A stretch of DNA of 51,591 nucleotides from a virus, in the IMG/VR virus record IMGVR_UViG_3300031951_000234, positions 1 to 51,591 of that record. The stretch is one strand, 5' to 3'. Made by a program: the position numbers and the translations under genes. The notes beneath the pieces were generated by a model, which was given only the letters and a program-made list of their open reading frames with translations, had not been told where the DNA came from and did not search any database. The stretch's first letter is position 1; every line of letters begins with the position of its first letter. Positions 1 to 51,591 of the stretch are shown one piece after another.

Positions 1-1
1 C

Positions 2-301
2 CTGACGTTTATCAGGACGGCGGCGATCAAGAAGATGAAGAAGCCCTGGTTCCTCGGTGTTCCGAACGAGCAGGGCGGCTACGACGGCGGCCACACCGAC
101 GAGGATCTGTACTTCTGGAAGCGATTCAGCGAGGCCGGGAACAAGTTGGGCATCGCCACGCAGATCAGCGTCGGCCACGCCGAACTGATGATCACCTGGC
201 CGTCCCGCCAGGTCGAGGGCGGCAAGATCCAGCAGCACACGACCGACTTTTGGAACAACGGGCGAAAGGCGCCCAAGGAAGCCTGGGGGGCAGTGCCATG
301 A
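2..301 (+). CDS. Glycosyltransferase-like protein, C-terminal fragment (partial)
   Basis: The frame is open to the left edge, so this is the last 99 codons of a longer gene. The residues just inside the window read as an R-x-A-A-I-K-K-M-x-K-PWF stretch, followed about 20 residues later by GHTDEDLYFWKRF and then VGHAEL. That order (PWF, then an ED-containing helix, then a late VGH) is typical of the C-terminal third of GT-A fold family 2 glycosyltransferases, where the ED motif supplies the catalytic base and the His binds metal. The nucleotide-binding N-terminus and the DxD motif are outside the window. Two further glycosyltransferase-like genes lie at 38.8-40.4 kb. Its stop overlaps the next start (ATGA). 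The fold call is fairly good; the substrate is unknown. Confidence 0.6.
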   Translation: MTFIRTAAIKKMKKPWFLGVPNEQGGYDGGHTDEDLYFWKRFSEAGNKLGIATQISVGHAELMITWPSRQVEGGKIQQHTTDFWNNGRKAPKEAWGAVP

Positions 302-495
302 AGATCCGCATCCTGAAGTCGTTTTCCGGTTACCGCGCCGGCCAGGAGTTCGACTGGGGCGACGGCATGGCCCGCATCTACATCGCCCGCGGCATGGCCG
401 AGCGGGTCGAGGAGCGGGTCGTCGAGACTGCCGCCGTCGAGGAGCGTGCCGAGCAGGCCACGATCCAGCAGCCGGCCAAGAGGAGGGTAAAGTGA
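298..495 (+). CDS. Small hypothetical structural-module protein
   Basis: A 65-residue protein of unrecognised function. I chose ATG 298 because it overlaps the upstream stop as ATGA and has a G-run ribosome site just upstream; an in-frame ATG at 250 would overlap the glycosyltransferase by over 50 bases. The N-terminal half (KIRILKSFSGYRAGQEF) reads as a short beta-rich domain, and the C-terminal half is an acidic, Glu/Val/Ala-rich helix ending in basic KRRVK. Small proteins with this beta-then-tail layout are often found between phage capsid and connector genes. Placement suggests a head or neck accessory role. That is inference from context only. Confidence 0.6.
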   Translation: MKIRILKSFSGYRAGQEFDWGDGMARIYIARGMAERVEERVVETAAVEERAEQATIQQPAKRRVK

Positions 496-1142
496 CCGTC
501 AGCATCACCTACGGGTCGCCGCAGCAGCCGTCCAGCGGCATCACGCCGTATCGCAGCCTCGTCCGCTACGCAGCCCCGTCCGTCGAGCCTGTGACGCTCG
601 CCGAGGCGAAGGTGCAGTGCAAGGTCGATACCAGCGACGACGACGCCTACATCTCAAGCCTGATCACGATGGCGAGGCAGTACGTCGAGGATACGCTGGA
701 CATCAGTCTCATCTCACAGACCTGGGAGGCTCGGTACGACACCTTTCCGCTGTGGGAGATCATCCTGCCCCGCCCCCCGATGGCGAGCGGCACGGTCACG
801 GTCACCTACCGCGATGAGGGTGGGCAGACGCAGACGCTCTCGTCCGCGTCAGCCGCCTTCCAGACCGACCACTACGCCACACCAGGCCGCATCTACCCGC
901 TCTACGAGGGCGTCTGGCCTGCCGTCCGCGGCGACGAGAACAGCGTGGTCGTCCGCTGGCCGGCTGGCTACGGGGCCAGCGGCGCCAGTTGCCCAGGAGT
1001 CACCAAGACTCTGATTCTTCTGTTGGTCGCCCACTTCTACGAGCATAGGCAGCCGGTTGTCGCGGGCTTCAGCCAGGTCGTCGATGTGCCGCAGACATTC
1101 CACACGCTCCTGGCAGCGTCTGGATGGGGTGGATACCGATGA
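492..1142 (+). CDS. Head-tail connector (adaptor) protein, gp6-like
   Basis: A 216-residue protein resembling the phage head-tail connector family (HK97 gp6 / SPP1 gp15-like), whose ring sits under the portal and joins head to tail. The diagnostic N-terminal pattern is present: EPVTLAEAKVQCKVD, then acidic DDDAYISSLI and a helix with ARQYVEDTL. This is the 'P-V-T-L-x-E-A-K' loop plus helix core of the family. The C-terminal helix VTKTLILLLVAHFYEHR is also typical. GTG is used as start: it overlaps the previous stop as GTGA and is preceded by AGGAGG at 481-486. It is followed by two paralogous small proteins and head-closure genes, as expected for a neck module. Confidence 0.8.
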   Translation: MTVSITYGSPQQPSSGITPYRSLVRYAAPSVEPVTLAEAKVQCKVDTSDDDAYISSLITMARQYVEDTLDISLISQTWEARYDTFPLWEIILPRPPMASGTVTVTYRDEGGQTQTLSSASAAFQTDHYATPGRIYPLYEGVWPAVRGDENSVVVRWPAGYGASGASCPGVTKTLILLLVAHFYEHRQPVVAGFSQVVDVPQTFHTLLAASGWGGYR

Positions 1143-1624
1143 GCCTCTCGGCACAGGTACAGGCGACGGTAACGGCTCGCAGGCTATCGCAGAGCGGCCT
1201 GACGCAAGCCATCACCGAGCACCCGCTGTCGTTCTTCTTCGACGTAGGCGACTGCACGACCGTGTGGAGCGACCGCAGGACGTTTTCCAGCGGGTTCGAT
1301 GAGATTGATTTTGCTGCCACAGGACTGTCCGTCGTCAAACTGCTGTGCCTGAAAAATCTGTCGCAAACGAATCAGATCGCCCTCTCGGCCGGCTGGACGG
1401 GCAGTCAGTTCAGCGTCTTCAGGCAGGACGTGACCAGTTGGAACTTCAGCCCGATGATCAACCTGGGCAGCCTGACGCTGCGGGGCTACCCGATCCGCGA
1501 GGGCGGCGCGTTTCTGCTGTCCTGCCCGAACTCCGCTGGGTTCGGCACAACCGTCGGCGGCAGCATCCTCCGCGTCGGCGGGACGGCTGGGCAGGAATAC
1601 GAAATCTACGTCATGGGGACTTGA
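1139..1624 (+). CDS. Structural-module hypothetical protein, paralogue 1
   Basis: A 161-residue beta-rich protein starting at ATG 1139, which overlaps the connector stop (ATGA). An ATG at 1124 would add five residues and is less likely. It shares a whole-length plan with the next gene: an N-terminal LSAQVQ/LAAQIQ segment, a VWSD(R/S)RT motif in the middle, an L-x-(L/I)KN strand, and a late glycine-rich segment running into Y-(E/D)-I. The two look like an ancient tandem duplication. Lying between connector and head-closure genes, they are probably virion proteins such as head decoration or neck fibres. No specific family is recognised. Confidence 0.65.
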   Translation: MSLSAQVQATVTARRLSQSGLTQAITEHPLSFFFDVGDCTTVWSDRRTFSSGFDEIDFAATGLSVVKLLCLKNLSQTNQIALSAGWTGSQFSVFRQDVTSWNFSPMINLGSLTLRGYPIREGGAFLLSCPNSAGFGTTVGGSILRVGGTAGQEYEIYVMGT

Positions 1625-1627
1625 ACG

Positions 1628-2149
1628 ATGGCACTCGCTGCCCAGATCCAACTGTCGATCCTGGCCCACGAAACGTCGAGTGGCGACATCTCGCGGACAC
1701 TGCGTGCCACGCCGGCCAACTATGCGCTCGCGCTGACGGACGGCACCGGGGCGAATCAGGCCCAGGTCGTGTGGAGCGACTCGCGCACTATTGCCACAGG
1801 TGCATACGAAGACCTTGATCTGACTGCGCTGCCGGATGATCGCGGCGTCGTCTCTTTCTCTTCTGTGTCTGTTCTGTACATCAAGAACAACTCTCCGGCT
1901 GATTACATTCTCATTGGCGGCGAGTGGGACAACAGCGCCGAGCCGCAGCACCCTTGGGGCTTTGCGTTGAGGAGGGGTGCTGGCGGCGGATCGTACATCC
2001 TCCGCGGGGGCGCGTGCGTCTTCGTGTCGCAGCCGGCAGACGACAAGATGCCAGTTTTCAGCACAGACAAGCGACTGCGAATTAGCGCCAACGAGGGGGC
2101 TGTCGGCGCCTACGACATCGTCCTCATCGGCGAAGGCACGGTCACATGA
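1628..2149 (+). CDS. Structural-module hypothetical protein, paralogue 2
   Basis: A 173-residue paralogue of the gene just upstream, separated from it by only three bases. Shared elements are the AAQIQ N-terminus, VWSDSRT, the strand SVLYIKNNS, the WGFALRRG strand and the glycine-rich stretch before YDIVLIGEG. It overlaps the following head-closure gene by four bases (ATGA). The pair could form alternative or hetero-oligomeric virion components. The sequence around 1850-2000 is less GC-rich than its surroundings. Function is unassigned; membership of the neck/head block is inferred from gene order. Confidence 0.65.
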   Translation: MALAAQIQLSILAHETSSGDISRTLRATPANYALALTDGTGANQAQVVWSDSRTIATGAYEDLDLTALPDDRGVVSFSSVSVLYIKNNSPADYILIGGEWDNSAEPQHPWGFALRRGAGGGSYILRGGACVFVSQPADDKMPVFSTDKRLRISANEGAVGAYDIVLIGEGTVT

Positions 2150-2463
2150 TCATCGGCCGGATGCGAGAGCGCGTGACGATCAAGTCGCAGACGGAGTCGC
2201 GCAGCCCGTCCGGCGAGATGACGTTCAACTGGGACACGACCGTCGCGACTGTCTGGGCCAGCGTGGACGGCCTGTCGGGCAGGGACATCCTCCAAGCCCA
2301 GCAGGCCAACGTCATCGCCACGCACAGGATTCGCATTCGCTATCGAGCCGACGTGTCGCACACGAACCGCATCATCTGGCGAAACAGGACGATGGAGGTG
2401 GCGAGTGTCGTCGAGCGAGACAACCGCTCCGTCCTTGAGATGCTCGCGCGGGAGGTGCAGTAA
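2146..2463 (+). CDS. Head closure / head-tail joining protein
   Basis: A 105-residue match to the phage head-tail joining (head closure, SPP1 gp16-like) family. Family landmarks are visible in order: GRMRERVTIKSQT near the start, the PSGEMTFNWDT loop, VWASVDGLSGRDILQA, THRIRIRYRADV, a W-x-N-R-x-M strand and a final DNRSVLEMLAREV. In known phages this protein forms a ring that plugs the head after packaging and contacts the tail completion protein. Start and stop both overlap neighbours (ATGA upstream, TAATG downstream), so it is translationally coupled within the neck operon. Length is normal for the family. Confidence 0.88.
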   Translation: MIIGRMRERVTIKSQTESRSPSGEMTFNWDTTVATVWASVDGLSGRDILQAQQANVIATHRIRIRYRADVSHTNRIIWRNRTMEVASVVERDNRSVLEMLAREVQ

Positions 2464-3212
2464 TGGCACTGATGATCGACGCAACGATGCCGCGCGACTT
2501 CTCGGGCCAGACGGCGAACGAGATTGTCTCGGGTTTCGTCAGCGTCCGCACGTTCGGCGCCAGGGAAGTTGCCCAGGCACTGGAAAGGATGGCAATTCGC
2601 GCCGGGCAAGACCCAGGAAGGCTCAAGGCCAGGGCGGCGACGAAGGCAGCCAAGATCATCGAGAAGGCGTACAAGGACAAGATCCGCAACGTCACGGGGA
2701 ACCTCGGCAAGTCGATGACGACGCGGATTCGACAGTACGACGGCGCGACCGTGGCCGTCACGGGGCCGCGTGTGACTGGTGCCGTCGGCGCTGACCCAGA
2801 GAAGGGAAGTGGTAATCACAGTTGGCTCCTTGAGTTCGGCACGGGGCCGCGAAAGCCAGGATCACAGAGCCGCCGCGCGTATGTCAACGTGCATCAGGCG
2901 ATCAACGGCCGTATGAAGAAGGTCGGCGGCTTCAATAACTCCCAGTTTGAGAAGATGGGCCGAGGCTACTACTTCCTCATGGGAAGCAAGAACGAGCCGA
3001 CGCGGCAGGCCAAGGCGGGGAGCGGATATCCGCACGATTTCCTCCCTGACGGCAAGGGAGGAACGCGGCCGTTCTTTCTTCGGCCCGGCGAGACATACGG
3101 TGCCATGCCGGCCCAGCACACGATGGAGCGAACGATTTCAGAGAACTCCTCGGCTGTCATGGCCGCCCTGATCGCAAATATGCAGGGATACATTGACGAG
3201 TTGTCGAAATGA
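2463..3212 (+). CDS. HK97 gp10-like neck/tail protein
   Basis: A 249-residue protein carrying the HK97 gp10-like signature: a helical stretch RLKARAATKAAKIIEKAYKD followed by TGNLGKS, then a loop with HSWLLEFGTGPRK and, near the end, RPFFLRPG. The 'W-L-x-E-F-G-T' motif with a downstream Pro-Phe-Phe/Arg-Pro motif is characteristic. It is longer than the usual 120-160 residues because of an insertion of roughly 70 residues (about 140-205) between the FGTG and RPFF motifs. Family members act in tail completion or assembly at the neck. TAATG overlap with the upstream stop couples it to the head-closure gene. Confidence 0.82.
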   Translation: MALMIDATMPRDFSGQTANEIVSGFVSVRTFGAREVAQALERMAIRAGQDPGRLKARAATKAAKIIEKAYKDKIRNVTGNLGKSMTTRIRQYDGATVAVTGPRVTGAVGADPEKGSGNHSWLLEFGTGPRKPGSQSRRAYVNVHQAINGRMKKVGGFNNSQFEKMGRGYYFLMGSKNEPTRQAKAGSGYPHDFLPDGKGGTRPFFLRPGETYGAMPAQHTMERTISENSSAVMAALIANMQGYIDELSK

Positions 3213-3634
3213 TCATCAAGCCAGAGGACTACATCTATTTCCGGCTGGTGTCGTCGCCGGCCGTGGCAAGGATCGTGGGCTTCAACGTCTACCCGATCGC
3301 CGTGCCTAAGTCGGCCGGGTTTCCGTTCATCGTTTACAAGCGGCAGAACATCATTCGAGAGTCGAGCCTGACAGGGCCGATGTTCATGCCGCTCCTGTCG
3401 ATTCAGGTGGCCTCCTGGGCCATGTCGCACGACGCGGCAAGGGAACTAGGGGACGAGGTTCGCCTTGCTCTGGATGGCAACACCGGCACTGCCGCCGGGG
3501 CTACAATACAAGATATGAGGCTAGTCTCCGAGACGGACGACTACCTCGACCCCACGGCCGTCGGAGCACAACTCCCGCCGGCCTACGAGGTCAGGCAACT
3601 GTATCAAATCAGGTGGCAAGAAGCCGCTTCGTAA
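3209..3634 (+). CDS. Tail completion (terminator) protein, DUF3168-like
   Basis: A 141-residue protein at the usual position of the tail terminator, right before the tail tube genes. Features match DUF3168/tail completion proteins: a short N-terminal helix, the VYPIAVPKSAGFPFIVYKR strand pair (Y-P....P..FPFIVY), LLSIQVASWA, an amphipathic helix ARELGDEVRLAL, and a terminal VRQLYQIRW strand. In lambda-like and HK97-like phages this protein caps the tail tube and docks it to the head. ATGA overlap with the gp10-like gene. Family assignment is by motif order only. Confidence 0.75.
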   Translation: MIIKPEDYIYFRLVSSPAVARIVGFNVYPIAVPKSAGFPFIVYKRQNIIRESSLTGPMFMPLLSIQVASWAMSHDAARELGDEVRLALDGNTGTAAGATIQDMRLVSETDDYLDPTAVGAQLPPAYEVRQLYQIRWQEAAS

Positions 3635-3672
3635 CCTACAGGTCACGACACTAGCGCAAGGAGGCGCGACAC

Positions 3673-4008
3673 ATGGCTGGAGTTTCCGCACAGGGGCTGA
3701 CGTTCTCGTTCGGCGGCACGACCCTCACCGTCACCTCGGTTCAGGTCAATGACACGCAGGATCTCATCGACGGCAGCCACCTGGGCATCGCCCCGAACGG
3801 CAAGCGGGAGTACGTCGGCGGCTTCGCGACCGACCGCGAGGTGCAGATCGATTACATCTCGACGAACGTGCTGTCTGCCGGCACCAGCGGCGCGCTGTCC
3901 ATCACCGGCCCAATGTCCTTCAACGGCAACGCGACTCTGTCGTCGGCGTCGATCGGCGGCTCCGTTGGCGCCCTTATCAGCGGGAGCGCGACCTTCCGAG
4001 TCGCGTAA
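3673..4008 (+). CDS. Tail tube protein (major tail protein), copy 1
   Basis: A 111-residue beta-rich protein, one of two adjacent paralogues. Strong ribosome site AAGGAGG just upstream. Both copies start MAG-(V/F)-(S/T)-AQG-x-TF-x-F-x-G, have a central GG.....(V/I)-x-(I/V)DYI strand and end in a (L/I)IxGSATF strand. Small, compact, repeat-poor proteins between tail terminator and chaperone genes are typically tail tube subunits. This copy is shorter and lacks the DMTSRDD loop of the second. Whether both enter the tube, or one forms a decoration layer, cannot be told from sequence. Confidence 0.65.
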   Translation: MAGVSAQGLTFSFGGTTLTVTSVQVNDTQDLIDGSHLGIAPNGKREYVGGFATDREVQIDYISTNVLSAGTSGALSITGPMSFNGNATLSSASIGGSVGALISGSATFRVA

Positions 4009-4014
4009 CGCGAC

Positions 4015-4398
4015 ATGGCTGGGTTCACAGCGCAAGGGGCGACGTTCACGTTCGCTGGATCGCTCGGCAGTTTTGCCGGTGCGATCACGGGCATCAACGT
4101 CGAGACGCCCGTCGCGGAGATCGTCGATATGACATCTCGCGACGACCCGACGGGCCACGCGATCAAGGTGCCGACAGGCGAGTGGACGGGGGGCCGCATC
4201 TCCGTTGACTACATCGCCGTGCAGGGTACAGGCGACCTTCAGAGCCTCGTCCGCGGCGTCGGCAGCCTGACGTTCTCGTCGGCAAGGCTCAACGTCACGC
4301 GACGTTGCATCCTCGAATCTGCAAATACGGAAGGTCGAGTCGGCGACCTGATCCGCGGTTCTGCAACCTTCATTCCGACTGATTACCAAGGAACCTGA
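4015..4398 (+). CDS. Tail tube protein (major tail protein), copy 2
   Basis: A 127-residue paralogue of the preceding gene, six bases downstream. It carries the more classical tube feature: a central loop ETPVAEIVDMTSRDD followed by a K-V-P-T-GEWTGG turn, resembling the 'V-D-V-T' region of phage tail tube proteins, then RISVDYIAV and LTFSSARL strands. Located immediately before the gpG/gpGT tail chaperone, as in lambda-like phages where tube gene V precedes G/T. This is the better candidate for the principal tube subunit. Confidence 0.7.
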   Translation: MAGFTAQGATFTFAGSLGSFAGAITGINVETPVAEIVDMTSRDDPTGHAIKVPTGEWTGGRISVDYIAVQGTGDLQSLVRGVGSLTFSSARLNVTRRCILESANTEGRVGDLIRGSATFIPTDYQGT

Positions 4399-4401
4399 CA
4401 G

Positions 4402-4776
4402 ATGGCTTTGAGCAAGGCGAAGATCCTGGCGGCGAAGGACGTGAAACTCTCGGCGGCGATCCCGGTGCCGGAGTGGGGCGGCGACGTGTACATCAAGACG
4501 CTCTCCGGCACCGAGCGGGACGCCTTCGAGGACGCCTACTCCGAGAGCCGGATGAAGCAGTTCCGCGTCCGCTTCCTCGTCCTCACGCTCTGCGACGACT
4601 CCGGCGAGCGTCTCTTCGGCGACTCCGACATCGACGAACTGGGCAAGAAGAACAGCGTCGTCATCAACCGCCTCTTCGACGCCGCGTGGAAGCACAACGC
4701 GCTGACGAACGAGGCCGTGGAGTCGCTGGGAAACGGTTCACCGAACGACCAGAGCGGAGGTTCTACTTCACCCTAG
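4402..4776 (+). CDS. Tail assembly chaperone, gpG-like (unshifted product)
   Basis: A 124-residue zero-frame product of the G/GT chaperone pair. The N-terminal half has the family's pattern, a 'Y-I-K-T-L-S-G-T-E-R-D-A-F-E' strand-turn-helix, then RVRFLVLTLCD, then LFGDSDIDELGKK, which resembles siphovirus tail assembly chaperones. In lambda, gpG and the frameshifted gpGT coat the tape measure and recruit tube subunits at a fixed ratio. The last ~13 residues after the slip site are a low-complexity Gly/Ser/Pro tail, as expected for the default product. It lies directly before the tape measure gene. Confidence 0.82.
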   Translation: MALSKAKILAAKDVKLSAAIPVPEWGGDVYIKTLSGTERDAFEDAYSESRMKQFRVRFLVLTLCDDSGERLFGDSDIDELGKKNSVVINRLFDAAWKHNALTNEAVESLGNGSPNDQSGGSTSP

Positions 4777-5042
4777 CGCTGGCGCTGGGGAAGACGGTCA
4801 AGCAACTCCTGGCCGAGATCGACAGCGAGGAGTTGGCCGAGTGGTACGCCTTCGACCAGCGGTGGCCGCTTGGCAACTCCTGGCAGCAGACCGCCAGGAT
4901 CTGCCGGACGATCATGGCGGCCAGCGGGAACTACAAGCGGATACCTGACGAGGACGTGTTCATACCGGCCACGAAGAAGCCGAAGCAGTCGCAGGACGCG
5001 ATGATTGCCGAGTTGATGAAGTTGCAGAATCCTCAAGGATGA
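4402..5042 (+). CDS. Tail assembly chaperone fusion, gpGT-like (via -1 frameshift)
   Basis: Fusion product made by slipping at 4728-4734: 111 codons in the gpG frame, then the -1 frame from 4734 to the stop at 5042, giving about 213 residues. The shifted part has the gpT-like features: LGKTVKQLLAEIDSEELAEWYAFDQRWPLG, that is an 'E-x-x-E-W-x-A-F....P.G' motif followed by a helix and a charged Lys/Gln-rich end. No start codon with a ribosome site opens the T part on its own, which supports fusion-only expression. The stop is four bases before the tape measure ATG. Confidence 0.8.
4728..4734 (+). promoter_or_regulatory. Programmed -1 ribosomal frameshift site (G GGA AAC)
   Basis: The heptamer GGGAAAC lies exactly in the X XXY YYZ register of the gpG frame (codons CTG GGA AAC). 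It differs only at the last base from lambda's GGGAAAG in the same gene. The -1 frame is open on both sides and continues to 5042. The downstream sequence from 4735 is GC-rich and could form stimulatory structure, which I have not modelled. Confidence 0.85.
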
Positions 5043-5046
5043 GACA

Positions 5047-8000
5047 ATGGCCCGCGGCTACCTCGGCAAAATCTCTGCTGTTGTCGCCATCAACACTGGT
5101 GGCGTTAAGCCAAGCCTCAACACCGCCAAGAAGGACATCGAGTCTTGGGGCAGCACGGTTGGGTCGCGTATACGCGCCACTTCAGAGGCAGCAAAACGCT
5201 CTGTAGAAGGCATCTTCACGCCTCTCCAGAAGTTGCAGGCGGCTGTTAACGCCGCCAATCGCAACCCGCTCAAACTTGACATTCCGAACGTCCGAGCCTA
5301 CCTAGACCTGGCGAGGGCTGTCGAGCAGATCAGCAAGCCGCTTGGTGCGGCCCAGAAGCAGTTCACCGGCCTGTCGCAAGGTGTCCAGACGGAACTGCTC
5401 CCTGCGTTTCGGGCAGCACAGAAGCAGGCCACGCAACTATTCGACGCTATCTCGTCGGGCGCGAAGGTTAGCGACCGCGACTTCGCGAACACTGAAGCCA
5501 GGATCAACCGCGTCATCCAGGCGATTAGCCGGGCCAACGAGGCCAGCCAGGCCGTTCGCGGCTTGGCGACCGGCCAGGAGTTGCGGTTTCGCAACCCGGA
5601 GTTCCTGCAAGCCACAAACCGGGCTTCCTCGCTCCAGCAGCAGGCAGCAGCCTTGTCGCCAGAGGCTATTGCGGGCCGAGGGATCGTCAATCTCATCGGC
5701 CAGCAGCGACAGGCTGCCGACGAGGCCGAGCGGCTGCGGAGCACGATCGAGCGGATCACGATTACCCGCCGAGGCGATGCGCAGGTCGCGCAGCAGGCGT
5801 ACTCGCAGCAGTTGGCTGCTCTAGAGCGAATCAACGACGAACTACAGCAGCAGATCGGACTCGCGCAAGCAGCGGCCGGTAGGAGGTCTGCGTTTGATTC
5901 GCAGGAACTAGACCGTCGGAGCGGAGCGCTTGCACGACGCAATGCGAACTCATTTGAGGACGCGACTGCCGGAGTCATGGGCTTCTCAAGGGGCCAAGAC
6001 GAGAGACTCATTGGCCGCATCACGCCATCCATTGACAGCGTGATCGTCAGGATCAGAGAGTTAGACCAGCAGTATCAGGCTCTCCCAGAGGCAGCAAGGG
6101 CGGCGCTTGATCCACAAGTAAATCAACTGAACTCCATCGCCAACGCAGCCAGAAGTGGAGCAGCGAGCGTCGGCGTTCTTGAAGACGCATACAACAGAAC
6201 CCGCGTGAGCGTTGAGAGCGCAGCGGAGGCAGTAAGGGCGTCGGAGTTTCAGTTCACGCCTGGTGACCCAACGGGCGAGTTCGGCCCGCCTCGGCCGTCC
6301 ACGCCCCTGCCACCTGACTACCTCCGCGGCCGCGCTGTATCCGAGGCCAGCGCGGGCCTCGGCACTGACATCGCAGGCCCACAGCGTGCGCTCGACAACC
6401 TCCGAGGCGCCATCGGCTCCGTCAAGGGTCAGATCGACTCGCTGCCTGCTGGCCTGCGCGGACAATTCATCCCTGCAATCCAGGGCGCAGAGGCAGAGTA
6501 TCGACGACTGTATTCGACTGCGAGAGTCACGACGGCAGAGATCCAAGAGTCGGCCACTCGGCTCGCCACGCTGGAACAGGGCATCTCCAGGGCATCCAGT
6601 GCCGCCCGGCAGTTCGGAGGCACGTTCGCCCAGTTCAGGGACAGCCTTGAAGCCAGAGGCGCTGCCGGCGGCCTTGAGTTCCTGCGCACAGCCCTGGCTA
6701 GGGCGACTGGTGACGCAACCAGAGCCGCCGCAGCCGTTGACAGGCTCGCCGAGGCATACCAAGAGGCAGCGAGCACGCCGGGCGGGTTTCAGCGAAACGC
6801 TGCGGAACTTCAGCGGCTCTCAAACGAGGCAATCGAGGCGACCGCAGCCGTCGAAGGCGTCGGCCAGAGCCAGGCGGCACTGCAACGGGGATTCGCCAGG
6901 ACTGGCGACGTGGCCCGCGGTGCCTTCGGCAACACCGGCCTCGCCATCCAGCAGGCAGCGTTCGCTATCGACGACTTCTTCTCGGTCACTGGCGGCCTCG
7001 ACCAGCGCATTCGTGCCGCCGGAAACAACATCTCGCAACTCGGCTTCATCATTGGCGGCACGACAGGCTTGATTGCCGGCATCGCTGCGTCTATCGGCTC
7101 GCAGTTAATCGTCGCCCTGATCAGATGGTACAACGAGGGCCGCACGACGGAGGATCAGGTCAAGTCGCTCAACGACGCGCTCGCTCGTCAGAAGTCGCTC
7201 GTCGAGGATCTGAAGCAGGCGTTTGAGTCCCTCGGCGACTCCATCGCAAGGCGGGCGTTCTCGGAGCCGGCGCAGCAGGCGAGGGAGTTTGCCAAGTCGC
7301 TTGATGAAATAACAAAGAAGCAAAAAGAGTCAAGGGAAAAGAGGATCGCCGACCTCGACCCGTATGTGCAGCGAGAGCGTGCGGAGCAGGCCCGCATTCA
7401 ACGCGAACTTGAGAACGAGCAAGACCCAAACCGCCGCGTGGTGTTGCAGCGTGATCTTCGTAGGGCGCAGCGTGGCGAGCGAGCAGTTACCGAGGGCTTG
7501 ATTGCCGGAGCACCGACGACACAGCGTGACCGCGACAGAGAGATCGCTGGGCTTGAGCGTGTATTCACAGATGTAAACGACAGGCTGTTTCGTGAGGGCG
7601 GCGTCGGAAGACCTGTCGCTAGAAACCAGGCGCAGCAGTTGATCGCCAGCATCCAGGGAGGATCAGCAAGCGATCAGACTACGCAATTACGCGACCAGCA
7701 GCGAGCAATTGATAACGAGGCGAGGTCAGGACGACTTAGCAGGCCGATTGCAGACCAGGCCATCGCACAACTTGAACTTGTTATCAACAGGCTTGAGTTT
7801 GCTGCGGAAACAGCAACAGACGAACTGTCTGTTCGGATCGCCCGCTCCTCCTTCGCCGCCTCGCTCGCCATCGAGGATGCCCAGAAGGACGTTGCCGACG
7901 CCATCCGCCGCGGCGTGCAGGGTGCTGGTGAGTTCAGGAACGAACTTGACAAACTCGCCCGTGAACTGAATGCGGCGCAGACGGAACTAACGAACGCGCA

Positions 8001-9321
8001 GTCGATTGATAGCAGCCCTGAAGATCGAGAGCGTGCCGTCAGGGCCGCGGAGGCTCGGATCGCAGGAGTTCAGGCGAGACAGAACGAGGTCGATGCCCGC
8101 GCCAGGGCCGTTCGCACGGGCCGCACGTTCGGCGGCGATCGGACAACTGCGGCGCTGTCGGCGCTCCGCGGCGACGAGCGACTTGCAAACGAGTTCGCGA
8201 GAGCGCAGGCTTTCCTTATTCGAGAAATTGAGAAAGAAACAGATTTTAGAAGGAGACTTGACCAAGCAATAGCGTCTGGCGACGACGCTGCTGTGAAGAA
8301 GGCGACAGAGGAATTGGAGATTGCGCAAAAGGCCAGCGAAGCCGCCGCCGCCTATGGAGAAGCAGTCGTCGCGTTGGAGGACGCGCTTGGTCGCATTCGC
8401 AAGATTGCGTCCGGCGCGCTGTCGCAGTCCGAGCAAATCGCCGACAATGCGCAGCGCAATCTGACCGACAACCCCACGGCCAGAAACAGGCAGGCCAGGG
8501 ACGAGGCTGAATTGCAGTTGATTCGAGATCGTGAGCGCATTGCTATGGCGAATAACGCGCTTGACAGTAGACGGTCTAGTATTCCAGGCGGAGGAGACAA
8601 AAGAATAGACGAGATCAATGCAGAGTTAGAGGCAATCACACAAGAGCGCAAGCGTCTTGAGGAGCAGGCCAGCAAGCCTGGTGGTGCGTATCCTACACCA
8701 GACGAAGTCCAGCGCCTCGCCGACCGAGAAGCGCAACTTCTCGCCGAGCGTGAGACAAGGCTGTACGAACTCACCGAGGCAGAACGAAGGCAGATCGACG
8801 CCATCAACGAGGAGATCGCCGCCAGAAGGCGAATGATTGACTTTGAGGACGAGGTTCGCAATCGGCGTAACCCCGTCGGCAACGACATCCGCGGCCTCGA
8901 CCTTCTTGAGAGGCCAGGCCAGCAAGCCGCGCGCGAACTGCGTCAGCAGATCGCCGACATCCGCGCGGCCACGCAGGCAAATGTGGCACTAGCCATCAAG
9001 GAGGGCCGGTTCGGCGACATCGCCGCTGCGCAGCAGCAAGGCAAGGAAGCGGAGCGGAGAGCACAACTGGAAACCTTCCGCCAGCAAGCCCCAGCCATCT
9101 TCGGCCTCGCCGACTCCGTCGCCAACGCCGTCCTCCAAGGCCCGTCCCGCGCCGCCCTCCAGCCGACCGACGTTTCGACCGTCGAGGGGTCGCGCGAACT
9201 GACCCGCCTCCTCCGCGGCGACGACGCGGCGAAGGATCAGGCCAACATGGTCGAACTTCAGCGTGAGGCCAACCGCCTCCTCGACATCATCGCCAACGGA
9301 CAGCCACAGGTAGCCAACTAG
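5047..9321 (+). CDS. Tape measure protein
   Basis: At 1424 residues this is the longest gene in the window, and it sits directly after the tail chaperones. It is mostly predicted coiled coil rich in Ala, Gln, Arg and Glu (about residues 20-600 and 740-1400). A hydrophobic block at about residues 657-685 (FIIGGTTGLIAGIAASIG) is typical of the membrane-inserting part of tape measure proteins. The N-terminal motif (GYLGKISAVVAINTGG) resembles the start of phage tape measures. Established rule of thumb: tail length scales at roughly 1.5 angstrom per residue, implying a tail near 200 nm, so a long-tailed siphovirus. No peptidase or lysozyme domain is recognised. Confidence 0.88.
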   Translation: MARGYLGKISAVVAINTGGVKPSLNTAKKDIESWGSTVGSRIRATSEAAKRSVEGIFTPLQKLQAAVNAANRNPLKLDIPNVRAYLDLARAVEQISKPLGAAQKQFTGLSQGVQTELLPAFRAAQKQATQLFDAISSGAKVSDRDFANTEARINRVIQAISRANEASQAVRGLATGQELRFRNPEFLQATNRASSLQQQAAALSPEAIAGRGIVNLIGQQRQAADEAERLRSTIERITITRRGDAQVAQQAYSQQLAALERINDELQQQIGLAQAAAGRRSAFDSQELDRRSGALARRNANSFEDATAGVMGFSRGQDERLIGRITPSIDSVIVRIRELDQQYQALPEAARAALDPQVNQLNSIANAARSGAASVGVLEDAYNRTRVSVESAAEAVRASEFQFTPGDPTGEFGPPRPSTPLPPDYLRGRAVSEASAGLGTDIAGPQRALDNLRGAIGSVKGQIDSLPAGLRGQFIPAIQGAEAEYRRLYSTARVTTAEIQESATRLATLEQGISRASSAARQFGGTFAQFRDSLEARGAAGGLEFLRTALARATGDATRAAAAVDRLAEAYQEAASTPGGFQRNAAELQRLSNEAIEATAAVEGVGQSQAALQRGFARTGDVARGAFGNTGLAIQQAAFAIDDFFSVTGGLDQRIRAAGNNISQLGFIIGGTTGLIAGIAASIGSQLIVALIRWYNEGRTTEDQVKSLNDALARQKSLVEDLKQAFESLGDSIARRAFSEPAQQAREFAKSLDEITKKQKESREKRIADLDPYVQRERAEQARIQRELENEQDPNRRVVLQRDLRRAQRGERAVTEGLIAGAPTTQRDRDREIAGLERVFTDVNDRLFREGGVGRPVARNQAQQLIASIQGGSASDQTTQLRDQQRAIDNEARSGRLSRPIADQAIAQLELVINRLEFAAETATDELSVRIARSSFAASLAIEDAQKDVADAIRRGVQGAGEFRNELDKLARELNAAQTELTNAQSIDSSPEDRERAVRAAEARIAGVQARQNEVDARARAVRTGRTFGGDRTTAALSALRGDERLANEFARAQAFLIREIEKETDFRRRLDQAIASGDDAAVKKATEELEIAQKASEAAAAYGEAVVALEDALGRIRKIASGALSQSEQIADNAQRNLTDNPTARNRQARDEAELQLIRDRERIAMANNALDSRRSSIPGGGDKRIDEINAELEAITQERKRLEEQASKPGGAYPTPDEVQRLADREAQLLAERETRLYELTEAERRQIDAINEEIAARRRMIDFEDEVRNRRNPVGNDIRGLDLLERPGQQAARELRQQIADIRAATQANVALAIKEGRFGDIAAAQQQGKEAERRAQLETFRQQAPAIFGLADSVANAVLQGPSRAALQPTDVSTVEGSRELTRLLRGDDAAKDQANMVELQREANRLLDIIANGQPQVAN

Positions 9322-9334
9322 AAGGAGCATTGCA

Positions 9335-9703
9335 GTGGCAGACATCAGTTACAGCGTGTCGTACAGGGTATCGAAGGACTTCCTCAACGCCCAGGTGGCG
9401 GCCGGGAACATCACGGCCACCATGACCCTCACAGGGCTACAGACCCAGACTCTGACGCTCTCGACGAACGCCGTCAACATCTCGACGGCGAATCTGGGCC
9501 AGGTCGGCCTGGCGTTCTTGCAGAACCTCTCCACGGCCACGGCGTCCACCTGCGCCATCGGCATCGAGGCCGGCGGCTCGTTCGTCGGCTTCACGACCCT
9601 GCGGGCCGGCGAGCCGGCGATCCTGCGGATGACGCCCGGCACGTCCTACTCGGCCAAGGGCGTCAGCGGCACCCGGCTCCGCGTGGACATTACGGAGGGC
9701 TGA
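9335..9703 (+). CDS. Small beta-rich tail protein
   Basis: A 122-residue protein starting at GTG 9335, 8 bases after a GAAGGAG ribosome site. Composition is Thr/Ser/Val/Ala rich with almost no charge, and it alternates short strands (TMTLTGLQTQTLTLS, GLAFLQNLST, AILRMTPG), pointing to a beta sandwich. The segment 'G-L-A-F-L-Q-N-L.....C-x-I-G-I....G-F-x-T-L-R-A-G-E' is seen in small phage virion proteins that bind field-specific offsets on the tail tip. Exact role unknown. It lies between the tape measure and the larger distal tail protein, so it is probably a tail-tip component. Confidence 0.6.
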   Translation: MADISYSVSYRVSKDFLNAQVAAGNITATMTLTGLQTQTLTLSTNAVNISTANLGQVGLAFLQNLSTATASTCAIGIEAGGSFVGFTTLRAGEPAILRMTPGTSYSAKGVSGTRLRVDITEG

Positions 9704-9704
9704 A

Positions 9705-10844
9705 ATGCCTAAGATCACTCGCGAAATAACATCCGGCACCCAGTTCTCCCGGTCGTCGGAGAACAACACGGTCGCCGACACGCAGACGCGGGCCTTCCGC
9801 GTCATCCTGAGTGAGCCGAACGAGGTCTTCAACATTCAGGACGAGTGCCAGGTCAGGATCGGCGACCAGCACCCGTACAACACGAACATCTACTGCACGT
9901 CGTTCGACGCGAAGTACGAGGGCGACAGCCGGCTCGTCGTTCTCTGCACGTTCAACTACTCGTCTGGCTCTTCGCAGGAATCAAGTTCAGGGGGCCAAGA
10001 TCCTTCGAGTTACTCACCGGACGTGCGGCCTGCGAACTGGTCAACGAGCACGTCACTGATTGAGACGCCTGTTTATAACTGGTTTTTTAGGCACAAATCA
10101 TACGAATGGCTACCCGTAGAAACGGCGGCGGAAAATCCAGTCGGAGATATATACGAAGGAATAACTCGACTAACGAGCCTGGTTAATATATCTATTGAGC
10201 AGCCAGAGTTCGTCGATCCAACTCGACACAATATGTACGGAGGATACATCAATAGCGAGGAGATCAATCTCGGCTCGCTCAAAATGAAGCCGCATACCGT
10301 CATGTTTCGGGGCTGCCAGTCACAGCCGTATGTTGAAAGTTGGGGTGGATCGACGTACCGCGGCTGGAAGGTGACATACGAGTTTGCGTATAAGCGCAAT
10401 GAGACAAAGATTCATCCTTTTGCTGAGGCTGCCAGTGAAGTAACCGTCGATCTTGGGTGGGACATCGCTGTTCCGCAGACCGGACTGAATGTCTTCGCTT
10501 TTGATCCGCCTGGAGTCGCCGGCCAAGATGACGTGTATGGTCAGCCGCTCCAGCATGGAGACGAAAACTCAGACGACGCCGTTCTTCGGCAATTTGCTGG
10601 CAGAATTGTCGAGCCTCCGCGACTATGCACCGGAATCGCAGCCGGCGAAAAGGTGCGTGCGATGGTCAAGGTCTTCTCCTACAGGGGCGGAGGCGCATCG
10701 CAGACACCGTCGGCCTCTCCCATTCCGCTCAACTACGGCGGAACGCCACGCAGCAAGGATGCCGACCCAAAAGTGTATGTTCTGGGCTACCAAGTCCAGC
10801 CATCCATCAATCTCACGACGACCCTGAAACTGCGGCTGACCTAA
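9705..10844 (+). CDS. Distal tail / tail-tip protein (hypothetical)
   Basis: A 379-residue protein starting two bases after the previous stop. The first 75 residues form a beta-strand region (ITREITSGTQ...FRVILSEPNEVFNIQDECQVRIGDQH) that looks like an oligomerising tail-tip domain. Later motifs include VTYEFAYKRNETKI and DLGWDIAVPQ. The 'T-Y-E-F-A-Y-K' strand pattern recurs in proteins immediately after tape measures. Codons between about 10040 and 10480 are noticeably more AT-rich than in neighbouring genes. I cannot assign a Dit, Tal or other named family; context gives distal tail. Confidence 0.6.
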   Translation: MPKITREITSGTQFSRSSENNTVADTQTRAFRVILSEPNEVFNIQDECQVRIGDQHPYNTNIYCTSFDAKYEGDSRLVVLCTFNYSSGSSQESSSGGQDPSSYSPDVRPANWSTSTSLIETPVYNWFFRHKSYEWLPVETAAENPVGDIYEGITRLTSLVNISIEQPEFVDPTRHNMYGGYINSEEINLGSLKMKPHTVMFRGCQSQPYVESWGGSTYRGWKVTYEFAYKRNETKIHPFAEAASEVTVDLGWDIAVPQTGLNVFAFDPPGVAGQDDVYGQPLQHGDENSDDAVLRQFAGRIVEPPRLCTGIAAGEKVRAMVKVFSYRGGGASQTPSASPIPLNYGGTPRSKDADPKVYVLGYQVQPSINLTTTLKLRLT

Positions 10845-11215
10845 TGTCTCGCCAAGAGCGGTACTTCATCGGGCCGAAACTGCTCTCCGACATACGCCAG
10901 GTCGTCGGGAGAGTGGACGGCATTGCGTACAGCACGTCTGGGCCGTCGCAGAATGTGATTCATCAGGGGTTGATGCAGGACTCGTCGTCGTCGTCGTCGT
11001 CGCGCCTCCGCATCGGCAAGACGACCGCGACGTGGAACAAAGGCACGCTCGCGACCATCACGCTCTGGGAGACTGGCACGCCGCCGAACGAGACGCAGGG
11101 CGGCGGCACCATCGAAAACGTCGTCAACAAGTGGGCCACGGTTGCCAGCGGCAAGTGGGTCGGCATCCAACGCGCCAAGAACGGCTCCTACTACCTCGTC
11201 GTTTCGGAGTGCTAG
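10844..11215 (+). CDS. Small tail protein with poly-serine linker
   Basis: A 123-residue protein. I chose ATG 10844 because it overlaps the upstream stop (TAATG); an in-frame ATG at 10625 would be buried in the previous gene. Residues 1-45 are helical, then a run of seven serines encoded by a TCG triplet repeat (about 10982-11005) joins a C-terminal beta domain. That domain (IGKTTATWNKGTLATITLWE, then GKWVGIQRAKNGSYYLV) has the look of a small Ig- or SH3-like module. The repeat length changes in multiples of three, so it alters linker length rather than frame. Function unknown. Confidence 0.55.
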   Translation: MSRQERYFIGPKLLSDIRQVVGRVDGIAYSTSGPSQNVIHQGLMQDSSSSSSSRLRIGKTTATWNKGTLATITLWETGTPPNETQGGGTIENVVNKWATVASGKWVGIQRAKNGSYYLVVSEC

Positions 11216-13285
11216 ATGGACGTTCTGGCGTACATCGCGAGCGACCCGACCGTGCTGCCGCTGTGGGCGGCGTTTCTTTTCGCGGCAGGGATGTACCCGA
11301 TTGGTCTGATTTTCGGATGCTCGCCGTGCTGCGAACCGTGCAATGTATGCGAAGAAGGATCGCTGCCGGAAACGCTCACCGTCACCGTGGAAGGCTACGA
11401 AGACACGACCCAACAGGGGCCGTTTATAACGTCGCTCCAGTTCGATTCGTGCTGGGATACGCTGCCGGAGCCCTACACGCCAAGCAAGCCGGCCGGAAGG
11501 ATCACGGCGCCCGGCGGCACGCCGGGGCCGATCACCGCGACGGAGATTACCGATGGCGGATCGCGCTATGCGATCCTCGGGCGGGAGGCGCCCACGCTGA
11601 CAATTACCGGCGGTTCCGGCACGGGCGCCGTGTTTTCCGCTGTGCTGGATGAATCAACGATAGGATGCGAAATCCCGGTCTGGTCGCTGGAATCCGCGAC
11701 GGTCGAGGATGGCGGCAGCGGCTACGCGGACAACGAATCGGCAACGATCACGGCGGCAGTTGGCGATACCGTGGTGTTGGAAGCGGAGGCAAGCATCCGC
11801 ACGGTGTTTGAACCGCCCACCGTGACGGTCGCCGCGACCGGCGCCGGAACGGGAGCATCGCTGACGGCAACGCTGCGAGAGAAAACCGGGCTGCCTTCGT
11901 ATCAACACAAGGAATGGGAAATCGACACCATTTCGATCGTGGATGGCGGCAGCGGCTACGAAGAATACGACGCGCTAGATTTTACGGTCGATGTGGGCGA
12001 GGGCGGTGCGCTGGCGGTTGTATCCGTTGACGGCAGCGGCGTTATCGTTTCGGTGGCGATCGTGAACCGCGGCACGTTCTTTTACGATACGGGAGTGGTG
12101 GAATCGCTCTACGTTTACACTGCCGGCGAATACTACCGCGAGAATGCGGCGCTGCCCGCAATCGTCGCGCCGATCGACGTTACCGTGATCCAATCCGCGC
12201 TATCGCCTAGCGTCGGCACTGGCGCGGAGTTGCAGGCCAACGTGGACGATGACCCCGATAGCCCTACATTCGGGCAAGTTGTTTCGATAACAGTTCTAGA
12301 CGGCGGCGCGAACTACCTTGCATACGAATACGTTCCGGCCGCGTGCTGCAAGGAATACCACAACGGAAAAACATACGTTCTACGGCGCGCGAAATCGCAG
12401 GGGGATCAACTGTTTCACGTTCTCGGCGGTATGTCTGGGCCATGCCGATATGAGCAAGCATTCTGCGGCGTGTACGGAAGCGGAGCGCTTTGGTATCCAT
12501 CTGCCGGGCTTACTGGCCTTAACGGGATAGAGGTTGTCTACAACGGGCCGGCGGTTCCGCCTACTGTGCGAATCCAAGACGCGGAAACCCCCGGCTTGGC
12601 GGGCTGCAACCGCACGCTGGTTTCCACAACGCTGATCGAAAACTGTAGTGAGTTCTCATTCACCGCAACGAACAGCGCTGACGATGTGACGGCAACCGTA
12701 ACGCCGGGCGGAACATACGATCCCACGTTCGGCGCAGGGATGGAAAACGAGCCTCACATTTTCACGGGATATAACCGCAGGTGTGCGCCGTGCTGCCACG
12801 GTGACGATACGCCGCCCGACGAAATCGAAATCGATTTGTCGGCTGCCGATGGGCCTTTTGTCGAACCCGTGACGTTTGTTTTATCGCAAGTGATCGGAAC
12901 AACGTGGACATTTTCGCCGCCCGCAACCATAGGAGGGCCTAATTTCTTTTTCGCTTTTATCGATCCGCCGGGGGTCTATTTCGCGAATCTCGGGATTAGT
13001 GTTTCCGTAGAGCCTTGCCAGTTCACCGGATGCGAACATTGTTGGATGAAATGCCGAACGTCGGTCGGAATAGCGTATGTGCTTGGCGCTCAAACCGGAA
13101 CCGGTGGCAGCGGAAGCGTCAGCGTGCTGTATTCAAACGCCCTTGATTGCGACGATTGCGATGACACTACCGAAACCGGAATCTGCGAACCCAAGCCAGG
13201 AACGTACACGCTAACTACAGACGAACCCTATTCCTACATTGACGACGGCAACCCTACGGGGGAGTGGACGATCGAAATCAAATGA
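11216..13285 (+). CDS. Cys-rich repeat-containing tail protein
   Basis: A 689-residue protein whose ATG immediately follows the upstream TAG. The N-terminus has one hydrophobic helix (about residues 14-34). The body contains at least four copies of an 'I-x-D-G-G-(S/A)-x-Y' beta module (TEITDGGSRY, VEDGGSGY, IVDGGSGY, VLDGGANY), a repeat seen in large phage tail proteins. It is unusually rich in paired cysteines: CSPCCEPC at the start, CCKEY, CAPCC, CEHCWMKC and CDDCDD, suggesting metal-stabilised or disulphide-stabilised knobs. Codon choice differs from neighbours (more GAA, AAA, AAT, GCG), hinting at acquisition from another source. Role unknown; probably an adhesin or tail-tip protein. Confidence 0.7.
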   Translation: MDVLAYIASDPTVLPLWAAFLFAAGMYPIGLIFGCSPCCEPCNVCEEGSLPETLTVTVEGYEDTTQQGPFITSLQFDSCWDTLPEPYTPSKPAGRITAPGGTPGPITATEITDGGSRYAILGREAPTLTITGGSGTGAVFSAVLDESTIGCEIPVWSLESATVEDGGSGYADNESATITAAVGDTVVLEAEASIRTVFEPPTVTVAATGAGTGASLTATLREKTGLPSYQHKEWEIDTISIVDGGSGYEEYDALDFTVDVGEGGALAVVSVDGSGVIVSVAIVNRGTFFYDTGVVESLYVYTAGEYYRENAALPAIVAPIDVTVIQSALSPSVGTGAELQANVDDDPDSPTFGQVVSITVLDGGANYLAYEYVPAACCKEYHNGKTYVLRRAKSQGDQLFHVLGGMSGPCRYEQAFCGVYGSGALWYPSAGLTGLNGIEVVYNGPAVPPTVRIQDAETPGLAGCNRTLVSTTLIENCSEFSFTATNSADDVTATVTPGGTYDPTFGAGMENEPHIFTGYNRRCAPCCHGDDTPPDEIEIDLSAADGPFVEPVTFVLSQVIGTTWTFSPPATIGGPNFFFAFIDPPGVYFANLGISVSVEPCQFTGCEHCWMKCRTSVGIAYVLGAQTGTGGSGSVSVLYSNALDCDDCDDTTETGICEPKPGTYTLTTDEPYSYIDDGNPTGEWTIEIK

Positions 13286-13605
13286 CGGCGCTTTGCAATT
13301 TCCGCGATTCGCTCACTTGCCCGGCCTGCGGGTATGTGGCAAAACACCCGCGAACGCTGCGACAATGCCGCCCGGTGCCGCCGAAGGTCTGGCAGCCCAT
13401 CATGGTCGGCGACCTCGTCGAGCAGGCGCTGACCAGCGTCGGCATCACGAAGGAGCGGGTAGAGAAACTGACCCGCACCGAGGGCAAGCCGGGTGGCTGT
13501 GGCTGCGGTGCCAGGAAAAAGTGGATGAACGAGCAGGGGGCCAAGGTGCAGCACGCCATCCGCGATGCTGGCATGGCAGCATCGAAGTTCTACTTCGGAA
13601 AATGA
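13282..13605 (+). CDS. Small zinc-binding protein
   Basis: A 107-residue protein starting at ATG 13282, overlapping the upstream TGA (ATGA). It begins with a CPACGY knuckle (about residues 13-18). A second Cys cluster (GGCGCGARKKWMNE) lies in the C-terminal part, preceded by a helix EQALTSVGITKERVEKL. The 'C-G-C..RK..(L/M)N' motif recurs in small proteins following tail genes in several environmental phages. Four cysteines in two pairs suit one zinc site. Function is unassigned. Composition returns to the GC-rich codon style of the rest of the genome. Confidence 0.6.
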   Translation: MTALCNFRDSLTCPACGYVAKHPRTLRQCRPVPPKVWQPIMVGDLVEQALTSVGITKERVEKLTRTEGKPGGCGCGARKKWMNEQGAKVQHAIRDAGMAASKFYFGK

Positions 13606-13642
13606 CGTTCCCTTCCCAGGCTACTGGCCTATACTACTGGCT

Positions 13643-13942
13643 ATGCCCAGCGACCACCACTTCACGCTGCATGGCCTCCGGTGGCTCCTCCGGTTCACGC
13701 GGCTGCGCGGCCAGGCCGCCGGCTGGGCGTATCTGCCCGATGCGAAGCGGCCGCAGATGCAGCGCAAGATCCTCATCGACGACCGCCTGAAGAATCGCCC
13801 CCTCTTGGAGACGATCCTGCATGAGTGCCTCCACGTCTCGTTCCCGTCGGCCAGCGAGGAACACGTCACCGAAAGCGCCAGGGACATCGCCAGAGTCCTC
13901 TGGACACTCGGCTACCGCATCGACGAAGACAAAACTCCTTGA
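13643..13942 (+). CDS. Minimal HExxH putative metallopeptidase
   Basis: A 99-residue protein with a textbook zincin helix: LLETILHECLHVSF, that is H60-E61-x-x-H64, followed by an acidic/His stretch (EEH, about 72-74) that could give the third ligand. The preceding strand KILIDDRL packs like the edge strand before the active helix in small SprT-like and ImmA-like peptidases. ATG 13643 was chosen by length and sense; its ribosome site is weak, and an upstream in-frame ATG at 13565 would overlap the previous gene. The 3' half is overlapped out of frame by the next gene. A role in virion maturation, lysis or host-protein cleavage is possible but unproven. Confidence 0.55.
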   Translation: MPSDHHFTLHGLRWLLRFTRLRGQAAGWAYLPDAKRPQMQRKILIDDRLKNRPLLETILHECLHVSFPSASEEHVTESARDIARVLWTLGYRIDEDKTP

Positions 13943-14171
13943 CGCGATCCTCGGTGACGACGACCTCAACAGCGTCCGCTGGAAGACGTGGTTCGAGGAT
14001 CTGCCGGAGGACGCCCAGGCAGAACTGTATCAGGTCAAGGCCGCATGGCGCAGCGGCATGATCTCGCGGGGCCGGCGAGCCGTCGCCAAGACGATCGCGA
14101 AGCACCTCCACGATCGCGGCTTGTCGCAGGTCGGCCACAGCGGAGTCGAAGCGTGGCTGTCAAAAGACTGA
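13821..14171 (+). CDS. Hypothetical protein, start uncertain
   Basis: The well-behaved part is the C-terminal ~78 residues (LDAILGDDDLNSVRWKTW through GVEAWLSKD), a helical acidic/basic protein. In frame, the only ATG/GTG/TTG before it is ATG 13821, which lies inside the HExxH gene and would overlap it out of frame by 122 bases. The first ~40 residues would then be Ser/Arg/Pro-rich and look like shadow coding. A non-standard start near 13935 with coupling to the upstream stop is the alternative. It ends inside the metallophosphoesterase gene's start. No family recognised. Confidence 0.45.
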   Translation: MSASTSRSRRPARNTSPKAPGTSPESSGHSATASTKTKLLDAILGDDDLNSVRWKTWFEDLPEDAQAELYQVKAAWRSGMISRGRRAVAKTIAKHLHDRGLSQVGHSGVEAWLSKD

Positions 14172-15283
14172 TCGACGACGTGGCCGGCGAACAGGTCACG
14201 AAGAAGATCGACGGCGATGCCGTCGAGGCCCGCTCGACGAGCCGCCGCATCAAGACGGTGGACGACTTGCTGCGTCATATCGAGGCGGATATGACGCAGT
14301 ACGTCGTCGCCGCGTCGGAGGCCACGAAGTGGGAGTGCGGCGACGGCGAAGGCGGCAGCATTGAACTGCACCGCGTCTTCGTCAGGCTCAAGCCGCGGGG
14401 CGGCCCGACGACCCGCGAAATCGTCGAGGGGATGATCCAGGCGGCGAAGAGGCAGATCCGGCTGCCGGCCCGCAAGGCCGCCAAGCGGACGGCGAGCGGC
14501 CAATGGCAACTCCTCGTAGTCTCCGACACGCACTTCGGCGCCTACGCCTGGAACCAGACAACCGGCGGCCAGGACTACGACCTGGGCATCGCCGAGGCCC
14601 GCGTGGCTGACGCTGGCAGCAGGCTCCTGGCCGTAGGCGATGACTGCAAGCCTGCCCGCCGCACGATCGCCCTGCTGGGCGACATCTTCCACTTCGACAC
14701 GCCGGCCGGCACGACTACCTCCGGCACGCCGCTGGAGCGGGATGGCCGGCTCCAGAAGGTCTTGAATGTCGCCTGCGATGTGATCATCGGCGTCATCGAG
14801 CGGTCAGCGGAGACGGCGCCGACGGACGTGGTCGTCGTGAATGGGAATCACGACGAGGTTTTAACTTGGGCGCTTCAGCGAGTTCTCGTCGAGCGGTTCG
14901 CCAGGCACCGCGGCGTGCAGATCGACCGCGAGTTCACGGGCCGCAAATACATCTGCCACGGCAAGAACCTCCTCGGCTTCGCCCACGGCCACAAGGCGAA
15001 GGCCAAACTCCCGCAGATCATGGCGCTTGAGCGGCCGCAGGAGTGGAGCCAGAGCATCTACCGAGAGTGGCACACCGGACACCTCCACCACCAGGCCGCC
15101 GCGAACAACAAGCCGCTGGACAGTCTCCAGGGCGTGATCGTGCGAACGGCACCGACGATCTGCCCGCCGGACGACTGGCACTCAACCGGCGGCTTCATCG
15201 GCGCGCGGCAGTGCATGGAGACGTTCTTCTACCGGCCAGAGGGCGGCCTGACGGCGATGCACGTCGCGGGAGTCGAGCCATGA
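14153..15283 (+). CDS. Calcineurin-like metallophosphoesterase
   Basis: A 376-residue phosphoesterase. The dinuclear metal-site motifs are in order: SDTHFG (D125, H127), GDIFHFD (D177), GNHDE (N232, H233), then FAHGH and TGHLHH. The first ~115 residues form a separate helical, basic domain with no recognised match. Start is GTG 14153, overlapping the previous gene by 19 bases; earlier in-frame ATGs would read through shadow sequence. Phage relatives are nucleases or phosphodiesterases used in DNA processing or host RNA/DNA turnover. It is tightly coupled (ATGA) to a dCMP deaminase, so a part in nucleotide salvage is plausible. Confidence 0.85.
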   Translation: MAVKRLIDDVAGEQVTKKIDGDAVEARSTSRRIKTVDDLLRHIEADMTQYVVAASEATKWECGDGEGGSIELHRVFVRLKPRGGPTTREIVEGMIQAAKRQIRLPARKAAKRTASGQWQLLVVSDTHFGAYAWNQTTGGQDYDLGIAEARVADAGSRLLAVGDDCKPARRTIALLGDIFHFDTPAGTTTSGTPLERDGRLQKVLNVACDVIIGVIERSAETAPTDVVVVNGNHDEVLTWALQRVLVERFARHRGVQIDREFTGRKYICHGKNLLGFAHGHKAKAKLPQIMALERPQEWSQSIYREWHTGHLHHQAAANNKPLDSLQGVIVRTAPTICPPDDWHSTGGFIGARQCMETFFYRPEGGLTAMHVAGVEP

Positions 15284-15774
15284 TCCTCGAACACCGCTCT
15301 GACCTCGACTGGCTGCGGCAGGCGTGCGTGGCGGCCACGGGGTCGCACGACCCCAGCACCCAGAACGGTGCCGTCCTCGTCCCAAGGAGCGGCTACGTCA
15401 CGCTCGCGCACAATTCGATCCCGGCTGGCATCAACCCGCTGCCGGGCCGGCTGGATCGGCCAGTCAAGTACGACTTCGTCGAGCACGCGGAGCGGGCGGC
15501 GATCTACAAGGCGGCCAGAAACGGCACGCCGACGCTGGGGGCCAGGCTGTACTGCCCGTGGTTCGCCTGTGCCGACTGCGCCAGGGCGATCATCTGCTCC
15601 GGCGTGATCGAGGTCATCGGCCACATCCGGCCGCGGGCGGCCACGCCGGAGCGGTGGACGGCGACGATTGTGCAGGCCGAGGCGATGCTCCGCGAGGCCG
15701 GCGTCGGGATGCGCTGGCTGGCCGGGCCTGTGGGCGTGACGATTCGCTTCAACGGAGAGGAGATGAGGCTGTGA
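15280..15774 (+). CDS. dCMP deaminase family protein
   Basis: A 164-residue cytidine/deoxycytidylate deaminase-fold protein. It has the zinc-binding signature H69-A-E71 with E71 as proton shuttle, followed by PWFACADCARAI (C97 and C100 as the other zinc ligands). The STQNGAVLV strand near residue 26 is also family-typical. dCMP deaminase converts dCMP to dUMP, feeding dTMP synthesis. The ATG overlaps the phosphoesterase stop, and the downstream dNMP kinase start overlaps this stop (GTGA), giving a compact nucleotide-metabolism operon. Length and motif spacing match phage T4-like dCMP deaminases, though CDD-like activity cannot be excluded. Confidence 0.85.
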   Translation: MILEHRSDLDWLRQACVAATGSHDPSTQNGAVLVPRSGYVTLAHNSIPAGINPLPGRLDRPVKYDFVEHAERAAIYKAARNGTPTLGARLYCPWFACADCARAIICSGVIEVIGHIRPRAATPERWTATIVQAEAMLREAGVGMRWLAGPVGVTIRFNGEEMRL

Positions 15775-16319
15775 TTATTGGGCTTTGCGGGCAGGCTGGG
15801 GCTGGGAAAGGGACGGTCGCGGAAGCCCTCGCATGGCGAGGGTTCGCGACCGTCTCCTTCGCCGACCCACTCTACGCCGCCATATCCGCCATCACCGGCC
15901 TGCCGGTGTCCGACCTTCAAGACCGCACCAAGAAGGAGGTGCCGATCGACTGGGTCGGCACATCGCCCAGGCGGCTCTTGCAGACCCTCGGCACCGAGTG
16001 GGGCAGGCAGATGATCCGCGACGACATCTGGATTCAGGCGACCATGCGGCGGATGCTGCCGGGCGGCGACTACTGCGTCCCTGACGTGCGTTTCGACAAC
16101 GAGGCGGCGGCGATCCGCGAGGCCGGCGGGCGGATCTGGCGGATCGTGCGGCCGGGCCACGCCGTGCTCGACGAGGCGGCGGCGGCACACGCCAGCGAGG
16201 CGGGGATCAGCGAGCAGTACATCGACGCCGTGATCGTCAACACCGGCAGCCTCTCAGACCTGGCAACGGCCGTGGAAACCGCCATGACGAGGCTACTGGC
16301 CGGTACAATGGAGGTATGA
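15771..16319 (+). CDS. Deoxynucleoside monophosphate kinase
   Basis: A 182-residue P-loop kinase. The N-terminus IIGLCGQAGAGKGT holds the Walker A lysine K13. Then SFADPLYAAI, WGRQMIRDDIWI and PDVRFDNEA follow, the pattern of phage deoxynucleotide monophosphate kinases (T4 gp1-like), where the 'D-x-R-F-x-N-E' motif sits at the nucleotide-binding lid. It phosphorylates dNMPs released from host DNA to dNDPs. GTG start overlaps the deaminase stop. The product would work directly downstream of the dCMP deaminase and thymidylate steps. Confidence 0.82.
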   Translation: MIIGLCGQAGAGKGTVAEALAWRGFATVSFADPLYAAISAITGLPVSDLQDRTKKEVPIDWVGTSPRRLLQTLGTEWGRQMIRDDIWIQATMRRMLPGGDYCVPDVRFDNEAAAIREAGGRIWRIVRPGHAVLDEAAAAHASEAGISEQYIDAVIVNTGSLSDLATAVETAMTRLLAGTMEV

Positions 16320-16630
16320 CTGCGCAGGAGTTAGGGCAAGGAATGCTGGATGCGATGCTCCGTATTGGAGAGCGGTTCGGAGTGCCGTGCCTGATCCTGG
16401 CGGTTTTGCTGTATTTCACTCGGGAGGCAGCGATTGCCGTTCACGGCACTGTGCTACAGCCAGTCGTGCGGAGTCACGTCGAGTTCCTCGAAACGACGAG
16501 CGAGACGCTGCGTGAAATCGGCGACGTGCAGCGGCAGCAGGCACAGGCTCTTGGGGAACTCTCCAAGGGACACAACGAAATGCGAGTGCTTGTCAGAGAG
16601 TACGTCGAAGGCAATCGCAGGGGGGGGTAA
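16316..16630 (+). CDS. Small membrane protein with coiled-coil tail (holin-like?)
   Basis: A 104-residue protein with one predicted membrane segment (about residues 23-36, PCLILAVLLYFTRE) and a cytoplasmic or periplasmic coiled coil (about 50-95, ETLREIGDVQRQQAQALGEL). One membrane span plus a charged C-terminal helix is compatible with a small holin or a spanin-like inner-membrane partner. Equally it could be a superinfection factor. It sits at the junction between the nucleotide genes and the tail-fibre genes. ATG overlaps the kinase stop. Family not recognised. Confidence 0.5.
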   Translation: MTAQELGQGMLDAMLRIGERFGVPCLILAVLLYFTREAAIAVHGTVLQPVVRSHVEFLETTSETLREIGDVQRQQAQALGELSKGHNEMRVLVREYVEGNRRGG

Positions 16631-16633
16631 CTG

Positions 16634-16945
16634 ATGGGATACGATCAGACCCCAGGAAACCTTCCGATATCGTTCGTCCGCGGCGACTCGTTTTCTTCGC
16701 TGCTCGACTTTAGCATCAACCTGACTGGCTACACGTTTGCAGCCTCGCTTGTCTCTGTCGTGACGGGCGCAGAAGTCGCGGCTCTGACATCTTCTGTCGT
16801 GTCGGCGTCGAACGGCCAGGTCAACGTCTCGCTGACATCGACGCAAACTCTGGCCCTAGCACGCGGGACGTATCAGTGGAAGTTTGTCTGGACGCAAGGC
16901 AACGCCGTCCGTACAGCACTGACTGGCTTTGTTGAGGCGCTGTGA
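16634..16945 (+). CDS. Small beta-sandwich protein preceding tail fibre
   Basis: A 103-residue all-beta protein. Motifs 'I-S-F-V-R-G-D-S-F' at the start and 'A-R-G-T-Y-Q-W-K-F-V-W' near the end are the framework of a common phage domain found upstream of tail fibres (BppU-like or Ig-like upper baseplate modules). It may attach the fibre to the tail tip. Its TGA overlaps the fibre start. I cannot separate BppU-like from a generic Ig-like fold by eye. Confidence 0.6.
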   Translation: MGYDQTPGNLPISFVRGDSFSSLLDFSINLTGYTFAASLVSVVTGAEVAALTSSVVSASNGQVNVSLTSTQTLALARGTYQWKFVWTQGNAVRTALTGFVEAL

Positions 16946-19824
16946 TGCCAATAGAAGCAAAAGCGTCAAACGAGCAGATATCTGTTTCCGTAGGCGAAAC
17001 GCAGATTGACGTGGCCGTGAGCGGAGGCGTCGGGCCTACGGGGAGTAGCGGCGTTGTGTCTGTTGCCGCGCCGCTCACAAACTCCGGCACATCGACGGCC
17101 GCTTCAATTGGTCTGTCCGTCGGCTCTGGCCTTTCGGTGTCCAGCGGCAGCCTCGTTGTAACTCCTGGGACATATGCGGCAGCAAGCCATACGCACACGG
17201 CATCGCAGATCACCGACTTCACGACGGCGGTCGTCGCCGCCGCGCCGCCCACGACCAACGCGAGCCTGCTGACCAGCGGCACGCTGCCCGATGCCAGGCT
17301 GTCGAGCAACATCGCCCGCACCATCGACATCTCATCGGCCGTCGCGTCCCTGGTCAACTCGTCGCCCGCCGCCCTGGACACGCTCGGCGAGTTGGCTGCG
17401 GCCCTCGGCAACGATGCCTCGTTCGCCACGACGGTGACGAACAGCCTGGCGGCGAAAGCACCGATCAACAATCCCACGTTCACCGGCACCGTCGGCGGCG
17501 TCACGAAGGCGATGGTGGGGCTTGGTAATGTCCAGAACGTGGACGCAACGGCGAGGGCGAACCACACCGGGACGCAAGCCATCTCGACTGTGACCGGGCT
17601 TCAGGACGCCCTCGACGGCAAGGCGGCAACGTCGCACACCCACGCCGCGTCGAGCATCGTCAGTGGCACGCTGGACTTCCCGCGGCTGCCGTTCACGGTG
17701 ACGTACCCGGTGCGTGCCGTGCATGTCGGCGGTGTCCTTCAGTTCAACTCCGGGGCGTTCTTCACGACGCCTACCTACGGGCAGCCGGGGGCCGCGGCGT
17801 GCGATCTCGGGACGTTGGCGACGATGCAGTACCCGGCAACGTCTGTCGCCGTGGACGTGTCGGCAAATGCGGCGCAGTACCTCACCGACAACCCCGGCCG
17901 CGCGCTCACCTACTCGTCGCTGGAAGTCGCGTTGATCGACGCCGCCAACCGCATCGTCGGCTGGGGAGCGACGGCGTCGAACCCGTCGCTCAACGCGCCC
18001 AACGGCACCGGCGGCACCAGCATGACGGTGTCGCTGCTCGCGTTCCCGACGTTGTCGGCGGCGTGGGTTCTCGGTGGCGGGCCGACAACCGGCACGAACG
18101 CCGCCGACATCGCCCCAATCACGGCCTACAAACTCTGCCAGAGCAGGCACCTCGACCTCGACCGCACCGATTGGGCGAACATCCCAAACAAGCCCACGTT
18201 CGCCACGGTGGCGACCAGCGGGTCGGCTGCCGACCTCACCGGGACGCTCGCCGCAGCGAGGCTCCCGGCCAGCGGCGTCTCGACCGGCACCTACACCAGC
18301 GTCACGGTGGACACCTACGGCCGGGTGACGGCCGGGTCGTCCCCGGCGGTGGCCTACTCGTCCCTGTCCGGTGTGCCGTCCACGTTCGCTCCGTCGGCAC
18401 ACACGCACGGCAACATCACGAACGACGGCAAAATATCGGGGGACAATGCCGGAAAAATCCTGCTGACGGACGCCAACGGATTCATCATCGCCGCTGATTC
18501 GTTTGAGTTTGGCAGCGGCGTCGGACAGATACATATCGACGGCCTGGCTACAGTTGCGTATACCGGAAGTTATGCAGACCTGACGGGCAAGCCGACGATC
18601 CCGGCCGCGTACACGCTGCCGACCGCCACGGGCAGCGTTCTCGGTGGCGTGAAGATCGGGAGCGGCATCAGCATCGACGGCAACGGCGTGATCTCGGCGT
18701 CTGCTGGATACACGCTGCCCAACGCCACGACCACCACACTCGGAGGCGTGATCGTTGGCTCTGGGCTGTCGGTTTCGAGCGGCACCGTGTCGCTCGCCTC
18801 GCACACTCACGCGGCGAGCGACATCACCAGCGGCACCATCGCCACGGCCAGGCTGGGCAGCGGAACGGCATCTTCGTCCACGTTTCTGCGCGGCGACCAG
18901 ACGTATGCCGCCGCACCGGTGACGAGTGTGGACGGAAGCACTGGCGCGGTGACCGTCACGAAAGCGGAGGTGTTGGAGTTCACGCGGTCGTCCGCGCCTT
19001 CCGGTGCGACGGGGTCTTCCGGGGCGTGGGGATGGTCGGTGCCGTCGGCCGCCAAGCGAATCACCATCGAATGCGTCGGCGGCGGCAGCGGCGGCGGCAG
19101 CGGCCGACGCGGGGCGACGAACGAACAGCGATTTGGTGGCGGCGGCGGGTGCGGCGGCGGGCGTGCGGAGGTGAGTCTTTTTACCGCCATGCTCACTTCA
19201 CTAAGCCTGTCGATTGATGTCGGCGCTGGCGGTGGCGGTGGGTCGGCGGTGACAGCGGACAACACGAACGGCAACCCCGGATCGTCTGGCAATACTTCCG
19301 CCGTCTACTACTCGGGTGGGAGTTTTGCTGCAGCGCTGTGTCAGGCAAGGAACGCCGCTGGTGGAGGGGCGGCTGGCACGACGGCTGCGGGCGCTGGCGG
19401 CAGCAACTTTGCCATGTTTCCCGGCTCCTCTGGCGGTGCTTCTTCGACAAGTGCGGCAGGTGCATCCGGGGGCGAGGCGGCGAACGCCCCGTCAGGCGGT
19501 GGCGCTGGTGGAGGCTTAGACATCTCCAACAATGCCCGCGCTGGCGGCAGCGGCGGTCGCATCTCGCCGTACTCGGGGACGGCGTTTGGCGGCAGCGGCG
19601 GCGGTGCGACCGGAGGTGCCGGCGGCAACGGGCCGACCTACGGCTGGTGCGGCCACGGCGGCGGCGGCGGCGGCGCGAATCCTTCCGGTGCCGGCGGGAC
19701 AGGCGGCAACGGGGCTTTCCCCGGTGGCGGTGGCGGCGGTGGCGGCGCGAGCAGTAACGGAAGCAACTCGGGCGCTGGCGGCAACGGTGGCGACGGCATC
19801 GTGCGAATCACGGTGTGGTACTGA
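16942..19824 (+). CDS. Tail fibre with glycine-rich C-terminal tip
   Basis: A 960-residue fibre. GTG 16942 and ATG 16945 are both possible starts; the GTG overlaps the previous stop. Residues 50-680 are Ser/Thr/Ala/Gly-rich, low-charge repeats typical of trimeric fibres, with repeated 'S-H-T-H-(T/A)-A-S' and 'T-(I/L)-(A/P)-x-A-R-L' segments. From about residue 690, a V-T-V-x-K-A-E-V strand leads into a ~270-residue glycine-rich domain with many GGGxG blocks ending TVWY. Comparable glycine-rich tips are known from polyglycine-II receptor-binding proteins. Host recognition is the likely job. A following short gene may be its chaperone. Confidence 0.78.
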   Translation: MMPIEAKASNEQISVSVGETQIDVAVSGGVGPTGSSGVVSVAAPLTNSGTSTAASIGLSVGSGLSVSSGSLVVTPGTYAAASHTHTASQITDFTTAVVAAAPPTTNASLLTSGTLPDARLSSNIARTIDISSAVASLVNSSPAALDTLGELAAALGNDASFATTVTNSLAAKAPINNPTFTGTVGGVTKAMVGLGNVQNVDATARANHTGTQAISTVTGLQDALDGKAATSHTHAASSIVSGTLDFPRLPFTVTYPVRAVHVGGVLQFNSGAFFTTPTYGQPGAAACDLGTLATMQYPATSVAVDVSANAAQYLTDNPGRALTYSSLEVALIDAANRIVGWGATASNPSLNAPNGTGGTSMTVSLLAFPTLSAAWVLGGGPTTGTNAADIAPITAYKLCQSRHLDLDRTDWANIPNKPTFATVATSGSAADLTGTLAAARLPASGVSTGTYTSVTVDTYGRVTAGSSPAVAYSSLSGVPSTFAPSAHTHGNITNDGKISGDNAGKILLTDANGFIIAADSFEFGSGVGQIHIDGLATVAYTGSYADLTGKPTIPAAYTLPTATGSVLGGVKIGSGISIDGNGVISASAGYTLPNATTTTLGGVIVGSGLSVSSGTVSLASHTHAASDITSGTIATARLGSGTASSSTFLRGDQTYAAAPVTSVDGSTGAVTVTKAEVLEFTRSSAPSGATGSSGAWGWSVPSAAKRITIECVGGGSGGGSGRRGATNEQRFGGGGGCGGGRAEVSLFTAMLTSLSLSIDVGAGGGGGSAVTADNTNGNPGSSGNTSAVYYSGGSFAAALCQARNAAGGGAAGTTAAGAGGSNFAMFPGSSGGASSTSAAGASGGEAANAPSGGGAGGGLDISNNARAGGSGGRISPYSGTAFGGSGGGATGGAGGNGPTYGWCGHGGGGGGANPSGAGGTGGNGAFPGGGGGGGGASSNGSNSGAGGNGGDGIVRITVWY

Positions 19825-19826
19825 AC

Positions 19827-20225
19827 ATGGCAATCGCAATCCTCAACTCGCTCGGCCAAGTGGTGACGTTCGTGCGAGACGACGTTCCCGAAACGTGGGC
19901 TCCTCCCGAAGGATGCACGGCCGTCCCTGAATCGGAACTCCCCGACGGCTGGGTGCGTGCGCCCGAGGAGCCGACGCCCGTGCCTGCGTCGGTCACGGCA
20001 AGGCAGATTCGTCTCTGGCTGGTCGCCCACGGCGTGTTGCTGGCGGCCGTCGAATCCGCCATCGACGCGATCCCCGACCAACGGACGCGGGACATGGTTC
20101 GCGTCGAGTGGGAGTACGCCCCCTACGTCGAACGCTCGCACCCAATGCTGGTGCCGCTTGCTGCGGCCCTCGACATGGACGAAGCGGCAATCGATCAAGC
20201 GTTCCGCGAGGCGGCAAGCCTGTAG
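19827..20225 (+). CDS. Tail-fibre-associated small protein
   Basis: A 132-residue protein starting three bases after the fibre stop; ATG 19827 was chosen over the upstream in-frame ATG inside the fibre gene. The C-terminal half (TARQIRLWLVAHGVLL, then RVEWEYAPYVERSHPMLVPLAAAL and IDQAF) matches a module common at the ends of phage tail-fibre operons, 'R-Q-x-R-L.L...G.L......E-W-E-Y-A....R-x-H-P'. Such genes often act in fibre folding or cap the fibre. The N-terminal 45 residues (PETWAPPEGC) look like a tail-fibre assembly domain. Function inferred from position. Confidence 0.6.
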   Translation: MAIAILNSLGQVVTFVRDDVPETWAPPEGCTAVPESELPDGWVRAPEEPTPVPASVTARQIRLWLVAHGVLLAAVESAIDAIPDQRTRDMVRVEWEYAPYVERSHPMLVPLAAALDMDEAAIDQAFREAASL

Positions 20226-20227
20226 GG

Positions 20228-21085
20228 CTACCCCACCTTCGGAATGACATCCGGCGCCGCCTTCCCCTTGACCACGCGCGGGTCGAGGTAGCATCGCGTC
20301 GTCTGCGGGCTGGCGTGATCGAGGAGCCGCTGTGCCGACCCGCCTCCGGCCTCGTAGTATGAGGCGGTTGTTTTTCGGATCTTGTGGAACTTGTCCTTCC
20401 TCCCGGCGGGCAGCCCGGCACGCTTCAGGATGATCTCCAGCCGCTTCCAGAGGTATGAGCGGCCTCTGGGCCACGGGAAGACGAGGTCGTCAGGCCCGCG
20501 GTCGCCGCGGATGGCCGCAAGCGCCGCGGCCGTCGTCTCGCTGATCTCGCGGTATACGTCGGCTCGACGACCCTTGCGATCCTCGGCGATGAACAACACA
20601 GCGCCGCCCTTCACGGCCCGCCACCTGATGCTGACCATGGCAGTGCATCGCTCGCCAGTGTCGTAGGCGAGAAGCAGCAATGCCCGCCACCACAGGCCAC
20701 CCGGGATGCCGTCGAGCATCGTCTTCTCCTCCCCGGCCGTGACTAGGAGACGCTGAAACTCTTCAGTCAGCCAGCACTCCGGCACACGGCGGGGAACGCG
20801 AATCAACGGGATCGCCGGCCAAGTGTCCACCAGTTTCCGGCGAGCGGCGAACTCCCACAGCGCACGCAGTTGGCTGCGGTCTTTCGCCGCGGTCGCCGCA
20901 GCCCGCTGCCTGACGCGATGCGCCAGGAAGCGGGCCACGGTCACCTCCTCCAGATCGTCAAGAGTCGGCGGTCTGCCGAGGTACTTGGCGAACGGATTGA
21001 TCGTCATCTGGTAGATCGACCGCGTCCTATCACTCACGCCCTTCAACGGCGCGTACACGTCGTCAAGAAACTGTTGCAGTGTCAT
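20228..21085 (-). CDS. int: Tyrosine recombinase / phage integrase
   Basis: A 285-residue tyrosine recombinase, leftward and convergent with the fibre operon. Catalytic residues can be placed: R146 in DTGERCTA, K171 in EDRKGRR, H234-x-x-R237 in FHKIRK, H257 in LLDHAS and Y266 in TRCYLD. The N-terminal ~100 residues form the SAM-like core-binding domain (TRSIYQ...LRALWEFAARR). I chose the start at 21085 (MTLQQFL); the longer frame to 21142 would overlap the neighbouring small gene. Integron integrase features (the extra helix between boxes) are not seen, so this is more likely the phage's own site-specific integrase. No attP core is recognisable. Confidence 0.85.
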   Translation of the reverse strand: MTLQQFLDDVYAPLKGVSDRTRSIYQMTINPFAKYLGRPPTLDDLEEVTVARFLAHRVRQRAAATAAKDRSQLRALWEFAARRKLVDTWPAIPLIRVPRRVPECWLTEEFQRLLVTAGEEKTMLDGIPGGLWWRALLLLAYDTGERCTAMVSIRWRAVKGGAVLFIAEDRKGRRADVYREISETTAAALAAIRGDRGPDDLVFPWPRGRSYLWKRLEIILKRAGLPAGRKDKFHKIRKTTASYYEAGGGSAQRLLDHASPQTTRCYLDPRVVKGKAAPDVIPKVG

Positions 21086-21122
21086 GGTGGCAAACCCCCA
21101 ACAAGGTGCCACCTCCATGCGT

Positions 21123-21320
21123 CTACGACACCCCCACGTCATGTGGCGGGCGACAAAAAATGTTCGTAATCCGACAGCGTGGATAGGTCATTCTGAACTT
21201 AGCGACCCAGATGGCGCGGGCCATCCTCTCTGCCTCCTTGGCAGACCTCGCCTGCACCACAAACTCGTCAGTGTCCTCCACGTCTCCGTCAATCCAATCA
21301 ATCAACGCGACCCATACCAT
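21123..21320 (-). CDS. Small hypothetical protein upstream of integrase
   Basis: A 65-residue protein beginning MVWVALIDWIDGD and ending with a basic Cys-containing tail. ATG 21320 is preferred to 21326 because AAGGAGG (21328-21334) is seven bases from it but only one base from 21326. It has the layout of small accessory proteins with an 'F-V-V-Q-A-x-S-x-K-E-A' strand-helix pair. It is read in the same direction as the integrase, about 40 bases upstream, and may be co-transcribed. No function recognised. Confidence 0.6.
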   Translation of the reverse strand: MVWVALIDWIDGDVEDTDEFVVQARSAKEAERMARAIWVAKFRMTYPRCRITNIFCRPPHDVGVS

Positions 21321-21446
21321 CGTCATGCCTCCTTGCGGGTTATTCCGTCAGAGGCATTCAACTGTTGCCGCCTCCACTCGAATTGTCAACTTCGGCAGAA
21401 AAGCCAATGATTTACGGGCGTGACACTTACCCCGGAGAGGCAAACT

Positions 21447-21986
21447 ATGCGGCCCTATGCGATCGGCTCCTTTGAGGCGGCAGCCCTCATGGGAGTTCAC
21501 TACACGCAGCCCAGAAAAATGGTGGAAAAGGGGCTGCTGTCGGCCCACATCATCGTCGAGAGTGCCTACACCGACGCCCCGACCAGAAACTACGCGATCT
21601 ACAGCGCCCAGGAGTGCGAGGCGAACTGGGCCGAGTACGACGAAAAGTATCGGGCCAGCGGCGGCAAGACGGAGCGGCGGCCGAGGTCAAACCTCGAACA
21701 TCGGCCCGAGGCGCTGCGGCGGCTCAAGGACATCAAGAAGCACATCGACTTCGACGACGCGATCGGCCTGGGCGAGGCGGCCAAGGTGCTGGGCGTTCAC
21801 GCCTCCTTCGTCCCCCGCCTCATCTCATCAGGCTCGATCATGGGGCGAGTGGCGTGGAACCCTCGGGGCGCCACCAGTCGCGTCTACATCGTCTCGCGGC
21901 GTTCCTGCCAGCAGAACGTCAAGGCGATTCGGGCCGCCGAGGCCGCCGGAACGAAGAAGGGACGGCCGCGGAAAAAAGTCTCTTGA
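21447..21986 (+). CDS. DNA-binding protein with two helix-turn-helix repeats
   Basis: A 179-residue protein with ATG 21447 after a GGAGAGG ribosome site; the in-frame ATG at 21420 has none. Two similar helix-turn-helix segments are visible: GSFEAAALMGVHYTQPRKMVEKG (about 7-29) and LGEAAKVLGVHASFVPRLISSG (about 110-131), each a MerR/excisionase-like 'A-A-x-x-L/M-G-V-H....R.(L/M)(I/V)' unit. The C-terminus KKGRPRKK is an AT-hook-like minor-groove motif. Situated at the divergence between integrase and replication genes, it is a good candidate for an excisionase-like or switch regulator. Confidence 0.65.
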   Translation: MRPYAIGSFEAAALMGVHYTQPRKMVEKGLLSAHIIVESAYTDAPTRNYAIYSAQECEANWAEYDEKYRASGGKTERRPRSNLEHRPEALRRLKDIKKHIDFDDAIGLGEAAKVLGVHASFVPRLISSGSIMGRVAWNPRGATSRVYIVSRRSCQQNVKAIRAAEAAGTKKGRPRKKVS

Positions 21987-22012
21987 CCTGTAGCCAAGGC
22001 GTCCGATAGATT
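21983..22012 (+). promoter_or_regulatory. Candidate sigma70-like promoter for the replication block
   Basis: TTGACC at 21983-21988 and TAGATT at 22007-22012 are separated by 18 bases and sit 25 bases before the helicase GTG. Good -35, moderate -10. The -35 overlaps the end of the regulator gene. Confidence 0.4.
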
Positions 22013-22036
22013 CTCCGGCCGTCAAGGAGGATCGCC

Positions 22037-23428
22037 GTGGCGCTGTGGAAGCATCAGGAGGAGGCCGTGACGTGGGCGTTCCCGCGGCGGCGGACGATCC
22101 TCAACCACGGCATGGGCAGCGGGAAAACCCGCACGACCATCGAGGTCTTGCTCCGCGACCTGGCGGCCGACGGCACGCTCAAGGCTCTCGTCTGCTGCCC
22201 GAAGGCCGTGATAGCGGCCTGGGTGAAACAGGTCGGACTCTGGTGTCCACACGTTCGCGTCGTGCCGCTCGACAAGGGTACGTCCGCGGCCAAGGAAAAG
22301 GCGCTGCTGGCCGCCCTGGCAGACACCTCTCCCCTGCTGGTCGTGTGCAACTACGAGAGCGTGTGGCGGATCAAGGCGGTCGAGAAGACCAAGTGGACGG
22401 CCCTTGTCTGGGACGAGATTCACCGGCTCAAGTCGCCCTCCGGCGTGACCAGCCGCTGGGCCGGCAGGATGGCGAAGGCAAACCCACAGGCCCGCAAACT
22501 CGGCCTGACCGGCACCCTGATCCCGCACAGCGTGCTCGACGCCTGGGCGATCTACCGGGCGATCGAGGCACCTGACTGCCCGACCTTCGGCACGTCGTTC
22601 ACGATCCACAAGGCCACCTACGCCGTCATCGCCGCCGGACAGAACTGGGTCGTAGGGTATCGCAATCTCCCGCAAGCCCACGCAAAGATCGCCGCCACAA
22701 CGCACCGCGTGGAGTCCAAGGACGTTCTCGACCTCCCCCCGATCTCCTACGACGACGTGGCCTGCGAACTGTCCCCGGCAGAGGCGAGGCTGTACCGCGA
22801 GGTGGAAAACGAGTTCTGCGCGGTTTGCGAATCCGGCGTCGTGACGGTCGCCAATGCCCTGGTGCAACTCCTGCGGCTCCAGCAGATATGCGGCGGCTAC
22901 GTCCGCTTCGACGACGACGACGTGTCGCAACTCATCGCCGACAATCCCGCCAAGGCCGCGGTGCTGCGTGATATGCTGGAGGATCTCCCTTCAGACGAGC
23001 CGGTCGTCATCTTCGCCCGGTTCACCTCCGACATCGCCGCTGTGCTCGAAGTCTGCCGCAAACTTGACCGCCCAGCCAGCGAACTGTCGGGGAAGAAAAA
23101 CCAGTTGGCCGATTGGCAGCAAGGCACTACAACTGTGCTCGTCAGTCAGATCCAGTCGGGCGGCATCGGCGTCGATATGACGCGCGCTTCATACTGCTGG
23201 TTCTACAGCCTCGGCTACAGCCTCGCCGAGTACGAGCAGGCCGTCGCCCGGCTGCACCGCCCTGGTCAGGCGAAGCACACGCACATCTATCACCTTACCG
23301 CCACGATCAACGGCCGCTCCACGGTGGACGGCCGGGTTCACAAGGCCATCAGGGAACGAAAGGAAGTCGTCGATGAACTCCTCGTTGGATACAAGCAACG
23401 CCTCAACGCTCGGCCCGCTTCTCGGTGA
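22037..23428 (+). CDS. SNF2-family DEAD/H helicase
   Basis: A 463-residue superfamily 2 helicase. Motif I GMGSGKT (25-31), motif II DEIH (126-129), motif III TGT, and a C-terminal domain with ARLHRPGQ as motif VI (near residue 410). The 'W-x-x-Y-x-L...Y-E-Q-A-V-A-R-L-H-R-P-G-Q' block is characteristic of SNF2-like translocases found in phage replication modules, here in a compact ~460-residue form. GTG start follows AAGGAGG (22024-22030). It heads the replication block and likely remodels replication or recombination intermediates. It may pair with the coiled-coil protein encoded by the overlapping next gene. Confidence 0.88.
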   Translation: MALWKHQEEAVTWAFPRRRTILNHGMGSGKTRTTIEVLLRDLAADGTLKALVCCPKAVIAAWVKQVGLWCPHVRVVPLDKGTSAAKEKALLAALADTSPLLVVCNYESVWRIKAVEKTKWTALVWDEIHRLKSPSGVTSRWAGRMAKANPQARKLGLTGTLIPHSVLDAWAIYRAIEAPDCPTFGTSFTIHKATYAVIAAGQNWVVGYRNLPQAHAKIAATTHRVESKDVLDLPPISYDDVACELSPAEARLYREVENEFCAVCESGVVTVANALVQLLRLQQICGGYVRFDDDDVSQLIADNPAKAAVLRDMLEDLPSDEPVVIFARFTSDIAAVLEVCRKLDRPASELSGKKNQLADWQQGTTTVLVSQIQSGGIGVDMTRASYCWFYSLGYSLAEYEQAVARLHRPGQAKHTHIYHLTATINGRSTVDGRVHKAIRERKEVVDELLVGYKQRLNARPASR

Positions 23429-23822
23429 GATCACCGAGATCGACACGAAGGTCAAGGCGCTGGAGGCCGAGATCAAGGACTTGGGCAAGCGACGGGATGC
23501 GCTGGCCGCGCTGGCCGTCGAGGAGATGGCGGCAGGACGCCTGGACGGAGTTCGGGCTGCGGGACGGAGTTGGCGAATCGAGTGGGAGCACTCGGTATCC
23601 GCCACGGCGAGCAGTACGGATGCGGTGCTCGCCGCTGCACGAACCGTCGGCAAGGGGGACACCTTGCTGTCGGTCAACACCTCCAGGCTCAAGAGCCTGC
23701 TGAAGGAGTTGGCAACGGAGGCGGGCAGGGACGCCCGCCAGCCGTGGGCCGAAGGCACGCCGTTCGCGGGCCTCGTCAGCGAGTACGTCCGGCCGGTGCT
23801 GCGGCACCTGACGGTCGGGTGA
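23373..23822 (+). CDS. Coiled-coil protein overlapping the helicase gene
   Basis: A 149-residue protein starting 56 bases before the helicase stop, in another frame. The AAGGAAG ribosome site inside the helicase supports this start. Residues 16-53 form a coiled coil (LLGEITEIDTKVKALEAEIKD), followed by a strand-rich middle (GRSWRIEWEH) and a C-terminal helix bundle. Small proteins of this shape commonly follow the SNF2-like helicase in phage genomes, but I know of no function. The sequence (coiled-coil plus strands) bears a superficial likeness to Gam-type end-binding proteins, not enough to claim it. Confidence 0.6.
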   Translation: MNSSLDTSNASTLGPLLGEITEIDTKVKALEAEIKDLGKRRDALAALAVEEMAAGRLDGVRAAGRSWRIEWEHSVSATASSTDAVLAAARTVGKGDTLLSVNTSRLKSLLKELATEAGRDARQPWAEGTPFAGLVSEYVRPVLRHLTVG

Positions 23823-23829
23823 GAAGCGT

Positions 23830-23855
23830 GGCCGTCCGGCGTGTTGCCGGCGGCC
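23830..23855 (+). repeat. GC hairpin with GTGTT loop, dispersed family copy 1
   Basis: Arms GGCCG(T)CCGGC and GCCGGCGGCC with a five-base loop; one unpaired T. It lies between two genes, upstream of the ribosome site for 23890. It resembles at least six other hairpins listed here, all in the same orientation relative to the gene that follows. Confidence 0.55.
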
Positions 23856-23889
23856 GGTTGATGGATCGGTTCCGCTCAAGGAGAAAGCC

Positions 23890-24672
23890 ATGAGCACTGC
23901 GATTAGCACGAATGTGAAGACGATCGACTACCCGGCCCTCGCGCCGAACAGTCGGCAGGCCCAGATCATCGCCGCCAACCTCGAAGGCGAGCCGATGACG
24001 GAGCAGGACTTGATCCGCGTCCCGACGCCGGCCGGCGGCGCGACGACGTGGCAGATCGACGCCAACGGCAACACCGAGAGCACCGACGAGATCGTCGGCC
24101 TCTTGGTCGCCATCGGCAAGCGTGGCGTGCTGTGGCCGAAGGACGACCCGTCGGACATGCGCCCGGTGCTGGTGAGCAACGATCTGCTCATCGGCTACCG
24201 GACGAGCGACGACGTGGCCCTCGGGGATATCTCGCCGGCCGCCCTGGAGAAGTACCGTATCGGCGACCGCCGCTACGACTGGGCGGCATTGTCTACCAGC
24301 CCCGAGTTCGGCTACGGGGCCGGCAAGGGAGCCGGGAAGAAGGTCAAGGAGTCCCGCGTCCTCGCCATCCTCCGCGAGGGCGAGACGTGGCCGATCCTCG
24401 TCAGCGTCGGGCCTGGAAGTCTGCGGAACTGGCTGCCGTTTCAGAAGCGGCTGCCGTCGTTCCCGTGGGAGTGCGTGGTCGGCCTGAAGTTGACGAAGGT
24501 CAAGAGCACGGGCGGCCAGCCGTACTCCCAGATCGTGCCGCGGCTCGTCGGCGTGATCAGCGAGGAGCAGGGCAACGTCTCCAAGCGGGTCTACCACGAC
24601 TCGCTGACGGCGATGTTCAACGCCCCGCCGGCCGGCGCGGTCGTCACCCGCGGCGGCGACGACGAGGAGTGA
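23890..24672 (+). CDS. Putative ssDNA-binding-like replication protein
   Basis: A 260-residue protein after an AAGGAGAAAG ribosome site. Its layout follows a family of phage proteins placed near replication genes: an early 'R-V-P-x-x-x-G-G-A-x-x-W' strand, then a central Gly/Lys stretch (GYGAGKGAGKKVKESRVLAILREGE) and 'W-P-I-L-V-S-V-G-P-G-S-L', ending 'Y-S-Q-I-V-P-R'. Many family members carry a four-Cys knuckle in the middle; it is absent here. The acidic C-terminus (GGDDEE) is reminiscent of SSB tails. I offer ssDNA-binding as a working guess. A terminator follows about 130 bases downstream. Confidence 0.5.
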   Translation: MSTAISTNVKTIDYPALAPNSRQAQIIAANLEGEPMTEQDLIRVPTPAGGATTWQIDANGNTESTDEIVGLLVAIGKRGVLWPKDDPSDMRPVLVSNDLLIGYRTSDDVALGDISPAALEKYRIGDRRYDWAALSTSPEFGYGAGKGAGKKVKESRVLAILREGETWPILVSVGPGSLRNWLPFQKRLPSFPWECVVGLKLTKVKSTGGQPYSQIVPRLVGVISEEQGNVSKRVYHDSLTAMFNAPPAGAVVTRGGDDEE

Positions 24673-24805
24673 TCCAAGTGCCGGGCCGGCGGCCACACTC
24701 CGCACAGGAGCCGGTCGCCCAGCCGGTGCGTGGCGCGTAACGACCGGAAGTCTGTCCGACCCTCTGCTGTTTCTCCCTTTCCCAGCATGGCGGCGGGCGT
24801 GAACA

Positions 24806-24840
24806 CCCCGCCGGGCCGAGCGCGAGCCGGCCCGGCGGGG
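24806..24840 (+). terminator. Rho-independent terminator
   Basis: Perfect 12-bp stem (CCCCGCCGGGCC at 24806-24817 with GGCCCGGCGGGG at 24829-24840), 11-base loop, followed by GTTCTTT. It lies in the 197-base gap between the ssDNA-binding-like gene and the next gene. The rest of the gap shows no other clear signal. Confidence 0.75.
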
Positions 24841-24869
24841 GTTCTTTAACACAGGCATGGAGGTGAGCG

Positions 24870-25595
24870 GTGGGCGGATCAATTGCACTCGGCGACAGGC
24901 ATACGGCGCTTCGCGAAGAGGGCGTGCGGTTCGCAAAGCAACTCATGCAGGATGACTCCATCGATGTCCTTGAGTCGCTGCTGACGCACCTCCGCAGGTT
25001 TAACGAGGAGAATTGCAGCCAGCCCAAGAGCGTCGGCGACATCTACGAGATCGCCTACCAGTGCATGAAGGAGGCCGCGAAGGCAGTCGGCGACGAGTCG
25101 TCTGTGAAGAGGAAGGTTCTCGACAGGCTCTCGCGGTACTTCCACATACACGAAGAGGTATCTGGGACGCACTGGAGCGGCAAAAGGATGAGGATCGACG
25201 CGATCATCACGCCGATCGACGACTCTGGCTGGAAGACGAAGTCGCCCAAGTTGGGCATCGAGTTCAAGAACTTCAACGGATTCAATCCGAGCGTGGACAT
25301 CAAGGACTACACGAAGTGGTGGGCGCAGTGCCACGACTACGCGGAGACGAACTTCGACGGCCACGGGTACGTTCAGGTGTTCTCATACAACGGCTTCTCG
25401 CACTACAGGCAGCGAGCGTCGAGCGAAAACGTAGCAGCGTTTGCCGTCCGCTTCTGGGGGCGTCTCGGAGTCGGCGAGATACAGCCAGACGAACTGCTGT
25501 TCGTGATGAACGGCACAAACAAAATCTGGAGCGAGCGGCGCGGCGTCATCGACGGCGCGAGGATTGCGATGGATCGAAAGTTTGGTAGTCGCTAG
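24870..25595 (+). CDS. Putative PD-(D/E)XK nuclease
   Basis: A 241-residue protein. GTG 24870 follows GGAGG (24859-24863). The core motif of PD-(D/E)XK nucleases is visible: D110 in MRIDAIIT, then E131-F-K133 in LGIEFKN, with the downstream helix (YTKWWAQCHDYAET). The N-terminal ~80 residues are helical. Family members cut or trim DNA in phage recombination. The codon style is less GC-rich than its neighbours (for instance ATA/AAA codons near 25140). It is separated from the upstream operon by a terminator, so it probably has its own promoter. Function inferred from the motif only. Confidence 0.6.
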   Translation: MGGSIALGDRHTALREEGVRFAKQLMQDDSIDVLESLLTHLRRFNEENCSQPKSVGDIYEIAYQCMKEAAKAVGDESSVKRKVLDRLSRYFHIHEEVSGTHWSGKRMRIDAIITPIDDSGWKTKSPKLGIEFKNFNGFNPSVDIKDYTKWWAQCHDYAETNFDGHGYVQVFSYNGFSHYRQRASSENVAAFAVRFWGRLGVGEIQPDELLFVMNGTNKIWSERRGVIDGARIAMDRKFGSR

Positions 25596-25608
25596 ACGGA
25601 GTTAGCAC

Positions 25609-27405
25609 ATGGCATTCGAGTTTGACTTCAACGAGACGTTCAAGTGGTGCGCGTTGTACCTGTCCAAGGGGCTGCGGATCATCCGCCTCCACGGCATCTA
25701 CCCTGACGGTCGCTGCACCTGCGACGAGCCGGAGTGCGCCGTCGGGCGCTCGAAGGAGCGGAGTTGCGGCAAGCACCCCGTAGGCCGGGCGTGGGGCGAA
25801 GCCTACGCCCGCGACGAGGATGACCTGCTGGCCTGGGACGACGGCGTGCCGTTCAACGTCGGCGTCGTCCTCGGGCCTGAAGGCGGTTTCATCGACTGCG
25901 AGGACGACACGCCGGAGGGCAAGGCATTCCGCGAGTCGCTGGGGTTGAGCGACCTCGCCACTCCGTCGTGGACGAGTGGCCGCTCGACGCACCAACTGAT
26001 GCTGTTTGACGACGCCGTCTCGAACATCTCCAAGGCCGAACCGGGCGGCCTGGAGTGCCGCGTCGGTGGCGGCGGATCGCAGATTCAGAGCGTGCTGCCT
26101 CCGTCGTGGCACTACTCCGGCGTCCGCTACGAGTGGAAGCCTGGGCTGTCCATTGACGACGTTGCCCCGGTGAAGCCACCAAAGAACCTTCTGTTGCAGA
26201 TCGTCAACTACACCAGCGGCAAGTCGGCGGCCGGCGGCTCGACGTATCAGGGGCCGCTTGTGTTTCGCAAGGTCAAGGACGGAGAGGGGCGGCATCGCGC
26301 CCTCCTGCTCTGGTCGTGGCACAAGATTGTCCGCACCATCGACCCGCTGGATTCCGAGCAGCGGGCGGTGATCACGAAGGAGATTCAGGACGCCAACGAG
26401 AAGTACATCGACCCGGCCAAGTCGCCGTCCGAGGTGCTGTCGGTCGTCAACTCATGCTTCGAGCACTACCGGCGGAAGTTGGAGAGCGGCTGGTCGGCGA
26501 CCGGCAAGGACTTGACCGAGAAGGCGGTGACGCAGGAGGCCCAGGAGGCTGGCCGCGGCAAGGCGCCGCCGCCGGTCGGCGGCCTGGAGTCGCACGGCCT
26601 GGAGCGGTATCAGGTCGGCGAGGTGCAGGGCTACCGGCCGGGGAACTGGTCGATCCAGATGGTGCAGGGCGACCCACCGGAGGTCGTGCTCGTCGTGCCG
26701 GCGTGGAAGTCAACGCCGTGCAAGGGTCGCATCCATATGTCGTTCGACACCTTCCGGTCGGCGGCGAAGGTGGCGAGCACCGTGTTCCTCGCCACCCGCC
26801 GGGTGATCCTCGACGGCGACAGCGGCAAGTGGGTGTCGGTGTGGAAGGGAACCGACGCCAGCAAGAGGACGGGCGGCCAAAGCATCCCCGGCCTCATGGA
26901 GCAACTCGTCCAGCGGATGAACGCGCAGGACGAGATTCAGGTCGGCACCTCCAGCCTCCGGTACGCCCAGTTGGCCGGCTACGTCCTTCAGGTGCTCAAA
27001 AAGGCAACGAAGCCCAAGGACGAGGACAAGCCGGAGCCGAACGAGTCCGGCCGCCCCTGCTGGGTGACGCCCGACGAGTTGTGGCTCCAGTGGGGGAAGA
27101 TTTGGGAGGACATCGCCCGGACGCACCCCGACGTGGCCTCCGGCGAACGCCTGCGGGTCAGGGCGAGGCTGCTGGACGCCGTCGGGCAGCAGGACTTCGA
27201 CCACAAGCGGCACCGCTTCCAGACCGGCCGGATGGAGTACGTCGTCTTCACGAAGCCGTGGATCGACGCCCTGGAGCGGCTGGCGGCGGGCGAGGACGGC
27301 GATCAGCAAGGGAAGGCAGATTCCGACTCGGATTTTTTGAAAATCGAGTCGATGCGGAGCGTCACGCCGTCACTCGACGTAAGTCCAATGCTGACAGGCA
27401 CTTAG
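25609..27405 (+). CDS. Prim-pol (bifunctional primase/polymerase-like) protein
   Basis: A 598-residue protein whose first ~180 residues match the phage/plasmid primase-polymerase domain: C36, C38, C43 and C53 around GKHPVG (54-59), NVGVVLG, then IDCEDD (96-100) as the metal-binding acidic motif and GRSTH (124-128) with the conserved His. Usually this domain is fused to a helicase; here no Walker motif follows. The remaining ~400 residues are of unknown fold, with a charged linker near 310-330 and a Lys/Glu-rich patch near 460. No other DNA polymerase gene is seen, so this enzyme may prime and partly extend DNA with help from the two helicases. Confidence 0.78.
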   Translation: MAFEFDFNETFKWCALYLSKGLRIIRLHGIYPDGRCTCDEPECAVGRSKERSCGKHPVGRAWGEAYARDEDDLLAWDDGVPFNVGVVLGPEGGFIDCEDDTPEGKAFRESLGLSDLATPSWTSGRSTHQLMLFDDAVSNISKAEPGGLECRVGGGGSQIQSVLPPSWHYSGVRYEWKPGLSIDDVAPVKPPKNLLLQIVNYTSGKSAAGGSTYQGPLVFRKVKDGEGRHRALLLWSWHKIVRTIDPLDSEQRAVITKEIQDANEKYIDPAKSPSEVLSVVNSCFEHYRRKLESGWSATGKDLTEKAVTQEAQEAGRGKAPPPVGGLESHGLERYQVGEVQGYRPGNWSIQMVQGDPPEVVLVVPAWKSTPCKGRIHMSFDTFRSAAKVASTVFLATRRVILDGDSGKWVSVWKGTDASKRTGGQSIPGLMEQLVQRMNAQDEIQVGTSSLRYAQLAGYVLQVLKKATKPKDEDKPEPNESGRPCWVTPDELWLQWGKIWEDIARTHPDVASGERLRVRARLLDAVGQQDFDHKRHRFQTGRMEYVVFTKPWIDALERLAAGEDGDQQGKADSDSDFLKIESMRSVTPSLDVSPMLTGT

Positions 27406-27514
27406 AGTGGACGGCGTTTGCGAGGCAGCGCACCGTCCAAGCGTCTTGGCGTGCGTAAGTGCTTGAAATACAAGGGTTTAAGTGTGGACGGTAACTTTTT
27501 TGGGAGGATAGGCA

Positions 27515-29167
27515 ATGCAGGCAGCGCGGGCAATTGGCGGGGCCGGGACGGGCAAAACGACCATGATGATCGGCATCATGGAGAAGGCGATGGATCGCCC
27601 AGAGGTCGCAGGCAACCCATTTGCCCTAGGCTTCTCATCTTTCACCAGGGCGGCCCGAGCCGAGGCTTCCGGCCGGGCGGCGGCGGCGTGGAACGTCCCC
27701 CAGGCCGATCTGGAGCGGGCCGGCTGGTTCAGGACGGCCCACAGCGTTGCGTATCGCGTCCTAGGGCTGTCAAAGGGCGAGGTGCTGGGTGGAGGCAAGG
27801 AAGACGACAAGTGGGTGTCTGAAGCCCTTGGGAGCGACGTGCAGGCCACCTTCGACGAGGACGAGGGGGGCGTGGCGGTCTACACGGGCGACCCCGTGGC
27901 GGCGGCGGCCCTGAACTACTGGTCGGTCGCCAGGAGCATGGTCTTGCCGCTGCGACAGGTCGTAGAGGCGGATCAGTCGCCCGACGCCCCGTCGGCCGAC
28001 GAGGTTGTGAAGCGGATCGAGGCATACGAGACGGCCAAGCGGCTCGACGCCCGGCTCGACTTCACCGATATGCTCTCCCGGTTCGTGGGCGTGAAGCACG
28101 ACCCGGCGACCGGGCCGATCTTCGGCACGCCCGAGGGGCTGGTGCCGGACGGCGTCGTCGGCTGGATTTTCGACGAGGCGCAGGACGCCAGCCGCCTGCT
28201 CGACCTGGCCTGCCGGAGGCTGGTGACGGGGGAGTCGTGCAAGTGGGCATGGCTCGTAGGCGACCCATACCAAGTTCTGTACTCATGGGCTGGAGCCAGC
28301 AGCGAGTATTTCATGTCGTGGGAGGTGGCGAAGCAGTCGGTGATGCCGAAGTCCTACCGCTGCCCTGCCCCGATCCTGGCCCTCGGCGAGCGTTGCCTCC
28401 AGCGTCTCGGCGACGACTACTGGGATCGAGGCATCGCACCGGCCGATCACGACGGCGAGGTCATCGAGAGCGACAACTTCGAGGACGACCTGGCCGACAT
28501 CGACCCCCGGCAGGAGACGCTGGTCATCGCCAGGACGAACCGGAATGTCAGCAAGATCGCCGCGATCCTCGACGACGTTGGCATCCCGTTCCGCCGCGTG
28601 AAGGCCAAGCAGGGCGCCTACAACCGCGACATGGGCATGGCGGCCCTGTGGAAACTCCAGCACGGGCAGCCGGCGACCGCCGAGGAGTGGGGGAATGCGA
28701 TCGATATCCTACCCTCCAAGACTACGGACGGCCGGACGTGGCTTGTGCGCGGCTCAAAGTCGGCCTGGAACCGCAACCTCGCCAACCAGTACGACCTCCT
28801 CTTCCCCGAGGATCTCGGCGCCGTCGGCGCGACCGAAGACCTCCGCGGGGCGATTGCCACGGGCAAGTGGAGCGGCCTGCCAGACGGCGGGTCGAAGTGG
28901 TACGCAGCCGCGCAGCGGTACGGCATCGAGGTCGTCGCCAAGCCGAAGGTGCGGATCGGCACAATCCACTCGGTCAAAGGCCAAGAGGCCGACAACGTCG
29001 TCGTGCTGACGAGCCAGGGCCACCGCATCAGCCAGAGCGAACTGGACGACCCGGCGCGGTATGCCGAGGAGCGTCGAATCGAGTACGTCGCCGTGACGCG
29101 GGCCAGGCGGCGGCTCGTCATCGCCCACGACCCCCGCGAGAAGTACAGGATGGAATTCCCGCTATGA
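27515..29167 (+). CDS. UvrD/Rep-type superfamily 1 helicase
   Basis: A 550-residue SF1A helicase. Walker A GGAGTGKT (8-15), DEAQD (near residue 220), GDPYQVLYSWAGA, SYRCP and the late TIHSVKGQEADNVVV and YVAVTRARRRL motifs are all intact and in order. The N-terminus is compact, with no accessory nuclease domain. ATG 27515 follows GGGAGG. Such helicases in phages act in replication restart or as an exonuclease partner. The ~110-base gap upstream holds two TGGACGG copies flanking one inverted CCGTCCA, which may be an operator. The stop overlaps the next gene (ATGA). Confidence 0.88.
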   Translation: MQAARAIGGAGTGKTTMMIGIMEKAMDRPEVAGNPFALGFSSFTRAARAEASGRAAAAWNVPQADLERAGWFRTAHSVAYRVLGLSKGEVLGGGKEDDKWVSEALGSDVQATFDEDEGGVAVYTGDPVAAAALNYWSVARSMVLPLRQVVEADQSPDAPSADEVVKRIEAYETAKRLDARLDFTDMLSRFVGVKHDPATGPIFGTPEGLVPDGVVGWIFDEAQDASRLLDLACRRLVTGESCKWAWLVGDPYQVLYSWAGASSEYFMSWEVAKQSVMPKSYRCPAPILALGERCLQRLGDDYWDRGIAPADHDGEVIESDNFEDDLADIDPRQETLVIARTNRNVSKIAAILDDVGIPFRRVKAKQGAYNRDMGMAALWKLQHGQPATAEEWGNAIDILPSKTTDGRTWLVRGSKSAWNRNLANQYDLLFPEDLGAVGATEDLRGAIATGKWSGLPDGGSKWYAAAQRYGIEVVAKPKVRIGTIHSVKGQEADNVVVLTSQGHRISQSELDDPARYAEERRIEYVAVTRARRRLVIAHDPREKYRMEFPL

Positions 29168-29424
29168 CGCTAGAAGAGATCCTCGAAGACATAGCAGATG
29201 CTGACTTGCAAGGACGCGCCGAAGCATTCGCGGACATCCTGACGGCAATGGCTGCCAGGATTCCAGACAGGAAGCCTGACAGTCCAGACAACTATTCCCA
29301 AGAATATTACGGCAGAATTGCATTTGAGGCCGGTCAGGCAAGTGATGAGGCATGGGAGTGGCTGCGAAGTGAATTACGTCTCCTTGCTACGAAAATCCGA
29401 TCGTCTGCGGAGTTGTACATATGA
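29164..29424 (+). CDS. Small acidic hypothetical protein
   Basis: An 86-residue, strongly acidic, helical protein (MTLEEILEDIADADL). It overlaps the helicase stop by four bases and its own stop overlaps the next start, so it is coupled on both sides. Two acidic helices, an aromatic-rich loop (DNYSQEYYGRIAFEAG) and a final Trp/Leu helix. No family recognised. Possible helicase partner by position. Confidence 0.6.
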   Translation: MTLEEILEDIADADLQGRAEAFADILTAMAARIPDRKPDSPDNYSQEYYGRIAFEAGQASDEAWEWLRSELRLLATKIRSSAELYI

Positions 29425-29918
29425 GCACGCTTTTCGACGTTTCGCCCGACGAACCGACGCGCAACCGCCGGCCGAAGAAGCCGAAGGCCGAGCCAGCGGC
29501 GGTCGTGGCAGCGGCCTCGCCTTCAACGGCGACCGTCGTTCCGGCGGCCGCCCCTGCCCTCGGACGGCTCGACGAGGGCGTCGAGTGCATTGACCAGAAC
29601 TGTCAAGGCACGGCCCACGACATCATCGAGGAGGGGCAGCACGACCTGTCCGGCCTGGGAGCGATGGAGCCGGCATGGCTGGTGGAGTGCTGCTTCTGCG
29701 GCTGCGCGCGCTGGACGCGGCCCATCAAGGGGCATCTGAAACCTGTAGAAAAAGCCTTCTTATTTAGGGATGGCCGGTTCGCCGGCATGACGCCAGCCCA
29801 GGCAGCCCTCCAGCCGCGTGGCCTCGACTACCTCCGCTGGGCCGCCCAGAGCCACCCACGGCCGACCGTCCGCGAGGCGTGCGGAAAACATCTTGACCGC
29901 ATGTCCGGCGGCCTCTAG
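29421..29918 (+). CDS. Zinc-binding protein with ExoX-like C-terminal module
   Basis: A 165-residue protein. After a low-complexity Pro/Ala N-terminus (residues 12-45), a zinc-ribbon-like set appears: C-x4-C around ECIDQNC, then CCFCGCARW. The C-terminal ~45 residues (FRDGRFAGMTPAQAAL...YLRWAAQ...RPTVREA) follow the pattern of the small domain at the end of exodeoxyribonuclease X-like proteins, 'F-x-x-G-x-x-G...A-x-x-x-P-x-x-L-x-Y-L-x-W'. The catalytic exonuclease domain is absent. Together this looks like a DNA-end or nucleic-acid binding accessory, placed between helicase and CsrA genes. Confidence 0.6.
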   Translation: MSTLFDVSPDEPTRNRRPKKPKAEPAAVVAAASPSTATVVPAAAPALGRLDEGVECIDQNCQGTAHDIIEEGQHDLSGLGAMEPAWLVECCFCGCARWTRPIKGHLKPVEKAFLFRDGRFAGMTPAQAALQPRGLDYLRWAAQSHPRPTVREACGKHLDRMSGGL

Positions 29919-29950
29919 GCTACGCACCACGACAACGGAAGGAGCCGTAT

Positions 29951-30121
29951 ATGCTCGTCATCTCACGCCGCCGCGGCGAACGGATTCGCATCGGCGAAGA
30001 CATCGACATCATGGTCACGCGGATCGTGGACGGTCAGGTGCGCCTTGCCATCAAGGCACCGGACAACGTCAAGATCGTCCGCGACGAACTGGTAGCGAGG
30101 CCGATGGAGGCGCAGAAGTGA
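29951..30121 (+). CDS. csrA: CsrA-family translational regulator
   Basis: A 56-residue protein: MLVISRRRGERIRIGEDI, then a strand ending VRLAIKAP, then VKIVRDEL. This is the CsrA pattern, with the N-terminal M-L-x-(L/I)-x-R-(R/K)-x-G-E, the I-G turn, the G-Q-V-R-(L/I)-(A/G)-I-x-A-P core and R-x-E-(L/I) holding the key RNA-contact Arg. It is preceded by GGAAGGAG (29937-29944). CsrA dimers bind GGA motifs in hairpin loops near start codons and repress or stabilise mRNAs. Its length suits a minimal CsrA with a short tail. In a phage it could redirect host carbon or motility regulons or time late genes. The stop overlaps the next GTG start. Confidence 0.93.
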   Translation: MLVISRRRGERIRIGEDIDIMVTRIVDGQVRLAIKAPDNVKIVRDELVARPMEAQK

Positions 30122-30219
30122 CCTCCTCTATTCACATCTGGCTCAACGTCGCCTTCCTGCTCTCGCTCGTCGGCGCGGCGACGTATGCGACGTTCCTCCC
30201 GTACATCTTGGATGACTGA
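30118..30219 (+). CDS. 33-residue membrane peptide
   Basis: A tiny protein: GTG start overlaps the CsrA stop (GTGA) with GGAGG seven bases upstream (30106-30110), and its stop overlaps the next ATG (TGATG). One hydrophobic helix covers residues 6-29. Coupling on both sides makes it a real gene despite its size. Small single-span proteins of this kind may act as phage membrane modulators; function unknown. Confidence 0.6.
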   Translation: MTSSIHIWLNVAFLLSLVGAATYATFLPYILDD

Positions 30220-30521
30220 TGGCGAACCTCATTGACCTCTACGGTGCCGAGCGGGCGGTGTTCCTGTCGGCCTGGGTTGCGCTGGCGATTGCCGACCGCG
30301 TTCAGCAGGGTCTGGTCGAGGGCATCGCCTTCGACGACACGACGATGTTCCTGAAACTGGTCGCCGACGGCCTTGAGGCGGGCCAGGAATTGCCGACAGA
30401 CGAAGAGTTTCGGACGGCTGTCTCTGCCGTCGTCGTCTCGTACCCGTCGATCACCGCCACGTCGAGAGGCAAGGCATTCGCCGCGTTCAAGCAAATGCAG
30501 GAAGGTGCTGGGCGGGGATGA
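30219..30521 (+). CDS. Hypothetical helical protein
   Basis: A 100-residue, mostly helical protein with a short aliphatic stretch (residues 13-25, AVFLSAWVALAIA), too weak to call a membrane segment. The C-terminal half holds a run of Ser/Thr/Val (AVSAVVVSYPSITATS). It is translated from an overlap (TGATG) with the small membrane peptide and couples to the next gene (ATGA). No family recognised. Confidence 0.55.
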   Translation: MANLIDLYGAERAVFLSAWVALAIADRVQQGLVEGIAFDDTTMFLKLVADGLEAGQELPTDEEFRTAVSAVVVSYPSITATSRGKAFAAFKQMQEGAGRG

Positions 30522-30775
30522 GCATCAAGGACGACCTCGCCGTAGCCAACCCCGACGCCCTCCTGGCAGACGGCCTTGAGGACGCCCTCGTCGGCTACAC
30601 GATCAACACGCACATGCCGCACGTCGCTGTCTACGACGCTGCGAAGTGCGTCGAGGTGCTGATGAAGCGCGACGGTATGACGCACGAAGAGGCCCAGGAG
30701 TATCTGGAGTTCAACACCTACTGCTGCTACGTCGGCCCGAACGGGCCGATCTACATCAACACGTCGGCTGGTTAG
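30518..30775 (+). CDS. Hypothetical phage protein
   Basis: An 85-residue protein with the pattern 'A-L-L-A-D-G-L-E-D-A-L-V-G-Y.......V-A-V-Y-D-x-x-K-C-V-E-V-L', then 'G-M-T-H-E-E-A-Q-E-Y-L-E-F-N' and 'Y-V-G-P-N-G-P'. This arrangement is widespread in small phage genes near replication modules. Function is undescribed to my knowledge. ATGA overlap with the gene before. A GC-rich hairpin follows its stop. Confidence 0.65.
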   Translation: MSIKDDLAVANPDALLADGLEDALVGYTINTHMPHVAVYDAAKCVEVLMKRDGMTHEEAQEYLEFNTYCCYVGPNGPIYINTSAG

Positions 30776-30778
30776 TTG

Positions 30779-30802
30779 GCCGGCGGCGCGTTGCCGTCCG
30801 GC
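30779..30802 (+). repeat. GC hairpin with GCGTT loop, dispersed family copy 2
   Basis: GCCGGCGGC pairs with GCCG(T)CCGGC, leaving an unpaired T as in copy 1, with loop GCGTT. It lies in the 58-base gap before the ParB-like gene; the ribosome site GAAGGAG follows about 20 bases later. Confidence 0.55.
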
Positions 30803-30833
30803 AAAGTGGTTTCCATTGTCGAAGGAGTGAGAC

Positions 30834-31763
30834 ATGAATCGCGCAGTGCTTGCGAAAGGATCGTCTGCCGAGCGTTGGGAAGCGGAGAGCGACATCGAGA
30901 GCCTGGCCGCCGAGGGCCACGCCGCCACGTCGCGCATGTACCAGAAGGTTCGCGCCTACATCGTCCACGTCACGCCGGTGCTGGCAGAACTGATGCTGGA
31001 GCAGAACGTCAGAAACAGGCGTGTGTCCGAACGTCATATCACGGTCTTGTCGCAGATCATGGCATCGCGTGACATGAGGCTCAACGGCGAGACGATCATC
31101 TTCTCGTCGGACGGCCGGCTCCTCGACGGGCAGCACAGGCTGCTGGCGTGCGTGAAGTCCGGGGTCGCCTTCGACACGATGGTCGTGTTCGGCATCGATT
31201 CCGACGCCTTCGACACGATCGACACCGGCTCGACGCGCAGCACCGGCGACATCCTTGGGATCAATGGGATCGCGAGTGCGAACAAAGTGGCGAGCGCGGT
31301 TCAGGCTCTGCTTGCATTCGTTGACAACGGCGGGTTCCTGACCGGGTCGTGTGCGACCAACCATGTGCGGAAGGCAACGCCCGTGCTGGTGACCCGCGTG
31401 CTCGAAGCCCACCCAGGCATCTTCGACAGCATCAGCGCGATGGGCGGCCAGCGGCTCATGCGGGGGCAGCACGGCTACGCTCTGCACTACGTCTTCAGTC
31501 TGGTGGACAAGTCGCTGGCGTCTGATTTCTCCGACATCCTGGCGAACGGCTCCAGGGACATGGGCAGGCCGTTCTGCCGCCTGCGCGAGTCGCTGATCAC
31601 CTCGCCGCTCACAAACGAGACTCGCAGCGCGTACTCGGCCAAGGCGGTCTTGGCGTTCAACGCCGAGCGGGCCGGCGCGAGGCCGAAGATCCTGCGCGTC
31701 GGCGCGGATTGGCCGCGGGTTGACGGCCTCGACTTCGATGCCCTTGAGCGGTCGATGAAGTAG
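30834..31763 (+). CDS. ParB/Srx-fold protein (DGQHRL family)
   Basis: A 309-residue protein containing the ParB-like N-terminal motif: NRRVSERHITVLSQIMASRD followed by IIFSSDGRLLDGQHRL (DGQHRL at 98-103) and VVFGIDSDAFDTID with a 'T-R-S-T-G-D-I-L' turn. This group is common in phages and differs from plasmid partition ParB by lacking its HTH and CTPase box as far as I can see. The role may be DNA-binding regulation or a nucleotide-driven switch. ATG follows GAAGGAGTGAGAC. The rest of the protein (110-309) is helical with no recognised match. Confidence 0.75.
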   Translation: MNRAVLAKGSSAERWEAESDIESLAAEGHAATSRMYQKVRAYIVHVTPVLAELMLEQNVRNRRVSERHITVLSQIMASRDMRLNGETIIFSSDGRLLDGQHRLLACVKSGVAFDTMVVFGIDSDAFDTIDTGSTRSTGDILGINGIASANKVASAVQALLAFVDNGGFLTGSCATNHVRKATPVLVTRVLEAHPGIFDSISAMGGQRLMRGQHGYALHYVFSLVDKSLASDFSDILANGSRDMGRPFCRLRESLITSPLTNETRSAYSAKAVLAFNAERAGARPKILRVGADWPRVDGLDFDALERSMK

Positions 31764-31768
31764 AAACA

Positions 31769-31853
31769 CGCCCGATAGTTTGGAGCCGGCGGCAGCCACC
31801 GGACACGGAAAAACGCACCTCTAGGTGAAACCCCGTTCGACTCGGGTAGGGCG
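31769..31853 (+). ncRNA. Candidate tRNA-like structured RNA
   Basis: An 85-base stretch in a 99-base gap. CGCCC (31769-31773) can pair with GGGCG (31849-31853), closing three hairpins: a CCGG/CCGG arm, a CACC-TCTA-GGTG arm and a T-arm-like hairpin with the classic T-loop TTCGACT on a four-bp CCCG/CGGG stem. No good anticodon arm is visible and position 33 is not U, so this is not a normal tRNA. It may be a degenerate class II tRNA or a structured leader for 31863. Confidence 0.35.
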
Positions 31854-31862
31854 GCTTGAGCG

Positions 31863-32114
31863 ATGAAAACGTATCTTCAAGAACTGCGCGGTCAGGTTCG
31901 CGGCAACGCGAGGCTGCGGCGGCGGCTCGACCGCCTGAAGGCCAGGGTGCAGTGGCTTGAGGAGTGGATCGGGGCGATGGTCATCCACGCCGACAAACTG
32001 GGCTACGGCGACGACCAGATAGTGAAGAATGCGGCCAGGGAGATCGGATGGAGCCGCCTGCCGCCGGAAGATGTCGAGCGGATCAAGGCCGTCATCAGAG
32101 GGATGATGATGTGA
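31863..32114 (+). CDS. Basic helical hypothetical protein
   Basis: An 83-residue, Arg-rich, coiled-coil-forming protein (LRGQVRGNARLRRRLDRLKARVQWLEEW). Its C-terminal part has a short helix and a hydrophobic methionine tail. ATG 31863 lies directly after the tRNA-like element. The stop overlaps the next gene. Likely nucleic-acid binding from its charge; no family recognised. Confidence 0.6.
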   Translation: MKTYLQELRGQVRGNARLRRRLDRLKARVQWLEEWIGAMVIHADKLGYGDDQIVKNAAREIGWSRLPPEDVERIKAVIRGMMM

Positions 32115-32335
32115 TGACAGAAACCAACATCCTCATGCGCCTGGTAGCCATGCAGCAGACCCTGCGTAGCGTCGTCGAGTCGTGCAAGGCCACGGCGGCC
32201 GTCTGTGACGCCGATGGGGCCAAGGGGCTGGCGATGGCGACCCTCATGGTCGGAGAGTCGATCGCGACGTTCGCGAAGGCGCTGAACGATTACGTCCTCA
32301 AGGAGTACGAAGATGAAAGTGACGATGCGGTTTGA
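32114..32335 (+). CDS. Small helical hypothetical protein
   Basis: A 73-residue helical protein. ATG 32114 overlaps the upstream stop; a GTG three bases earlier is in frame and also possible. It contains one Cys pair (SCKATAAVCD) and an acidic end. It overlaps the next gene by 23 bases. No function recognised. Confidence 0.55.
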   Translation: MTETNILMRLVAMQQTLRSVVESCKATAAVCDADGAKGLAMATLMVGESIATFAKALNDYVLKEYEDESDDAV

Positions 32336-32531
32336 TCTGCCCGAGGAGGACGACGAGCACAAGGCGGCACTCCACGGCCAGGACTACAAAAACGTGCTGG
32401 AGAGCATCGACCACTACCTGCGCGGCCAGATGAAGCACGGGGGGTTAGGTGAGGCAGAGTACGCAGCCTTCGAGGACATCCGCGGGAAACTGCACCACTT
32501 TCTTGATGAATACGGCGTCGATATCTATTGA
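32313..32531 (+). CDS. Conserved small phage protein
   Basis: A 72-residue protein with the repeated phage pattern 'M-K-V-T-M-R-F-D-L-P-E-E-x-x-E-x-x-x-A-L-H-G', then 'V-L-E-S-I-D-H-Y-L-R-x-x-x-K'. This arrangement is common in small phage genes of unknown function. It begins 23 bases before the previous stop, after GGAG (32302-32305). Function unassigned. Confidence 0.65.
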   Translation: MKVTMRFDLPEEDDEHKAALHGQDYKNVLESIDHYLRGQMKHGGLGEAEYAAFEDIRGKLHHFLDEYGVDIY

Positions 32532-32583
32532 CCGCCAGACTACAGGCCACCACAATACGCCACCCACCCACAAGGAGGCTCCC

Positions 32584-32877
32584 ATGCGTTCGATTCTGCT
32601 GGCTCTCTCGATCCTGCTCTGCGGCACCGCCGCCCAGGCCCAGACGACGACCGTGACGATCACGACCACTGCCCAGGACGACGCCGACCACATGGCCCGC
32701 ACCGGCGTGTTTGGTCACCGTGGCCGGCAGGGCCGGTGCCGCGAGGGCATCGGCTTCTCGACGGTGTCGGCCGACGACGCCGTCCGTCGCTGCTGCTTCT
32801 ACGGCCAACTGCGGCCCCGCGAGATCGGTGTCGCCAGGGGCCGTCGCGGGTTCTACGCGGTCATTCGCTACTGGTGA
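32584..32877 (+). CDS. Secreted small Cys-containing protein
   Basis: A 97-residue protein with a clear signal peptide (MRSILLALSILLCGTAAQA, likely cleaved after AQA) and a mature domain reading MARTGVFGHRG..CREGIGFSTVSADDAVRRCCFYG..REIGVARG. Similar small secreted proteins with 'G-I-G-F-S-T-V-S-x-D-x-A' are, in my recollection, often met in Planctomycetota and their phages. AAGGAGG precedes the start; the upstream 52-base gap is otherwise empty. It would be exported during infection; target unknown. Confidence 0.7.
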   Translation: MRSILLALSILLCGTAAQAQTTTVTITTTAQDDADHMARTGVFGHRGRQGRCREGIGFSTVSADDAVRRCCFYGQLRPREIGVARGRRGFYAVIRYW

Positions 32878-32881
32878 GCAC

Positions 32882-33112
32882 ATGGATCGCGAAGCCGAGA
32901 AGTTCGTGAACGCTGTGTTTCATTTTCTGGCGGCGATCCTGATCGGAGTCGTGTCTCTGCTGGCGGCGTCGTTCATTGTTCAGTTGGCCTGGAACTGGTC
33001 GATGCCGCACCTCTTCGCACTGCCGGATGCGTCGTATCGCAACGCATTCGGCCTGACGCTGTTCGCGTGGGCAGCGCGTCTTGGTTCCGTCAGCACTTCC
33101 AAGGAGGGTTGA
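32882..33112 (+). CDS. Small membrane protein
   Basis: A 76-residue protein with two hydrophobic stretches, a strong one at residues 14-36 (HFLAAILIGVVSLLAASFIV) and a weaker one near 56-68. It starts four bases after the secreted protein, so the two are probably co-translated. A membrane role (envelope modification or superinfection exclusion) is plausible. No family recognised. Confidence 0.6.
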   Translation: MDREAEKFVNAVFHFLAAILIGVVSLLAASFIVQLAWNWSMPHLFALPDASYRNAFGLTLFAWAARLGSVSTSKEG

Positions 33113-33113
33113 T

Positions 33114-33455
33114 ATGGCTCGCATGAGTTTTGACGTGGCCGAACTGCACAGGCTGTGGTACAGCAGCATGACCAACGCGGAGTTGTGCTACACGCTTGGC
33201 GTGTCGCGAGGCAGCCTTGATGTTCTCCGGGTTCGCTACAAGTTGGATCGTCGGCCGTTCGAGAGGAACAACAAGAAGGCCGAGCCGGAGTCGCCTACGA
33301 TCGAGGAGATCGAGGCCCGCGCCGCCGAGGTCAGGGCCAGGTGGTCGGACGAGGAGCATCTTCGTCGCCTCTGCTGCGCCGGCCGCCGCGAGTGGTCGCT
33401 GCCGGCCTACGCCTTCCATCGTCGCGATCACGCCTTCTCGGAGGCCAGTCACTAG
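33114..33455 (+). CDS. HTH-type DNA-binding protein, 'WSD' family copy 1
   Basis: A 113-residue protein. ATG 33114 follows AAGGAGG. A helix-turn-helix is readable early (AELCYTLGVSRGSLDVLRVR, about 23-42). The second half carries a 'P-T-I-E-E-I-E-A-R-A-A-E-V-R-A-R-W-S-D-E-E' helix. The same P-(T/S)-x-E-E-I...R-A-x-W-S-D-x-E motif recurs in the gene at 40384, so the two are paralogues. This may be a small sequence-specific regulator used at two points in the genome. Confidence 0.6.
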   Translation: MARMSFDVAELHRLWYSSMTNAELCYTLGVSRGSLDVLRVRYKLDRRPFERNNKKAEPESPTIEEIEARAAEVRARWSDEEHLRRLCCAGRREWSLPAYAFHRRDHAFSEASH

Positions 33456-33457
33456 CC

Positions 33458-33745
33458 GTGCGCCGTCCCTCGGAGCGATCAATCGTCGCCAAGGGAATGG
33501 CAGAGGCGCGAAGACTGGGCTTCTTCGTCATCAAGATCCACGGCAATCAGTACCAGATGGCTGGGATACCGGACGTGCTGTGCATCAGGGACGGCCGCGC
33601 CCACTGGATTGAGTTCAAGCGTCCTGGCGAGGAACCGACGAGGCTTCAGGTGCATCGGATGCGGCAACTTGAGGGCGTCGGGTGCAGGACGACCGTCGCC
33701 TGCTCTGTGAGCGACGTGCGAACCTTCCTTGAGGGCGTGGCATGA
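33458..33745 (+). CDS. VRR-NUC domain nuclease
   Basis: A 95-residue minimal VRR-NUC endonuclease. The PD-(D/E)XK-type active site is complete: D39 in GIPDVLCI, then E52-F-K54 in WIEFKRPG, with a following Q-x-x-R helix. The length matches stand-alone phage VRR-NUC proteins, which act as structure-specific nucleases in recombination or packaging. GTG 33458 begins just after the upstream stop; GGAGG is 13 bases away. Its stop overlaps the aminotransferase start. Confidence 0.8.
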   Translation: MRRPSERSIVAKGMAEARRLGFFVIKIHGNQYQMAGIPDVLCIRDGRAHWIEFKRPGEEPTRLQVHRMRQLEGVGCRTTVACSVSDVRTFLEGVA

Positions 33746-34854
33746 TCCGCTGCGGCGAGCCACAGATCGGCGAGGCCGAGATCGCAGCCGTCACCGACGT
33801 GCTGCGGGCGGGGAACCTCACCCGCGGCGAGGAGTGCGAGCGGTTCGAGCGGGCGCTGGCCGAGCAGTTGAACGTCCGCGGCGTGCTGGCCGTCTCAAGC
33901 GGCACGGCGGCCCTGCACCTGGCCCTGCTGGCCGTCGGCGTCCAGCCCGGCGACGAGGTGATCATCCCGGCGACGACGTTCGTCGCCACGGCGAACGCGG
34001 TGCTCTACTGCCGCGCGAAGCCGGTGGTCGTGGACGTTGACAGCACGACGTGGACGATCGACGTGGGCCAGGCCATTCGGGCGATCACGAAGAAGACCAG
34101 GGCGATCGTCCCGGTGCATCTCTACGGCGTTCCGGCCGACGTGGGCGGCCTGCTGCTCGTCTGCGACGACCACTACGCCCGCACGGGCCGCCGGATTGCC
34201 ATCGTCGAGGATGCCGCCGAGGCGATTGGTGCGATGCACATGGGCCGAGAGGTCGGCGCCATCGGCGATGCGGCGGCCCTCTCGTTCTACGGCTCGAAGA
34301 CGATCACGACCGGAGAGGGCGGCGCTGTCATCTGGCACGACGGCCGCGTCGGTCTGCGGGCCTGGCATCTCCACGGCCAGGCGCAGTCCGCGACGAAGCG
34401 CTACTGGCACGAAGCGCTTGGATACAACTACCGCATGACGGAGATGCAGGCGGCCCTCGGCCGCGTGCAGTTGGAACGGCTCGAAGTGTTCCTCGAACAC
34501 CGCCGCCAGGTGTTCGCCTGGTACGACGAGATGCTTCCGCAGACGTTCAAGCGACAGGGCGTCGTCGAGAGCGACCGGCACGGCTGCTGGGCCTACGCCG
34601 TGGTCAAGGAGTACAGCGGCGAGATGAACGCGCAGAAGACGGCACTCGCGCTGCTGGAGGCCGGCATCGAGACGCGGCCGATCTTCTACCCGCTGTCGCG
34701 GTTCCCGCACTTGGCCGGAACCAGCAGCCGCGACCACTACGTCGCGCACAGACTGAACAAGCATGGCCTGGTGCTGCCAACGCACTGCGGCCTGACCCGA
34801 GAGGACGTTGAGAAGGTATGCCAAGAGTTAAGAAAAGCCGCGTGCTGTTCGTAG
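33742..34854 (+). CDS. DegT/DnrJ/EryC1/StrS-type sugar aminotransferase
   Basis: A 370-residue PLP enzyme. The catalytic lysine is K186 in SFYGSKTITTGEGG, D157 in VEDAAEA binds the pyridine nitrogen, and the P-x-T-F-V-A-T-A loop and LGYNYRMTEMQAALG motif complete the family fold. Such enzymes transfer an amino group to keto-sugars on nucleotide-sugar precursors of surface glycans. It is translationally coupled to the VRR-NUC stop, and the ATP-grasp gene starts 37 bases before its end. In a phage it might alter host glycans, decorate the virion or serve a DNA hypermodification pathway. Confidence 0.88.
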   Translation: MIRCGEPQIGEAEIAAVTDVLRAGNLTRGEECERFERALAEQLNVRGVLAVSSGTAALHLALLAVGVQPGDEVIIPATTFVATANAVLYCRAKPVVVDVDSTTWTIDVGQAIRAITKKTRAIVPVHLYGVPADVGGLLLVCDDHYARTGRRIAIVEDAAEAIGAMHMGREVGAIGDAAALSFYGSKTITTGEGGAVIWHDGRVGLRAWHLHGQAQSATKRYWHEALGYNYRMTEMQAALGRVQLERLEVFLEHRRQVFAWYDEMLPQTFKRQGVVESDRHGCWAYAVVKEYSGEMNAQKTALALLEAGIETRPIFYPLSRFPHLAGTSSRDHYVAHRLNKHGLVLPTHCGLTREDVEKVCQELRKAACCS

Positions 34855-35690
34855 GCGGCGGCCGCCGCGTCGGGCTGGCGAGGCTGTTCATCGAGCGCGG
34901 CGCGGCGGTGTACGCCTACGAGTCGAGCATCGACCAGCCCATAGCCGACGTGGCGAAGGAGGTGCTCGTCGGGCTGGACTTCGATGACCCCCAATGTGGG
35001 GAAGATATTTCTGCGTTCGTGGAACGCAGAAATATCACCCACATCGTCCCGCTAATGGACGAGGCGACGGTGGTCTGCGGCGGCCTTCCTGGGTGCATCG
35101 GCCCGCCGGCCGACGTGGCGATGCTCTGCCACGACAAACTTCACTACGCCAATTGGATGAAGGAGCATCATCCAGACCTGTATCCGACGCCGTCGATGCT
35201 CCGGTATCCGAAGTTTGCGAAGCCCCGGTTCGGCCGCAGCGCGCGGGGGACGAAGATCCTGAACCGTCCAGAGACGATCGAGATGAGTTCGGCCTGGGTG
35301 ATACAGGACTACCTCGAAGGCGACGAGGTGTCGGTGGACGTGTTCCTCCGCGGCGGCGAGTGCCTGGGCGGCGTGGCCCGCAGCCGCGACCGCGTCGAGG
35401 GCGGGGAGGTGGTTGAATCCAGGGTACTCCCTGCCGAGCAGGGAGTACCGTTGATCCTCGACGCCGCCGCCGTCGCCACCGACCTTGGCATCGTCGGCCC
35501 GGCCAACGTGCAGTTCAGGGGCGGGAAGATCATGGAGGTCAACTGCCGCTTCGGAGGCGGGTGCGTGCTCTCCGTCGCCGCCGGCTTCGACATGGTCGCG
35601 CTGGCCTTGGGCCAGAAGACCAACGGGCCGCCGTGGACGGTGACGCACGGCATGACGATGCGTCGGTATCACGCGGAGAGTTTTCGATGA
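34818..35690 (+). CDS. ATP-grasp enzyme
   Basis: A 290-residue ATP-grasp ligase. An N-terminal FVGGGRRVGLARLF stretch forms a Rossmann-like pre-grasp domain; the ATP-binding core shows KFAKPRFG, VIQDYLEGDEVSVDVF and, near the end, the metal-binding NVQFRGGKIMEVNCRFGGG. Substrate is unknown; related enzymes join amino acids or acids to sugars or peptides. It overlaps the aminotransferase by 37 bases. Two near-perfect palindromes lie inside the coding sequence (see separate entries), which is odd for a conserved gene. The final 25 residues are less conserved in appearance. Confidence 0.78.
   Translation: MPRVKKSRVLFVGGGRRVGLARLFIERGAAVYAYESSIDQPIADVAKEVLVGLDFDDPQCGEDISAFVERRNITHIVPLMDEATVVCGGLPGCIGPPADVAMLCHDKLHYANWMKEHHPDLYPTPSMLRYPKFAKPRFGRSARGTKILNRPETIEMSSAWVIQDYLEGDEVSVDVFLRGGECLGGVARSRDRVEGGEVVESRVLPAEQGVPLILDAAAVATDLGIVGPANVQFRGGKIMEVNCRFGGGCVLSVAAGFDMVALALGQKTNGPPWTVTHGMTMRRYHAESFR
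34994..35044. repeat. Long palindrome inside the ATP-grasp gene (1)
   Basis: A perfect 15-bp inverted repeat, GATATTTCTGCGTTC at 35004-35018 and its complement at 35022-35036 with a GTG loop, nested in an outer 7-bp pair (ATGTGGG at 34994-35000, CCCACAT at 35038-35044). It is in frame within the coding sequence and AT-richer than its surroundings. Confidence 0.85.
35423..35449. repeat. Palindrome inside the ATP-grasp gene (2)
   Basis: A perfect 12-bp inverted repeat, GGTACTCCCTGC at 35423-35434 and GCAGGGAGTACC at 35438-35449, with loop CGA, again in frame. A second such structure in one 870-base gene is unlikely by chance. Confidence 0.85.
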
Positions 35691-35947
35691 GCGACGACAT
35701 CGTCAACAGGCTGCGTGACCGGGCCTACAGCGGCAAAGTTCCAGACAGCCTGTCCGATGAGGCGGCGGCCGAGATCGAGCGGCTGCGGTCGCTGACGCGG
35801 TTTCAGGATGGCGTCATTCGCAGCGGCGACGTGGCGTGCCTGACACAAGCGGAGCGTGAGGCGTTGGAGGTGGCGTCAGTATGGGTGAACCCAGAGAGGC
35901 ACGCCACCCTGCGCGGCCTGCTGGAGCGGCTGGGAGGCCACCAATGA
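35687..35947 (+). CDS. Small helical protein, 'LLERL' pair copy 1
   Basis: An 86-residue protein. ATG 35687 overlaps the ATP-grasp stop. Its C-terminal part (LTQAEREALEVASVWVNPERHATLRGLLERL) is repeated, with changes, at the end of the next protein, so the genes are related by partial duplication. The N-terminal acidic helix (DDIVNRLRDRAYSG) differs. Function unknown. Confidence 0.6.
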   Translation: MSDDIVNRLRDRAYSGKVPDSLSDEAAAEIERLRSLTRFQDGVIRSGDVACLTQAEREALEVASVWVNPERHATLRGLLERLGGHQ

Positions 35948-36291
35948 CTGACCGCGACACGTTCGCCGCTGCGGCGCTGACGGGGCTTCTCGTCCACGCC
36001 AATGACAGCATTGACGAGGAGACTTTGGACACCCCAAGCGACATCGCGTACACGGCCTACCAGATGGCCGACGCCATGCTCCGCGAGCGCGACCGCACAA
36101 CTCATACGCCTGTAACGGAACCTATGCTCAAAGAAAAACGGACAGAGGGTTCTGCCGTCCTGACCGACGCGGAGCGGGAGGCGGTGCATCAGGCAGCGAT
36201 CCGGGTGGAAGCGTTGTGCCAGCGCGGATCGAAACACATGGCCGCCACCCTGCGCGGCCTGCTGGAGCGGCTGTCGCCGCCAGCGACATAA
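35944..36291 (+). CDS. Small helical protein, 'LLERL' pair copy 2
   Basis: A 115-residue protein with the start 'M-T-D-R-D-T-F-A-A-A-A-L-T-G-L-L', a phrase I associate with small proteins in environmental phage genomes. It shares a C-terminal LTDAEREAV......HMAATLRGLLERL block with the gene before. ATGA overlap. A 'Y-Q-M-A-D-A-M-L-R-E-R' helix is in the middle. Function unassigned. Confidence 0.6.
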   Translation: MTDRDTFAAAALTGLLVHANDSIDEETLDTPSDIAYTAYQMADAMLRERDRTTHTPVTEPMLKEKRTEGSAVLTDAEREAVHQAAIRVEALCQRGSKHMAATLRGLLERLSPPAT

Positions 36292-36300
36292 GGGACGAAC

Positions 36301-36504
36301 GTGTCGCAAAAACGACGAAGCGACGACAAAACACTACGCCAGCCCGCACCGGCTCCGCGCCCTACGGAGTGTTTTCGGGACGGCTGGCAGCCCCTAGGCG
36401 ACACGCAGCCCGACAACGGCTTGGCGACGATGGGACGGGGGCAGTGGTTTTTACGCATAACACGCGAGATCAACAGCCGCGAACAAAGGAGGCGGCACAC
36501 ATGA
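36301..36504 (+). CDS. Small hypothetical protein running into an attC-like site
   Basis: A 67-residue, basic, Pro-containing protein from GTG 36301, ten bases after the previous stop. Its last 16 codons read through the attC-like site (from 36455), and the stop TGA overlaps the ATG of the next gene. It may be a cassette end whose original C-terminus was replaced by an insertion, or just an open frame. An inverted pair AAAACACT / AGTGTTTT flanks its middle. Low confidence as a functional protein. Confidence 0.35.
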   Translation: MSQKRRSDDKTLRQPAPAPRPTECFRDGWQPLGDTQPDNGLATMGRGQWFLRITREINSREQRRRHT

Positions 36505-36544
36505 ACGATACGAATGAGCGGTCTGTTGCATCGGATGGTTCGCT
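36455..36544 (+). repeat. attC-like recombination site A
   Basis: Outer box GCATAAC (36455-36461), outer box GTTCGCT (36538-36544). The inner arm GATCAACAGCCGC (36468-36480) pairs with 36518-36532 (GCGG-T-CTGTTG-C-ATC) except for T36522 and C36529, which bulge out. A spacer and a 37-base variable loop complete an integron attC-like plan. The loop contains GGAGG and ATG 36501. Confidence 0.75.
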
Positions 36545-36920
36545 GGCGAACGCATTGCGGCCAGCGGTGTGGGCGATTCTTAGCGAAAATGGGCAGTATC
36601 GACTCCCCGAGATTGTTGGCGGAGCGAAGGTGTGCAAGTTTTATGGCAATGACAGATACGTTCCGCTGTACGCCGAAGAGACGTTGAACCCTGTGTTGAG
36701 GATTGCGAATGCGTGCGGGAAGTGGATTCAGGTGAGCGAGCGGCTGCCCGAAGACGGCACATGGTGCTGGGTCGATTGGGACGGCCCAGGCGAGCCGTTC
36801 CCAGCGATGCGATGCAGTAGGTCGGCTGGCGGGTGGACGAACACCGACTGCTGGGAAGACTTCGACAGAGAGGTCACGCGCTGGATGCCGCTCCCTGCAC
36901 CACCAATAGACGCCAAGTAG
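36501..36920 (+). CDS. DUF551-like protein (cassette 1)
   Basis: A 139-residue protein. The diagnostic 'K-W-I-Q-V-S-E-R-L-P-E-D-G' segment, a 'W-V-D-W' strand and the ending 'R-W-M-P-L-P-A-P-P' match the DUF551 domain, a small phage protein family of unknown function. ATG 36501 follows GGAGG (36489-36493), and both lie inside attC-like site A, so the first ~13 residues are encoded by the recombination site. The gene ends two bases before site B's outer box (AGCGAAC), the complement of site A's GTTCGCT: a cassette with matched ends. Confidence 0.7.
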   Translation: MNDTNERSVASDGSLANALRPAVWAILSENGQYRLPEIVGGAKVCKFYGNDRYVPLYAEETLNPVLRIANACGKWIQVSERLPEDGTWCWVDWDGPGEPFPAMRCSRSAGGWTNTDCWEDFDREVTRWMPLPAPPIDAK

Positions 36921-36922
36921 CC

Positions 36923-37013
36923 AGCGAACGCCCGCGATCACCAGCGGCGAACACAGGAGCATGAACATGACACAGGAATCGAATAAGCCGTCTGGTGCAT
37001 CCGGTGGTTATGA
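36923..37013 (+). repeat. attC-like recombination site B
   Basis: Outer boxes AGCGAAC (36923-36929) and GTTATGA (37007-37013). Arm GATCACCAGCGGC (36936-36948) pairs with 36987-37001 (GCCG-T-CTGGTG-C-ATC), leaving T36991 and C36998 extrahelical. Two base changes against site A are compensated on the other arm. The loop holds GGAGC and ATG 36961. Confidence 0.78.
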
Positions 37014-37188
37014 GCGCGGTCGGATTTGCCCTGTCCCGCCAGATGACCCCGTTGGCCCGTTTGTCGCAGCAATGATCCTTATCCCGCTCGTTGTCTGCTC
37101 GCTGGTTTTTGCCGCGACGGCATTCGGCAACCTGATGGCCTACGGACAGTTTTGCACGCCGCAGCACGGCGTCGTTGAGAAGCCATAA
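36961..37188 (+). CDS. Small membrane protein (cassette 2)
   Basis: A 75-residue protein with one membrane span (about residues 35-57, FVAAMILIPLVVCSLVFAATAFG). ATG 36961 after GGAG lies inside attC-like site B; a second ATG two codons on is also possible. The first ~17 residues are thus encoded by the recombination site. The cassette start TTATGA matches the outer box CCATAAC of site C in six of seven positions. No family recognised. Confidence 0.6.
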   Translation: MNMTQESNKPSGASGGYERGRICPVPPDDPVGPFVAAMILIPLVVCSLVFAATAFGNLMAYGQFCTPQHGVVEKP

Positions 37189-37270
37189 CACGCAGGATCA
37201 GCGGCTCGCGACCGCTGACGAAACTACACCGCAGACGGAATCGCGAGTCCGCTGCATCCGCTGGTTCGCA
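37183..37270 (+). repeat. attC-like recombination site C
   Basis: Outer boxes CCATAAC (37183-37189) and GTTCGCA (37264-37270). The arm GATCAGCGGCTCGCGA (37196-37211) pairs over 16 positions with 37241-37258 (TCGCGAG-T-CCGCTG-C-ATC), with T37248 and C37255 extrahelical at the same places as in sites A and B. Loop 29 bases, without a start codon. Confidence 0.78.
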
Positions 37271-37273
37271 CAG

Positions 37274-37636
37274 ATGCCATGCAACTCAGACCATCTTGAG
37301 GCGACCCACCTTGAGGCCGAGATGAGCAAGGTCGCTTGCCTGCTGGACGAACTTGACGGAAAGAAGCGAATAAATCGCGACCACTGGCGCGGCTACCACC
37401 CTCGCGTCTACAGTCAGCGGGTGAACGCCGACGAAATGACGGCCGAACTATGCTCGCGCCTTCAGGGCGTGAACGTTTCACAGTGCAGCCTTGAGATGCA
37501 GATTTGGTGGCGCGACCATCAAGAGGCAGACAAGAGGCGAGCCGAGAAAGCGATCAAGAAGGCCAAGACCGAGAAGCAGAAAAAAGCGGCACTCGCGAAA
37601 CTGACTCAGCATGAGCGGAAACTGTTGGGGCTTTGA
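37274..37636 (+). CDS. Basic coiled-coil hypothetical protein (cassette 3)
   Basis: A 120-residue protein. I chose ATG 37274, the first ATG after site C's outer box; a TTG at 37175 would extend the frame through site C and is less likely. It has an N-terminal acidic helix, a 'W-R-G-Y-H-P-R-V-Y' segment, and a Lys-rich coiled-coil end (KRRAEKAIKKAKTEKQKKAAL). The cassette ends at TGCGAAC (37643), the complement of GTTCGCA at its start, so its ends match seven of seven. Function unknown; charge suggests nucleic-acid binding. Confidence 0.55.
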   Translation: MPCNSDHLEATHLEAEMSKVACLLDELDGKKRINRDHWRGYHPRVYSQRVNADEMTAELCSRLQGVNVSQCSLEMQIWWRDHQEADKRRAEKAIKKAKTEKQKKAALAKLTQHERKLLGL

Positions 37637-37642
37637 TGGGAT

Positions 37643-37672
37643 TGCGAACCAGAATTAGTCCGCCAGTTCGCA
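37643..37672. repeat. Short inverted repeat closing the cassette array
   Basis: TGCGAAC (37643-37649) and GTTCGCA (37666-37672), a perfect 7-bp pair around 16 bases. It matches the outer box of cassette 3 but lacks the long stem of sites A-C, so it may be a truncated attC-like end. An overlapping GAATTAG / CTAATTC pair (37652-37680) is also present. Confidence 0.5.
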
Positions 37673-37736
37673 GCCTAATTCGGACGAAGGTGCGGCTTTC
37701 GGCCGCAAGAACGATGCGACGGCGGGGAAACAGGAA

Positions 37737-37880
37737 ATGACCACCATCCGCGAGTGGCTGATCGACCTGGCGTTTCTGCGCATCGGCATCGTGCCGCTCG
37801 TGGGCGTAGTGTTGTGTGTCGGCATGATTGTCGGCCTGTGCATCGCAGCCGTGCGGTGCCAGCCGCCGGAGGATTTATGA
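37737..37880 (+). CDS. 47-residue membrane protein
   Basis: A small protein with one long hydrophobic helix (residues 8-38, LAFLRIGIVPLVGVVLCVGMIVG). ATG follows a GGGGAAACAGGAA stretch. It is coupled to the next ORF (ATGA). The 64 bases before it, right of the cassette array, include a GCGGC/GCCGC hairpin but no recognised gene. Role unknown. Confidence 0.5.
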   Translation: MTTIREWLIDLAFLRIGIVPLVGVVLCVGMIVGLCIAAVRCQPPEDL

Positions 37881-38020
37881 GCACCCCGCTGATCCTCATC
37901 GTCGGCGTCGTCTACCTAGCGGTGGCCGTCGATCAGTTCCGCAAAGGCGACACCGGCATGGCGATCGCATGGTTCGGCTACGCCCTGGCAAACGTGGGCC
38001 TCGCTATGGTGGCAAAATGA
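37877..38020 (+). CDS. 47-residue membrane protein (second)
   Basis: A small protein with two hydrophobic stretches (residues 4-18 and 28-44). ATGA overlap with the upstream gene and with the HAD-like gene downstream indicate coupled translation. GGAGG (37868-37872) lies just upstream. No family recognised. Confidence 0.55.
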   Translation: MSTPLILIVGVVYLAVAVDQFRKGDTGMAIAWFGYALANVGLAMVAK

Positions 38021-38319
38021 AGACCGCGGTCGTGGATCTCGACGGCGTCCTGGCCGAGGAGCGGCCGGCGTTCGAGCACGCGCTGGCCGAGCCGCTGCCG
38101 GGGGCCGCCGAAGGCTTGAGGACGCTCAAGAGGCTGGGCTACCACGTCGTGATTCACACCGCCCGAGGATGGGGCGAGTACGCGATCACGACGCACTGGC
38201 TACAGGCGCACAGTATGGAGTATGATCTGCTGATCTGTGGCAAGCCGATCGCCGACATCGTCATCGACGACCGTGCCATTCGATTCCGGGGCTGGGAGGC
38301 TCTCACTGATGCCATCTGA
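38017..38319 (+). CDS. HAD-like phosphatase
   Basis: A 100-residue HAD-fold protein. Motif I is VVDLDGVL (D7-x-D9), motif II is IHTARGW, and the C-terminal motifs GKPIADIVIDDRAI supply the Lys and paired aspartates. All essential residues are present in a compact form without a cap domain. Small phage HAD proteins are usually polynucleotide 3'-phosphatases or sugar-phosphate phosphatases. The neighbouring methyltransferase and glycosyltransferases make a nucleotide-sugar role possible. Start and stop overlap both neighbours. Confidence 0.8.
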   Translation: MKTAVVDLDGVLAEERPAFEHALAEPLPGAAEGLRTLKRLGYHVVIHTARGWGEYAITTHWLQAHSMEYDLLICGKPIADIVIDDRAIRFRGWEALTDAI

Positions 38320-38848
38320 CACGGTTATTCGCCTGCGCCATCTGGTACACACATTCCTCCATCGCGACGTGCTGCCGTCGATCACGCAGGGCGATGCCGT
38401 GCTGGAGATCGGGCCGATGCACGCTGGGTCATGCCCGGTGCCAGAAGCCTTCGTGGACACGAAGGCCGCGGTGCTGGCGGCCGGCGGCGGATACACGTCG
38501 TGCGACCCAGACCCGGCGGCCGGCGCGACGATCTGTGCCGACTTCTTGGAGCCAACTGCGTTCTACGGCAACGAGCAGTTCGATCACATCGTCGCCTGCG
38601 AGGTGTTCGAGCACGTCCCGCGGGTGTGGGACGCGCCGGCCGTCCTGGCCGGGCTGCTCAAGCCCGGCGGCGTGCTCTGGCTCTCGACGCCGTTCATGTT
38701 TGAGAAGCACGGGCCGGCGCCTGACTGCTGGCGGTTCACCGACGACGGGCTGCGGGCGTTGTTCGGCAGGCACTTCTTCTTGGACGTGTGGGCCAGCGAC
38801 GGCCACGCCGAGCCGCTGCACTACTGTGCGAGGGCGGTGAAGCGATGA
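38309..38848 (+). CDS. Class I SAM-dependent methyltransferase
   Basis: A 179-residue Rossmann-fold methyltransferase. The SAM motif I is VLEIGPMHAG (31-40), then SCDPD as the acidic loop, ICADFLEP, and motif IV FDHIVACEVFEHV, then LLKPGGVLWLSTPF. Sequence and spacing match methyltransferase type 11/12 enzymes acting on small molecules or glycans, not DNA methyltransferases (no DPPY or PCQ). ATG 38309 overlaps the HAD stop by 11 bases. It is followed by two glycosyltransferase-like genes, suggesting O-methylation of a sugar. Confidence 0.82.
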   Translation: MPSDTVIRLRHLVHTFLHRDVLPSITQGDAVLEIGPMHAGSCPVPEAFVDTKAAVLAAGGGYTSCDPDPAAGATICADFLEPTAFYGNEQFDHIVACEVFEHVPRVWDAPAVLAGLLKPGGVLWLSTPFMFEKHGPAPDCWRFTDDGLRALFGRHFFLDVWASDGHAEPLHYCARAVKR

Positions 38849-39567
38849 GCATCATCTGCTGTTCCATGTGGTACGCCGACGCCGGAAAGCACATCGTCGA
38901 TCGCGTCCTGCACCTGTTCGGCAAGTCGGGCGTCGATCGGTGGATGTTCTCCGTCAGGCCGTCGAAGGACTGGACGCAGCACTTCCTGTCGCAACTGGCC
39001 GCTATGGCCGGCAAGGGCTGCGATGTGCTGCTTGAGGACTGGACGCAGCCGGAGGCCAGGATCGAGAGGCTGTCGCTGGCCGGTGACAACCTCCTGCAAG
39101 AGGCTGCCGAGACGGACTGCAAATATGTGCTGTGGCATGAGTCGGACTTGTTCTCACCGGACGACATCGTTGATCGCCTGAAGGCGGTCGATGGCGCAGC
39201 CGTTGGTGGCTGGCCGGTGCTGTCGCACTGCCCGTCCGCGCCGCAACTGGGCATCCACACGCGAAAGCGACTGACGCTAACCGAGTCGATGTTCTACGAC
39301 ACCTGGGGGTATCGGAAGGACGGCGTCCGCTTTGGCAACAAGCCACCACATCACGACTGCCACCTCCCAGGCGAGCCGTACCAGTTGGATAGCGTCGGCA
39401 GCGTGGTGCTGCTGCGAGCCGACTATCTGCGGCGCGGCGCACGCATGAACGGCAACGGCCTGGTCGGCCTCTGTGACAGCATCCGCGGCATGGGTGGCAC
39501 CGTGTGGTGCGACCCCCGAGTGCCGGTCGTGCAACCCCTTGAACTCTGGACTATGAACGATGACTAG
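38845..39567 (+). CDS. Glycosyltransferase-like (GT-A) protein
   Basis: A 240-residue protein coupled to the methyltransferase (ATGA). The core 'Y-V-L-W-H-E-S-D-L-F-S-P-D-D-I-V-D-R-L' corresponds to the DxD-like metal-binding region of GT-A enzymes. The N-terminal strand (IICCSMWYADAG) differs from the common GT2 start. In the C-terminal part, YQLDSVGSVVLLRADYLRRG and a 'G-L-V-G-L-C-D-S' helix resemble anp1-like mannosyltransferases. Acceptor and donor are unknown. The next gene overlaps by eight bases. Confidence 0.6.
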   Translation: MSIICCSMWYADAGKHIVDRVLHLFGKSGVDRWMFSVRPSKDWTQHFLSQLAAMAGKGCDVLLEDWTQPEARIERLSLAGDNLLQEAAETDCKYVLWHESDLFSPDDIVDRLKAVDGAAVGGWPVLSHCPSAPQLGIHTRKRLTLTESMFYDTWGYRKDGVRFGNKPPHHDCHLPGEPYQLDSVGSVVLLRADYLRRGARMNGNGLVGLCDSIRGMGGTVWCDPRVPVVQPLELWTMNDD

Positions 39568-40387
39568 ACGACCTGAAATGGTGTGGCCCGTCGATCCCGA
39601 GTACCATGCGGATTACATCCGCATGGTCGAGCAGGGCCGCGCGGTGGCTGGCGACCTGACGGTCAGCATCGTCGCCATCGCCAGGAACGCGATGCCGCAC
39701 ATCACGAACACGCTGGCCCTGATCGACGAACTGCGGGCCGGCTGGAAGGCGTCGAACGTCTACATCTACGAGAACGATTCGGTGGACGGCACCGCCCAGG
39801 TGCTCGACGAGCACCTGGGCGTGGTCGTCGAGCACGATAGCCTGGGCGGCGAGGACGCCCGTGGCTTCGAGCCGGAGCGGACGATCAGGCTGGCCCACTG
39901 CCGCAACCGCTGCCTGGACAGGGGAGTCTCCAGAGGCTCCTCGGTGACGATCGTCCTCGACACAGACCCGCCTGGCGGCTTCAGCGTGGACGGCGTGTTC
40001 AATAGCGTTGCGTGGTTGGCCCAGAAGCGGAGCGAGCCGTCGGCGATGAAGGCCGGCGGGATGGCCTCCTACTCGCTGTTCAGGAGGCCCGACGGCGTGG
40101 CGCACTACGACGCTTGGGCGGCCCGCCCGCCGTCGTGGTGGCGGGATCGTAGGAACGAGATCGGCTTCCTCTGGTTCTCGTCGTTTCTGCCGCCCGTCGG
40201 CTCACCGCCCTGCCCGATGAACTCCGCGTTCGGCGGCCTGGGCGTCTACTGGACGGAGGCGATCCTGTCAGGCCGGTACGAGGGTGGCGACTGCGAGCAC
40301 GTCGCCCTGCATCGCAGCATGGCGAAGGCCGGCTGGCAGATGTTCCTGAACCCCGGCTGCCGCTATATCTCCGTCTGGGAAGAATGA
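39560..40387 (+). CDS. Glycosyltransferase (CAP59/GT69-like)
   Basis: A 275-residue protein with the pattern of capsule-associated alpha-mannosyltransferases: VSIVAIARNAMPHITNTL, VYIYENDSVDGTAQVL, then 'E-R-T-I-R-L-A-H-C-R-N-R-C-L', and the metal-binding IVLDTDPPGGFS. The C-terminus (CEHVALHRSMAKAGWQMFLNP) has the family's H-x-x-(L/M) helix. Together with the preceding gene it looks able to build a short glycan. The following regulator-like gene overlaps its stop (ATGA). Confidence 0.72.
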   Translation: MTRRPEMVWPVDPEYHADYIRMVEQGRAVAGDLTVSIVAIARNAMPHITNTLALIDELRAGWKASNVYIYENDSVDGTAQVLDEHLGVVVEHDSLGGEDARGFEPERTIRLAHCRNRCLDRGVSRGSSVTIVLDTDPPGGFSVDGVFNSVAWLAQKRSEPSAMKAGGMASYSLFRRPDGVAHYDAWAARPPSWWRDRRNEIGFLWFSSFLPPVGSPPCPMNSAFGGLGVYWTEAILSGRYEGGDCEHVALHRSMAKAGWQMFLNPGCRYISVWEE

Positions 40388-40689
40388 CCCCTCCATCGCG
40401 CCGGCGGATGACGCCGGAGGAACTTGCCGCATCCCTGGAGGGGGCAAACAGGAAGCGCAGGCTACGCCGCCGCTGGGCGTCCGACGCCAGCCTGGAGGAG
40501 TTGGCTGCGGAGTTCGGCGTCGTCGAGCCGGAGTTGCTCCGCATGGCCGAGGAACTTGGCCTCGGCCCGCGCGAGGCCGAGTGCTACCTCCCGAGCCAGG
40601 AAGAGATCCGCCTGGCCTGTTCCAGGCTGCGGGCTGGGTGGTCGGATGCAGAGCGTGAATCCCGCCTTTCGGGTAGGGGCGGCTGCTAG
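40384..40689 (+). CDS. HTH-type protein, 'WSD' family copy 2
   Basis: A 101-residue protein sharing 'P-S-Q-E-E-I-R.....R-A-G-W-S-D-A-E' and a final RLSGRGGC with the protein at 33114. An HTH-like segment (LEELAAEFGVVEPELLRMAEELG, about 38-60) precedes it, after a basic N-terminus (RKRRLRRRW). The two paralogues could bind related sites and control the two glycan-related blocks. Confidence 0.55.
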   Translation: MTPPSRRRMTPEELAASLEGANRKRRLRRRWASDASLEELAAEFGVVEPELLRMAEELGLGPREAECYLPSQEEIRLACSRLRAGWSDAERESRLSGRGGC

Positions 40690-40719
40690 AATGAGATATG
40701 CGACAGGACACGACAACTA

Positions 40720-40917
40720 ATGGCTGTCTCCGAGGTTCGACTGGTCGTCGCGCCACGCGAGGCGCGGCTGGTGCTCGTCCGAGACAACGAGGTTGTCGAG
40801 GAGGAACTCTGGAGGTTCGAGCGGGCGATGGGCCGCTCCGAAGCCGCGCAGGTCGTGAAAGCGGTCTTCGACTCGACATACGACTACATCAACTACGCGG
40901 TCAACGGTGACGATTGA
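40720..40917 (+). CDS. Small hypothetical protein
   Basis: A 65-residue acidic/basic mixed protein (VRLVVAPREARLVLVRDNEVVEEELWRFE) with a beta-then-helix layout. ATG 40720 has no good ribosome site. The stop overlaps the next start by 11 bases. No family recognised; retained because coding bias continues through the overlap. Confidence 0.45.
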   Translation: MAVSEVRLVVAPREARLVLVRDNEVVEEELWRFERAMGRSEAAQVVKAVFDSTYDYINYAVNGDD

Positions 40918-41101
40918 AGATCACATCAACGACGTAAAGGAGTTGCAAAGCCGCTACGGCGACGACACGCCACCACTCATGTCGCGTGTGCCGGAGCCGC
41001 CGCCGAGTCACTGGGGGAAATTGACGAGCCAGAGCAGGACGCTCTCGCCGCAATACATCAAGTTCTTGAACAAGCACAAGGAGGTGCAGAATGGAAAATG
41101 A
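40907..41101 (+). CDS. Small hypothetical protein
   Basis: A 64-residue protein starting at GTG 40907, overlapping the previous gene by 11 bases and the next by 11. It has a helical start (EDHINDVKELQSRYG), a Pro-rich centre and a Lys-rich end. No family recognised. Confidence 0.45.
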   Translation: MTIEDHINDVKELQSRYGDDTPPLMSRVPEPPPSHWGKLTSQSRTLSPQYIKFLNKHKEVQNGK

Positions 41102-41369
41102 GGAAGACCTCTACGGCGCGGGGATGCCGATCCTTGAGAAGTTGAAACTTCTCGCCGAGTGGGCGCCGCTGATCGGCCGCCTCCAGGCCGTGATGGATGC
41201 CTCGACACCCGAGGAGCGTGCGCTGGCGATCGTCAAGACGCTCCAGTGGGCTGCGGGGAAGTCGGCGACCGAGATCGACGACGAGGCGCTGTTCCATCTG
41301 GAGGCCGTGCTCAAGTCGGAGGAGGGCAAGGCGTTCTTCGGCTGGGTCGTCGATAAGGTGCGCGGATGA
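41091..41369 (+). CDS. Helical hypothetical protein
   Basis: A 92-residue helical acidic protein (EDLYGAGMPILEKLKLLAEWAPLIGRLQAVM). GGAGG (41080-41084) precedes ATG 41091. The end FFGWVVDKVRG is amphipathic. It is coupled to the next gene (ATGA). Its order, together with two further small genes and the protease, suggests a late or lysis-related operon. Function unassigned. Confidence 0.6.
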   Translation: MENEEDLYGAGMPILEKLKLLAEWAPLIGRLQAVMDASTPEERALAIVKTLQWAAGKSATEIDDEALFHLEAVLKSEEGKAFFGWVVDKVRG

Positions 41370-41623
41370 CGACGTTTCAGGCGGTCATGGCCGCCGCGGC
41401 CGTCATCACCGCAGCCGTCCCGCAGATCAAGCAGGCCGCCGGCTGGCTGCTGCGGCTGCCGACACCGACGCCGCCCGACCAGGCCGCTCCGTCGTACAGA
41501 GATGCCATCGCCAACCTGGCTGCCGTCAGGCTGCGGCTCAAGGCGACGGGGAAACTCGATGACGACCAGAAGCAGGCGATCGACGTGCTCACGCTTGCCT
41601 TGGTGGACGGGAGCGACGAATGA
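41366..41623 (+). CDS. Small membrane-associated protein
   Basis: An 85-residue protein with a hydrophobic N-terminal helix (AVMAAAAVITAAVP, residues 6-19) and a charged C-terminal helix (LRLKATGKLDDDQKQ). ATGA overlaps on both sides. It could be an inner-membrane lysis component or an anchor, but nothing proves it. Confidence 0.55.
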   Translation: MTTFQAVMAAAAVITAAVPQIKQAAGWLLRLPTPTPPDQAAPSYRDAIANLAAVRLRLKATGKLDDDQKQAIDVLTLALVDGSDE

Positions 41624-42102
41624 AGATCCCTGCGAGGTATGCCGTGGCAGCGGTGCTGTTGTTTTTCGCGTGGAAGGGTGCAGACCTGTCGCTGCCGTGG
41701 CCGCCGCCGCCGCACGACGAGGTCGCAGCCCCACGGCCCGAAAAGCCCCTGCTGGAGTGGGCCGAGCCGATGAGGGCCGTCCTGCCGAAGATGCTCCCGG
41801 CCGACCGCCGCTACATGGCTCGCTTCTACGACGCCTGCGCGTACATCATCCTCAAGGACGGCGACCGCCAAGTGCCGATCATCGGCACCACCGACCAGTT
41901 CGTGACATTCCACGGCGGCAGCCTACGCCTGGCGATCGAGAAGGCGAAGGTCGGGCAGTACCCCGGCCTCGCCGAGGCCATCGACCAGACGTTTGTGAAC
42001 GCGATGGGGGCCGACCCGAAGAAACTCGACCCCGACCCCCGCCGCCGGCTGGTTGCCGCCTGCGGCGTTCTCTCCTGGGTCTTCGGCATCGGCCATGAGT
42101 GA
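41620..42102 (+). CDS. Membrane-anchored hypothetical protein
   Basis: A 160-residue protein with an N-terminal anchor (residues 7-20, YAVAAVLLFFAWKG), a Pro-rich linker (SLPWPPPPHDE) and an extracytoplasmic domain with helical and strand segments (YMARFYDACAYIILKDG, FVTFHGGSLRLAIE). It overlaps the papain-like protease by eight bases. A spanin- or lysis-helper-like role is a reasonable guess. Family not recognised. Confidence 0.55.
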   Translation: MKIPARYAVAAVLLFFAWKGADLSLPWPPPPHDEVAAPRPEKPLLEWAEPMRAVLPKMLPADRRYMARFYDACAYIILKDGDRQVPIIGTTDQFVTFHGGSLRLAIEKAKVGQYPGLAEAIDQTFVNAMGADPKKLDPDPRRRLVAACGVLSWVFGIGHE

Positions 42103-43093
42103 CTTCAGCCCACTCGACGCCTACTCCAGCGGCCTGATGGGCTGCCGGCCCAGCCCTAGGTCGGACGAGGAGTTCGCGGATCTGATTCTCCGTCGCGGCG
42201 GCGACCCCGACGGCGGCAGTGTGGCGCACCAATGGGAGTTCGCCGACGCTGGGAAGGGGAAGTTGACGCTGCTCTTCCCTCGCGTCATGGAGGTCTTCCC
42301 TGACTGCTTCCCAGGCCCGACGCAACTCCTCGGCGACTGTGTTGCGCGAGCGGCCTCAAACTGCCTGCTCACGTCGCTGGGCATGGAGATCGCCGACGGC
42401 AAGCCGGACGAGGTGACGGGCCACGTCGAGGGTGCGCCGGAACTGCCCGAGGCCGGCGTGAAGGCGGGGGTCGTCGCGGCCGAGAGTCTGTGGGCGTGGA
42501 GGGGGTACAACAGCGACGGCTGGATCTGCTCCGAGGCTGCCAAGGTGGCATCGAAGCAGGGGTTCCTGATCCGCAAGCCGTACCCGGAACTGAAGATCGA
42601 CCTGACGAAGTACACCGAGGACACGATCCGCCTGGGCGGCGCGAAGGTGCCGGGCGAGAAGTGGCTGGCCGAGTCGAGCAAGCACGTCGCCAGGACGGCG
42701 ACCTTCCTCAAAGGCCGCGAACAGGTGCGCGACTTCTTGGCGGCCGGGTATGGAGTTTTCCAGTGCTCGGCTCTTGGCTTCGAGCGGACGAGGAACGAGG
42801 ACGGCGTCAGCCGGCAGACGACCGTCTGGCACCACGCCCAACTCTGGCATGGCTATGACGACCGGCCGGAGACGATCCAGAAGTACGGTCAGGCTCTCGT
42901 CCTTTGGCAGAACTCCTGGGCGAGGTGGAACGACGGGCCGCGCCGCGTGCGCGGCACCGACATCGACATCCCGCATGGAGCCTACTGGGCCTTGGCGAGC
43001 ACGATCGACAAGTGCAACTGCATCGCCCTGTCCAGCGTGGCCGGCTGGCCGAAGCGGCAGCACACCACCTACGGAGCCGCTGGGAATGTGTGA
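42095..43093 (+). CDS. Papain-like cysteine protease
   Basis: A 332-residue protein with the C1 peptidase triad pattern: Q77-LLGD-C82 (oxyanion Gln and nucleophile), H245/H246 in WHHAQLWHGYDD and N272 in LWQNSWARWNDG, the latter close to the family's 'K-N-S-W-G'. ATG 42095 is chosen because it follows the membrane-protein overlap. No prodomain or signal peptide is obvious. In a phage a papain-like enzyme may mature virion proteins or attack a protein-rich host envelope; Planctomycetota have an S-layer-like, cysteine-rich coat, which makes the second idea worth testing. It is followed by a lipoprotein gene. Confidence 0.78.
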   Translation: MSDFSPLDAYSSGLMGCRPSPRSDEEFADLILRRGGDPDGGSVAHQWEFADAGKGKLTLLFPRVMEVFPDCFPGPTQLLGDCVARAASNCLLTSLGMEIADGKPDEVTGHVEGAPELPEAGVKAGVVAAESLWAWRGYNSDGWICSEAAKVASKQGFLIRKPYPELKIDLTKYTEDTIRLGGAKVPGEKWLAESSKHVARTATFLKGREQVRDFLAAGYGVFQCSALGFERTRNEDGVSRQTTVWHHAQLWHGYDDRPETIQKYGQALVLWQNSWARWNDGPRRVRGTDIDIPHGAYWALASTIDKCNCIALSSVAGWPKRQHTTYGAAGNV

Positions 43094-43397
43094 GCGGATG
43101 CTAGTGGTGCTGATGGTCATCGTGTTCGCGGGCTGTAGGCCCGCCGAACACGATGACCTCCGTCCATTCGTAGCCGCGGCCGGCTACTACGCGGTCATGG
43201 AGTCGCAGGCCACGCCGACGCCTGCGCCACCGACCCCGAAGCCCGGCCCACGCACATGTGAGAATTGCAACGGCCTCGGGTATCTGACAGACGGCACCGT
43301 GCGAACGGTTTGCCCTGTTTGCAAGGGAAACAAAGTCATCAGCGGAGCAGTGCCATGCCAGAGCGGGACGTGTCGGTCGGTACTTATCGCCCGCTGA
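43086..43397 (+). CDS. Lipoprotein with DnaJ-type zinc finger
   Basis: A 103-residue protein. ATG 43086 overlaps the protease stop by eight bases; ATG 43098 is an alternative. The N-terminal MLVVLMVIVFAGC is a lipoprotein signal with lipobox AGC. After a Pro-rich linker (TPTPAPPTPKPGP) comes CENCNGLGYL....CPVCKGNKV, the CxxCxGxG pattern of DnaJ zinc-finger repeats (two half-repeats). Such lipo-anchored zinc fingers could be outer-membrane lysis or assembly factors. It overlaps the next gene by 43 bases. Confidence 0.7.
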   Translation: MCERMLVVLMVIVFAGCRPAEHDDLRPFVAAAGYYAVMESQATPTPAPPTPKPGPRTCENCNGLGYLTDGTVRTVCPVCKGNKVISGAVPCQSGTCRSVLIAR

Positions 43398-43702
43398 AGG
43401 ATTACGTTCGTCGCCGCGGCGGCATACGTCTTTCCATGCACGGGGGGCTGCGCGAGCGTGTGGTCGAGGAGATCGTCGCCGCCTGGCCCGTCGGCTGCCC
43501 CGTCGAGCACCTAGAGGACGTTGTTCGTGCTCGAATCAGCATTAAGGTCAGGGAGAAGTATGGCAGCGTGATCGCCGTCATACTGCTCTCTGCCTTTATC
43601 AACGTGATCGTGCGTCTCGTCGTCGATTGGTGGCTGGAGCGACACTCGCATCGCGTTCTCATGCAGGGGTGGTCAGATGCCGCGAAGGGTGCCGACGTAT
43701 AG
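43355..43702 (+). CDS. Membrane hypothetical protein
   Basis: A 115-residue protein. ATG 43355 lies inside the lipoprotein gene. A basic N-terminus and a helix-turn-helix-like middle lead to a hydrophobic segment (SVIAVILLSAFINVIVRLVVD, about 70-90) and a basic end. Its stop region overlaps the HNH start by 26 bases. Function unknown; topology suggests a type II membrane protein. Confidence 0.5.
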   Translation: MPERDVSVGTYRPLKDYVRRRGGIRLSMHGGLRERVVEEIVAAWPVGCPVEHLEDVVRARISIKVREKYGSVIAVILLSAFINVIVRLVVDWWLERHSHRVLMQGWSDAAKGADV

Positions 43703-43964
43703 GCCACCAGCGTTTCGCCGCAGGGACGAGGCGCGCCCCAGTTCCCACGAACGGGGGTACGGCTCGGCGGCGTGGAGGCGGCTGCGGCTACAGGTGATCG
43801 CCCGCGACGAGGGCGTCTGCCGCATCTGCGGTGGCGTTGTCACGGGCCGGGGTGACGTTGACCACATCGTGCCGAAGGCGGCCGGCGGCACCGACGCGCT
43901 GGAGAATCTCCAGTACGTTCATGCCGCCTGCCACTCACGCAAGACGGTCAGCGAGAGTCGGTAG
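43677..43964 (+). CDS. HNH endonuclease
   Basis: A 95-residue HNH nuclease. CRICGG (C48, C51) and AACHSRK (C85) form the zinc ribbon, with VDHIVPKAAGG (D62-H63) and N77 in ENLQYVHAACH as the HNH active site. In many tailed phages a small HNH gene sits right before the terminase and helps DNA packaging. Here the terminase is not in the window, so it may lie across the contig break. Its last 17 bases overlap the convergent leftward gene. Confidence 0.88.
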   Translation: MPRRVPTYRPPAFRRRDEARPSSHERGYGSAAWRRLRLQVIARDEGVCRICGGVVTGRGDVDHIVPKAAGGTDALENLQYVHAACHSRKTVSESR

Positions 43965-44235
43965 CCTTCCTGGCGTTCTTTGCCTTCGCTGATCCGCCGG
44001 CCGCGCCCCACTCCCGCACCTTGGCCTGGTGCGCCTCGGAATAGTAGGGGTAATAGAACTGCTTCAGCGTGTCGAGCATCGATCGCTTGATGTAGTTCCT
44101 CCCCAGCACCTCGACCACGCACTCATGCCCGGCCTCCCTGGCCCGGTCGATCGCCCGATAGAAGGTTCGCCTGGGCGCGCCGATCTCGGCGGCCGCCTGC
44201 GGCACGGTCATGTAGTCATTCGTGTCGATTTTCAT
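43948..44235 (-). CDS. Helix-turn-helix DNA-binding protein
   Basis: A 95-residue protein with an excisionase-like HTH (MTVPQAAAEIGAPRRTFYRAIDRA, residues 9-32), then a strand with VVEVLGRNYIKRSML and a basic end (AKAKNARKATDSR). Start at 44235; the longer frame upstream is a shadow. It is the last gene of the leftward block and could repress or direct phage genes. Overlap with the next gene is ATGA. Confidence 0.65.
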   Translation of the reverse strand: MKIDTNDYMTVPQAAAEIGAPRRTFYRAIDRAREAGHECVVEVLGRNYIKRSMLDTLKQFYYPYYSEAHQAKVREWGAAGGSAKAKNARKATDSR

Positions 44236-44504
44236 CGTCGCACCACTCCTATCACGCTGTCTGCCAGATCCACGAAAGCCTCGCCGACACGCCGCAGCGG
44301 TCGCTGCGGCTCCTGCTGGATGACGACCGGCTGCCACACGGGCTGCGGCGCCGGTTGCCACGCAGGGGGATACTGCGTTGCCACGCTCGGGGGCGGCGCC
44401 TGCCGCTCCGCGAGAATCTCGCGGAGCAGGCACACGACGACGACGACGAGCACGGCCCGCCAAGTGTCACGAACCATGCCAAGTATAGGCTGGATAGTTT
44501 GCAT
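44232..44504 (-). CDS. Membrane-anchored small protein
   Basis: A 90-residue protein with one membrane span (residues 17-28, RAVLVVVVVCLL) and a Pro/Gln-rich extracytoplasmic tail. It is coupled to the HTH gene (ATGA). No family recognised. Confidence 0.55.
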   Translation of the reverse strand: MQTIQPILGMVRDTWRAVLVVVVVCLLREILAERQAPPPSVATQYPPAWQPAPQPVWQPVVIQQEPQRPLRRVGEAFVDLADSVIGVVRR

Positions 44505-44507
44505 GGT

Positions 44508-44795
44508 CTACTCCGGTTTGGCGGGGCCGACGCCGCAGGCGACGGCCTTGGCGGCGATCTCGTCGGCTCGGGCGTCGAGTTTCCTGGCCCGAATGCGCAA
44601 CTCGACCGCGCAGGCGGCGAGAGCCTCGGCCTCGGTGGCCGCGATGTGTTCGTGGCCTCGCAGCACCTCGTTGCCGTAACTGCGGCGCAGCAGGCGATGC
44701 TCGGCAGAGATCACCGTCGCTCTGTTCACGATCGCCTCGTCATTGACCGACACGAACGAGACGTACACGTCCTGACCGTCGAGCAACTGCATCAT
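44508..44795 (-). CDS. Small hypothetical protein
   Basis: A 95-residue, Ala/Glu-rich protein; beta strands first (DVYVSFVSVNDEAIV), then a helix bundle. ATG 44795 (or 44792) follows an AAGGAGG-like site. It ends four bases before the membrane protein. No function assigned. Confidence 0.55.
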   Translation of the reverse strand: MMQLLDGQDVYVSFVSVNDEAIVNRATVISAEHRLLRRSYGNEVLRGHEHIAATEAEALAACAVELRIRARKLDARADEIAAKAVACGVGPAKPE

Positions 44796-44834
44796 CGGAT
44801 CGTCCTCCTTGTGGCACTTGTTGTGGTCTGTAGT

Positions 44835-45026
44835 CTATCGTCCTTCTTCGCCCTTGCGCTTCCGTTTTTTCGCCGCTCGCTTCCGCCGCCGCATCTCCTC
44901 CAGTTCGCGGACGGCGGCCTGGGCGACCCGGTTCTGGGCCTCGACGGCGGCCTCGCGGCTGGCGAGGCCGGAATCGACGAGGAACGAGAGCCAGCCGGCT
45001 TCGTAGTCGGTGATTCTGTTGGTCAT
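44835..45026 (-). CDS. Small basic protein
   Basis: A 63-residue protein, start 45026, ending in a strongly basic stretch (RRRKRAAKKRKRKGEEG) that suggests nucleic-acid binding. The longer frame upstream is shadow coding. It is coupled to the previous leftward gene: the stop of 45026-45271 overlaps this start. Confidence 0.55.
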   Translation of the reverse strand: MTNRITDYEAGWLSFLVDSGLASREAAVEAQNRVAQAAVRELEEMRRRKRAAKKRKRKGEEGR

Positions 45027-45271
45027 CAGCAACCGGACATGGCTGCCCGCTCCTCGATGTGGTGCGCCAGTTTTGAAATCTCCTCGTCGCTCCAGTTCGC
45101 CGCCCCGGACGCCTTGATGCCTCGAAGGGCATCGCGATCCGCGACTGGGCCGAAGCCGCCGCGTGCCATCGGCACTTCGTGTTCCTGCCATTTGTTGAAC
45201 ACGACGGCATTCCTGCCGTCTATGATCCGCACCTCGGTGTTTCTGATCGTCAGCATTTCGCTCTTCTTCAT
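45026..45271 (-). CDS. Small hypothetical protein
   Basis: An 81-residue protein from ATG 45271. The upstream open frame reads through PERRN repeats, the translation of the leader motif, and is not part of the gene. It contains a VRIIDGRNAVVFNKW strand pair and a helical C-terminus. Function unknown. Confidence 0.55.
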   Translation of the reverse strand: MKKSEMLTIRNTEVRIIDGRNAVVFNKWQEHEVPMARGGFGPVADRDALRGIKASGAANWSDEEISKLAHHIEERAAMSGC

Positions 45272-45342
45272 CGTCCTCTCCTCGTTTCGCCGCTCGGGGT
45301 TTCTACGCTCCGGGGTGGCGGCTGGCCGCCGGGGCGCGGGGT

Positions 45343-45654
45343 TCACTTACGCTTCTTCGCAGCCGCCTTCTTCTTCGGCTGCTGCTCCACTGGCGTGGCA
45401 CAGCAGAAGTCTGCCGCGTTGACCGCCAGGATCACCTCGTCGTCGCCACTCTCGCCCGTCTGCTGCCAAGCGCAGCACTCCTCGCTCCAGATTTCCGAGT
45501 ACCCTGCCGGAATGTCCTCCGCGTAGACGCACAGCATCCGCCGCCGCGCCATCGCGTTGACGATTGCCGCGCAGTCGTGGGTCGTCAGTTCAATCGTCTT
45601 GCCGTTCGCCAGTTTGCACTGGAGTTTCGTCGTCGTCGTCACCTTGCTAGCCAT
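45343..45654 (-). CDS. Small Cys-containing hypothetical protein
   Basis: A 103-residue protein: strands with KTIELTTHDC, then a CC pair (EECCAWQQ) and FCCATP, and a Lys-rich tail (PKKKAAAKKRK). Its TGA overlaps the leader region of the gene to the left. Zinc or disulphide sites are possible. No family recognised. Confidence 0.55.
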   Translation of the reverse strand: MASKVTTTTKLQCKLANGKTIELTTHDCAAIVNAMARRRMLCVYAEDIPAGYSEIWSEECCAWQQTGESGDDEVILAVNAADFCCATPVEQQPKKKAAAKKRK

Positions 45655-45717
45655 CTTCGCTCTCCTCTGGTTTCGCCGGCCGGGGCTGGCTGGGGTTCGG
45701 GTTGCTACGATCTGGGG

Positions 45718-45957
45718 TCACGCACTGGCTGCGGCAAATCCTTCGGCCGCCAGCCAAGTCTCCTCGGGGATGTTCGGCCGCATGCTCTGGTTCTCCATCA
45801 CACGCACATGCTCGCCAGCCGCAAACATCGCCTCGCGCACGGTCTGGTAGTTGCCGACGAGCCGGCCGTCGCAGCCGACAGAGATGTAGCCGCTCGTCGG
45901 GATCATCTTGAACTCGACCGTGTGATTCAGAACCTTGCAACTGGTGTACTGGGTCAT
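45718..45957 (-). CDS. Small hypothetical protein
   Basis: A 79-residue protein with a beta-rich start (YTSCKVLNHTVEFKMI) and a hydrophobic Ala-rich end. Start follows GAGGAGAGAACG. The GC-rich leader upstream (45958-46059) carries a GGGCC/GGCCC hairpin with loop GTCGT. No function recognised. Confidence 0.5.
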   Translation of the reverse strand: MTQYTSCKVLNHTVEFKMIPTSGYISVGCDGRLVGNYQTVREAMFAAGEHVRVMENQSMRPNIPEETWLAAEGFAAASA

Positions 45958-46059
45958 CGTTCTCTCCTCTTTCTCTAGGTTTCCACGATCCAGGGGCCAC
46001 GACGGCCCGCTCCATGCCCCCGTGCCGGTTTCGCCGGCCGGGGGTCGGGGGCGGGTCGG

Positions 46060-46386
46060 CTAGGCGTTGTAGTCTGTTCCGCAGCATGTGCAGACACTAA
46101 CGGCGCCGCCGCGCTGGACGTTGATGCCGGCAGCGTCGATGGCCGGCGACTCACACTCCACGCAGGCCGGGCAGTAGGCCGACCCGTCGAGCCAGTACCA
46201 ATCTCCCGCCGCCATCGCAGCGGCGACGGCATCGGTGGCGTCTTCGATTGTTTTCGTGCTGCTCCTGTCGATTTCAAGGCCGTTCACCGTGGAAGAGTAA
46301 GTCCACGACCGGCTCCCAACCAGCATCCTCGCAGCGTCTTCCACGGTCGCCGCGCTGCTGCGGACGTTGTTCAGTTTCAGTTCCAT
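46060..46386 (-). CDS. Small zinc-ribbon hypothetical protein
   Basis: A 108-residue protein from ATG 46386. The C-terminal part holds CPACVEC and CTCCG, four cysteines spaced as a zinc ribbon. The N-terminal part (MELKLNNVRSSAATVED) is helical with internal similarity (SAATVEDAARML, STKTIEDATDAV), likely a two-fold repeat. The leader upstream has the hairpin at 46447-46470 and copies of the leader motif. Confidence 0.55.
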   Translation of the reverse strand: MELKLNNVRSSAATVEDAARMLVGSRSWTYSSTVNGLEIDRSSTKTIEDATDAVAAAMAAGDWYWLDGSAYCPACVECESPAIDAAGINVQRGGAVSVCTCCGTDYNA

Positions 46387-46446
46387 CGTCCCTCTCCTCG
46401 TTTCGGGTTCCCCCGCTCGGGGGTCTGTAGTTTCGCTCAGTCCACG

Positions 46447-46470
46447 CCCGCCGGCAACGTGCCGGGCGGG
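46447..46470 (-). repeat. GC hairpin with ACGTT loop, dispersed family copy 3
   Basis: Read on the leftward strand: CCCGC(C)CGGC-ACGTT-GCCGGCGGG with one bulged base. It lies upstream of the gene starting at 46386, in the same orientation as the other copies. Confidence 0.55.
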
Positions 46471-46477
46471 GAAGCCA

Positions 46478-46756
46478 TCAGCCGGCGGGGCAGCAGTCGC
46501 CCCAGTATTCCACGAACGCGACGATCTCGTCGTTCGCCAACCCCTCGGCCACAAGCCGGCGGGCCGACTCCAGCGTGATGCAGTCGTGCGAGACGAGAAG
46601 GCCGCCAAGGGCGGGGTAGTCGTGTTCGCAGTAGGCGATCCAGTCGAGCGCCGGGTCGGCGGCCTCCAGGTCGTCGAGGTAGTCGAAACTCTCGGTCGAG
46701 AGCGGCACCCTGCCCGCCTCGGCGCAGTCCATGTAGAAGGCTTTCACGGCTCCCAT
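46478..46756 (-). CDS. Acidic hypothetical protein
   Basis: A 92-residue acidic protein (FYMDCAEAGRVPLSTESFDYLDDLEAADPALDW...). Central 'D-W-I-A-Y-C-E-H-D-Y-P-A-L-G-G' and final 'W-G-D-C-C-P-A-G' cysteines could bind metal. The leader has two leader-motif copies (46768-46783 and 46789-46804) and a GGGGC/GCCCC hairpin. No family recognised. Confidence 0.55.
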   Translation of the reverse strand: MGAVKAFYMDCAEAGRVPLSTESFDYLDDLEAADPALDWIAYCEHDYPALGGLLVSHDCITLESARRLVAEGLANDEIVAFVEYWGDCCPAG

Positions 46757-46800
46757 CGTTCACTCTCGTTTCTACGTTCGGGGTTCTCGTTCCTACGGTC

Positions 46801-46816
46801 GGGGCCAACGCGCCCC
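46801..46816 (-). repeat. GC hairpin with GCGTTG loop, dispersed family copy 4
   Basis: Five-bp GGGGC/GCCCC stem around GCGTTG on the leftward strand, upstream of the gene starting at 46756. Weaker than the other copies. Confidence 0.45.
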
Positions 46817-46841
46817 TGCCTTGTGTCTCGGTCAGTACCCA

Positions 46842-46870
46842 ACTCTAAGCATCGGCACAGCGGGTGTCAA
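46842..46870 (-). promoter_or_regulatory. Candidate leftward promoter (TTGACA-17-TAGAGT)
   Basis: The -35 (46865-46870) matches consensus; the -10 (46842-46847) matches four of six. It lies over the end of the next gene's coding sequence and would drive the gene starting at 46756. Confidence 0.45.
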
Positions 46871-47168
46871 CTCCACAATCTTTCCGCCGCGATCCGACCC
46901 GTCGCACCCTGTACGGACGGGCGACGAGGCCCGGCACCCGCGACCGCCGCCGGCCGGCAACGTGAAGCACCGCATAGCCGCCGGTGCCGTAGGCCAGGAG
47001 CGTGACCCGCCCCCGTGCCGTCTGCTCGACGGCCACCAGGGTGAACACGCCGCGGGCGGCCATGCTGACGCGCTCGCCGTCTGCCAGCCGGTAGTAGGGG
47101 CCGCCGGCCACGCGAAACTTGTCGCCAGGGACGAGGGTCACGCGGGGGCTGAGTTGGTAGCCGGTCAT
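46845..47168 (-). CDS. Small basic hypothetical protein
   Basis: A 107-residue protein from ATG 47168. Beta-rich (TLVPGDKFRVAGGPYYRLADGERV), with a basic end (RRVGSRRKDCGVD). Its C-terminal codons contain the promoter sequence at 46842-46870. It overlaps the upstream gene by four bases. The SH3-like strand pattern suggests a small nucleic-acid binding fold; speculative. Confidence 0.55.
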   Translation of the reverse strand: MTGYQLSPRVTLVPGDKFRVAGGPYYRLADGERVSMAARGVFTLVAVEQTARGRVTLLAYGTGGYAVLHVAGRRRSRVPGLVARPYRVRRVGSRRKDCGVDTRCADA

Positions 47169-47434
47169 GCGGCACCTCCTCCGACGCGAGCGTCGAGCCG
47201 CGGGCCGCCGGTTTCCATGTTCCAGGCGGCCGTGGCCTTGCAGGCCGCCACCGTCGAGGCCGATCCCAGGTGGCCCTCGCTGATCACCTCGCCGGTCGCC
47301 GTGTTCGTGATGACGCCCGACAGGGTGTACCTCGGAAAGAACTCGCTCGGCTGAATCGCGAACCTGTAGGTGCAGCAGCGGGTGCTGCCCTCGCCGGTTG
47401 CGCCCGTCTTCGTTTTCGTCCACTTGATCGTCAT
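47165..47434 (-). CDS. Small hypothetical protein
   Basis: An 89-residue protein from ATG 47434 (MTIKWTKTKTGATGEG). Strand-rich (YTLSGVITNTATGEV) with a basic centre and Cys pair. It overlaps the next leftward gene by four bases. The leader at 47435-47485 contains the leader motif. Function unknown. Confidence 0.55.
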   Translation of the reverse strand: MTIKWTKTKTGATGEGSTRCCTYRFAIQPSEFFPRYTLSGVITNTATGEVISEGHLGSASTVAACKATAAWNMETGGPRLDARVGGGAA

Positions 47435-47515
47435 GTTTCCACCCTCCGGGTTGTCACGCTCGGGGCCGGCGCTCGCCTGCCTCACGCATCCATTGTCCCA
47501 TGCTTGTCAACGTAC

Positions 47516-47543
47516 AAAATACAGGTGCCACTTACTGCGTCAA
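47516..47543 (-). promoter_or_regulatory. Candidate leftward promoter (TTGACG-16-TATTTT)
   Basis: In the 118-base gene-free gap between two leftward genes, an AT-rich spot in a GC-rich region. -35 at 47538-47543, -10 at 47516-47521. It would drive the gene starting at 47434. Confidence 0.4.
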
Positions 47544-47603
47544 CACTAGGGCTAGTGGTGGACGAGTGTTCAATCGGCGGCACCTCGCTGGCACGGGGCC
47601 GCC

Positions 47604-47915
47604 TCACCGAATCGTCCACTCCGCGAAGCCGCCGGGCAGCGTCGGCGTTTCGTGCGCCGGCACCATGCCCTTAAGCGCACAGATCGTCGTGATGCCGCCC
47701 TCCCAGTGGACGCGCAGCGTCCGCGAGTAGCCGGCCTCGCCCGTGTACGGGCGACCGTAGTCCCTCGCATAGCCGCAGGACTTCCGGTCTGGCGCGAAGA
47801 CCGCCACGATGCCGGCCGCGATCCGCTCGGCCCGCGTCATCGCCGCCCAGGCGGCGTGGCGGGCGGCACGGTTCTGCCGAATCTTCGACACGGCGTGGGG
47901 GGTGTAGCCGGTCAT
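47604..47915 (-). CDS. Basic hypothetical protein
   Basis: A 103-residue protein (MTGYTPHAVSKIRQNRAARHAAWAAMTRAERIAAGIVA...). It begins with the same MTGY as the gene at 47168, but the bodies differ. Arg-rich helix first, then strands (TLRVHWEGGITTICALKG). Its start overlaps the stop of the gene to the right. Function unknown. Confidence 0.55.
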   Translation of the reverse strand: MTGYTPHAVSKIRQNRAARHAAWAAMTRAERIAAGIVAVFAPDRKSCGYARDYGRPYTGEAGYSRTLRVHWEGGITTICALKGMVPAHETPTLPGGFAEWTIR

Positions 47916-48247
47916 GCGGCACCCCCTTCCGTCGCGATCTTGATCGCCCGCTCAACCTCGTCGGCCGCCTCCAGCAGGAGGTTGATCCCGTCGCCGTCGA
48001 AGTGGCTTCCGCAGGCCGATGCCTGCCGCAGCGTCGGCAGAATGAACTGGAGCGCCTTCAGCATCTCGGGGCTGGCCGCGATCAGTCGGGCATTCGCCTC
48101 GATAACGTCGTGCCGCTCGTCATCGTCGGGGTCGCCGGCATCCGGCACGTTGCAGATGCAGGCATCGCCGGCCGCCAGCACCTCAAAATCAGCATCTCCC
48201 CAGGCATGAATCGTCCAGGGGCCGGGGGTATGGGTTGCAGTTGTCAT
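47912..48247 (-). CDS. HTPGPW-family small phage protein
   Basis: A 111-residue protein of the common phage family with 'H-T-P-G-P-W' at the start, 'N-A-R-L-I-A-A-S-P-E-M-L-K-A-L' in the middle and an acidic end. It has an ACICNVPDAGD strand with two cysteines. Function is unknown but it is one of the most widespread accessory phage genes. Start at 48247, after GAGAG. The leader carries hairpin copy 5. Confidence 0.75.
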   Translation of the reverse strand: MTTATHTPGPWTIHAWGDADFEVLAAGDACICNVPDAGDPDDDERHDVIEANARLIAASPEMLKALQFILPTLRQASACGSHFDGDGINLLLEAADEVERAIKIATEGGAA

Positions 48248-48283
48248 CTCTCGTTCCTCCACTCGGGGGTGCTTCTCGTTCCG

Positions 48284-48311
48284 CCGGCCGGGGCAACGTG
48301 CCGCCGGCCGG
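48284..48311 (-). repeat. GC hairpin with ACGTT loop, dispersed family copy 5
   Basis: CCGGCCGG-rich arms around GCC-AACGT-GGC (leftward: ACGTT loop), one bulge. Upstream of the gene starting at 48247. Confidence 0.5.
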
Positions 48312-48321
48312 GCATCGTCAG

Positions 48322-48555
48322 TCACTCTGGCGACCGCCAGTTCTCCTCCTCCATGTCCATCGTGCCGCTGGGCAGCGGCGTCATGTTGCTCAGTTCGCCT
48401 GCCACGGTCGTGTCGTATGCCTTCGCCATGCCCATGAACTCCACCATTGCGAGCCGCCGCACCTCGGCCGGCGTGGTGCCGGCCGGCACCTCCAGGGTCA
48501 CGCTCGACCGCAGGTAAACGTCCACCAGCACCGCGCTCGTCTTCGTCGCACTCAT
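48322..48555 (-). CDS. Small hypothetical protein
   Basis: A 77-residue protein (VTLEVPAGTTPAEVRRLAMVEFMGM). It resembles the next leftward gene in the V-x-V-P-x-G-T strand-helix unit, suggesting duplication. The upstream frame reads the leader motif and is not coding. Function unknown. Confidence 0.55.
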   Translation of the reverse strand: MSATKTSAVLVDVYLRSSVTLEVPAGTTPAEVRRLAMVEFMGMAKAYDTTVAGELSNMTPLPSGTMDMEEENWRSPE

Positions 48556-48658
48556 CGTTTCCACGCTCCAGGGGTTCTCGGGTTCACACACTCGGGGGCC
48601 ACGACGGCCACCGGCTCGACGCCACCCCGCGGGCAGGCGGCGCCGTGCCGGGGGCCGG

Positions 48659-48850
48659 CTATTCGTCCTGCTCGACGCCAAACGGCTCGACCATGAAATC
48701 GATGCCCGCCTCGGTGTTGTCGAGCATCTCGCGAAACTTCGCGACGGCCGCGGCCTTGATCACCTCCAGGCCGGCGTCGGTGCTTGCGTCGGTGCCACGC
48801 GGCACCGTCACGCACACTCCCGTCTCCATCCACACATCGAACTTGGGCAT
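48659..48850 (-). CDS. Small hypothetical protein
   Basis: A 63-residue protein with VCVTVPRGTDASTDAGLEVIKAAAVAKF, similar to the preceding gene's VTLEVPAGT-x-x-x-E-V-x-x-x-A block. Start 48850; the leader upstream contains hairpin copy 6. Function unknown. Confidence 0.5.
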   Translation of the reverse strand: MPKFDVWMETGVCVTVPRGTDASTDAGLEVIKAAAVAKFREMLDNTEAGIDFMVEPFGVEQDE

Positions 48851-48886
48851 CGTCTCGTTTCCTCGTTCCGGGGGGCATCGATCCGC

Positions 48887-48911
48887 GGGAGCCGGCAACG
48901 CGCCGGCTCCC
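48887..48911 (-). repeat. GC hairpin with GCGTT loop, dispersed family copy 6
   Basis: Perfect 10-bp stem GGGAGCCGGC / GCCGGCTCCC around GCGTT on the leftward strand, upstream of the gene starting at 48850. Confidence 0.6.
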
Positions 48912-48928
48912 GTTGGTACGGGCGGGGG

Positions 48929-49945
48929 TCAGGCGATGCCGAAGAGGCGGCGGAAGGCCGCATCGACGGCCGGCATCTCCTCGGGCAGCGGGTACGGGTA
49001 GAACTTCGGGCCGGGGGCGAATGCCGCGACCGGCACGATGTTCGCGAGGTAGTCGTTGTTTGCCTGCGACCGCACCCATGCTTCAAAGGCCCGCGCCATC
49101 ACCTCCTCGGGCAGCGACCAGTACCGGCCGCTCCGGGTGCGGTCGGCTTCGATGCTGCGGTTCTTCAGCGCGGCCGGCAGGGATCGGAGAGCCTGCCGCA
49201 CCTCGCCAGCGAGGCACTGCGATGCGAAGCCGCCCAGGCCCGCGGCCTCGCCGGCAACGTGATCCCAGGCGTGGAACCATTCGTGCGCGAGGCATCCGGC
49301 CCCGTTCGTCTTCGTGAGGTTGATCACCCGCCGGCCCGGCTCGTAGTGGGCAGCGGCTTTGCCGTGGCCGCGGGCGCCGAATGCGAGCGCGAGCCGGCCG
49401 CCGAAGGTGAGCGCGTCGGCCGCCAACCGCACGACCCCGGCGAGGTCGAGCAGCGCGTCGGTGGCCTGATTCAGGCAGGCGGCCCGGTCGGTCTGCCAGT
49501 TGCCGAATTCGACCCCGTAGGGGCGGAACGTGGCGAGGAACGATTCCGGCGTGGCATCGACGCCGCCGCGGTGATCGACACCGACGCGGGGGCGGTTGGT
49601 CGTGCCGCGGACCTTGTCCTCGGTGACGTTACCGGCCTCGCGGGCGGCCTCCCAGGCGGCCGACAGGATCGCGACGGCATCGGCCTGCCGGCGGAAGGCG
49701 AGCGCCTCGTCGCGGGTCGCGAACTCCGCGAGCCGGCGGTGCGCCCGGTCGCCGTCCTTGCAGGCGAAAATGCATCCGGTCGAGCGGTCCATGTACCATG
49801 AGAACTGGAGCGGCTTCCGTTGCCGCGCACGGGGGGTCGCCGTTTCGCCGGCCGGGGTCTGCCGCGGGCCGCGGGCCGCGGCGCGGTCCTTCGCCGCGCC
49901 GCCGATCTTGCGGCCAAAGTCTCCGATGGTGCCGATGGCTGTCAT
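48929..49945 (-). CDS. Zincin-like protein with HEWFH motif (LPD-like)
   Basis: A 338-residue protein. Its central domain (about 130-235) contains GVEFGNWQTDRAACLNQATDALLDLAG and then INLTKTNGAGCLAHEWFHAWDH, where H221-E-W-F-H225 is a zinc-protease motif and D228 a possible third ligand. This arrangement is like the large polyvalent protein-associated LPD domains in conjugative and phage proteins. The N-terminal 50 residues are basic; a helical domain follows the zincin. It may be delivered into, or act in, the host to cleave or bind proteins. It is the largest gene of the leftward block. Confidence 0.72.
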   Translation of the reverse strand: MTAIGTIGDFGRKIGGAAKDRAAARGPRQTPAGETATPRARQRKPLQFSWYMDRSTGCIFACKDGDRAHRRLAEFATRDEALAFRRQADAVAILSAAWEAAREAGNVTEDKVRGTTNRPRVGVDHRGGVDATPESFLATFRPYGVEFGNWQTDRAACLNQATDALLDLAGVVRLAADALTFGGRLALAFGARGHGKAAAHYEPGRRVINLTKTNGAGCLAHEWFHAWDHVAGEAAGLGGFASQCLAGEVRQALRSLPAALKNRSIEADRTRSGRYWSLPEEVMARAFEAWVRSQANNDYLANIVPVAAFAPGPKFYPYPLPEEMPAVDAAFRRLFGIA

Positions 49946-49987
49946 CTCTCGTTTCCTCTCTCTGGGTCAGGGTTTCCACCATCCGGG

Positions 49988-50010
49988 GCCGCCGGCAACG
50001 TGCCGGCGGC
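49988..50010 (-). repeat. GC hairpin with ACGTT-type loop, dispersed family copy 7
   Basis: Perfect 10-bp stem GCCGCCGGCA / TGCCGGCGGC with a three-base loop (or nine-bp with ACGTT), upstream of the zincin gene's start at 49945. Confidence 0.6.
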
Positions 50011-50031
50011 TCGTTTGTCTGGGCTTGTGTC

Positions 50032-50646
50032 CTAGCAGATCGGCTCGGGGCCAAGGCCGACCGCGATGCCGACCGCCTCCGCGATACTCCGCGGCGACGG
50101 CAGCGGAGCGTGACCCATGACCGCGGTGTACGTCTCGCGGTTGCCATGATGGATGCAGGCCGCGGTGAACAGGATGCCGCGGCGCAGGTCGCGGGGGATC
50201 GTGCGCCACTGGGTGCGGGCTGCGATGGAGGCCCGCACGACGCGGGCGATCCGCATCATCCCCTCGGCAACGTGTTCGCGATCCACGACCCGCCGCACGA
50301 ATGCATGGTTGGCCTGCGAGAGTCGCAGCACCCTTCCCGCCCCGCGGCTGGGCAGCAGGCCAGGAACCGCGACCAGCGGCAGCCACGCATCGCCGGGGTG
50401 ACCGTCCCAGGCCGCCGGCACGGGCGACGGCTCGACGGGCCGCGGTGCCGCCGCCGGCCGGGAGGCTGCGACCAGGGGCCGCAGGCGGGCGGCCGTGGCC
50501 TTGATCTCGCGGTTCGTGTCCTGCGTCATGCACAGGAACCGCGACCGCCCGCGACCGTCGAGCCGCCGCAGCACCGTCACCGGCGCCAGCCGGCTGCCGA
50601 CCTTCACGCGGTATTCGCCGCCGATCTGAATCTCATTCTGTCGCAT
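50032..50646 (-). CDS. Basic hypothetical protein
   Basis: A 204-residue protein. It begins 'N-E-I-Q-I-G-G-E-Y-R-V-K-V-G', an SH3-like strand start seen in small planctomycete-phage accessory proteins, followed by a Pro/Ala linker (about 65-85) and a helical C-terminal domain with HHGNRET. High Arg. Function unknown. The leader motif and a GGCCGG/CCGGCC hairpin precede it (50660-50700). Confidence 0.55.
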   Translation of the reverse strand: MRQNEIQIGGEYRVKVGSRLAPVTVLRRLDGRGRSRFLCMTQDTNREIKATAARLRPLVAASRPAAAPRPVEPSPVPAAWDGHPGDAWLPLVAVPGLLPSRGAGRVLRLSQANHAFVRRVVDREHVAEGMMRIARVVRASIAARTQWRTIPRDLRRGILFTAACIHHGNRETYTAVMGHAPLPSPRSIAEAVGIAVGLGPEPIC

Positions 50647-50712
50647 CGCATCTCTCCTCGGGTTGTGGCCGGTTTCGCCGGCCGGGGTTGTAGTGGGTTG
50701 TGGGTTATGGGG

Positions 50713-50928
50713 TCAACGGATCACGCAGGAGTCGAGCATCTGCCCGTGCGAGAATGCATCGTCGGCAACGTCCGACCCGTACCGGGCGACGAGGTCGCGG
50801 GCCGCATCCATCGCGCGCCGCACGTTGCAGGCAACGGAGGCCCGGTAGAACCGCAGGCAGAGCAGATCGTAATCGTCTGCCGGCCGGGGCCGCAGCCCCA
50901 TCGAATCGGGATAGTGAATGAGTTCCAT
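50713..50928 (-). CDS. Small hypothetical protein
   Basis: A 71-residue protein from ATG 50928 (MELIHYPDSMGLRPRPADDYDLL). It is Arg/Ala-rich with a Cys pair and a helical end. A strong candidate promoter lies upstream at 50990-51017. The stop coincides with a TTGACC sequence. Confidence 0.5.
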   Translation of the reverse strand: MELIHYPDSMGLRPRPADDYDLLCLRFYRASVACNVRRAMDAARDLVARYGSDVADDAFSHGQMLDSCVIR

Positions 50929-50989
50929 CGTCGCGTTTCCTCTCTCGGGGTTGCCATGATCCGGGGCGACCGTCGCCCGCGGTAGGTGA

Positions 50990-51017
50990 ATCATAGCGGT
51001 GTCATCGGCAGTGTCAA
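50990..51017 (-). promoter_or_regulatory. Leftward sigma70-like promoter (TTGACA-16-TATGAT)
   Basis: -35 TTGACA (51012-51017) and -10 TATGAT (50990-50995), 16-base spacer, in the gap between the genes at 50928 and 51055. Best promoter match in the window. Confidence 0.6.
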
Positions 51018-51054
51018 GCCTAGGGAAACAGGGGAAAACTGAACCTTACGAAGA

Positions 51055-51324
51055 TTACAGGTTGCCACGGTCGGGGGTTCCGCCGGTTTCCGCGGACGGG
51101 GGGTCGGGAAATCGCTGGCGGTTCCGCTCGGTCACGCGAACGTGCCGCACATCGACGCTTTCCAGATGCAGCACTACCTCGGTGCCAGGGAGCCAAAATC
51201 GCACAACTCCGCGGCCCGTTTCAGAATCGATTTCATAGTGGGTTTTCACGCCCCACATCATCTCCAGGAATTCCATCGCGCCAGTGAATGCGGCGGCATC
51301 GTCTGCCGTGAATTTTCGTTTCAT
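51055..51324 (-). CDS. Small hypothetical protein
   Basis: An 89-residue protein from ATG 51324 (MKRKFTADDAAAFTGAMEFLEMMWGVKTHYEID). Mixed helix and strands, with an acidic and a basic half. It is the first gene of the leftward block and is preceded by four leader-motif copies. Its C-terminal part overlaps leader-like sequence (TGGTPDRGN) and may be longer than the real product. Function unknown. Confidence 0.5.
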   Translation of the reverse strand: MKRKFTADDAAAFTGAMEFLEMMWGVKTHYEIDSETGRGVVRFWLPGTEVVLHLESVDVRHVRVTERNRQRFPDPPSAETGGTPDRGNL

Positions 51325-51342
51325 CGCTCGGGTTCTCCTCGG

Positions 51343-51418
51343 GTTTCTACGCTCGGGGTTTCTACGTTCGGGGGTTGCCCGTTTCTACGCTCGGGATGCA
51401 CTGGTTTCTACGGGCGGG
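51343..51418 (-). repeat. Four copies of a 15-bp leader motif
   Basis: GTTTCTACG(C/T)TCGGG at 51343-51357, 51358-51372 and 51381-51395, and GTTTCTACGGGCGGG at 51404-51418. On the leftward strand they read CCCGAGCGTAGAAAC. The same motif, degenerate, precedes many genes of the leftward block. Confidence 0.7.
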
Positions 51419-51420
51419 CC

Positions 51421-51591
51421 GCACCTGCCCAGGTGACGAGCGACGGCGGGCCGGCTCCCTCGGTGCGACGGCGGGCCGCACCTGCCCAGGTGACGAGCGA
51501 CGGCGGGCCGGCTCCCTCGGTGCGACGGCGGGCCGCACCTGCCCAGGTGACGAGCGACGGCGGGCCGGCTCCCTCGGTGCGACGGCGGGCC
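51421..51591. repeat. 57-bp tandem repeat, three exact copies to the window end
   Basis: Units start at 51421, 51478 and 51535; the third ends exactly at 51591. Each unit holds the palindrome CACCTG-CC-CAGGTG and two copies of a GCGACGGCGGGCCG-type element. All frames are open because the period is a multiple of three; no gene is called. No gene is seen between 51325 and the end. Confidence 0.85.

Follow-up and report, generated by a model that had tools for sequence, protein, structure and literature searches.

An integron-type cassette array with an attI-like end and no visible integron integrase in a viral genome

Introduction

Integrons have so far been treated as bacterial gene-capture systems, with stray pieces in phages. 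The locus described here raises the question of whether a phage can carry such a system as part of its own genome. The window (the whole stretch of DNA that was analysed) is an entire IMG/VR virus record of 51,591 bases, in which a preliminary description made from the sequence had noticed three sites built on one plan, with paired arms and with outer boxes that match across the intervening genes. These were regarded as attC sites of an integron-like cassette array, carried by a phage without an integrase. That description did not include the attI-like platform with which the array ends on its 3' side, the start codon and Shine-Dalgarno sequence within the site loops, or the presence of the sites in hundreds of viral loci.

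The sites and cassettes of the window

The three sites are present where they had been placed, and a regular expression of the full site plan finds these three matches only in the 51.6 kb window. The cassette units are given with predicted limits at AA/C core cuts (the slash marks the cut), which rest on box matching, on the co-travel of site and gene and on a natural insertion, all described below.

36455..36544, minus strand (classical polarity): attC-type site 1, recovered by regular expression, folding and covariance model (73.9 bits); left box GCATAAC at 36455-36461, right box GTTCGCT at 36538-36544; loop with the Shine-Dalgarno sequence and start codon of gene 1 on the plus strand
36501..36920, plus strand: cassette gene 1, 139 aa, DUF551 (PF04448, E 9.6e-9), start within site 1
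36461..36928, no strand: putative cassette unit 1, 468 nt between AA/C core cuts
36923..37013, minus strand: attC-type site 2, recovered by the same three means (68.6 bits); boxes AGCGAAC at 36923-36929 and GTTATGA at 37007-37013; loop with the start codon of gene 2
36961..37188, plus strand: cassette gene 2, 75 aa, one hydrophobic stretch, no family; start within site 2, stop codon within the left box of site 3
36929..37188, no strand: putative cassette unit 2, 260 nt between AA/C core cuts
37183..37270, minus strand: attC-type site 3, again by all three means (71.0 bits); boxes CCATAAC at 37183-37189 and GTTCGCA at 37264-37270; loop of the type without a start codon
37274..37636, plus strand: cassette gene 3, 120 aa from the ATG at 37274, no family over the cut-off; frame open also from a TTG at 37175
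37189..37648, no strand: putative cassette unit 3, 460 nt between AA/C core cuts

Two loop types therefore occur in the window, with a ribosome-binding site and ATG in sites 1 and 2 and neither in site 3. Searches of the window with Rfam and for tRNA genes gave no matches.

Several observations concern the surroundings of the array. The two genes just 5' of it (35561-35947 and 35881-36291) both end in LRGLLERL, a motif also found in the cassette protein family with the most members (146 when linked loosely), and may be former cassettes that have lost their attC. Further 5' lie a sugar aminotransferase-like gene (33742-34854) and an ATP-grasp-like gene (34818-35690), as judged by eye. A second viral contig (IMG/VR 3300032116_009511, G066) is 99.9-100% identical to positions 1-36585 of the window and breaks off at that point, within cassette 1; variation of the array in the population would be expected to produce such a break.

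Structure and covariation of the sites

The stem that had been described is found in the minimum-energy DNA fold of all three sites on both strands, including the bottom strand, whose folding had been proposed as a check. The stability of site 3 stands out against shuffled sequences (z -4.9 and -4.4), and sites 1 and 2 do not differ from theirs (z between -0.2 and +0.4). Since site 3 alone exceeds its shuffles, minimum free energy was dropped as evidence, and the case for a conserved structure is based on covariation. The alignment used covers 47 diverse related sites; 98.0% of its cells are paired, compared with 74.9% after shuffling, in agreement with the covarying arms of the preliminary description. 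The covariation score is 0.543, as against 0.121 for shuffled alignments, and it does not exceed 0.092 if the partners are displaced by 1-3 columns; 9 of the 17 pairs change on both sides. The two unpaired bases noticed earlier also share one arm and keep their positions from site to site, and 189 of 197 sites have C as the base beside ATC.

In their layout the sites have the two box pairs of attC (R''/R' and L''/L') around a covarying imperfect hairpin, spacers of about 5 nt (R''-L'') and 6 nt (L'-R'), and an extra-helical L'' base. The R' consensus GTTRRRY is not followed by the window boxes, which keep the GTT core and have lost RRRY (GTTCGCT, GTTATGA and GTTCGCA on the plus strand; GTTCGCT, GTTATGC and GTTATGG on the minus strand). 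Planctomycete host arrays beside intI depart from GTTRRRY in the same way, so the mismatch counts against the proteobacterial consensus and not against an attC of planctomycete type. The folded single strand would be the substrate for recombination. A class of short sites (48-58 nt, e.g. L045 1483-1531 and L112 3085-3133) was also observed, in which boxes, spacers and stem are kept and the loop is nearly gone.

Distribution in phages and planctomycetes

A covariance model built from the 47 related sites, and thus trained on this family itself, matches 262 sites in 87 viral loci. Regular-expression scans of IMG/VR gave at least 561 sites in at least 244 viral loci; the INPHARED phage collection, searched with the window array, gave no match. 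The same pattern is found in possible host genomes, namely Rhodopirellula, Neorhodopirellula, Stieleria, Thalassoglobus and uncultured planctomycete relatives. On planctomycete loci the covariance model has 132 matches, part of them repeated through overlapping loci, and within one planctomycete order 23 of 58 sampled genomes are matched by the site model.

Eight of the 16 host genomes with pattern matches have an IntI over the TIGR02249 cut-off. Seven of the eight loci centred on those IntI genes contain sites, the match in one of the loci (L249) being partial (E about 6e-5). Comparison among these loci therefore supports the assignment of the window sites to the integron attC type, of the kind found beside IntI in planctomycete chromosomes. 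The preliminary description of an integron-like array in a phage, with attC sites and no integrase, is upheld by this, as the same site family flanks planctomycete IntI genes. The combination that had been named as speaking against it, a lack of covariance support together with the same repeats in unrelated non-cassette contexts, was not found. In one small planctomycete genome (G091), two IntI genes and many sites were seen (contigs C2, C4, C10, C11, C22, C23 and C25, i.e. L527-L532, L539 and L542), and the breaks of its contigs at arrays suggest a large fragmented integron.

The attI-like end of the array

At the 3' side of cassette 3 the array ends in a further feature.

37643..37715, minus strand: array end, box TGCGAAC followed by the attI-like platform (minus strand ...TTAGGCTGCGAACTGGCGGACTAATTCTG/GTTCGCA)

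The box TGCGAAC (37643-37649) had been listed as the third of the matching cassette ends. Its match to GTTCGCA of site 3 stands, and its reading as one more cassette end of the same kind does not, as it is here that the array meets the attI-like sequence. A fourth attC containing this box was considered and rejected, since the site model does not match 37643-37715, a stretch that looks like the ends of other arrays. The end class of the window is also present in L005, L075, L082, L101, L320 and L354, and the commonest form of the conserved array end reads, on the minus strand, ...GTTATCCGGCAGGG...AGAAACACTG/GTT.

Three end classes of the phage arrays were turned into profiles, and 1.15 Mb of host sequence was searched with them. 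The best match of class I lies beside IntI in one host genome (G001, L244, E 7e-5), and the best matches of class II lie beside IntI in another (G116, L543 and L534, E 1e-7 to 5e-7). For class III, to which the window belongs, the top match is the start of an IntI contig (L539), and is weak (E 0.06). When new contigs were sought by the attI motif alone, 16 of the 18 that extend at least 300 nt upstream of it, and so could be tested, carry a site on that side. The conserved ends, the matches adjacent to IntI and the upstream sites together indicate that the array ends are attI-like, and they may function as attI. The exact phage attI motif does not occur in 297 related host genomes, so that these genomes gave no prophage with an end of class I. 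In two viral loci (L263 6595-6612 and L264 4528-4545) the attI-like motif follows a cassette-type gene and box with no recognisable site upstream; in these arrays the last attC has possibly decayed.

The recombinase

No integron integrase had been visible in the window, and this is borne out by the lack of a TIGR02249 match. Across array-bearing viral contigs IntI exceeds the cut-off in 1 of 51 and 0 of 46, i.e. it is absent in 96 of 97, although most of these contigs are fragments and the absence of intI is weak evidence for each one singly. The window, with three sites and no IntI, thus has the composition of a CALIN (at least two attC sites without intI), and the intI of a complete integron is present in 1 of the 97 phage contigs. 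Because IntI is absent in 96 of 97 contigs, a host IntI acting in trans is proposed as the simplest enzyme, and probably is the one involved. The window does encode one tyrosine recombinase, outside the array.

20228..21142, minus strand: phage-type tyrosine recombinase, phrog_1 integrase, PF00589

This enzyme was considered as an IntI and rejected: it fits the ordinary phage integrase phrog_1, the Xer models are far below cut-off and there is no TIGR02249 match. That such a phage enzyme, integrase or Xer-like, has acquired attC/attI specificity and moves the cassettes is unlikely, even though a PF00589 recombinase is present in the window and a tyrosine recombinase other than IntI in 26 of 51 array-bearing phage contigs. 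No such enzyme is seen in half of the contigs, the window enzyme has the phrog_1 affinity just described and lies about 16 kb from the array, and the same site family sits beside IntI in planctomycetes.

We therefore read the window, with considerable confidence, as three attC-led cassettes joined to an attI-like platform without an integrase, forming an integron-type array in a temperate phage, for which the recombinase is most likely a host IntI. The hosts of these phages are probably planctomycetes.

The single exception among the 97 contigs (G036, L486, IMG/VR 3300020042_010175) encodes its own IntI, with 339 bits against a cut-off of 265. The contig carries genes for a lambda-type portal, a P22-like coat and a tape-measure protein, and its IntI gene is beside that of the portal. 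An attC-type site of a divergent class was observed beside the IntI gene (487-584 and 1365-2357 of L486), and the same divergent class is present in L036.

Cassette boundaries, polarity and movement

The ends of the window cassettes match across the genes at 7/7, 6/7 and 7/7 positions, exactly as described earlier. When the right box of each site is compared with the left box of the next, all four variable box bases match in 134 of 172 phage gaps (shuffled mean 26.2, maximum 45) and in 80 of 97 host gaps (shuffled mean 6.3), and the matches are therefore not due to chance.

The window sites have a left spacer of 6 nt and a right spacer of 5 nt, with both extra bases on the right arm. The order in attC-aadA1, checked beside aadA1 of plasmid R100, is R'', 5 nt, a longer L'', L', 6 nt and R', with the extra base of the L'' arm at position 4, and the window sites share this layout on the minus strand. 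By its layout, the classical attC polarity in the window is that of the minus strand, which answers the polarity question raised in the preliminary description, and from which it follows that the phage genes are inverted relative to attC.

For 15 gene families found in differing neighbourhoods, identity over outer arms and spacers is 0.92 for the left site and 0.72 for the right, with a background of 0.76, and the left site is the more similar in 14 of the 15 (Wilcoxon p 0.001). Only close homologues in differing neighbourhoods are informative here; around all homologous genes, distant ones included, the sites gave no clear similarity signal (mean 0.55 versus 0.51). The left site travels with its gene in host arrays likewise. 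The layout and the co-travel of the left site together indicate that, read in the phage sense, the cassette unit is a site followed by its downstream gene, with cuts at AA/C, and that gene and attC move as one, as in a gene cassette. Each cassette would thus contain one attC and the following gene, bounded by AA/C (G/TT on the attC top strand), and the entry point for new cassettes would be the attI-like site, which closes the phage operon on its 3' side.

Cassette order and neighbourhood vary between phage contigs, and two loci (L112 and L094) have some cassettes in common, set beside different neighbours. Beyond the attI-like site, two contigs from different samples (L080 and L110) are identical for 2,967 nt; they also agree fully over 972 nt of the preceding cassette region, and what sets them apart is a single cassette of 788 nt placed at TGAGAAC/. 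Here one cassette has been gained or lost in nature, at the attI-like site and exactly at the predicted core. In further contig pairs, flanks of more than 93% identity enclose different cassettes.

Recombination within the sites occurs too. In several families the loop of the left site, and sometimes its arms, differ although the gene is 93-100% identical. Such exchange is not predicted by IntI cleavage at the box, and homologous recombination in the arms may be its cause. In three pairs of loci (L329/L345, L077/L355 and L045/L394) the arms and spacers are alike, the loops unlike or deleted and the genes nearly identical, which suggests that a loop can be swapped or lost while the arms stay the same. 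It could accordingly be argued that the genes as a whole are swapped by ordinary homologous recombination between conserved repeats, the sites now being passive. We consider this less probable still than movement by a phage recombinase: the joints fall at a 3-nt AAC core and the variable box bases obey the cassette rule, the gain or loss of one entire cassette took place at the attI-like site, which has in common with a cassette junction only the box core and not the attC sequence, and the compensatory changes in the stem mean that the fold has been kept.

Inverted genes and start codons within attC

In phage gaps the longer open reading frame runs along the window plus strand in 115 cases, with 6 clear opposite cases, so that the gene 3' end does not point toward the attC as in a classical gene cassette (115 inverted to 6 classical). 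In host gaps the inverted and classical counts are 16 and 52, and in a second host set 5 and 24. The genes flanking phage arrays have the same direction as the cassette genes in ratios of 119:30 upstream and 92:24 downstream, indicating that the cassette genes follow phage transcription and that the attC points against it. The phage would thus transcribe the array against the attC polarity, with the consequence that attC comes before the gene instead of after it. The strand expected to recombine (the attC bottom strand) would be the coding strand of the phage genes, which is a possible reason for the inversion.

Among 197 phage sites of at least 84 nt, an ATG that opens at least 30 codons past the site is found within the loop in 156; 143 have a Shine-Dalgarno-like sequence and 146 are in one frame. 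The corresponding numbers in host sites are 3 of 111 and 3 of 40, none with a Shine-Dalgarno sequence. Comparison of phage with host sites thus suggests that most phage attC loops have gained a Shine-Dalgarno sequence and start codon, so that the site may double as a translation start and, where translation begins in the loop as predicted, attC would encode the first ~14 residues of the cassette protein. One sequence would then be under two constraints, as a DNA hairpin and as a translation start.

Start-associated repeats exist in cluster K mycobacteriophages, and the ribosome-binding site and ATG that most phage sites have in their loop could be taken to mean that the sites are translation-start repeats only, with no role in recombination, but this is scarcely credible: sites that lack a start (site 3 of the window) or almost lack a loop keep boxes, spacers and stem, the box matching, the shuffled cassettes and the attI-like end would be left unexplained, and the single-cassette difference between L080 and L110 contradicts it.

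Cargo and implications

The cassette proteins are small, and few of 93 representatives match families. Those recognised are DNA methyltransferases, HNH nucleases, DUF551 (gene 1 of the window), a Lar-like restriction alleviation protein and HTH proteins, and many others are small and without a family. The cargo would be expected to benefit the phage, and the cassettes may be a marked-out store of counter-defence genes.

To the reading of the window as an integron-type array may be added a broader one, towards which we lean somewhat: that planctomycete phages have evolved their own branch of integron, with an attI and cassette platform, the use of host IntI, a separate cassette pool and an attC turned round to serve as both recombination site and translation start. 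If so, the cassette pool would be largely separate from that of the host, and a captured gene would be expressed at once from the phage operon. Arrays ended by attI-like sequences without intI, over hundreds of viral loci, offer a testable case of phages using a host recombinase on their own gene content, and phages that are nearly identical but differ in their cassettes make it possible to measure, in natural populations, how often and where capture takes place.

Comparison with known systems

The present arrays are like the sedentary chromosomal integrons of planctomycetes, for which a taxon-specific attC model is available (Ghaly et al. 2021, PMC8352920), in site family, box rule and attI-like ends. 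The host arrays differ in that intI is present, the genes are mostly in attC polarity and the loop has no start codon with Shine-Dalgarno sequence. With the class 1 integron (attI1 and attC-aadA1 of R100) they share the 7 nt box, the spacers of 5 and 6 nt, the G/TT core and an L'' arm that is one base longer, at position 4; attI1 has GTTACGCAGCAGGG where the phage array ends have GTTATCCGGCAGGG-like repeats. Unlike the class 1 integron, the phage arrays have no intI and an inverted gene order, their extra L'' bases are G and A and not C, and their boxes are GTTCNNN and not GTTRRRY. The exceptional phage contig G036 resembles them in having an attC-type site, of the divergent class, and an attI-resembling sequence, but differs in its own IntI (339 bits, cut-off 265).

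A search of the open-licence literature found no report of inverted cassettes, of start codons in attC, of planctomycete phage integrons or of attI-like ends on such phage arrays. Qi et al. (2023, PMC9892861) reported 17 CALINs among 10,705 NCBI phage genomes, demonstrated that phage attC sites are recombined by IntI1 in E. coli, and found the cassettes of two virulent phages to be oriented as is typical of bacterial arrays. Those CALINs are, like the arrays described here, attC clusters without intI in phage genomes; the present arrays differ from them in the attI-like end, the inverted genes, the start codons in attC and their occurrence in several hundred viral loci. CALINs and integron fragments in phages are therefore already known (PMC9892861), and the present arrays are a variant of them.
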